A stretch of 64,000 bases of DNA from Geosiphon pyriformis (Eukaryota > Glomeromycota > Glomeromycetes > Archaeosporales > Geosiphonaceae), in assembly GCA_016748015.1 (NCBI GenBank), contig JAAOMT010000436.1, forward strand, positions 940,033-1,004,032. The letters run 5' to 3'. The position numbers and the translations under genes are program-made. The notes below the pieces were generated by a model, which did not search any database, was not told the DNA's origin, and worked only from the letters and a program-made list of their open reading frames with translations. Shown one piece after another: positions 1 through 64,000 of this stretch. Positions within the stretch are counted from its first letter, which is position 1. The number at the start of each line of letters is the position of its first letter.

Positions 1-13561: not shown

Positions 13562-15491
13562 TCTTGTTTGAAAAATTTTTTTTTTTTTTTAGAAAAAGTT
13601 TCAAAGACAAAAAGAAAAATATTTTATGAGGGAAAAAATTTGAAAATTTCATTTTAAATATTTTTGGCGATGAACATATTATTTTTTATCGGAATAATTA
13701 TTTGGAAAAAGCTTTTTCGGAATATTTATTATCGGCATATACGTATTTTATGAATAGATAGATTGTAGGATAAAAAAGTAGTGATAATTATTCCGAAAGA
13801 GTCAATCAATTTTATAGTTTCACTCTTTAAGAATGAAACTTCCAAGAAAAATTATATATATTTAATCATTTTCTAAATACTATAAGTATTTACTATTTAT
13901 GATAGGTTGAATTTATTTCATTATGCTTATTTGTTTTATTCACTGTTAAATTTAAATATTATTATAGAATCTTCGCTAAAATGAAGTCAAATTACTTTCA
14001 CATCAAATTTACTTTGAATAATATATATAAACATTTAAGAATTAGAAAGAATTAATATTTGCAAGGTAAAAAAAATAATAAAATTTTTAGGAATTTTCTT
14101 AATTACATTCTCATTTCTTTGAAAAGAAAATATTGTGAATAAAATGACCACGAGTTTCCAAAAACCGAGTTTAAAAATAAATAAAAATTCTTGGAAAATT
14201 TTTTTTCTTTCTTTTTAATCTATCACTATTATTTTATTTTTTGATTTAGATAGCGAATTTTTCAACCAGGATTATCTCGTGAAAATAAAATTTTCGGATA
14301 TTTCTTGAGGCCAGCTATCTTTATTTGATAACTTTTGTTTATTAAAAGTCTTTTTTCATTAGTGTTATCGGGTAGGCTCTTTGATTTCACTAAATATTAT
14401 TTTAAACAAGAGAATTCTTGAAAATGTTTGTTTTCCATATAGTTTACACAACATTCGAAATATAAAAAAAGACCCACGACCTAAATATACAAAAAAAAAT
14501 TATATATTTTCTAAATCAATGATTGAGGCTGCAATTATTTCAAAGAATTGCAAGAAATTGACAAATGATAAATGAAAAAGATAATTTTATCACCATTTAA
14601 CATAATTTTGACTGATATTATATATGTAATTTGATCTTTTTATCTACAAAAAAGCAAAATAGCAAATTTAATATTAGGTTAAAAATATTATTATAAACAT
14701 ATGTTTTATTTAGTGTAATTTCATTCACAATACAGTTATGAAAAATAAAAAAAAAGAACACAACTAAACATTTAGCATCTTAATTCTTTTATATTGATTA
14801 TAAAAGAAATTACCATTTCTCTTTTTTTTATTTTTTGCTTTTTATTTTTTTTAATGTTTGAAAAAGTTTATTATACAAATTTTTCTTTTAAATAAACTAA
14901 AAAATCTTTTGTTAATAATTTAACTATTACAATTCTTATAATTATTAATTTAAAACAAACTATATATATATTTATAATTACTTGTCTTTCAAAAATTTAA
15001 TATTTGAAACAATAATTCGAAAAACACAATAATCATAATTCAAACTTAAAGAGTTTTTTATATGCAAACGGTTTTCATATAAATTAGACAAAATGATGAA
15101 TAAAAAAACAGATTTTTTGTACAAAGTTAAAACAAATATGAATTCATAAATTACATAACGGACAAAAACACTTATTGATTCTAATCAATTTTGATGTATT
15201 CAATGAAAAAAACTTAAGTCATAGATTGAACCTATTCAGGTGTTTCGCTTTCGCCATAGCAGTCACACTTTTTCTATTGAACAAATATATCCAAGAAAAT
15301 ATGGCACTGAAATTTTTCCATTCAAAAATACACCAAAACGTTTATATTTTCACAATGTGATACACTCATTCTTTCGGTGAATGCCTATTTAAAATTAAAC
15401 AAGAATTTATTTCGGTCAATTTTTAGTAAGGATGGATAAACATCATTAAAAGACAACTGTAAAATCAAAAAAATAAATGATTTTTCATATT
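13562..15491. other. Long A+T-rich intergenic region
   Basis: Holds the upstream region of the aspartic-protease-like gene and the 3' flank of the SNT1-like gene. Small open frames at 14381-14575 and 15175-15360 lack domain similarity, splice signals and coding composition, and I treat them as chance. No LINE-like alignment was found by eye. Confidence 0.5.
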
Positions 15492-18400
15492 TTAAAATGA
15501 TGATGGATCACGACTAGGTGGATAGGATAGTCCTGAACTCGCACTTTTATTGGGTCGATCCCATTGCTGTTGCGTGGATAGCTGTGAATGTTCGATTGTA
15601 TATCCCTCATGATTGTTCATTGATGACACAGCAAGTGACATTGAAGAACGACGAATATTATTAACCGATGAATTCTCATGCGTGTTCATTACGGGTATTG
15701 GACGTGGTATGCTCATAGTAGATGTTGGATTAGGTGGCAGGGAATTAGTGTTGAACTGAGATTGGAGCATTTGTTGATTCTGTAATGCTGATTGTCTTTG
15801 CTGATTGAGAGCTTGTGTATTATTTTGCGATATTAATTCCCCATTATTTGTGGCCAAAATTTCATTTCGATTCAGTGGGACTGCAAATGGTGTCGGTCTA
15901 TATATACCACCAAAGTTCACGCCAGACTGGGGATATATTAAACGAGGTTGGTTTGCAGTTGTGGCATGGGAGCGATCAAAAATCATTTTTTCTCCGGAGA
16001 TAGTGGGTACCGTAGCAGCTTGTCGTTGATGTTCTTGAATTTGTTGCATCCGCTGTTGATATGGTTGTAAATGCTGTTGCTGCTGTTGGTGTTGAAGCAA
16101 CGGTAATGAATTCCTTCGGTTCTGTTCTTGTTGTACCACTGGAAAAATTTGGTGATGCTGCTGTTGTGACTGTAGCAATTGGTCTTGTAATGGCGGAGAA
16201 GAGTGTTGTTTCCCGAATTGTTTCAGACGATGATGATGATGGTGTTGTTGTTGCATCAGCTGTGACAGCAATTGTGGTGAATGAGGTTGGGGTTGTACCA
16301 TTAACTGTTGTGGCGGCAATTGTACTAATTGTTGTTGCTGAGATTGTACAATTACTTGCTGCAATGCTCGTGAATGATCTATATAGGCTTGGGGATAAGA
16401 GTTTGGAGAGTGGGTTCCCTGTAAATTAGGATTCGTAGGCATCATACCATAAATGTGTTGGTTATTGAGAGTCTGAATTGTATTCATGTTTGTGGAGGCA
16501 GGGGGTGTATAATATGATAATTGAGGTCTTGAAGTTACAGATTGACGTCGTTGTTGGGTAGGTTGAGATTTTCGTAATTGTTCTTGTATTTGCTGCAAAT
16601 TGTAGGCAGGATATGTACTGTGAATATGTTGTTGCTGCAACTGTTGGGAATCTAATTGGACATTAGATGATCGACGACTAGATGAGGGCAAATGAATCTG
16701 ACTAATTTCTGAAGGAGATGCTTGGGGCAATGTATGATGAACAGCAGCGCTGAAAATTTCATTTTCATCAATGACAATTGAAGCAACGTCCACACCGCTG
16801 TTTGATCTGTTTGTGGTTACTTCATCCCTATAATTGCTTTGAAAATTTATTTGGCTTTGCTCTATGATACCTTGCTCCCCATCAAACCAAGCATCATCTA
16901 TAGTTTCGGTTTCTGTTATCGGATTCAACAAGTCCAAAATTGTCCTTTTTCCTTGAGGCGGGTTTGGATTTTCAATGACTACAACCGAACTTTCATTATT
17001 TGATGTCTCTGTTATTTCAGATATGTTATTACAATATTTTTGAATATGGTCTTACTATTTACAAAATCAGAAATTACCTTGAGGAATTTGAGTTATCACC
17101 GAACGATTAATATCTGTAGATGGTGAGGAAATGGGTGACAAATCTAGGGGGATATCTGCCGAGGAGTTGATCGGAGGACTGGTGGGAGGTAAATGGGCGG
17201 TTAGAGGTGTTTCTTCTTCGACGTACTCAGAATGAGGAACACTGATCTGTTGAGTTTCGTATGGGGTTTGCAGGGTATCACTAGAATCCGTACCGCATGC
17301 TGGTTCTGTGATTATGTCGAGCGAAGTTGGGGTTGTAGTTTCACCATCTTTTGTATCAATGTCCTCGAGTCGAGCTATTGGTTCTGGATCATCTAGGAGA
17401 TTTTGATTTCCAACACCTTTCATATAATAATTACGAACTTGATTGCTCGTTTTTGTTCCAAGGGCTTGGGCTATGCCGCTCCAATCTTTTTGATATAATT
17501 TAAGCAATTCTTCGTAACGTTCTTTTTCCTTTACTGACCAGTAGGATGAGTATCGGGGAGGTGTGTTTTTATCTTCACCTTTGCTTGAAGTTCGCGCAAA
17601 TCCTTCACTGGGAACATCAATCCCAATAGGTCCATTAGCCTCTTCTTCCAATTTCTCGTCATCGAGAACTTTACTCGTATCTTTTTTTGCACGAGTGTTC
17701 TTTCGTCTTTTCCCCTTTTCTTGTTCTTCATCGGCGGGTTTTGCCAATTTTGATTTTCGTTTGATTTTTATAATCTTGCTTTTTTTTGGAGCTATTGTAA
17801 ATTCTTCCTCACCGGGGGGAGGAGCACCAGGGGAGTCCTCAAGAAAACCAATCTCAGAACCATCATTGTTAATAGAAATATTTTCGGACAGATGGTTATA
17901 GTAATCCTCGCCCTCTTTTCGAGGCCTATCTACTTGGCTAGTGACCTCGGACATTGCAAACTGAAATAGAAACTGTTCATCTTCGCTCCATTCACCGTCA
18001 ATTGGGGGAGTAGATGATCTAGAGGTATGCTTCGGTGATTTCTCAATCAGTTCTACAGTATCAGTCTGCGACAGAGGATTTACGATTGGGGTATTTAAGT
18101 CTAGTGCCTGTGATTGCTCACATTCTCGGTTATCTTGAAAACCTTCGTTAAGATTGTTGAACCCTACCGGAAGATCAGGTGGTGCTAGCTGAACCTGCGA
18201 ACGAGATCCCTGTTGTAATTCTTGCTCATCATAGCTCAGATGGATTGGATTCTGAACTTCTTTTTGTCCTTCTAGCTTTTCGGTGAGCTCTGGATTTCGG
18301 ATATCATCTTTCTCCTTGGTTTTTCTGAGCGAGTTAGTGGTACTGCCGATATCATCTAAAAAAAAAGACGTTTTGTTTCTTTTACGAGTGCTCAATAGAT

Positions 18401-21400
18401 CTGGGGTTGGAGGGGAGGATGCGTTAGCTCCTGTTATGGTTCTACGACGTCCAGCCCCTTTACGTTTTTTGGCATTTCCTTTACCCGTAATCAATACTTT
18501 GAAGTCGATCTGTTTCTTTTTGTTGAGGTAATAGAATTCTACGCATTGATTAGTCGTTTTATTACCTATTAATTCGGCAATCTTTCCGAATTGCTTGGGG
18601 TATTCAGCATACACACTTTTAAACAACTCAATTTCTTCTGGGGTCCATTCTGCCGTTGCCTCCCGCCCAACAGAATAAAATAGGTCGGCATTTAAAACCA
18701 GTCTATTTCGGTCATCAAATGTCAAATTTTCACGTAAAAAATTTTCAATTATCATTGGTGGTATTGTAGCCAAGGTTCGACGAGCACGTTTTTCGGGATT
18801 TCGTAATTCAGCGGCTTCGAGATCTTTAATAACTTCGGTTAGTTCTGCCTCTGACCTAACGGCATCACCACGGCGGTAGACCCTATTTACCATAGCAGTT
18901 CGATTAATAGCTTTATCTTCAGTAGAGGGCCCTGCAATGGTTTCTGACTTATCGAATTTCTTCTTTTTTTCGTTCAACTTCTGAAGTTTCTCGTTTTTTT
19001 GCGTCCAGCTTTCATATAGCAATTTGTATTGACGTTTAAGAGCCAATTCTTTTTTTTCAAGGTCATTGTTTTTTTCAAGATACTTGGTTATAATATTTGG
19101 CCGTAAAAGAGCGTGATCAATCATATTTTTTCTGTAAACAGGATAATCATTCAGAGTATAAAATATTTGAGTTATTTCTATGGGGCAATCATTTTCCTGG
19201 GACAGTATACGGTTTTCATTGTAAATTAATTCCCATAGAGACAGGCTTCTTTTTCCAGAGTCTGGTGGAAGCTTTTTCTTTTCTCGAAGCGAGTCATCTT
19301 TGGAATGAATATGATTTTCCTGATTCTCATAGCTCTCCATATTTTCTATACTGTTTTGACGAGTCAGACGCTTCACTGAACATGACTTATCTGCGATATC
19401 TGTAGATTTAGCCCTGTTATTTCCACCTTTCAAACTATTTGTTAAATCGCGGATATTGCTATCAGAATTAGTGTCACTTTCCTGACCCATGAGCAAATTT
19501 TTATTGAAAGGAGTTGAAGAACTCGATTTTTCCCGCGGTTTCTTTTTTTCCTTTTCAGTTGTTTTAGAATCCTTTTTGTTATGTTCCGATATGGGTTCTT
19601 TGTTTTCAATTGTCTTTAGGAAACCTTGATATATAGAAATATCTTCTTCTACTTTTTCAATAATTTGATCAAAATCAACACGTTCGCTCATCTCCTCGTC
19701 GGTAACATCTATTCGTTGAAGGGCATTTGACGCAATTGAAGTGTTTACAAGATGATTTGAAACAAAAATATCAGTTTCTTGATTTTCACAATTTTCTTGC
19801 TGACTGGTAGAGATCCCATGCTCAACGATTACCCCTTCTTCACTACGATGAGGTATAATTTCAGACGAATTATTCTCGACTATCAACGTATTCTCATTGT
19901 TATGTGCTGGATTATCTGCATCATCGTTTATTTTATGAAGCATAGGTTGCTTTTCATTAATGTCTGCAGAATAGGCAGGAGAAGTTGCTGGAAGCAAATT
20001 GATTGTATCAGAAGTGACTACGACAGTTTCTTCCACAATTTCTTCTTCTTCTTCTTCTTCTTCTTCAACACCACTTTGTAGTTGCAATTCCTTATCAAGA
20101 TGAATTTCGGGAGATTTATTGCCTTGCGATTGCATATATTGATTCGAGTCGGGATCATTCTCATTAATTTGGTCATTTAATTCACTTGGTAAAGCTTCCT
20201 GTTCTCTGGGGCTCAAAACAATCTCTAAACTTCGGTCAGATTCATTGTTTGAATTATCCATGGAATCATTTAAAAATTCATTTGGCACTTCTGACCTTTC
20301 TGTTGCAGCATTACCTCCTTCAATGCTGTGCCAGCCAGTCCAGCCACCTCTATCATTACTATTTTTCATCCCTGTTCGCTTGATATTTTTTTCTTCGTTT
20401 GTATTTTCTTCCGGTTCTAGAGAATTCCTCAAACAAACCTCCCTCACAAACTCTACATCATCGTGCATGGCAATGCTTCGGGCTTTAGTGGTAAGAGAAT
20501 CTCGTCTGGTAGTGTTTTGATCGTCTGCATGACCAGTTTCAGATGCGATATCTTCACCTTCCTCAAGTTCAAGCCTTGTTTCTTCTCCAGTTTCATTATT
20601 CTTTTCTGAGAGCTTAGGAATATAAAATTTAAGAGTAGGTTTGGAAGATAACCTTTCTAAATCTGGTCGATGGGGAGATGATTCTCTAGAAGTGCCTACT
20701 AATTGCTTAGGCTGTGGACTCGATGAACGAGATGTCGAGGTATTGAGTGATCTTGGTCGACGATTAACGGGTGGAGGAGATCTACTCGAATTGGATGATC
20801 GACTAGATGAGGAGGTTGATCTTCTGTTATGACGTGAGCCTCGCTCCCGCCAATGATTATGTCGAGCAGCTAGAGATAGAATTTTGCCACTTTTCTCTGA
20901 ATCAGCTGAATTCCCTCTTGAAATATTCTTATCAAAGCGATGGTTGAGATAGTCGTCTTTACTTTTATCTGTATAGCTACCAGAACGACGATATAGGTCT
21001 TCTTTGATATCCCAATCTCTGTATCGATGTCTAGGGTACTCTCTTTCACGATAAAAAAATTCATGACCTTCACGTTCATAATGGGAAGGTGGGATATTAT
21101 TCGTTCTGTACATTAGAGGATCTCGAAATTCTCGATGACTAAAAAAAAATTTATTGCAGAAAAATTTATTTGCAAGGAAGTTGATTTATAAATAACTGTT
21201 TTATGAAAATAACTTACACCTCTCGACCTCGTTCACCACGCTCTCTCTCTTTGTCTCTTTCCCTATCCCGATATTCTCTTTCACGATCTCGTTCCCTTTC
21301 ACGCTCTCTTTCTCTGGAAAATGGACTGCCTCTGGCCCAATTATCTCGTTCATCGTATCGATACATAAATTCCCGACTACTATTAATAGTATTGTTGTTA

Positions 21401-22180
21401 CTGCTGCTACCATTGTTGTTGTCATTGAAAGAGCTTCCTGAACCTGATTGATAATATTCACGGTGCCCTCCAATACCCTGACCCGAACTAAATTGTGGGT
21501 TGTTTCCAGGACGAAATCTAGATTCTCTCGATGAAATGAATCGCTCGCCTGCGTATTTCCGCTAATAGTTCAGAAAAATTTTGAACACAGCCGGAACGAG
21601 AAAAGCATCCATTTAATAAAATATTTTTATTTAAAAAGCTTTTTTCCTCTAACCTCACGATCATTCATCAGAAATCCAACATCGATATCGGGATTGTTAT
21701 TTCGTATTATTCCATTTACAAGTCCTCGACGTTCGCCAAAAGGCCCACTCATGCCAATTCCTTGAGAGGATCTATCCATGTCTTCGTAATCAACAGGAGA
21801 ACGTTGCCTATTACTATTCCGTGAAAAGGGAGCTCCTCGGGGAATTTGTAGCGGTGGGTGTTCTTGTGAGAAGTAAGGACGATCACGATCATCGCTACAA
21901 ACAGTATATGATGAGTAAACCCTTTTTTGCTAAGAAATTATTTTTCTTTATTTTTTTTTCGATAGTTATCGCTGCTGCTAAGCCCTAACTTTGAAGGAAT
22001 CTTAAACTTTGGGTAGAGCTAGTTATTATTTTGAACGGAGTTTTACTCATGGAACTGGTTAAATTTGACAAAAACGTACCGGTCACGAGAAAGTCCCCGT
22101 CTAAACCTTTCTTCACGCCTTTCCCTCTCCTCACGTTCACGACGATTAGGCGGAAAATTATCTACAAAGGGGTCGCCCAT
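15492..22180 (-). CDS. SNT1: SNT1/NCoR-like SANT-domain corepressor subunit
   Basis: Large chromatin protein of 2087 residues, resembling yeast Snt1 and animal NCoR/SMRT, scaffolds of Set3-type histone deacetylase complexes. Five exons join in frame: 22180-22080, 21894-21654, 21561-21218, 21138-17078 and 17008-15492, all with GT-AG introns. The N terminus is Arg/Glu-rich (FPPNRREREERER) and exon 3 contains a long Arg-Glu repeat (ERERERERDRERE). SANT domain 1 (about 1057-1110) reads EWTPEEIELFKSV to NQCVEFYYLNKKKQ. SANT domain 2 (about 1423-1475) reads YWSVKEKERYEEL to NQVRNYYMKG. A coiled basic stretch (KKELALKRQYKLLYESW) precedes SANT1, as in NCoR. The C-terminal 500 residues are Gln/His-rich with short poly-Gln and a His run. 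The last intron (69 bp) is fixed by phase. SNT1-type identity is inferred from the two SANT domains and size. Confidence 0.88.
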
Positions 22181-22973
22181 TAGAATAAAATGTAGAGAGA
22201 GCAAGAGAAGATTTAATTTTACAGTTCAATAATCGTTGATTGTTGTCGAGGGACATAATACAAATACGCATTGAGGAATTCATTGAACCGGGGGGCTGGG
22301 GATTTTTAGCTGCGGTGAGTGGCACTCATCTACGCACATTTCAGATAACAGATAACAGATAAGCTATTGTAAATGAAATATTTGTTCTGTGGTAAAAAAG
22401 ATTTTGCATAAAATCACACTGTCAATGAGAATTACGAATAACGTATTTTTAAGTTGATTCGAAGTATTGCAAATTTTATCACAATAGCTGATGGCCAAAA
22501 AATAAACTTGAAGAAGGGCCACACAAAATGTAAATATTGTGTGTAAATAGCATTACTAATCGTGAGACACTAGCACATTAGACTTTAACACAGGTTTTAA
22601 GTCTAGTAAATAAGCTCAGATCGACGATATTTTTGACACAATTATTGTAGCAACGCATATTTTTTTTCTTGGCCGCAGTGGATGGAAATGAATCTGACCT
22701 ATTTTATTAAGCCCCTACTTATGCTTTTATTTTGTTTTTCAAATAATCGCGAATATTCCGAATGTTATCGTTGGGTTAAAAATACAATGGAATATGTATC
22801 AAAAAACTTGAATCCAAAACAAATACATATCTGTTGCGTACATAAAAAATATTTACAAATAATTAGCTGATTATGGAATTTGGATGTTTAACCAAAATTT
22901 AGATTATCTTCTTTGTGTGATGGTCAAGCCGTTCCCCATTAATCAGTTACTTCACGAGTCCCTTCCACTCAAA
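22181..22973. other. Intergenic region upstream of the SNT1-like gene
   Basis: Between two minus-strand genes: the 3' end of ARG2 is on the right and the start of the SNT1-like gene on the left. It likely holds the SNT1-like promoter. A 62-codon open frame at 22682-22870 on the plus strand has no recognisable content. Confidence 0.5.
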
Positions 22974-25085
22974 TCAATGATCCATGAATGAAGCTGGAAC
23001 ACTTTTGGCAATGTTAACATATTCGTTGATTCGTTTAACACCGTCGAGCCCATACCAGAACATCCTCCAATGAGTTCCAGGGACTTTAATATTTCCATCG
23101 GATCTTTCAAAGTACCTGTTGCATTAGAAAGGAAAAGAAATTTAATTTAAATCCGACATTATGATCAAGCGGAAAAGTTACTACTTCTTACCATTTATTT
23201 ACCCGATTATCGTCTCGTGATCTCCACATAAGATTCGGATATTTGAGTTGTATTTGTTTCCATAGAATATCCGCAACACCAATACCTTGACTGCTAGGTG
23301 CGACTACAAATTTATCCAAATAAGGCACATCACCTATCAGAGAAGTATTGGCGGATTCCATATTAATCACTGCTGCTCCCTGATAATCCCCAGTGATGAT
23401 AATGGTATCAAGAGATTTTTCCATTCTTGAAATATATTTCTCAAAATTCAATTTTCGGCCAAAAGAAGCCTCAATAAGTGAACGAAAAGCAGGCAAGTTA
23501 ATTTTGGCAAAGGAATTACTAGAAATGACTTTGAGGCCGGCCCTTAGTACAGTAGTGGTAGTCGATCGAGTTATCGACGTCGATATAGGCAAAGATGAAG
23601 AGAGTAAAGGTTTATCGGTGATAAGATTAAATATTAAACCGGTTGAGGCATAGGCAGGAACGATGATCCCTGAAGTGGTAGATGGTAGACGTTCCAAACA
23701 GGTTTTCATCATTTCTAAGCTCTCAAGTCCAGTTGGATGCGTGATACTCCATTGAGGATTAACTTTATAGCTCTCTTTTATTTTTTGATAATCCTCTTGA
23801 ATATTGATAAAGACGTGTGATCCATATCTCTCATCTGAAGGTATTCCACCTTCAGAATTGATAACAACTATCTTCATAAGCTCCAGTCCGAGTGTCTTCA
23901 AGGAATTCTCATCTAGTAAATGAGAAAATGCGTCTGATAGGGCAATCATAACGGTATTCGATTTCACTGCGTGCTGAGCCGAATATTCATCGACAATAAT
24001 GGGAAGAATGAGGGGAATTTGACCAAGTTTTAGCGATGACTTTAGCCAATTCATAGACACACTTATTTGTCCCAGGTCCGAATTGCCTGTCGTTTGCAAT
24101 TTATCGTGCACCTCATTGGCAGACAGAGGTTTATTTTTTATAGTGAAAACACCATTATAAATTGGGGTGGCTCTGCCACCAGCCTTTTCAACGGCCTCAC
24201 TGACCATTCCAGCTTCCTCAATCATTCTCTGTTGCAATTTATAAAAATTTCTTGGCCCTTCCAACATCATATCTTTCCATTCCTCATTTCCTAGCACCAC
24301 AATTGACATTAGCCCTAAACGCTGCAAATTAACCAAAGTTTTCGCAACATACTTATGATTGAGTTCAGTGAGAGGACATTGTATCTTGATCAAGGCAATA
24401 TGATCAATTTGAGGTGTGAACAATGAGTCGACAAATTGAACTTTATTAGCATGTTCTTCAAAACGGCGTGATAATTGAAGAGTCATTTCCGCTTGTTCAT
24501 CCTGGTGCTCTTGATTAGATTTGTTTTTTTGCAATGAAGGCTGTGCCTCTTCTTTGGGTGGTTCAGGGACATTAAATCTTTTAACAAATGATCGGGCTTC
24601 TCTTTGGCTTGGGATTGTTCTTAGAACGCTCCATAAGAGATCCTAGGACGTAAATTGAAATGTCATAATTCAGAGTGATAAAGGAAGAATTCTCAGTCGG
24701 TTTCTCGTTCCTTTCTTAATCACATCTGACGACTTATGCGATCGGCGTTCAATGCAGGTGTAATGGGTATTCAACTGTACTTAAGGAGGGCGCAAGATTT
24801 TTTTAAGAATCATTGAGGCAAAATAATATTATGATAAAGTACTCTAGAAGAATGAAATAGCCTCTTGGAAATTTTCACCGAGAACGAAAAAGCTTTTAAG
24901 CTTTCCATTAGGATTAAGAAAATTATTGATTTTTCCCAATTTATAGATTCCGCTATTATACTATTCTCTGGTCAAAATTTACTTACACTAGAAACAAACT
25001 TTGACGCATGATATCGCCGGGACCAGCATTTTATGTTGGAAAAAAGCTTTGGTTCAGGCCGCAGAATCGCAAAAGAAACTGGCAT
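22974..25085 (-). CDS. ARG2: Mitochondrial N-acetylglutamate synthase (amino-acid N-acetyltransferase)
   Basis: First enzyme of arginine biosynthesis: acetyl-CoA plus glutamate gives N-acetylglutamate, in the mitochondrial matrix. Exons 25085-24987, 24642-23192 and 23115-22974 join in frame to 563 residues, close to the usual fungal length. Exon 1 codes for 33 residues rich in Arg, Lys and Ser without acids near the start, fitting a mitochondrial targeting peptide. The middle is an amino-acid-kinase-like fold (LINTPQ-type start IDHIALIKIQ; VVLGNEEWKDMML). The C-terminal GNAT-like NAT domain shows GDYQGAAVI, YLDKFVVAPSSQGIGVADIL, WRSRDDNRVNKW and, across the last intron, YFERSDGNIKVPG and MFWYGLDGV. 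The first intron (344 bp) is longer than its neighbours. No arginine-attenuator peptide like that of Neurospora arg-2 was recognised in the leader, only a six-codon uORF. Confidence 0.93.
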
Positions 25086-25100
25086 TGAAAAGATAGTCGT

Positions 25101-25121
25101 CTAAGTAATAAAGTGAAACAT
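25101..25121 (-). promoter_or_regulatory. Six-codon upstream ORF before ARG2
   Basis: ATG at 25121 begins a uORF of six codons (MFHFIT) that ends in TAG 15 bp before the ARG2 start. It does not resemble the longer arginine attenuator peptide of ascomycete ARG2 leaders. It may be chance or may lower initiation at the main start; the transcript start is unknown. Confidence 0.3.
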
Positions 25122-25411
25122 GTTAATAGAAATAAATAAATAGAAAAGCCTGATGGGATCTTTTTTTTGATTGTGAAACGAAATTTTCTTTATTTGTCCG
25201 TCATCAGAAGGAAACGTGTTAAAATTTCTTTTTAAAGGCAGACTAAAAATGGATCCTTTTGTCTGCAATACTATTAATTATATTATTTTCAAAATCAAAA
25301 TGAAACCCATTGTTGCCGTTTGTTTGAGCAATTATCATGTTGTGTAACAAACAGGCAATACCCCTAAAGTAATATTGAACGTAACGAATTTAGAGAAAAT
25401 CGGTTTTTATG

Positions 25412-27824
25412 TTACTGCTGTTTCCGTTTTCCATTATTTGTGTTTGCTTTTTCGAAATCAGATGCCGCATGCTTTAACGAGTTGGTAAAAGGTGTCAACA
25501 TCTGTAAAATAATTCAAATTGTTAGTAGATCTTGGCCAGAAAAACCGAATTTTTACCGTCGGATGTGTGACATACACTTTGAACTCGATCATTTTGTTCT
25601 CCAGCGTTTTCCAATAATTTATCAATCCTTTCCAACATCATTTTTATTTGCTCGTACATTTTGCCATTTTTCTCCTTTTTCTCAGGTGCGCTCTGCCCTC
25701 GTGTCGCCCAATAATGACGCAAAAACTCTTTACCCGTTGAGTGAATATTTTGAACTTGAGTCTCAATATCGGGTGATAGATCAAAGGCTATCAAGTGTTA
25801 ATCAGTACTTTTTGGATTTTGAAGCGACAGGTAGAACAATTCCTTTCTTAATTTACCCGAATTGGTCATACTGGCTTTCTTCATATTCTTGGCTTTGATT
25901 CTCTTGTTCAAAATTGAGTTCACCTGGGATTCTAGATTTTGACCCAATGGTAACTTAAAAAATATTTGAAAGCGGCAAGCAAGATTTGTATTCTGGTTTC
26001 TAGTAATTTTCGGTGATAGTTGATGAGTATTAGCAAATTCACTTACGCTTTTTAAATCTGGTTCCCATTGGGCTATTTTACTACTCATATCCCTCAGAAT
26101 TTGTTTCCTTGACTGTGAACAAAAAAGTTATTGAGATGACTTTTTAATCAGAGAACGGGGGATTCGGATTACCTGTTCTTCAATTTGGGTGATTTCGTCA
26201 CGATTTGAATTCTCTGGGGTTATGTAACTTTGAAAGTATTTTGTCTGATCTTCAATAGCCAACTTTTTTTTTTCTGCTTTCTTTACTTCATCTAATTCTT
26301 CCATTAAAATATCCTGTTTATGATTTTCGGTCCGTGACTTGGATCCCGCTCTGGATCAAAAAAGTAACCAATTATGAATAAGGAAAATTTAACAAAATTA
26401 ATTCAAGGCGAGAAACAAACCCAATCGATTTCAAAATTCTTTCCCCGTGGCGATTGAATTGTCGGAGTATAGGAAGGCTCTTGCCATGTCCAGGTCTCAT
26501 AGTGATATCGGGTGCAATTCCCGTCTATTTATATGAGCAAAGAGAAAAGCTGTTTTCCGAATAATTCCATTGGATAATTTGCCGTTTCTTACCTCCCCAT
26601 GATCTTCCTGTGTCGCCGAAAGATCCATCAAGCTAAAAATATGATCGGTCTTTAGCCGCTTAGGACCATGAATTAATTCTTGATATGAATGAAAATAAAC
26701 AAAACTTGAGGTCAATATTACAGATGTAAAAATAGCAATATTCAAATGTAAACCTTCTTCATCTTCTTGAAAGCAAGAATCAAATAAGTCATCTTTAGAT
26801 CCATTTTGTTTTATGCCAGTCCGATTTCGATGGAAGTATTTGGAGGCATAGAAACCCCTCCAAAAATCCTCAGAAGATATCTTGTGGTTTTCATTAAATT
26901 TTTTTTTTTTTGAGAGGGGGGGATGTGGGAGTAGGAATTTTAATTATGAAATATGATTTTGACAATGTACAAGACTTTTAATTAGTTATATACTTCATGG
27001 GGAACTTTTTGGGTGTAGGCTTTTTTTATAGACGGATATTGCTCGAAAATGTTATCGATAGTCTGAGGGGTGATTTTTATTTTCATTTCACCACTTTCCT
27101 CCGTAGTTGGTTGTAAATCTGGAACTTTGGATGATCTTCCTCTCTTTTGAGCGTCTTTAGCTTTTTGGTCTCGTAACAAATTCTAAAAGAATACAGAAAT
27201 TAAAGACTGAAGTATAAAAGCAGGAGTCGAAAAAAATAATGTTACTTGACGAGGTTCCCAAAAGTCTTCTTCGGAAATCTTATTACCAACAACCAATTCC
27301 TGATGAAGAGCTGCAAGGTCTGCATTGCGAGATAGCAAAGCCAAACGTTGATTGATCTCTTCCTTTGAAATGGGTGGTGCTGGTTTACGAATAGGTAGTG
27401 GTGAAGATGCACCTGAAGCCGGTGATATGGCGTTGGGTGCTGTACGTTTCGCGAATAACCAGTCCTCTCTGAATTTTGATACAATATTTTTGGCATTTTT
27501 CGAGGTAAGTTCAAGAGTTCCCGACAAATTTTGATTGGTTTTTTTGTCGAAATATTCAAGCTTCACTCTTTGAGCTGTTTTGACCGAAACGTATAGTTCT
27601 AGAAATGCCAAATAAAACTTTCAACATATTTTCCACCATCTAAGCGAAAGTAAAACAGTTTTCAGCCTACTGTCGATTTCAACCAATGAAAGATTCAGAC
27701 TAGGTTTATCCGCTTTGTCGGTTTTCCAAAAGATGCGTTTATTGGTAAGGGTAAATGTTCCACTTTGATTTTGAAATATTCCTGGACTTTGTAGTTTCTG
27801 CTGTGGTTGTGAAGTCGATGTCAT
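25412..27824 (-). CDS. TFB1: General transcription factor TFIIH core subunit TFB1/p62
   Basis: Structural subunit of the TFIIH core, acting in RNA polymerase II initiation and nucleotide excision repair. Ten exons join in frame to 582 residues: 27824-27671, 27598-27246, 27182-26994, 26880-26754, 26678-26593, 26524-26421, 26350-26173, 26112-25857, 25787-25576 and 25501-25412, with introns of 60-112 bp. The N-terminal PH domain shows WKTDKADKPSLNLSL, EIDKLYVSV restored across intron 1, and VKLEYFDKK. Two BSD domains follow: NKISEEDFWEPRQ near 165 and HEISSEDFWRGFYASKYFHR near 235. Later parts fit the conserved C-terminal helical region: APDITMRPG, PILRQFNRHGERILKSI, GKEFLRHYWATRG and MLTPFTNSLKHA. 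A 126-bp stretch in exon 8 starts GTAAGT and ends CAG and could be a facultative in-frame intron. It shares its promoter with uS9m. Confidence 0.92.
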
Positions 27825-27927
27825 AGTTAAAAACTCGAAGGGATGCTAGGGTTCAATGATCCATTTATTATCTATAAGCTATGGGGGTGGTGGCACAATT
27901 TATGATGAAATTGAGCAATTTGGAGTT
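27825..27927. promoter_or_regulatory. Bidirectional promoter between TFB1 and the uS9m gene
   Basis: The two divergent start codons are 103 bp apart. An in-frame ATG at 27856 upstream of the uS9m start would leave only 31 bp and encodes a Gly-rich, non-targeting leader, so the ATG at 27928 is preferred. No TATA box is evident. Confidence 0.6.
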
Positions 27928-29174
27928 ATGTCGCGTCTCCTCCAACTTAGTTCAATTTCCATATACTGGCAGAAAAACCTAATCTTGTCAAAATCACTTC
28001 TAAAACCCTCATTATTTTCTCCGTTTTATTACACCTTAAATGGAAAATCTCTCACTACATCAGTTAATCTTCCCGAAACCACACCTGCAACAAAGATCCT
28101 TCCACAGGTCATTCTTATGAAACCCCACGTTTCCCCTCTCTCAACTAATGATTACAAAGAACTCTTTATAAAAAAAACAAACCAAAATCTAAAACCAAAA
28201 ACAGTTTCTTACTTTACAGGATCCCCATTTTTTAATGACTTACTGATACAGTTGAACGATCTTATTCACAAATATAAAAATCACCCAGCAGTGATGATTG
28301 ATAAAAAGAGTGCTAAAACAACTCTATGGAAACTGAGACACACTTTAAATGATGAGCTTGATCTCCACCTCAAACCAAATGATTATCGCAAAATTGTGTT
28401 AAAATTGAATCGATTAGATAAAATTATACCACGAACTGCCCCCAAAGTTCGGGAATTTTTAAAATATTTTCAGAGAGATCCTTTTGGAAAAAGCGCGCTT
28501 CATTCTGGTGAAAATTTGCAAGATGGTGAGGAGGGCTTTGATCCTCAGCAACAATTTAACGTTAAGAAAGAAAGACAACTTGATAAGTATGGAAGGTCTT
28601 ATGCGGTTGGTAGGAGGAAAGAAGCTTCTGCACAGGTTTATCTGATTAAAGGGAATGGGCAAGTAATAGTGAATGGGAAACCTTTAGCCGATTATTTTCG
28701 AAAACTACAAGATCGTGAATCCATTTTGTATCCTTTTGAAGTTACTCGCTCTTTAGGGGATTATAATGTTTTTGCACGTGTTAGGGGTGGAGGGACTACA
28801 GGTAGATCAAGAAATTTTGTTGATGATTATTTAATTTTTCAGGTGATCAAAATTTTTATTGAATAGGTCAATCTGGAGCAATTACGCATGGAATTACAAA
28901 ATGTCTGCTCATTCATAATTCAGAACTCAAACCAATCTTGCGAAAAGGTGAATTTGACGAAATTTTTTGATTTAAATCAATAGACTCACCTAACAATATA
29001 TTTTCTTTATACCAGCTAAACTCGTGGCACATGATTCTCGTAGAGTTGAACGCAAGAAACCTGGTCGAGCCAAAGCAAGGAAAGGATACACCTGGTTAGT
29101 GATGATTTATTATATCCAAATTTTTTTACGTCATCATTAATGTTATTACGAATATGAATAGGGTTAAACGATAA
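27928..29174 (+). CDS. MRPS9: Mitochondrial ribosomal protein uS9m (MRPS9)
   Basis: Protein of the mitochondrial small ribosomal subunit. Four exons (27928-28801, 28867-28947, 29016-29094, 29162-29174) join in frame to 348 residues. The N terminus (MSRLLQLSSISIYWQKN) fits a mitochondrial targeting sequence, and a fungal mitochondrial extension follows. The universal S9 domain begins YAVGRRKEASAQVYLIKGNG near residue 230, continues VNGKPLADYF, then VRGGGTTG and QSGAITHGI across intron 1, and ends RRVERKKPGRAKARKGY and TWVKR. The last exon is only 13 bp and supplies the Val-Lys-Arg terminus conserved in this family; without it the protein would read on into the intron. It diverges from TFB1 across a 103-bp shared promoter. 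Confidence 0.94.
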
Positions 29175-31430
29175 TTGGAAAAAATTGATATAATGGGATA
29201 AATTGTGGGGCGGGAGTGTTATAAAGTTGAGGTAAGTGTTTTGAGTAGAAAAGAAAAGGTAGTAAAACTTTCAAATTATTTTATTATTAATTAAACATTA
29301 TATGACCTCGGATTGTTAGAGATTCTTGGAAATATTTAAAACAAGTTTGATGATCGTTTGGTTGCAATCTCGGTGGCTAATTGCTAAGATTGTTTTAACA
29401 TGATATTAAAAATAATTAGGTCTTCTTTGTATGAATAAACAACAAAATGGAAAAATTAGTTAATTTTTTCAGATTTGAGGTTTTATGGGTTTTAGTTTCC
29501 TTGACGATAAAATCATATTTTGAAATCTTATCCATTACAATAATCTGTTGAGATAATTATTGATTTTTTTTTAAAGAACAATTTATCGAGATTCAAATTT
29601 AAATAGTGATACGAGCTTTACTATCTTTGGGATTAAAGATCTTGATCGCTCTTGCAATTGTCATTTCAGCAATGGTCAATTTATTTAGATCAGATCTTGA
29701 ATTGGGCCAACGTATCATTTCATCATAATCCTCATCAAATATGTAACAGAAAATTCGCCTAATATAAGCACTATTTTTGATTATAAATTTTTATTCATTT
29801 TATAATTTTGTTAAAAGAAAAATAGCTAATAAAAATTATCGATAGCACCATTTAACTTTCATTTATCTCCTGATCAGATCTTGTAAATGTTAGTGTACCT
29901 TCACCTTTACTCTGCTCTTGGGAAGAAATTAAAACTTCAAAAGAATTCTTACAAATGTTACCTACCCTAATTAGGATTAGTGCTAGGATTTTAGCCGACC
30001 CAATTACCCCCAACCAAACCCCAAGATTGGGGTCTGGCGGATGCGAATATATTTTGTCAATCGGAATGAATACCATAATACCGTCCAGCCAAAGCTTCAA
30101 CCTTCATCTGCCTTCCCTGGTTAGGTAAATTTGAAGACCTTAATTAATTGTGAACATCTAGATTCACACCAGCTTCTCGAACTTCAACACTTCTTCTTAT
30201 GGAACTTGGAGCCAATAGGTTTTGGCTATTCAGACTCATTCCACCCATTCATGAGTATCGGATTCGACCTTGCACAATTGACCAAAAACTTTTTGCTAAC
30301 TCTCCCCCCATTCCCAGCCTTCTATAGCTGCTAGTAAAATGTCTTGAAATATAATTTTAAACACGATCAGCAATTATATTGATATATAATTGGTAAGGAA
30401 TAAAATAAAACAGGTATAATTGATTTACCACTTAACATATTATAATGATACTCAAACATATTTTAAATCTCAATAATGATTAATGAGAAAAAAGATAGTA
30501 TGAAATGAAATTTCAAGATATAAATAAGAAACCTATAGTCTAATATATCAAATCATTTTCATAAAAGGATATTAAAAATCGAAATCGAAAAGATGTAATC
30601 TAATTTTTTGAAACTTCAAAGGAGTTTGAGTTAAAAATTGATAATTTCTCGTTTCCTTGAATTTCAGATCAGAATAGAGATACAAGCTTTAAACAATGAG
30701 ACCCAATTTAATTTGACGTCACAGCCTACCGGAGTTAGACAAGATGCTGACAGCCCCAGAGTAATCGAAACCTCTTCACTGATAACAACCTGCTGTGTAG
30801 TTGACATGTCCGTTGACTCTTTTACTACCAAAGTGGCTGATTACTGCGAAATCAAGAAACTTTTTTGTCTTCCGTTCAACGGACTCATGTTAGGGTTTCT
30901 GCACAGTAAGCAAACTGGAAACGCTCGAGATTTTAACTCGTTGGTCTTTACTAAACTGGTAGTTAAAACTTGTGATTACATATTTAGTCGCTATTAACAA
31001 TTTATTTTCCTGGGCGCGAGTTGAAGAATGTAATTAATGACGCTAGGGATGGGAACGTCATCAATAGATGCCTGTGAAGATCATCTCATTCGGATCTTTG
31101 TTTCTCCAAAAAGATCATAGATCGAGAAAGCTAGATTTTCTATCAAATTCCGTCATTGTGTCATTTTTGGAAACTAAATTCGGCTTTCTCCTCAAAAAAT
31201 TTAAAAATGAATTCATTTTCTTTTAACGATTTATGTCAATGAGGATTAAAAACTTAATAGCCAATCTAATTGTAATTTATTTAAACTTAATTATTGATAT
31301 TGAACTTATAAAGTGAAGAGAAACTTCAATAAATTTAAAAAACTTTTCCGCTCAAAATTTTCTTTAATTTCGTCAAATACCTCTACAACTTCCCTGTACC
31401 ATTGTACACCAGTATCTATCTTCATAATAA
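29175..31430. other. Intergenic region, no gene supported
   Basis: 2.2 kb between the uS9m and WD40 genes. Open frames at 29852-30100 (-), 30131-30334 (+) and 30638-30997 (+) show no domain, no consistent intron partners and no matching start context. 29980-30330 is less A+T-rich than the surroundings and could be a remnant of an older gene or element, but I could not identify it. Confidence 0.45.
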
Positions 31431-34400
31431 ATGTCTTCAGTCGAAGATAGTAGCGAGAGTGATACATTTGAGGACGCTCAAGAATCATTCTATGATTCTA
31501 ATGGTCGACCCATATCTTTTAGCTACCCTTCTACAACATTATCTTCTACCGATGGCAATCATCAAGAAGGGTTTTCTTTAGGTAGAACAGAATCAATCAA
31601 TGGAAAACCAAAAAATTTAAAATTACCATTGGTTCCAGAAATTTCGGTGACTGACACATCCTTGGAGGAAAACTTGAATAATCAAGCTCGAGAAATTTCT
31701 GTAGATCTAAATACACCGAGAGTTGAAAAAGAAATTTTGTTGTTATCTCAAGGTTAGGAAATATATTGATTGGCGTTTGTTTTTTATATGAAAATTAAGT
31801 TTTAACAACAACACTATCATTCGCTCATTCATTTCGGACTTCTCAAACTTTTCCAAACGCCGAGCAGCCAAAAATCATGGGCACACTATAAAACAGACAA
31901 ATCTTGGTGGGGAACCGGAGGTAACCGTGTATATCAAAGACTTGGACACTGGAAAACGCTTCCCAGTCAGTGATGTCGAGGAGGAGCTTAAGAAATCTAA
32001 AAATGTTAACATTGACCCGTTATCATTTCAAATATTGAAAAGGACCCGAACGGATAGCCAAATGAGCAGTCCAATTCTTGACGATGATGCCACGCTAAAG
32101 GGTAGTGGTAATTGGGATAATTTAACAAAGGGCATTTATAATGACAATGAAACTGAAAAGTATTACAGTGATGGGGATCAACACAAATTCCGGTCCGAGA
32201 AAGAGAATGCCAAGTCACACCGGTACATAATCATCCACTCAATCTCCCATGGACAAAATTCATCCATATATTTATGAAATATATTTGTTTTAATTTCATA
32301 TTACAGACAGTCCAAGTCCTTCCTTCTTAGACTTAAAAAAAGAGCTTCACGTCATGAAAAATTGGATGATGATAATGATCATAATGATGATGATGATGAT
32401 GGTGATAATGTGGTGACAGGCAATACTGCACCAGTATTTTTTGAATCTGTCGGTGGATATGGTCAACCACAACCACAGTATATCAAGGTAAGATTTTGAT
32501 CCATATAATCCTTCGATTTATACAGAAAATTGTTTGCTATTCGATTGCAATGCTTGCCTATTTTTTAGGTTCGAACACGTAACAAAAGCTCTAAAGAATG
32601 TAACCGATTATTTCTTGCCCAAGAACTTTCTAATCCATCATCAAGTATGCCTCAACAATTTGATGATAATGGCGATGAAAATAAATCTTGTGCAATTTGG
32701 GTCATGAAGTTTAGCAAAGATGGTAAGTTTCTAGCGAGCGGAGGAAAGGATATGGTTGTCAGGGTCTGGGCTGTGATATCAAGTGATGAGGAACGGGAAC
32801 ATTTCTTGGAAGGAAGTGGGATCAGTATTTATGAAGGGATTAGTGGCACCAAATTGCGAGCACCTGTTTTTCGAGATAAACCTTTTTATGAATATGTGGG
32901 CCACACGGCGGATATTCTTGATTTAAGTTGGAGTAAGGTATGAAAACTGACAGAATAGAGTAATTTCTCTATATACATTATTTTTAAGGGAAAATCAATT
33001 TAAAATAGAATAATTTCTTGCTCTCTTCTTCGATGGATAAAACTGTGAGGTAATTCTTTAGATTCATACGCCACAAAAATTTTCAATTTATTATATAATT
33101 GAATATTTTATAGATTATGGCACATCACTCGAAAAGAATGCTTGTGCTGCTTTCAACATTCGGATTTTGTCACTGCGATTGCTTTTCATCCTAAGGTTGG
33201 TCAATTACCTGATTTTCTCTTCCCAATCCAATTTCTTTCATTCAATTCATCCTCTGTTTAGGACGATCGATTTTTCTTATCGGGCTCTTTAGACTGCAAA
33301 TTGCGTTTATGGAACATTCCCGAAAAACGCGTCGCATATTGGAATGAGATTGGTGAATCTCAATTAATTACGGCTGTTGGGTTCACGGCTGATGGCAAAA
33401 TAGCAGTGGCTGGTAGCGTCAACGGCTTATGCTTATTCTTTGAGACTGATGGTTTAAAGTACAACACCCAAATTCATGTGCGAAGTTCTCGTGGTCGTAA
33501 TTCAAAAGGTAGAAAGATCACAGGGATCGAAGCTATGCCAGGGACTCCTGCTGGTCAGAATAAGGTAAGATTCTAAAAAATACTCGTTTTACTTGATTCA
33601 ATTGATTTATTAATAGAAAAGTTTTGTCTCCTTAGCTTCTAATCACCTCTAACGATTCAAGAATTCGTTTATACAATATGCGTGATAAGTCATTAGAATA
33701 TAAATATAAGGGACTGGAAAACACCAGCAGCCAAATTCGTGCCACTTTTAGGTAATTCTTATTACTTTGATTAGATTTTATATTAATTGTTTTCACAAGG
33801 TTCAAAAAATATTCTTTGCTGTGCTAGTGATGATGGCCGATATATCATTTGCGGGTCAGAAGATAGGAATGTTTACATTTGGAATACAGATCAATCAAAT
33901 TTGAATTCTCTGAGTAATGGTCCTGGCACTAGTTGGCTTAAGAAAGACAAACCAAGTTTCGAAACTTTTGAAGGTAATTAATATTTCTTCTTCTTTGTGA
34001 TTCAATTTATTCCTACCATTTTAACAACAATTTCAATATCGCATTTTATAATTTTCCTCAGCCCATTCAAACGTAGTTACAGTGGCCATCTTTGCCCCGA
34101 CTCGAACAAGACAATTGATAGCAATGACAGGTGATCCAATATTTGCCCATAGTTTAAACAGCGGTAACGCTACTATGCCTATCAATCAAAGCTACCCTGA
34201 TGGGAATATTATTGTTGCTGCAGATTACAATGGCCGCATAAAAATTTTTCGCAACGATTGCTCTTACTATCCTCAACATGATCCTGATACCATATCCATT
34301 AGAAGCACGCGTTCTTGGAATTCTAGCTTGGGACAATTATTGACGCGAAATGGTAAAGGCATCTTAAATAGGCGACGCCGAAAGAGTGACGCCTCCAGTA

Positions 34401-34603
34401 TGTATTCAGGTTATGCACCAAGTGCAACCAGTCTTGAAGCACCTGTTCACGGGTCTAAGCCTGAATGTGTTATCGGAGAAGAAATGCGATGCCAATGTGG
34501 TTCTACGGAATTTAAAGCCTTTTTCACACCAGAGACCACATCTACATCAAATTCAAGATTGGTTTGTGCACAATGTGGAAACTCGGATGTTATTATGAAT
34601 TAA
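31431..34603 (+). CDS. WD40-repeat protein of the WDR44 family with C-terminal zinc-ribbon-like motif
   Basis: Predicted cytoplasmic WD40 protein of about 818 residues resembling human WDR44 (a Rab11 effector) and its fungal relatives. Ten exons join in frame: 31431-31752, about 31868-32222, 32307-32487, 32569-32937, 33009-33049, 33114-33195, 33262-33564, 33636-33751, 33828-33973 and 34062-34603. The acceptor of exon 2 could be 3 bp earlier. The N-terminal 350 residues are acidic and Ser-rich. The WD repeats start AIWVMKFSKDGKFLASGGKD, then HTADILDLSWSK joined to NNFLLSSSMDKTVRLWHI, SDFVTAIAFHPK, DRFFLSGSLDCKLRLWNI and SDDGRYIICGSEDRNVYIW. The C terminus carries CQCGSTEFKAFF and CAQCGNSDVIM, four Cys in two CxxC pairs (CQCG is CxC), suggesting a small zinc site. 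A Rab-binding role is family-based inference. Confidence 0.88.
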
Positions 34604-34796
34604 TGACAATTGATTTCTGGGTTTTAATTGGCAAATTGAGCTGGAGAAAAAATAACTGTAATATAATCATAGAATATCAATTATCAAGTTAGTTTTCATA
34701 TTTCCTATGTACAAAATATGCATCCTGTTATTAGCATTATTAGTCATTTAAATTATAAAATAAAAGATAAATAATTAGAACTTGAATTTTGCCAAA

Positions 34797-36145
34797 ATGT
34801 TTGAAAATAACGAAGCAAAATTACATTCCTTCACGCATTTTTCAAGTATGGAAAATCTAAATTACGCAGAGACAACGCACTTTTTAAAAAGAGGAAAACA
34901 AAAAAAAAGGAAACGTAACATTGGATTAAAGCTTAAAGAAGAAACTGTGGAGGATTTGATCACTGGGATTGAGGAGAAAAAGTAACCACTCTGCAAGTTC
35001 CTCACTTTACTCTTCATAATGGGCAAAAACAAGATTTACATCTCCTTCCTTAATTTTACAAGAAACTTGTTGGAGAGTAGCCAGTTCTATAAAGAAATCA
35101 AAGGCAAGTTTTGATTCCCTTTGTCCTTAAGATTTCTTGGGACTAACACATTTATCTGATAATAGAATCAATCCAAGGAACTCTATTAAATCCAGTTTGT
35201 TCCTCACTCGTTGATATCGTATCTTATGGCATTGGTAGTATTCAAGATTCTCGTATGTCTCAATATCAGTTTGCTTTTCTCTTGTTATTGTGGAATTTAT
35301 TTCAGGTGATGGAAACATTTTATTTCAGGTCATTAAAACATATTGATTTGGCCATTCTATCTGATTCTTTTCCCATTTTCAGATACCCGGGGCCGTGTAT
35401 GCTTACGATCCGATATTTACTACAATAGATGTGCAAATCTTACTACATTATGGGATAAAACTGATAGACAAAAACGAGGTATTGCTAAAAAAAAACAAAA
35501 ACAAAGATATCTGAAATTATTTTCCATGAAGTTACTTATAAAGCATACTTTGCTATTGCAACTGTAACCTGATCGATTCTCTAAGAGCGCTAAACGACCC
35601 ATCATCCAGCCTACATTATTTTATATGCCTCATTGCCCAATTGGCTTATATAACAATGTAGTCGGGGCAAATTGGGAAAGGACTCACTTAACGAGGATGC
35701 TCATTATAGGAAATCGGCTCGATTACTATCTTTATATGTAAAGTCTTATACAAGGAAGATTTGAATATTGATTTTCCATGCACTCTTTTCATCAACTTGA
35801 AAAGTGGTATCTTTTGATAGGTATACAGCGACGAAATTTGAAGCAAAAGCGCCTTATTTACCTTCAATATCCTTTTAATTCGGAAATAGTTTTATGGCTC
35901 TTTATTTCGAGTTTTTATTTATTTAACTTTAACCGACTCCCTATAACGCATTGGCAATTATGCAATCCCTTCCATTTCCTTTACTCAATGAGACTGACAA
36001 TTCATTGTCGGTGATGCCCAGCTACACATTCATCGAAACATGTTGGCAATGGTTTCCCGCAAATGGAAGACTAGCAAATCATGGAGATGATGATATTGAA
36101 TTTTGGAGTTCTAAAATATTCCCCGAACTTGAGAGTGATAATTAA
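34797..36145 (+). CDS. SRR1: SRR1-like domain protein
   Basis: Member of the SRR1-like family (plant SRR1, yeast Ber1), linked in other species to circadian input, microtubules or heme; biochemical role unsettled. Seven exons join in frame to 285 residues: 34797-34981, 35063-35103, 35166-35305, 35383-35478, 35586-35737, 35821-35866 and 35948-36145. A basic N terminus leads to the domain: NLLESSQFYKEIK, VSYGIGSIQDSRMSQYQFAF near 100, VYAYDPIFTTID near 135, and FYMPHCPIGLYNN with ANW near 180, then GNRLDYYLYM. Intron 2 is GC-AG. Intron 6 has no usable GT or AG but starts ATATCCTTTT and ends AC, fitting a U12-type intron; removing it keeps the frame into a terminal FIETCWQWFP segment matching the family end. 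All exon sums divide by three. Confidence 0.85.
35104..35165 (+). other. GC-AG intron in the SRR1-like gene
   Basis: 62-bp intron with donor AAAG/gcaagt and acceptor aatag. GC replaces GT but the rest of the donor matches the strong consensus usual for GC-AG introns. Removing it joins EIK to ESIQGTLLNPVC in frame; no GT donor nearby gives an open frame. Confidence 0.75.
35867..35947 (+). other. Candidate U12-type AT-AC intron in the SRR1-like gene
   Basis: 81-bp intron with 5' end ATATCCTTTT, an exact match to the U12 donor consensus, and 3' end TATAAC. A branch-like ACTTTAAC lies about 15 nt before the 3' end, in the window expected for U12 introns. The upstream exon meets a TAA inside the intron, and the spliced frame is phase 0 on both sides. 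No GT-AG alternative keeps the frame. Confidence 0.7.
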
Positions 36146-36799
36146 GTTTAGAAATTCATTTGATTTCCCTTATTGGCTCTCAGTTGCCTCAAAATTTGTA
36201 AAGGTGAGACATCAAAGGATATGTTGGCAATTGGATTCGTTAATTTTATTACGTTGACTTTTATTGTCATTCCAAAGGGACGTTCTGCCTTTAGAATGGG
36301 TTTCTGAAGAAGAGAATACTATTATATGCAAAAATAGAGATGAATTTTATTATCTTTATTAAAATGAAACTTATTTAAAAAATGGACGGATAATAAAATC
36401 TGAAATTTCAGCAAAAAATATTAAAGTAAATTTAAGAGCTTGTAAATCAAACGATTATTATTTAATTTAAATAATAATTCAAAGATTGAAATTTTTGGTT
36501 TTAAATAAATTCTCTATTTGAATAATTATTTTTCCATTTATTAATTGTGTTAATTTTAATTAATTTGGTTTTTAACAACATTAATAAAAAAATTAAAAGA
36601 TATTATATTCAATAAAATTTTAAATTTAAATTTGGCTGTAAAACATTAAATTAAACACAGTCAAAAAAATTTCTCATACAAATCATTATTTTTTAAAAAA
36701 ATATTATATTACAATTATGTAATATTTAAGAAAAATCAATAATTTATAACAATTTTCAATATTATATATTTTTAATATTTGCATTAAATATTGTTTTTT
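36146..36799. other. A+T-rich intergenic DNA at the edge of the gene island
   Basis: 3' flank of the SRR1-like gene passing into A+T-rich DNA next to the LINE copy that begins near 36800. No coding sequence is supported. Confidence 0.5.
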
Positions 36800-39425
36800 T
36801 ATTATTAAAAGTTTAACGAGTAAAGTCCAAACACCACCTAGTGCTATACATCATACAAATGATCTAAACTAGGTGCGAATCATGCCTTTGCTACATGTGA
36901 CCAGACACTCAAACTAGTCAGAACAACACTACACACTTATATGAACAGAAGCCATGTTACCAACACCTGCATAAAACAAACAATACTTACAATACCCAAA
37001 ACTGATGCCAAATGCATTAGCAACACCCAACAACCTAATCACCCCAGCCAAAAGCCATGTAAAAAAACCAGAAACAGCAACAGGAATGGAACCATCATGT
37101 GGAATCAGCTTATTCTTTTCCATAATGGCCTGGTGTTTTGCATAGACCAGCCAAATATTATCATGAAATACAAGACAAAATTCACGTACAAAATTCACAA
37201 TATTAACCACTACCATCTTAGGATCCTTGTAAACAGAAACAGACTCATGATACCAATCACCGAAAACAAAGCCCTTACACAGGGCCATACTGACAGTTAC
37301 ATCTGAAATGCAAGTCGACAATAACTGCAATACACATGAAAAAGAATGAAACAGACCAGAACACACCTCCTAGGCAGCTGCATAAGTGTCCAACAAACTG
37401 GCATGACTATCAGTGTCAGAAAAGCAAGAAAAGACATGGTCTGAGATTTCAATCTTATCACAGAACAAACAAACTACACTGAGATAACTCCTATTATACA
37501 GATGCTTTCGCACAGCAACAGAAAGGTAATGATGAAGGGCCTTTATGAAATATGTACGAAAGCCAGCCATCCAAATATTAGTAAAACCAATTGCCATGTG
37601 GGAATCCGGGTGCCACACCAAAGAGGACCTGGACCAATCAATATCACTATGCAAATCATCTGCCACAACTTTTGAGCTGGAACCAATCTCTCAATGTGCT
37701 CAATGAACAGACTGAAAAACATTATGAATGAAATGCCTAGAATTACCAGAAACCACAGCACCACCAGCTCTCAAAAAACATTTGCTAATCAAATAGGGCA
37801 GCTGCCAAGGCGAGAAAGCAGCATCTTTAGCAAGTGCATCAGCATGCTCATTGTCCAAAACACCCAAATGACCTCTTACTTTGACCCAGTTCACATCTAA
37901 ATTTTTTTGACAAATAATATTAGCAATGTGGCACCATTCGATCCAGCACCAATTCCTAAAATCCAGACAAACCAACAAAGACTCAGATTTGCATACATCT
38001 AAAGCTGACTGGCTGTCTGAAAACAAGTCAACTGAACAGGAAGAGAAAACACACTCAAGAGCCAGTGCAATGGCTTGCAGCTCTGTCAGAGTAGAAGAAA
38101 CCAGACCAGACACCCCTACACCCAAACCTAAATCAATGTCCTCAAAAAAAACAGCTGCACCAGCTTTCATATCAACAGTTCCCAAACTAATCAGAGACTC
38201 ATCCATATATGTAGAGAGGCAAGCCATATCAGTATTCAAAAGATTGTCACAAACGACACCAAAATCATGAGATTGACGAATATCAGAGGAGACATGACCA
38301 TCTATAGGCGAAAAACAAACAGAAGAAAAAGCAGCATCATTGAAAAAACAAACAGAGAGATCAAACCAGAAAAGAACCAGGCCATGGAGATCTAATCTCT
38401 TTCAATGCTTGAAAGTCTGCCAACTGAAAGGAATACCACTTTTATTACAGAGTTGGTCTACAAAGACAATTCTATAGTACTGGAGTGAAGAAACACACTT
38501 GACAAAATTAGGCTCACCAAGAACAAGAGACATAGGGGTGCCATTCCGAAGGCGAAAAGCACAGGCCAGAGAGCCATCCAAGGACAAACCACAACCAGAA
38601 AAAATATGAACCACACCCGCCAGAAAGTTATTCAAAGGAATGACACCAATACAAGCCAGAAACAGCAAAAAATAATGAGGATGCCAACTAAGAGCCTGGA
38701 AATCAAAGGACCTGTGAGAGAACAAATGACCCAAAACACCAATCAAATTTGCAAAAGCAACAACAGATGCTGATTTGCTCTCAGCCTGAATCTGCTCAAA
38801 AGTTTTCAAACCATATAAAGAGAGATGATGGAGCATGTCATTGAGAAAATCAACCAGCAGGCCAGCCTTAGATTTCAAACTCTTGCAAATCATAGCATCT
38901 CACTTATTGTACATACTAATAGAAACAAAACTAAATTGAGTCTTATAATTGATGATAGGAAAAAGAACTGCAGACACCAAATACATAAACTGTTTATCTG
39001 ACACAGCCTTCCTAAAAACAAGATTGATGAAAAAACAAATGTCCGAATAAGCCTTTGCCAGACTGGGCTTCAAAAGACTCTTAGAAGATAGAAATATACC
39101 CAGATAATGATGAGACTCCCCTTTTTTGGCAATAGAAATAGGTAACCCACTAACAGTCAGATAGAGACTCACTACTCGACAGTTAATAGAAATGGCTACA
39201 GTCTTGTCATTATTAATCGAAATGTTATTGAACCTGAAAAAATTACTAACAATATTGAGAATGTGTTGCATAATAGCCTGGCTGCTACCAACCCAAATTG
39301 TATCATCAACAAAAGCACCAGCAGCCAAAAATGAAATCAGCCCAGTCTAAGATTCAGCCCAGCCAGTTTTGGAGATAAAATAAGAATTCAATCTATAGTT
39401 ATACACTTTCTTGTCTTTTAACCTC
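36800..39425 (-). mobile_element. LINE retrotransposon copy B, 5'-truncated
   Basis: Minus-strand 3' part of the same LINE family: 3' UTR at 36800-36928, then the end of ORF2 back to the RT palm. The 3' UTR shares the conserved block around gatctaaactaggtgcg with the copies ending near 47410 and 61620. Alignment to the full copy stops near 39425, inside the RT domain. Truncation at the 5' side is typical of incomplete target-primed reverse transcription. Confidence 0.9.
36929..39345 (-). pseudogene. LINE copy B ORF2 C-terminal part: RT palm/thumb, RNase H, CxxC-H-C motif
   Basis: Broken ORF2. The RT palm motif reads AGAFVDDTIWVGSS near 39290, with the catalytic Asp pair intact, followed by INNDKTVAIS. 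The thumb region spans 38893-38402. RNase H covers about 38190-37800: MDESLISLG with the first acidic residue, ELQAIALALE, LFSDSQSAL and GHLGVLDNEHADALAK. A C-terminal CLFC...H...C zinc-type motif lies near 37460. Stops at 38900-38902 (TGA) and 37370-37372 (TAG) fall where another copy reads TGG. Confidence 0.85.
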
Positions 39426-40672
39426 ATAAATATTGTTACAAATTAAAGTAACAAGTTAATAGATAATAAAAAAGAGATTATTGAAAATAATAAAAATAAT
39501 CAAAGAAAAAATTCAATTAAAAAAACAAATTAAATTTGTAAAAATTTAATATGTATAATTAGTCTTAAAATTATTTTGTTTATTAGGTATTAAAAAATAA
39601 AAAAAGCATTAATCAGATTAAAAAACATAATTATGAAAAAAACAGCATTATTAAATTAATTTAACATTGTATTAATTCTAAAAAACAAGTATATATCTTT
39701 TTTAATAATAGTATTTAATTAATAATAATTAATACAAAAGCACAAAATTTTATTTTTTTGAAATTATTACTATTAAAAAAATCTATTTATTTTTGGTTTT
39801 CTGTATAAATTTAAGTTTTTCTATCTAGTTTATTTTTTTTGATAAAATTATTATTGTAATAATTAAATTAATATGGTTTCAAATAAATATAACAAAATTT
39901 TTTAATAATAATAGTGTATTATATTATATTAGTTTATTTAAAAATTTAGGTTTTTTTTAATATTATTAAATTGTTTCTAATCAATAAATTTTTATATATT
40001 TTTTTCTTTTAAAAAAAGTTTTTTTGTTTTATTATTAATAATTATATTTTTGAAAATTTATTTTTGAAAAATTTTTGTACTTTTTTTAATATATTTAACA
40101 AAACATATATTTATTATATTAATACCAAACACAAAAATTATATTATTAATAATAATATTTGGTTTTTTTATCAAATTTTTTATTAAAAATTCTTTAGAAA
40201 ATATTATAATATAATTAACAAATTAGTTTACTATTAATTATGATTTTTTTTTGTTAATTTTAATATTGTTTAAAGCTTTATTATTATTGATAAAGATAAT
40301 ATAAACAAATTTAACAATTTTTTTGTGTTTTTCTTTGTTTTTTATTATTGTTTTTTTTATCTTTTAATTTATTTAATTGTTTTTTTTATTTTGTTTTAAT
40401 TTTAAAAAAGTTGTTAATTATAATAAAATTGTTATTGTATTTAATAATTAATTTACAAAGTTTATAATTAAACAAAGCTTTAATTTTTTTAAGCTATTTT
40501 TTAGGTTTAAAAATTTCTATATTAATATAAATACTATTAATATAAACAAAAATAGCTTTAATTATATTAAAATTTTTTTTTGTTATTATATACATTAATT
40601 ATAAGTTAAATTATTAAATTATTAAATTTTTTATTAATTGCTTTAAAAAAATATTTAATAATAACATAAATT
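39426..40672. other. Very A+T-rich spacer between two LINE copies
   Basis: About 1.25 kb of T- and A-run-rich DNA with no coding sequence. By analogy with 47865-51098 it may be decayed transposon, but I could not align it to the LINE by eye. Confidence 0.5.
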
Positions 40673-40743
40673 AAAAAACTTCTTTCTTTCGTTTCTCCAC
40701 AAATCCCAAAAAAGAGTCAAAAGTTTTTTGAAAGAAGTTTTTT
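40673..40743. promoter_or_regulatory. 14-bp perfect inverted repeat at the LINE 5' end
   Basis: Arms AAAAAACTTCTTTC (40673-40686) and its exact reverse complement (40730-40743), 43 bp apart. The minus-strand copy keeps 13 of 14 pairs at 3563-3633. Being conserved in two diverged copies, it may be part of the internal promoter or an RNA hairpin. Confidence 0.7.
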
Positions 40744-40815
40744 ACCATTCAGTATGATAAATCCAAACCATTTCTGCTTGATTATGAGGCTGTTGTTGGC
40801 CCTAGTATTGCTGTC

Positions 40816-42586
40816 ATGAAAAAGACAGTTGAAAGTTCTGGCTCTGTAGGTGGTTTCAAGGCTGTTCTGTTAAGGAAAAAGAGAAGAGGCGGTGTTTTTG
40901 AAGACAATACTGGTGCTAAAAAGGGTTCTGCTAAGGTGCAAAATGGTCATTCATGGAGTTCGGAAACTGGTGATACCACAGAATCTGACAGTGTTGATAT
41001 AGAAAAGGAGTGTCTTGTAGAGAAAACAAGTTTCGATTATGGTGAAGATGGTGCGCTCGTTGGTGGAGATTTGGATCAGACGCTGAAGGATTCGTAGATA
41101 ACAACTAGGAAAGTGTTGGGAAAGCCTTTGGGAAAGATCAACTTCCTGGATGGCAATGATAATGATGATGTTTTTCTGGATGCCTCTCTGGTGCTTTTTC
41201 CTCCTCTTAAGAACCTGGTCAATGTTTCTGTTAGAAAGTTGTTTGCTTTGGATTTGGATCTGAAAGCAGTAGAAAGAAATTCGGCCCAGGAAAAGCTCAA
41301 AAAGATCAGGAGTTTATTTTCAGGAATCAATAGTTTTGGGGGGGCATCTATCCCCTCAAAATTCTCAGAGATCATCAGAGCGACATTCACTTTCGAATTG
41401 AGTTTAATAAAAGCCACTAAAAAGGCTACTGGTGTGAATATCATGGTAAACACCGATCTTAAGAGATCGGGCTGTGGTGTTGAAGGAAATTCCAGTTGGA
41501 ACATCAACTGAGGCTGTGTGCGCTGTGATCTCTGAGTTTGGGACAATTAAGTTGATCAAGATGCAATTGGTGGGGCTGTGACAGAAGGCTGTAGTAGAAT
41601 TTGAGCATTCAGATTACACCGATTTGGTCATAGCAAAGTGGTCAATCTTAATCGGGAAAGATGCTATGTGGATGGCTAGATCAAATTTGGACAAAGAGTC
41701 ATGGGACACGAGGGATCAGCATAGAGCGCTCTTCTATACTCTGCCAATGGGAACGACTGTTCATGACATCTAGAATTTTATTGGTTCTGTGGGTGGAAAG
41801 ACGTGTGTCATTAATTATCATCCGATTACATATGCTAGGACTAGGTGTGCTGTCATCTGTTTTGATTCTGCTGAATCATTGGATGCCATTGTGGGAACTA
41901 TGCCAGTGTTGAGGGGTGCCAATCTATGCTGGTCTTGTCTTATCTTGGCCAAGTATGCCAAGTGTGAGAAATTAGGCCATACGTCATTGGGCTGTGCAGT
42001 TGGTGGGAGAGTTTTTTCGGGTTTGTCTTCGCATAGAGTCCTGTTGAATACAGATAAAAGCAGATTGGCAGCCATCTATACCAAGCAATCAGCTCTAGTT
42101 GCTCGTCCAGTCTCTTTCAGTGGTCTCTCTTGGGCGAAGGTTGCTAATGGGTCTTCTTTTCCTTCTCTCTCTGAACGAAATGCTTCAGTAAAATTTGGTT
42201 CCTTTTCGGAGATGGAGCCATTTCTGCCAGTTTCGATGAAAGTTAATGATAGGTTTGCTGCTCTTGAGCGCAGTCTCGCCAGCCTTGCGGAGTAGGTGGG
42301 TAAGCTGGCTAAGAGGTTGGATGCACTTGGGCCAATGGTTTCCCAGCCAAGCCCTGGATGTCAGCCATTGGTGACCCTTTCATCACAGAATCAAGGGGCA
42401 GATATAGTGATAAGTGAGGGTTCGGGTGCAGCCACTAGTGGTGAGATTGTTGCGAGAGTGGTGTCTTCTGATGTATCTTTGGTATCTAAGTTGGAAGACA
42501 GCATGAAGTGTCTGATGGAAACAGTTCTGGGACTTTCAGCCAAAGTGGACAGTTTTGGGGCAAGTTCAAATTCCTTTTCTTCTTAA
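40816..42586 (+). pseudogene. LINE copy C ORF1 (nucleic-acid-binding protein), broken
   Basis: Starts ATGAAAAAGACAGTTG and runs open to a TAG at 41095-41097, then continues in 41113-41511, shifts frame, and goes on in 41789-42295 and 42296-42586. The 41113 segment matches the ORF1 part at 3190-2516 (KPLGKI start, NLVNVSVRK). The RRM-like part is frame-shifted near 41500-41780. The knuckle near 41950-41995 reads YAKCEKLGHTSLGC: the first Cys is Tyr, while the sister copy has lost the second Cys instead. The TAG at 42293-42295 replaces a Gln codon found in the sister copy. Confidence 0.85.
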
Positions 42587-45500
42587 TAAACAGTCTGGTT
42601 TGGAATTTTGCTACTTGCAACATCAGAAGTATGAACAATCTTGCGAAACAGGACAATATCATTCGTTGGCATATAGAGAAGAACAATTTAGTTTCTATTT
42701 TTACAGAATCAAAGTTAAGAGGGAAATTCACCCCTGGATTGTCAACAAATATGATGATGTGTGGGTGTTTACCTCTGGTTTGGAATCTGGCTATCTGGGA
42801 GCTGGTGTCGCTGTCGTCATGAATTCTTCTTTGGCGAAACATGTGTGCAAAGTGTCAGAGGTGCCTGGTCAGCTCTTGTCTATTAAGTTACTTTTCAAAA
42901 ATAAACTTTCAGTGTCTATTCTGGGTCTGTATGCTGGTGCTTCCTCAGCAGTTCAGTTCTCTCAGACTGGTGAAGTCAACTCTCTCATTGCAAAAGCTGT
43001 TAATGAATCTTTTTTTGTTGTTCTCGGTGGTGATTTCAATGAAGACAGTTCTCACAGGTGTGCGAGTTTTAAAAAGTGTCTGAATTTGGGTCTGGTTAAT
43101 GCCTTGGGTGGAAGCTCCTATGGGAAATTACCGACTTGGTCCAATTCTCGAGGCATTGCTAAGATGATTGATTTTATGTTCATTTCTTCAAATCTGGTCA
43201 ATGCAGTTGTGAGTCATGACATGTTTGGCATTGGGGAATACTTTGATACTGATCATCAGGCTGTCTCAGTATTAGTGGGTTTGGGTAGTCTGCTCGATGT
43301 TCAGTTGGATTCTGTTCACAGACAAGCAAATAGAGATTGCTGGAAGTACGATTGCAAAGGTGCGGATGATGTTAAATGGGCCAAATTTAAGGAAGATACG
43401 GCAGCAAATGCTGCTGTGTTTCATGATGATTTTTTTGTAGCCAGGGTCTGCTCGGACTTGGATTTGATGTGGGTTGCTCTCCGTAAAGTGATGTGTCTGT
43501 CTGCCAAGGCGGTTTTCAGGAAAAAGTGGTTCAAGAAATATGATAAAATTTTTAACAAGGATTCATCCAAATTTCACAAGCTGGAGCTCTTGGTGTCTAA
43601 GTTAGTTAGAGCATCTCATATGGATTCTGCTGAGAAGTTTACATCCCTGTTCGACAGGTGAGAAGATTTGGATTCAGTCAATGCTTCTGCGGTGAAGTCT
43701 TTCTTCCTATCAGGTTCCCACTTCAATGCTATTCAGTCAGTTTTGTATAAGGTCAAAAAGTCTTATCGCACATCCAAAATGTCAGAAGCGGAGCGAGTTA
43801 GAGAATCTCAAATCAGGTCGGCAATAGATAAAAGGATGGAGAGTTTTGAATTGGACAAAAGTCATACTATTAGGAATGTATTAGAATGTTCTTTTTGCAA
43901 AGTAACTTTGAATCATCTGGTTGTTGATGGTGAGTTGGTTTTGGAGCCTGCTCTGGTTAAGGCCAAAGTGGATGCAGTCATGAAGGAATGGACTAGGAAG
44001 CGCGATGTAGTTTCTGATATTACTGGTGTCTGGAGTCGCCAATATCAGCCTTTAGAGTATGTTTTTGACAACGCTTTTTCTGGTGTAATAAGCCTAATTG
44101 ATTTTGATAAAATGTTTAGTGTCGTTTTGAACCTGCCTGATGAGAAAGCTGCTGGTCTCTCTGGTATCTCAAATGAGTTGTAGAAACATAGCGACAAATC
44201 GGTTTTGGACATGCTTTTAGTGCTTTTGAATGTTTGCTTGGAGCATGAATCTGTTCCTGGGCCTTGGAAGGAGGCTTGGGTATCAATGATCCCCAAACCT
44301 TATGAATGGGAGAGTGTTCTCATGAACATTTGTCCTATTGCTTTGGTTGAAATGGCTCGCAAAATTCTTTCTAAGGTGCTTTCAGACAGAATTTTTTTGG
44401 CTTGTAGTGTTTTCGACATTCTGAGGGGGGATAATTTTTCTGTTTTAAAAGGCACAACCACACAGTCTCCCATTTTTGCTATTGGTTTGGTCATTGAGGA
44501 TGCTTTGGAGAAAAACCGAGAACTGTGGCTGGTCTTGCAAGACATGCGAAAGGCTTATAATTCTGTTGGCTGGGAGCATCTGAGGAAGAGCTTGGTCAGA
44601 ATAAAAATGTGTAACAAATTCATTCAGTTTTTTGGTGGCATTCACAATGATCAGGTCAACAGAGTTATGACGGATTTTGGGTTGACTGATGGATATTGGG
44701 TACATGATAGTTTGGATCAAGGGGAGGTGTTTTCTCCTCTTCTCTGGCGCATATTTTATGATCCCCTTTTGTGTGAGGTCAAGAGGCAAGAGAGTGTATG
44801 TGGATACAGGTTAGACTCTCGTTTTGTTGCCAACACTGGTCGTGCTGAATCTCGGGCTGGTTTGACTTCTTTCCTTGCTGCTGGTGCTTTCGTCAATGAT
44901 ACAATTTGGATTGGTAGCAGCCAGGCTGCCACCCAACATATTCTCAATGTTGCTAGTGAGTTTTTTCGAGTCAATGACATTTCGATCAATAATGACAAAA
45001 CGGTGGCCATTCCCATTAATTGCAAAGTTTTCAGCCCTCGTTTGTTGATCAGTGGTTTGCCTATTTCGATAGCCAAAAAGGGAGAGTCTCATCAGTACCT
45101 GGATATCTTTCTGTCTACTGAAGGTTTGTTAAAGTCTAGCTTGGCTAAGGCACGCTTGGATGTCCAGTTTTTCACCAACCTTGTTCTGAGAAAGGCTATC
45201 TCTGATAAGCAGTTCTCATATTTAGTGTCAGTGGTTCTTCACCCCATAATTGCCTATAAGATTCAGTTTAGTTTTGTTCCTATTAGTGTATGTGTGAAAT
45301 GGGACACTTTGATTCGTAAAGGTTTGAAGTCCAAATCTGGTCTGCTGCTCGACTTTTCCAATGATGCTATTCATCATCCTTCTCTGTATGGGTTAAAATC
45401 TTTTAAACAGGTCCAGGCTGAGAGCAAGTCAGCTGCTGTTGTTTGTTTTGCCAATTCTGTAGGTATTTTGGGCCGTCTGTTTGTGCATAGGTCTCATGAT

Positions 45501-47273
45501 TTACAGGTTCTCAGCTAGTGCCCTCGTCACCCCTTGCTTTTCTCTTCTCATATTAATGTCAGTCCTTTGAATAACTTTTTGGCTGGTGTCGTCTGGATTT
45601 TTTTGGGTTGTGACTTTTCTCTAGATGGTCTCGTGACCAAAGCTTTTTGTTTTCAAAAAGAGACTCCAATGTCTATTGTTTTTGGTGAGTTAGCTTTTTA
45701 TAAATGTGTCTCTTCGCTTTGGTGATATGGAATTGCCTTTTTTGAGCAGCTTCGCGACCGAACTGGTTCTGTTTTCGAATGGAGGACTTTCAAGCAGTAG
45801 AAGAGACTGGACCCTCAGGGCCCGATTCCTGATTGGTTCAATGCTGCTGTTCGCTTTTTGTCTGGTTCTGGGTCATCTTCCATTTGTTTTCTTTTACCAC
45901 TGAATGTTGATTCATCTGATGTATTTGTGTCTTGCGAGTTTGATGTTGTTTGCAATCGCTTGTTGGAGGTTGATTCTGATCGTCTTTTTTTGTTTATGGA
46001 TGGTTCTCTGTGTGGGCTAGGTACTCTTGGTATGAAGGCTGGCACCACTGTTTTTTTTGGGGACATTGATTTGGGTTTGGGTGTAGAAGTTTCTGGTTTG
46101 GTTTCTTCTACTATGACGGAGCTGTAGGCCATTGCTTTGGCTCTCGAGTGTGTCCCTCCTTCTCGTTTAGTTAATATGTTTTCGGACAGCCAGGCCGCTT
46201 TAGATGCATGCAGGTCAGAGTTAATGTTAGGGCGTCCAAATTTTAGGAATCAGTGTTGGGTCAAACGCCACCATATTTCTAATGTTATTCATCGCAAAAA
46301 TTTGGATGTTAATTGGATTAAAGTTAGGGGTCACTCTGGAGTCTTGGGCAATAAGCATGCTGACACTTTGGCTAGGGCTGCAGCGTCTTTTGGTGTGCAT
46401 CTTCCTCACAGGATTGATGAACATTTTCTCAAGGCTGGTGGTACTGTGGTTTCTGGTAATTCTAGACATTTTGTTTGTGGTGTTTTCCGCTCTATTTACT
46501 GTGCACATTGGGAGGTCAGTTCTGGTTCTCGGGTATTGGTGGACAGTCTGCATGCTAATGTTGATTGGTCCAGATCATGTTCGGTGTGACATCCGGACTC
46601 TCATTTGGCCGCTGGTTTTACTAGTGCTTGTACTGCTGGTTCTCAGACGTATTTTATGAAGGTGTTGCATCATCATCTTCCTGTTGCTGTGTGTAAGCAA
46701 CTTTATGATAAAGGGTACTCCAGTGTGTTGTGTTTGTTCTGTGGCGATGTTGAGATTTCAGATCATGTGTTTTTATGCCCATTCAATGCTGGTGATTGTG
46801 CTCGGTTGATAAACGCTCATGCATCTGTTTGGAAGATGTGCTCAGATTTAGCTTACTTGACTTCATGTGTTTTACAGTTGCTTTCTGCTTGCACTTCCAA
46901 TGCTGTTGTTAGTACGGCTATATGTAAGAGCTTTGTATTCAATGAGTGGTATTGTGAATCTTTTTCTGTTTTCAAGGACGCTAAAATGGCAGCTCGGAAT
47001 ATCGTGGCATTTGTGCGCGAATTCTGTCTTGCATTCCAAGATAATATTTGGCTAGTACGTGCAAAGCACAGAGCTGTTATGGAGAAGGGTGGCCTGATCT
47101 CATGTGATGGTTCTATTCCTATCTCGATTTCTGGTCTTCCTTCGGTGCTCTCGTCCAGTATGGTTAGATTGTTGGGTATGGCTGATGCATTTGGTATTGG
47201 TTTTGGGTTTCGTGAATCTAGTTTATTCTTTTCTGGTGTAGGTAAAATGGTCTTAGTGCATATAGGTGTCTAG
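42508..47273 (+). pseudogene. LINE copy C ORF2: endonuclease, reverse transcriptase, RNase H, broken
   Basis: Polyprotein of about 1580 codons if repaired. Endonuclease: CNIRSMNN and TESKLRGK (about 42615-42725), a one-base deletion near 42725, then VLGGDFNED (43020) and DTDHQAVSV (43245). RT: PDEKAAGLSGISNEL (44130), KEAWVSMIPKP (44270), LVLQDMRKAYNSV (44530) and AGAFVNDTIW (44885), where the first catalytic Asp is Asn. RNase H: MDGSLCGLG (45995), ELQ-type stop then AIALALE, MFSDSQAAL (46170) and KVRGHSGVLGNKHADTLAR (46320). A C-terminal CLFCGDVEISDHVFLC motif lies at 46735. Stops at 43659, 44181, 45516, 46125 and 46587 are TAG or TGA. No active enzyme can be made. Confidence 0.88.
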
Positions 47274-47410
47274 TGTTGTCCTAACTAGTCTGAGTGGCTA
47301 GTCATGTGTAGAAAGAGCATGATTCACGCCTAGTTTAGATCACTTATATGATGTATTGTACTAGGTAGTGTTTGGACCTCACTTGTTAATATAAATAAAT
47401 AAATAAAAAA

Positions 47411-47864
47411 ATATTTGGCAATAATACTAACAGATAATTTATTGTTTAAAATTAAGTTAAAAAATAACCAGTTATTTAAACTTAACAAATTAAAAAAGTA
47501 ATATTGCTATTATCAATAATTTTAGCTTAACAAAAATCTTTTTTGGGTTTTAAAATCTTTTTTTTTAAAAATAAAAATTTGTAAAAAAATTTTAAACTAA
47601 AAATAGAATATTAATTAGTCAAAAATAATATGTGTTAGAGTTTTTATAAGATTTTAACAATAAAATAAAATTTAGATTTTGTATAATTTTTAAGATTTTT
47701 AATTTTAAAAAATTTTTAAAGACTATAATTTTTGGTGGTTTATTATTTTTAACAATAAATATAATAACTTTATTAAAATTTAAAGCAAAATTAAACTTGA
47801 GTATTTTTTTGGTAAAATTAAAAAAATTAATTATTTAATTAATTATTTTATTTTTTTATTATTA
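47411..47864. other. A+T-rich spacer after LINE copy C
   Basis: About 450 bp of A+T-rich DNA between the tail of the full-length LINE and the 3' end of the decayed minus-strand LINE. Nothing recognisable. Confidence 0.45.
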
Positions 47865-50800
47865 TTTAATAAGTACAGTTTAATTATTATTTAATACAAA
47901 AAAACAAATTAAGTAATCTTAATTAAATATAGTTTATATACTTATTATATATGCCAATTACTTGGGCCAATTAAGACAACATTATATATTTACATAAATT
48001 TTTGCACTATTGTTTACACTTAAAAAAAACAAACAAGTTTTATATAATTCAAAATTAATAACAAATGACTTAATAATACTAAATAAGTAAATTATTTCAA
48101 CTAACAAAAAACTAAAAAAATTACAAAAAACATTAAATAATACTTTTTTATTACTTATCAGATTATTTTTTTTATGTTTATTTTGAATTTCGACCTAAAT
48201 ATTCATAATTTACTATAATTTTTTTAATTAAATAACAAACAAAATTAAGTACTATTAATACTGTTTTTTTTTATCATTAAAAATCAATATTGTTTTATTA
48301 ATTCAATTCTTAAAAATTTCATTTTTATATAAAATTATGTAATACTAATATTTAAAGTTTTTAAAAAAAGAATATACAATATTGAAGATAATAAAAGAGA
48401 GCAAATTTTTATTAAAGATTTTTATAGTTTAACATAATTAAGATTGTACAAAAATGTTTTTTAAACAAGTAAAAGCAAAATTAAATAGATAAACATTATT
48501 ACACAATAAATACAAAATATTCAAATAATCTGTATTATAAAATTTTTTTTTAATTGCAACCAGTAATTTTTTATAGACTGTTTTTATCAGATATATATAA
48601 AAAATAGCTAAAGTTTTGCTAATAAATCTAAAAAACATATAAAAATCTGGATGTCAAACTATAACAGTACAAATCCAGTTTATGTTTTGAATAAATAAGT
48701 CATTTATAATCCTTATATTAAGACTTACTTTCTATTGTTACTTATAAAAATTAGAAATTATAATAATAGGTAAAATAACCAATTAAAAATAGACATAGTA
48801 AAAAGAAAAATTGCAAGATTTCAGAATTCCAGAATTTCAGAATTTTTTTTAAAAAAATTAAAGAATTTCAAAAAATTTTATATAATATAAATTATGTATA
48901 TATAATAAGAATATTAGAAGCAGAAAAAGTATTTAAGATCCAAATAAAACAATAACTAGCAATAACTACTTATTCTTCTTTTAAAAAATAATTTTCTATA
49001 ACTTAAAATAGAATCATATTAATATTAATAAAATATCTAATTATTATTCAATTCATATTATTATTGCTTAATTAAAAATATTAATCATTTTTACTATTAT
49101 TAATATTTTATATTAATAGAATCTAATACTTAACTATATTGAACCAATAATTCTTAATTATAGTTATTAATAGAATACTAATTTTTTATTTTTTTTGTTT
49201 TATTTTTTTGTTGTTTATTAATTGATTAAAAAAATTAAACACTAAGTATTTGATATTAAAGATAGCCTGATAAAAAATCTGAGAACAAAAATAAAAATTT
49301 AAGAATAGATTACTAAAAGGGCATGATTATTAGAATAAACCAGCCATCATACTAAAGAAAAAAATTTACAAAAGAAACTATCACTTGAATTTCTGTTTAT
49401 TATACAAAAAACTCAATCAAAATTTTCAAACACCAAAATCTTTAAAAATTATCAATATCAACAACTATTGAACACCAAGTTATTGATTTGTTATTTGTTT
49501 CAACACCCAAATAATTACTTGTAACACTATTAAGCATAATAAACAGTTTGATAAATATTATAAACAAAATAACAAGTATTATTTAACATGACCAAATTAT
49601 TAGCCATGATAAATTTTTTATAAATCTTAACAAGAAAAGTTAAACAAAATTGAACTACAATATACATAAAAACATTTATTTAATTATTATTAATGTCTTT
49701 TAAATGGTTTTTAATCTTTATTTATCTTATAAAAATATTTTTTAACTTAATTAAATTAGCTATATAATATTTTTCTATTTAACACTTGTTCTAAAAACCA
49801 AGCAGATTAAGTTTAAGCTCTAAAATATATACATTAATAACAATTTGGCAATCTGTATGCAAAATTACTAAGCAAAAAAAAGAAATACATTTCAATACTA
49901 AAGCAATTGCTTGCAATTTTATTATTATTAAAAACAACAATTTATGTACTTTAACATCCATATTTATCTTAAAATTAGAAAAGTAAATTACTGTTTTACT
50001 AATCACTTTTATAGTACTTAAGTTTTTTAATAAATTATTGATATAAATACTTATTGTTTTTGCTTATAACTTGTATAAATGTTTTTGAATGTTTAAAAAA
50101 TTTTTTGAGCAAAAAAGTTTAAGCAACCAAAACTAAGAATAATTTTATCAGATTTAATTGAGAAATTATTTATGTAAACATAAGTTTTTTCAAATTATAA
50201 TAATATTAGATTCCTAAAACACAATTTTTTTTAATAACAAAAAGTTTTTTAATTTATAATTAGTTTATATTTATCTAACAATTTGTTTTCAAATACAATA
50301 CTAAAGTATTTTAAAAAACAAACTACATTAAAGTAATAGAAATTTTTTAAGATTTTAGATATTAAAAAATAGCCAGCACTATAAAATATACTAAACAAAT
50401 TATTGGTCAAAGAAATTTTATTATCCAAAAAATCTTTACAATGTTTGCCAAAAAATTATTTATAGGATTAACTCTTAACTTGATTGAATATTACAATAAG
50501 CTTATAAACACTTAACTTAAATTTTGTAAATTTAAAAAATAGTGTTTAAACAATTGGCTAAAAATTTTTGTTATATTAGAGAATTTAACTATTAAAACTG
50601 TTTTGGTTTTCACTTGTATTTGCTCAAAAAAAACCAATTTATACAAAAATAGATAATACAAAGTCTTATTAAGAAAGTTTTTAAGCAAATTGGTCTTAAA
50701 TTTAAGTCTTTTTTTTGTTATAATATTCTATTTTTGATATGTGCTTTTAGATATAAAACTAAATTGTATTTAATAATTAATTATAGGCTACAAAATTATT

Positions 50801-51098
50801 AAAACTAAATAAAAAAACTGTTTATTTAATAATAGTTTTCTGAAAACCATATTTAAAAAAAACTTAATATCCAAATAAGTATTGGTAAAACTTAGTTTAA
50901 ATATATTCTTTATTGACAAAAAAATTTTCAAGTACTTGTAAAATTTATTTTATTTAATAATAAAAATTAACTAAACACTAATATATAAAAAAGTGGTCAT
51001 AATTTTTTAGTTAATATAGATAGTTACTGCCTTATTATTATTAATAAAAATATTATTAATCCTAAAAAATTTACTAACTAAGTTTAAGATATGCTGTT
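47865..51098 (-). mobile_element. Heavily decayed LINE, 3' half (3' UTR to RT palm)
   Basis: Looks like featureless A+T-rich DNA, but the minus strand aligns collinearly with the LINE family. The 3' UTR match is at 47980-48030. At 48638-48438 a frame reads YLNILYLLCNN with VAIKKKFYNTDY, matching the C-terminal CLFC region. At 50006-49791 a frame reads KLQAIALVLKC and TDCQIVINV, matching RNase H (ELQAIALALE, SDSQSAL). At about 51000-51095 the DNA matches the RT palm after the FVDD motif. Differences are mainly G or C to A or T. A MITE-like insertion sits at 48738-48965. The 5' side stops exactly where another element starts (51099). Confidence 0.75.
48738..48965 (-). repeat. Decayed MITE-like element inside the decayed LINE
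   Basis: Begins gttacttataaaaattag, like the terminal repeat of the element at 51099-51567, and continues with attgcaagatttcagaattcc and a tatgtatatataata block that matches the reverse complement of that element's interior. It is therefore inserted in the opposite orientation. The right end is blurred by mutation. Confidence 0.6.
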
Positions 51099-51567
51099 GT
51101 TACTTATAGAATATAGAAATTAAATATTAATACATAAATTAGCCAATCAAAATAAATGTAGTAAAAGTGAAATTCCAGAATTTTTCTCAGAGGAATTGCA
51201 GGATTCCAGAAATTTCAGGATTCTAACAATTATAACTTGCAAGTCTAATTGACTCTGAGAGTCCTACTGACTCTGAGTCTTTCTTTCTAGCTTCTGATAC
51301 TACTACTATATATACATAAATTTTATTGTATGAGATTCCTTAAATTTTTCAATTCTCTAGCCAAGAATTCTGGAATTCCTGAAATCCTGCAATTCCTTTG
51401 AGAGAAATTTTGCAATTCTGTAATTCTGCAATTCTGCAATTCTGCAATTCCTCATACAAGAATCCTGCAATTCTTCTAAAAGAAATCCTGAAATTCCACT
51501 TTTACTACATTTATTTTGATTGGCTAATTTATGTACTAATATTTAATTCCTATATTCTATGAGTAAC
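51099..51567 (+). repeat. MITE-like element with long terminal inverted repeats
   Basis: About 469 bp with ends GTTACTTATAGAATATAG and, reverse-complemented, GTTACTCATAGAATATAG. The inverted repeats extend for roughly 100 bp with scattered mismatches. The interior carries short palindromic ggaattctggaattc-like units and no ORF, so it is non-autonomous. Related sequence occurs at 48738, 54529-55072 and 55073-55611. The superfamily cannot be assigned without a clear target-site duplication. Confidence 0.7.
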
Positions 51568-52529
51568 ATTATTCTCTCTTTTAATATTGAGCTCCTGCAA
51601 AATCTTCTAAATTTCTTTTTTGTATCAATGTTATTGCTATAATTTTTATTGCTATTTTTTTTTAATTTTATACATGACTGAGGTTTTTTAACTATAGTGG
51701 TCTGTTCAGAATATCAATTTCAAATCTTGCATCTGTATTATGTACATGTTTACACATAATGCTCTCATTATTATCATTGAATTGAGTTAATTTCTGTTCT
51801 ATTGTAAGATTTAGAAGCATAATATATTGTTCTGTGTTTGAAGTAGAGTTTGAATTTGTTGTTGGTGGAGTTTAAATTATTATTGTTATTAGTGGAGTTT
51901 GAATTATTATTGTCATCAGTAAAGTTTGAATCAGAATTAAGTTCTAATTCCGATTTCCATTTGTTCTTGCTGATTGGCTCTTCTTCGAATATATGACACA
52001 TAGAAGTGGATTGTGACTACATTCCAATATTCTGACTCAAAGCCATCAGATAAGTTTTGCTGATTTATTAGTACTATGGTGTTATCAGGTAAAAGTTACG
52101 GATTTGTAACTTCTTAGCAATGACAATAACTTTCATCTGGAACACACATTACCATGATTATGCTACTGACTATAGCATATCATAGGTGTATAGACTATTT
52201 TAGTAGGTGGAAGAGCAAAAAGAAGTATGTGATAAGGTCATTAAAAGTGAAAGAAAGTATTGTTATTATTATTTGTTTTTGGGCAAGAACCAGTCTTAGG
52301 TATTTGAAAAGAGGAAAAGAGAAGTCACATTTCTTTATATGTATCAGAAATACAACCAGCAACAAGAAGAAACCAAAACTACTTAAGAAAATCATAACCA
52401 GAATTCTTTCAATTAGTCATCAAAAGGGTGTGGTATTCAAATGTCCGCTTTGAAAATGAAGTTATAGAAATTATAAAAAAATTGTAAAAATAAAACATAA
52501 CTGAAATAGATTTTGCTTAAACTTTTTAT
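51568..52529. other. Repeat-region DNA with weak open frames
   Basis: Holds an Asn/Ser/Thr-rich frame at 51774-52001 (-) and a basic frame at 52154-52453 (+). Neither shows a domain, and the first is simple-sequence derived. Composition is less A+T-rich than the decayed LINE. Probably part of the block inserted into that LINE. Confidence 0.4.
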
Positions 52530-53217
52530 TGTTGAGACCACTCTCTAATAATGTGATATTTTATTACTTATTTTTAGATTTAATAACTTGTTCAGTAAAA
52601 CAAGCCTTAATGTGAAATAGTAATAACACATAATTTGAAATATCAGAAGTAATAGAACAACTTGAAATGGTGATAACAAGTAGGTAAAAGATTATAAACA
52701 ATGTGATTCCAAATAGTGATAAAAAATATGGGAAGGCATACTTGAAATTGTGATAACAAGTATTTAGAGCATAGGAAAGAGAGAGAATATGTAAGGAATA
52801 GAGAAAAGGACTAACTACTCACTATAAAACTATAGTAAAGAGTTGGCTCAGTATTGAACTGATACTTTCCTGAACTAACAAAGGAACTGTATATATAGCT
52901 AAATTACATCAGATCTACATACTATATTAGAACTATTTAAAATATATCAATTATTTATATATATTTAATTAATCAATTTATGATGAGCTTATTCGGCCTG
53001 TTATTCATCTAAGAGCTAATAATTTAGATGATCAGATTTAGATGACTGAATCTAGAACATTGATTGTAAATCAATAATACTAATTGTGATTATGATTAAC
53101 ATAATCAGAAGTAGATTAATTGATTACATTTTTTGGTAACTACTTTTAACCATTGATTGCAGATCTGAAATGTTAGATTGTTCCAATAAGGGCGTATGAG
53201 AATTTTGGAGCATAACA
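52530..53217 (+). repeat. Possible solo LTR
   Basis: 688-bp segment starting TGTTGAGACC and ending CATAACA, so TG...CA ends with a short terminal TGTT/AACA inverted repeat. It lacks coding sequence. No second copy is in the window and no flanking 5-bp duplication is visible (tttat versus aaatc), so the call is weak. Confidence 0.3.
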
Positions 53218-54528
53218 AAATCTGTTGTTATCTGATTACATGCATCAATCATTCATTTCCATTGGTGTTTCTTAGTTTGCCAAGATTTCTTTGTATCCAA
53301 CTTAGTTAAACTGTTGGATTGTGCCATATTTCTTTGTTGTAATTGGATTGATTGTTGATCATTTATTTCCAGATTGCTGGCTGATTTTGTTGATTAAATG
53401 CAATAATGTAGGTATTTTTCGCATGATTTTGATGTTAATTTTCATTGTATGTGTTGTAATTTTTGCATTGAAAAGTGTGAAAATCTTCCGGTAACAATGA
53501 GAATTAGATTTTATTGGGCTATCAAAAGTAAGTTTCCTTGTATGATAACAGTGTTTGGAATTTATCAGACTTCAAATGTTCAGGTTTTTTTTTTTAATAA
53601 TTCCTGGAGTTTGAATTACTAGAGGTTTAATGAGTTTATTAATGATAAGTTTTTTTGTGCAATAACAAGATTGGGATTATCAGGTTTTGAATGTTTGGGT
53701 TTTTTGAATAATTGGGTTTTTTAAATGATTAGGTCTTGAATAATTAGAGTTTTAATGAGTTTTAATGAGTTTATTAAAAGTAAGTTTCGAATGTTTGGGG
53801 TTTTAATGATCAGATTTTGAATAAACGGAGTTTTAATTTAATGAGTTTTAACAAATTTATCAATGGTAATTTTTAAATGTTTGGGGTTTTAATAATTAGG
53901 TCTTGAATAATCGGAGTTTTAATTTAACAAGTTTTTAATGAATTTATCAATGGTAATTTTCGAATGTTTGGGTTTTAAATAATCGGAGTTTCAATTTAAC
54001 GAGTTTTTCAAAGGTAATAGTAAAATAAAAATTTCATAAATCTTAAGTAATTTTCCTTTGTTTTCTCTTGGTCTGCCACTTTTGGATGGTTGTTGGTTGG
54101 TGCTGGTTCTCTGTAAGATTATATCTCACAGGGAGCACCAAATGTTACAGGTAATTATTTGGGGTCTTAAATCAAATAACAAATCTGTAACTTGGTGCCC
54201 AGAAGCTATTCGTGATGATAGTAATCTGAAGGTTTTGTTGTGGAGTCCTTTGTATAATGAACAAAGATTCAATGATAATATTGCTGCTGTTAGTAAGTTG
54301 TTTTTCCAATTTTTTTCTCAGCTTAGTGGCCAGATTTATTCTGGCAGTTATGTCCTTCTGATAAACTATCTATTAATATATATATAATTCTATCCTTATT
54401 TTTGGGTCTTTTATTAGACTATCCATGACATCAATAAATTCAGCACTTAATTTTCAATTAATTAGTAAAACAAAAGAATAATAAAGAAAATAAAAGAAAT
54501 AAAAAGAAATAAGAAAATGAGCCAAAGT
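53218..54528. other. Repeat-region DNA, unknown element
   Basis: Moderately A+T-rich, T/G-biased DNA. A frame at 54058-54387 (+) has no recognised domain. A degenerate tandem array lies at 53590-54020. At 54190-54205 a TGGTGCCCAGAAGC stretch resembles a retroelement primer-binding site but no LTR ends just before it. Confidence 0.35.
53590..54020 (+). repeat. Degenerate tandem repeats
   Basis: Diverged units built from gagttttaatgagtttat, gaatgtttggggtttt and gaataatcggagttttaa recur about five to six times with 60-120 bp spacing. No protein is encoded. Confidence 0.6.
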
Positions 54529-55072
54529 GGTTACAAATTAATATTCTGTCAATAGTCATGATCAAGAGCTATTGTTCCAGTGTGATTAAGTATCAATTAC
54601 TATTAACACTTCATGTTGATAATGAAAAGTGGATTGAGATAGTAAATAATTATTTATTGATGTTTTTAAATGGAAAGGTTGCTTAAATCAAATCTAAACT
54701 AAGAGGTCTCTAACTAAAGGATTCTAACAATTATGACTTGTGAGTCTAATTAACTCTGAAAGTTCTACTGATTCTAAGTCTTTCTTTTTAGCTTTTGATA
54801 CTACTGCTATATATACATAAATTTTATTGTATGAAATTTCTTAAATTTCTCAATTTTTTAGCCAGGAATTCTGGAATTCTTGGAATTCTGCAATTCCTTT
54901 GAGAAAAATTCTGGAATTCTGGAATCCTGCAATTCCTCATATGAGAATTCTGAAATTTCTGGAATTCTGCAATTCCTCTGAGAGGAATCCTGGAATTTTA
55001 CTTTTACTATGTTTATTCTGATTGGCTAATTTATGTACTAATATTTAATTCCTATATTTTATGAGTAACAGC
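54529..55072 (+). repeat. 544-bp tandem duplication, unit 1 (contains MITE-like part)
   Basis: Starts ggttacaaattaatattctg and ends tatgagtaacagc. Its last 350 bp match the interior and right terminal repeat of the element at 51099-51567; the left 190 bp differ from that element and contain gatcaagagctattgtt. Directly followed by a second unit. Confidence 0.75.
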
Positions 55073-55611
55073 GGTTACAAGTCAGTATTCCATCAATAGC
55101 CATGATCAAGAGCTATTGTTCTAGTGTGGTTAAGTATCAATTACTATCAACATAAAGTGTTGATAGTGGAGAGTAAATTGAGATAGTGAATAATTATTTA
55201 TTGATGTTTTTAAATAGAAAGGTTGCTTAGATCAAATCTAAACTGAGAGATCTAACTAAAGAATTCTAACAATTATAACTTGCAAGTCTAATTAATTCTG
55301 AGAGTCCTACTGACTCTGAGTCTTTTTTTCTAGCTTCTAATACTACTGCTATATATACATAAATTTTATTGTATAAGATTTCTTAAATTCCTCAATTTTT
55401 TAGCCAGAAATCCTGGAATTCTTGGAATTCTGCAATTTCTTTAAGAGGAATTCTGGAATTCTGGAATCCTGTAATTCTTCATATGAGAATTCTGAAATTT
55501 CTGGAATCTTGCAATTTCTCTAAGAGGAATTCTGAAATTTCACTTTTACTACATTTATTCTGATTGGTTAATTTATGTACTAATATTTAATTTCTATATT
55601 CTATGAGTAAT
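55073..55611 (+). repeat. 544-bp tandem duplication, unit 2
   Basis: Starts ggttacaagtcagtattcc and ends ctatgagtaat. Roughly 90 percent identical by eye to the preceding unit over its length, in the same orientation and immediately adjacent. Shared differences suggest an old duplication. Confidence 0.75.
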
Positions 55612-55906
55612 ACTGTGTTGAAATCTAATTATTTTCTATTTAAATTGTATCATAAACAAAAACACTAATCATAAAAAAAGTAAATCTTCTTCTATTAACT
55701 TTTACTCTGTCCATTTTTGCTATAAAATTTGTGTTTATTTTATAATTATATAAATATTTATGTTTTTTTACCTTATACAACAAAAAATTATAAAAAATTT
55801 TCCAAAAAAATAGTAAGAATATTTCATCTTAATTAAGTCTATTCTGTATCTTATAACTATTCAAAAAGCCAAAATCAGTCATTATTTTGTTAATTCTATT
55901 CATATT

Positions 55907-56660
55907 GTTACCAGAGGTTTTTGGTCTTTTTTCTTGAATGTTATTAATGTCTGTTTGTTGTAAATTTACGTTTTTAGAAGTAGTTGAACCTCCAATAACT
56001 GAATTTATCTTCTATAATTTGAACTGCTGGGCTTATAAATGGAATGGCCAATTCTGTATTAGTTATTTTATGTAGTTATATTGTAGTAAATATCAACTCT
56101 TTCCCAGGAATTGCTCATCTGGAAGCTCACTAAAATGTGTAGTTACTTTGCTGTGAAAGTCAACTTTTTTACAGAAATCTTGTCTGTAGACTATCCTAAT
56201 GATTATGATAAGAAAAGAATAGAAAAATAAAAGAAATGTAAAAGAAATAGAATTCTGTCAAGAGAAACGTTTTTTATCCAGACTTGGAGTCACTAACAGT
56301 TTACTGAAATTGGTAGTTAATCAATTTCGAAATGTTGGTTGTGTTTTTAAGAGAATTTTAAGTGTAATAATTTAAGAATTTGGTTCCTGAATATTTAATT
56401 TTTATTTTTTTGTGTAAAAAATGATTTGTTTTAATTAAGATATCTAAAGTAAAATACTATGTTAAGATACTATAAGAAGATACATTTTTTTGAAAAGAGA
56501 AGCTTTTTTTTATACAACTTGTTGTAGTACTAGTTTTTGAACTTGCATTTTTCTCTTTGCTACAATTTTGGTGAACTAAAGATACATTTCAGCGAATTAC
56601 AAGTTATTTCACTAAACTATTGATTATTTCGGCCAATTTTCATTAATTTCGGCCAATTTT
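55907..56660 (+). repeat. 750-bp dispersed repeat, copy 1
   Basis: Begins gttaccagaggtttttggtc and is highly similar to 63251-64000 over its full visible length, same orientation, with small indels and scattered substitutions. Conserved landmarks are tgaacctccaataactgaa, caactctttcccaggaattg and acaacttgttgtagtacta. No ORF. It may be an LTR or a non-autonomous element. Confidence 0.75.
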
Positions 56661-56799
56661 GACTATATTAAATGGTTCAGGGTATTGTGTAATTTGATCA
56701 TCTTCATTTCTATGATACAAATCGAATTATTGATTGAGTAATAATATTTGATAATTTGATTAAATAATAAGTGGTAATTAAAATAATAATAATATATGT

Positions 56800-59700
56800 T
56801 AATTAATAATAGGAATTATGAAAATAATTTCATGTTAATTAATAGCTAAAATTCTACTGGTAACAATATGTATATTCCAAAAAAACCTAATAAATTTATT
56901 ATATATTTTAACATATTGTAAACTAGTTTCTTAATAATATTGTTTAATTATATAATATGTTTTGTACATATTTTATAGGATTAATTAAAGCTCTTAGTTT
57001 TTTTTAAAGCATCTTCTATTATTAAATCAATAGCAAATACCAGAAATTAAGTTAATATATTCTTTAAAACCAAGAAGTTGTTATTTTAAAAAACATTAAA
57101 CTTATTATAAGCAAATAAAATATAATCTAACAGAATTTTAGATAAAATTTTTCTAGTTGTTTTAATTAGTACAATAGACTATGTATTTGTTAAAACACTA
57201 TTCTAATTGTAAAACTTAAAAATTATTAAAACCCATGCTTTTTTTCAAAAAATTAAAACATTATTAAAAGTTAAACAAGAATTTAATGAATTTAAAAAAC
57301 ATTCTATTATCACACTACTATAATGTTTTCAAAGTTTATTTAATATGTTAAATAAGCTAACAGCTTTGCTATTAAACAGACTATTAATCACTAAAACCAA
57401 TTTTTTCATACTGATTTTTTTTATTATATTGAAAAAAAAATTTTCTTTTATATAGTTTAGTAATGTATATTAATAAAACCACAAATTAGATAATATTAAA
57501 GACATATTTTATTTTTTTATTCAACTTACTATGATTTTATTAATTCTAAGCTTTATTTTATTTAGCTTTAAAACTAATTTTTTTCTAATTACTAAATAAT
57601 CTAAAATTATTTTATAAAAAAATTATTTTAAAACACTTCTATTATACTCTCTTTATTAGAATTAAAATTTTTTATGTGTTAGTCAATTATCTTTTTAAAT
57701 AACATATTTTTGACTGCTTTTGATTTATAATACTTGGACTTTTTATACTTTTTTTTAATTATTAACAAATGTTTAATAATATTTATTAAGTTTGCATCAT
57801 TCTAAATCATATTACTAACTTTAAAAGTCTTATTATTATTAATGATTGACTATTTTATAATAAAACTATTAAATTTAAATTTATTACTTAAACTTATTTT
57901 TTTATAATCTTGACAATTAACAATTTTAACTTGAAAAACTTAGACAATTGCTTATTTTTTAAACACTCAAATTTATTATATTAATGTTTAAAAAAAATTT
58001 TATCTGCTGAATCTATTATTATTTTTTCAAAATTTTTTATATTTTATTTATATTACCAAAATTTTTTGTATCTACAAATTTATTTATTGTTATTAAAAGC
58101 TTAACAGAAAAATATTTTTAGAAGTGTGCTTATTTGACATTATTTGTATTTTTAATTCTAGACTTTTAATAATTCTTATTTGCTTATTTATAAACATTAT
58201 TTAGATAAATATTCATAAGACTACTTAATATAATTAAGACTATAACTAATTTGTATTTAGTATTAAAAAATTCAAATGTAGAATTGACTTTATAATTTAC
58301 AATTGCAAATAACAAGTTTTTATTCACAAAAATGTAATTAATAATTTTTTGACTTTTTTTAAATTGTTTTAAGTAAAAATCTTGATCAAAAAATGTCTAC
58401 TAAATAAATTAACCAAATCTAAGTTTAAATAAAACTTGAACTTGCACTTTTTTTAAATCTATTCTTATTAAAATTTTTACTTAAAATCACATAAGAGCTA
58501 AAATTAACTATTTTAGCAATGAAAAAGTTGATTTTTAATGTTTAATTAAATCTAGTCTTAATAAAAACATTAATATACAAATTTAAAACCATGATTAAAA
58601 GTTTATTTTTAAACAAAAAATAAATTAAAATAAGTTAATTTAAAAAATTTTTATTTTTAAAACTTATTAAACCAGAGAATTGTTTATAATAATGATTGCA
58701 CTAATACCAAAAAAATTTTTATCCAAACAAAAAATAAAAATGTAAATTTTATCAAACTTATTAATAATTTATGATCTAATATTAGTCTTTAACTTTGTTT
58801 TTATAATAATTGAAACTATGTTGTTAAACTTTACATATTAATAAACAATGTCTTTCTGCTTAGTTAAATTATTCATGTCTTTAATATTACACATAACTAT
58901 TTTTTAAACAAAATTAATTATTGAAATAATAAAAACTTAAAATAGTACACAACTAATTTAATCTTATCAAAACAGAAACAACAAATACTTTAAAAACAAT
59001 TATTTTTGATTTTAAATTACTTATCTTGATGATTAAAATCTTAGAACTGCTTATACTCAAACCTAAATTCTTATTTATTATTATTGAAAAGAAAAAAAAT
59101 AACACCTGTAAGTTGTCTAAAATCATATCTAAATCCAAATTTGAATTCAAAATTACCAAATTAATCAAAATAAAAAATAAAAAAATAAGAACCAGAAATA
59201 CTAATTTTAATCTGTTTAATTTATGTATAATATCAAATACTTAATTAGCCAGCAATTCCAAAAACTATTCCAAAAAATTAATTGAATATTAGCAGAAAAT
59301 ATTTTCTAAAAGATAGAAAGAATTTTATTAAACTACAAAGCACTAAAGTAAAAAAGACCAAAGAAAAAAACAAAGTAAAGATTAATAGAAACAACAATCA
59401 AAAAAACTATCTGTGTTCAAAATTTGCCACCAAAAACAACAAATCAGAAAATAAAAACATTTTTTTTAACATAAAGATAAACTAATTAAAAACAATACTT
59501 ATTTAAAACAAACTTCTTATAAATTTTTTTTAAAATAAGAGCAAAAAAGTTTTTAAAGTTATACTTAAGAAAAAAGTATTTAAAACACTCATATTTTTTA
59601 TATTAGATCAAATTTAATTTAATTCATAAAAGTTTTATTTCACCAAAAATTAGCTTTATGTAAAAGACAAATTTCAGATTTTTTTTTAATCTAAAATTAA

Positions 59701-60835
59701 TTACAGTATAATAAACTTTATTATCAGTTTCAAATAACCAATTAATTATACATGTTATTTTATTAGTCTTTTCTAACAAAACACTTAGATCATAAGTAAT
59801 TATTCTTATAAACAAAGTAAATAAAAGTGTCTTAAACCAATTTTTTAATATTTTAATATTATAATCTTCTATAACTTTGGCTATATGTACTGAATTTTTT
59901 CTAATTAAAAATAACTATTTTGATGCTAACTAATTGGTTTGACTTAATTTGGCAAATTTTACTACAGTTTTCTGTTATCATTTAATGAATTGTAATTATA
60001 TTAATATTACTTAACAAACTTAAAAAAGCTGTAATAATTATTTTTTTTAATATATTTATAGAAAATTTTTTTAATTATTACAGTCTAATCTGAACAAAAT
60101 TTTTGTTTTTTAAGATTGCTGTTTATTTTAAGATCTTTTTTTTTAGCCAATAATACAGCTTTTTTTATGTTTTTCTTTAATATAAACATAGATTTAATAA
60201 TTTTTTCAAATTTTAAGAAAGTAATGGCTTTTCTAAAACCATTCATCTTTGAAAAAAATTTCCAAAAACTTGTACTTTTGTTTTTGCTATTTTTTTTTAA
60301 TTGTTGATAAATCAATATTCAAAATAAAAGATTTTTTAATAGAAATTTCTACTTGAATTTTCATAATCTTAAAATCAATTTATTTTTTGTTTAAAAAAAT
60401 ATTAAAAAAAAATAGAAAAAGTCCAACATTTTTTTCTATTTTAAAATTAAAAAAACCAAAAAAAAGTTATAATCTATACTAATATTTATTTTTTTGGTTT
60501 TAGAAAATAACAACAGTTGAATTTAAAAGAAACTTATTATTAATATAAGCCAAAATATTACTGTTTTTATTATTATTAAACTTATTGTTTATATCTAAAT
60601 ACATACTACTATTAGAATTAAACTTAACTAAGAAAACATTTTTATTATTATTAAAATATTTAATATTATTGAAAATAATTCTTTTTTTTTGGAAAAAAAA
60701 CCATTAACAGAATTAAAAAAAACTTTTTTGAGTGTTTTTTTTTATATATGCTACTACTTAAAACAACTTCTAAGTTTATAATAAAAAGGTTATTTGCTTG
60801 AAAAATATATTTATTAATTTAAAAACTAATAAGTA
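56800..60835 (-). mobile_element. Heavily decayed LINE, 5' half (RT to 5' UTR)
   Basis: Minus-strand, A+T-converted counterpart of the LINE family. The RT-proximal DNA aligns at about 56870-57240, including gaagatgctttaaaaaaaac matching gaggatgctttggagaaaaa of the full copy. The linker matches at 57290-57370 and the endonuclease at about 58390-58560. The ORF1 part reads FSKMNGFRKAITFLKFEKII at 60315-60085, matching FSKINGFGEAFTLSKFAEIV of copy A. The start of the element lies near 60770-60835. Together with 47865-51098 it covers almost the whole family length, so both halves are probably one element. Confidence 0.72.
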
Positions 60836-61604
60836 ATGACTTTAATTAAAAAATTTTTTTAAAAAAAATTTATATTAATATAATTAAATCTTTAATTAAA
60901 TATATTATTATTGTTAAATTCTGTTGTTTTAATTATTATTATTTTTAAAAACTTGTAAAAACAAAGAAAAATTGTTGTAATCTCTTAAGTATTCAGTTAA
61001 TTTACAGTAGTAATATATAAATAAATTATAATTTTATTGTTTTTAATTATAAATTAGTTGTTAAAACTAATTAAAATAAAATTTAAATCTAAATTTTTAA
61101 AATTACTAAATTTTTTTACTGTTTAAGTCAATAATTTTAGTAATTAAACAAGATTAAAAATGAATTTATTAATTAATTGTTTATTTAAATCTTGAATTTA
61201 AATATTAAAAAAAGTAATAATATTTAAAATACAAAATTAAAATCAAAAACAAAAATTAAAAGTATTTTTTAAATATATTTTTTTATTATTTTTTATTTTT
61301 TAAATAAGTTTAATAATTATATTTATTATGAAATTATTTTTTAAAACCAAAAAAAATTAAAAATCATAAAATAAATCAGTTTTTAATTTTTTTTAAAGTC
61401 TACTTATTTAATTAAATTTTTATAATTTTAACATATTTAATTATAATTTTACCAAGATTTTAAAATTTTTTTTTAATTTTATTTGTTATTTAAAGATCAA
61501 AATTAAGTTTTTAAACTTTGTTTAAATTAAATAGTAAAAAATATATATTTTTTTAATGTTTTTAAAAATGCATATTGTTATTTTTTAAAAAGCATTATTA
61601 TTAA
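60836..61604. other. A+T-rich spacer
   Basis: About 770 bp of A- and T-run-rich DNA between the decayed LINE and the next LINE copy. No coding sequence or alignable repeat seen. Confidence 0.45.
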
Positions 61605-63245
61605 TTTTTTTTTTTTTTTTTTACATGTTTATTGAGTGAAGTCCAATGAAATACATCAAATAATTGATCTAAATTAGGTACGAATCATGCATTTTCCACA
61701 TGTGACCAGCCATTCAGGCCAATCAAGACAATATTAAGCACTTATACTAACAGAAATTACATCAAAAGCATCAGAAATAAACAAACTGAACCTACGAAAA
61801 CCAAAACTAACACCTAAGACTACATCAATACCCAACAATCTGATAACCCCAGCAGAGTAAACAAAGGATAGGCCAGATTTAGAATTAGGCAAAGAACTGT
61901 CACAAGGGATCAAATTATGCTTTTCTATAAAGGCACAATACTTAGCATGGACTGACCAAATCTCATCCCTAAAAGCGAGACACAGAGTATGTACAAAGTT
62001 TACAATCTTCACACCAGCACTCTTAGAATTACCAAACACAGAGACTGCTTTATGAAACCACTCCTTAAAAACAAATCCTTTGCACAAGGCAATACAGAAT
62101 GAAATGTTCAAAACACAAAAAGACAAAAATTGTAACACACTAAAAATGGAATGATGAAGGCCAGAAATATTCTCCCAAATCATTGCGTAGTTCTTCAGAA
62201 GACGAACACGAGTAGCAGCATCAACATCACAAGAAAAAACATGGTCAGAAATCTCTACACAGCCACAAAATAAGCAGATTACACTTGGGTAATCTTTATC
62301 ATAAAGGCATTTGCAAACAGCAACAGACAGCCTGTAATGTAAAGCTTTTATGAAATATGTGTGAATGCCAGCAGTGCATTTACTAGTAAGACCAGCAGCC
62401 ATATGTGAATCAGGATGCCAAACAGAGACAGATCTCTGCCAATCAATGTTTGCCAACAAATCTTGAGTCACAACATAGGTGTCTGAACCATACTCCCAAC
62501 GTAGACAATGAATAGAACAAAAAATATCATAAACAAAATGTCTAGAATTACCTGAAACAATATCACTACCAGCCAAGATGAATCTTTCATTCAACTGGGG
62601 GGGAAGAATCAAATTAGAGAAAACAGCATAGCCAGCCAGCTTATCAGCACAGTTGTTGCCAAAATTACCAGAATGGCCCTTAACCTTATGCCAGGTGATT
62701 TTCAACCTCTTTGAGCATACAAAATTTGCAATATAATGGCATTCCACCCAGCAGCGATTATGGAAATCTGGACAAGACACACTTAATTCAGATTTGCAAG
62801 CATCCAATACTGCCTAACTGTCCAAGAACAAACTAATACTACTAGACACTAGAACACACTCAAGGGCAAGTGCTATTGCCTGCAATTTTGCTAGTGTAGA
62901 TAACATCAAACCTGAAACCTTAACTTCCATACCCATGTTAATGTCATCAAAGAAAACCACTGCACCAGACTTTATGTTAACAGATCCCAAGCCAGACAAA
63001 GAACTGTTTGTGTACACTGAGATGCAGCCAGCACCCAGACCAGATAAGTGATCATGAACCAAACCAAACTCAACAGAATTCAAAACACTAGAGGTATTAG
63101 CATCACCCAATAATAGATTTTGCACAGAAGAAGCTACCGTATTACCCAGAAATTTAATAGACAAGACAAACTACTCAGGAATGGGGCCACATGGATCCAG
63201 CCTTTTCCAATGCTTAAAGGTCACTCACTCAAAAACACCACCCTT
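61605..63245 (-). mobile_element. LINE retrotransposon copy D, 3' part with poly(A) tail
   Basis: Minus-strand LINE end. The plus-strand run of 18 T at 61605-61622 is its poly(A) tail, then 3' UTR to 61733 and ORF2 back to just before RNase H. Homology to the full copy ends near 63245, immediately before the 750-bp repeat starting at 63251, so the LINE was either interrupted by that repeat or truncated at its edge. Confidence 0.88.
61734..63230 (-). pseudogene. LINE copy D ORF2 C-terminal part: RNase H and CxxC-H-C motif
   Basis: RNase H begins YTNSSLSGLG near 63015, with KLQAIALALE near 62880 and SLFLDS near 62820. A TAG at 62814-62816 replaces the Gln codon of the DSQ motif in the sister copies. 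The frame then stays open from 62807 to the end at 61734: KVKGHSGNFGNNCADKLAG, WHPDSHMAAGL and CLFCGCVEISDHVFSC. A further TAG near 63171 falls at a TGG of the full copy. This is the best preserved C terminus in the window. Confidence 0.85.
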
Positions 63246-63250
63246 ATGGT

Positions 63251-64000
63251 GTTACCAGAGGTTTTTGGTCTCTTTTCTTAAATGTTGGTAATGTTGATTT
63301 GCTGTGAATTCACGTTTTCAGGAAGTAGTTGAACCTCCAATAACTGAATTTATCTTCAAATTATCTCCTATAATTTGAACTGCTGGGCTTATAAGTGGAA
63401 TGGCCAATTCCTTGCCAGTTACTTTATGTAGTTATGTTGTAGTAAACATCAACTCTTTCCCAGGAATTGTTCGTCTGGAAGCTCACTAAAAATGTGTAGT
63501 TACTTTGCTGTAAAAGTCAACTCTTCTATAGGAATTTTGTCTGTAGGCTACCCTAATAATTATAATAAGAAAAATAAAAGAAAATAAAAGAAATGTAAAA
63601 GAAATAGAATTTTGTTAAGAGAAACGTTTTCTATCCAGGCCTGGAGTCACTAACAGTTTACTGAAATTGGTAGCTAATCAATTTTGAAATGTTAGTTGGG
63701 TTTTGGGGATTTTCCAAGTACAATAATTAAAGAATTTGGTTTTTCGAATTATTTGATATTTATTTCTTTTTGTGTGTATAGGAATGGTTTTAAGAGATAA
63801 ATCTAAAGTAAGATACATTTTCCAAAAGAGAAAAGCTCTTCTTTTATACAACTTGTTGTAGTACTAGTTTATGAACTTGCACTTTTTCTCTTTGCCCAAA
63901 TTCTGGCAAACTAAAGATACATTTTGATGAACTACAAGTTATTTTGCTGAACTATTGATTAATTTGGGTGAACTATTCATAATTTCGGCAAATTTCTGTA
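63251..64000 (+). repeat. 750-bp dispersed repeat, copy 2, runs to the window end
   Basis: Same sequence as 55907-56660, beginning gttaccagaggtttttggtc, with an extra short insertion near 63353 (caaattatct). It continues beyond the window edge, so its true right end is unknown. Confidence 0.75.

Follow-up and report, generated by a model that had tools for sequence, protein, structure and literature searches.

Introduction

Minor (U12-type) introns have been described in several early-diverging fungal lineages. In Rhizophagus irregularis, 205 of them have been reported, together with all four minor snRNAs and with minor-spliceosome proteins (Larue and Roy 2023, PMC10639083), and phase 0 is the rarest phase of the minor introns there. 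For Basidiobolus meristosporus the same study gives a count of 249, and it finds minor introns also in a chytrid and in Neocallimastigomycetes, while no convincing ones are seen in Ascomycota and Basidiomycota (PMC10639083). Already in 2010, U12 introns of Rhizopus and Phycomyces were listed, the AT-AC and GT-AG subtypes being about equal in number in Phycomyces (PMC2846911).

Here, we consider a candidate intron of this type in an SRR1-domain gene of Geosiphon pyriformis, located at 34.8–36.1 kb of a 64-kb window (the whole stretch of DNA that was analysed), which lies on contig 330 of the genome. In a preliminary description of this DNA, an AT-AC intron with U12-type ends was proposed at 35867-35947, and a working minor spliceosome was taken to follow from it. 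The finding is less new than that description implied, as papers from 2010 and 2023 already report minor introns for early-diverging fungi. The SRR1 intron is not novel in kind and fits the reports on early-diverging fungi; a literature search turned up no paper on a minor intron in an SRR1 gene.

Results and Discussion

The SRR1 gene

The gene was identified by its match to the Pfam SRR1 family (PF07985, 137.6 bits, cut-off 24), the score being that of the in-frame product of the last five exons in the AT-AC isoform. This product has 210 residues in frame and is similar to the profile up to its end. No second SRR1 gene was found in the genome search. The features are as follows:

34998..35103, forward strand: upstream SRR1 exon, 5' limit uncertain
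35104..35165, forward strand: GC-AG intron with a GCAAGT donor, as suggested by frame and SRR1 homology
35166..35305, forward strand: SRR1 exon, from frame and SRR1 profile
35383..35478, forward strand: SRR1 exon, from frame and SRR1 profile
35586..35737, forward strand: SRR1 exon, acceptor picked by frame and homology
35821..35866, forward strand: SRR1 exon preceding the minor intron (...KAPYLPS), from frame and SRR1 profile
35867..35947, forward strand: putative U12-type AT-AC intron, 81 nt, phase 0, from frame, comparison with alternatives and SRR1 profile
35867..35876, forward strand: U12-type 5' splice site ATATCCTTTT, from donor consensus and U11 pairing
35927..35933, forward strand: branch-site candidate CTTTAAC, 6/9 to TTCCTTRAY
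35946..35947, forward strand: 3' splice site AC
35948..36145, forward strand: last SRR1 exon (ALAIMQSLPFP... to TAA), from frame and SRR1 profile

It had been stated that the sum of seven exons divides by three. If the last G of the exon before them is included, the last five exons are indeed in frame, but the full sum could not be reproduced. At the first SRR1 exon/intron boundary no convincing donor was found, the sole frame-keeping one being GTGGAG at 34947. Besides the AT-AC intron, the gene also holds the putative GC-AG intron at 35104-35165.

The neighbouring genes in the window (forkhead, aspartyl protease, galactosyltransferase, and N-acetylglutamate synthase with a NAT domain) are of eukaryotic kind, and the gene set as a whole would suit a fungus. 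There are also several long, interrupted frames that look like ORFs of LINE-type retrotransposons, at positions 1-3600, 37000-39300, 40700-47300 and 61700-63200 of the window; the one such frame that was tested gave no Pfam match. The repeats may resemble those known from arbuscular mycorrhizal fungi. Elsewhere in the genome, on contig 320, there is a full-length small-subunit rRNA gene (L018:801-2617, 1654 bits) with changes such as GCCACGG for GCCGCGG and many CpG to TpG or CpA substitutions. The changes fall at normally universal sites, and the gene looks like a degenerate rDNA copy. For AML2, a primer for arbuscular mycorrhizal fungi, a single site was found, with one mismatch, in an SSU copy of degenerate appearance.

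Ends of the intron

The coordinates given in the preliminary description proved exact, as did the 81-nt length, the phase 0, the ATATCCTTTT start and the TATAAC end. The intron sequence runs from ATATCCTTTT to CTTTAACCGACTCCCTATAAC, and the junction is laid out as codon TCA, ATATCCTTTT, the intron interior, CTTTAAC, 15 nt, TATAAC and codon GCA, with ...KAPYLPS and ALAIMQSLPFP... as the flanking frames, again as described earlier. Removal at the AT-AC ends restores both the frame and the SRR1 protein. The donor, which had been called an exact U12 one, agrees at 10/10 positions with the U12-type 5' splice site RTATCCTTT. The branch-like CTTTAAC was likewise borne out: in the candidate AACTTTAAC the A is 15 nt from the intron end, and the match to TTCCTTRAY is 6/9, which is weak but acceptable, and which we counted as a U12-type branch site in the sense of a sequence near TTCCTTRAY that precedes the 3' end by about 10-20 nt. 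The overlapping TTATTTAAC reaches 7/9, at the less favourable distance of 21 nt from the intron end.

The donor 10-mer ATATCCTTTT is expected 0.76 times on the two strands of the 64-kb window and is found twice, so the word by itself is not significant. For donor, branch and acceptor to occur jointly where the frame requires them, chance would be far less likely than for the donor word alone. The weight of the case lies therefore in these three elements in their frame-required places, together with the machinery encoded in the genome.

Alternative splicing of the region

If the intron is retained, a TAA at 35876-35878 gives a stop four codons in, and slow or failed removal is thus predicted to truncate the protein after ...LPSISF. 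The preliminary description held that no GT-AG pair keeps the frame. This is correct for donors inside the exon 35821-35866, but the pair 35738-36021 is also frame-keeping (the apparent pair 35821-36021 being its zero-length-exon equivalent), and two more GT-AG pairs, with donors at 35658 and 35661 inside the previous exon and the acceptor at 35992, keep the frame as well. The other frame-keeping options are a few weak GC-AG pairs and AT-AC pairs that either lack U12-type donors or use other acceptors. Five isoforms were scored with Pfam, and only the one with 35867-35947 removed reaches the last position of the SRR1 profile (172/172), while the match stops at 125 to 147 in the other four. The differences in bit score are modest, 137.6 for the AT-AC isoform vs 127.7 to 135.2 for the others.

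With these data at hand, the competing explanations can be weighed. The major spliceosome could use the GT-AG pair 35738-36021 and skip the small exon together with the first part of the last exon, which would preserve the reading frame. However, ca 40 residues are deleted in this way and the end of the SRR1 match is lost, the score falling from 137.6 to 127.7 bits with the match ending at profile position 125/172, and the register of U12-consensus donor, branch and acceptor would have to be a coincidence; we consider this route very improbable. Some AT-AC introns are known to be U2-type, and splicing of 35867-35947 by the major spliceosome has therefore a precedent in kind. The donor is here the U12 consensus ATATCCTTTT and not of the ATAAG type expected for U2-type AT-AC introns, and the genome holds the minor machinery, including a U11 of which ten bases pair with the donor (see below), so that a U2-type assignment can be given hardly any probability.

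It could also be argued that the locus is a pseudogene or an assembly error at which no splicing at 35867-35947 takes place, considering that the first SRR1 exon boundary is without a convincing donor and that the case rests on genomic sequence. Against this, the other introns are intact, as is the 210-residue in-frame product with its SRR1 similarity up to the end of the profile, and the genome search gave no SRR1 gene besides this one, which makes such a scenario even less probable than the two above.

Minor snRNAs

We now turn our attention to the minor snRNAs, which the preliminary description had named among the components to look for. The genome (124.7 Mb, 406 contigs) was searched with snRNA models scored against the Rfam cut-offs. 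One full-length copy each was found of U11 (80.9 bits, cut-off 39), U12 (55.1 bits, cut-off 53) and U6atac (70.9 bits, cut-off 33), and rescoring of the three by cmscan gave identical scores. The U4atac candidate (L002), at 43.7 bits, is under its cut-off of 53, but it aligns over the full length, and a pairing energy of −40.5 kcal/mol was obtained for its 5' part with U6atac.

The 5' end of U11, UAAAAGGGUG, pairs through 10/10 bases with the donor ATATCCTTTT, at −8.5 to −9.0 kcal/mol, and the donor is the best site in 200 nt. In the corresponding test with U12, the branch site was not singled out, the best partner of U12 there being the donor, and neither was the donor of 35867-35947 singled out by U6atac. 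Only the U11 pairing is thus specific. By eye, U12 can be paired with the branch site through six pairs, one of them G-U, around a bulged A.

By eye, a motif resembling CCCATAAT can be seen in front of each of the four minor snRNA genes (L001-L004), at a distance of about 60-70 nt. It is exact at U6atac and U4atac and altered at U11 and U12, and may be a shared promoter element of the four genes.

Minor-spliceosome proteins

The U11/U12-25K protein is encoded in the genome (Pfam Ubiquitin_4, 44.3 bits; similar to human 25K, E 8.6e-8). For U11-48K, the zinc finger was found with 27.3 bits (cut-off 21.1; E 0.013) and a separate C-terminal segment with E 7.5e-9. The second segment matters here, since the zinc-finger model also exceeded its cut-off once in a control genome. 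In the 25K gene (L012, contig 401), whose exons were joined by eye, the two conserved parts are apparently separated by a long insertion rich in lysine and glutamate.

Other U12-type introns in the genome

Strict donor-plus-branch patterns were run over the whole genome and over a backward-read control. The places marked are five distinct ones for AT-AC and a single one for GT-AG, without excess over the control (6 hits vs 6, and 1 vs 6). As such counts prove nothing alone, the places were judged by their flanks and by whether a protein is restored. Removal at U12-type ends rebuilds RAD2/XPG (E 4.6e-37), ATG9 (E 3.1e-18), the TFIIH subunit TFB4/GTF2H3 (E 4.3e-17; Pfam Tfb4, 88.2 bits) and an RSC9-like protein (E 4.5e-4), the alignment continuing through the junction in each case; the four reconstructions were picked by eye among the possible acceptors and frames. 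They support the presence of four further consensus U12-type introns, with AT-AC or GT-AG ends, in these genes. The position of XPG intron 1 may be conserved with human.

Another candidate, L005, is flanked by open frames that belong to no recognised family, and L006 was dropped as a minor intron, its flanks having no convincing coding frame. In terms of subtype, three AT-AC introns in recognisable genes and one in the unidentified open frame stand against one GT-AG intron, numbers that are tiny, although the donor and branch patterns used were about equally strict. That the minor introns of this genome are mostly of the AT-AC subtype is, on this tally and in view of the near-equal subtypes in Phycomyces, a doubtful proposition that can serve as a lead only.

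Proposed splicing of the intron

Taken together, 35867-35947 is almost certainly a genuine U12-dependent AT-AC intron, as judged from the frame, the signals and the machinery, and the genome probably encodes a working minor spliceosome. The latter claim of the preliminary description is supported by the snRNA genes, by 25K and 48K, by the pairing of U11 with the donor and by the four further U12-type introns. A genome lacking all minor-spliceosome components, which would have refuted that claim, is thus not what the search showed. We infer that the minor snRNAs are expressed and that the intron is spliced. The 5' end of the U11 snRNP would pair with ATATCCTTTT, and U12 would pair with CTTTAAC around the bulged A, with one G-U pair. 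U4atac/U6atac would then take the place of U11 at the donor, and removal at AT...AC would join codon TCA to GCA and complete the SRR1 domain. Counted against the U12 reading are the branch site of 6/9 (or 7/9 at the less favourable distance), the U4atac score under the Rfam cut-off and the intron phase of 0.

Comparison with known systems

The results add one fungus whose minor spliceosome probably works, with minor introns named in SRR1, RAD2/XPG, ATG9, RSC9-like and TFB4. In the published picture, several early-diverging fungal lineages have minor introns, and Ascomycota and Basidiomycota lack them; our results agree with this picture and leave it unchanged. The 25K and 48K homologues encoded here are counterparts of proteins of the human U11/U12 di-snRNP (PDB 8r7n), but unlike in human 25K, a charged insertion apparently separates the two conserved halves of the 25K of this genome. 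As in the early-diverging fungi Phycomyces blakesleeanus and Rhizopus oryzae (PMC2846911), where AT-AC and GT-AG U12-type introns are similarly numerous, both subtypes are represented here; the introns of those two species are EST-supported, while the SRR1 intron is known from genomic sequence only. The likeness to Rhizophagus irregularis (PMC10639083) extends to the minor snRNAs U11, U12 and U6atac (U4atac being a candidate under its cut-off here), to minor-spliceosome proteins including 25K, and to animal-like U12 donor and branch motifs in a fungus.
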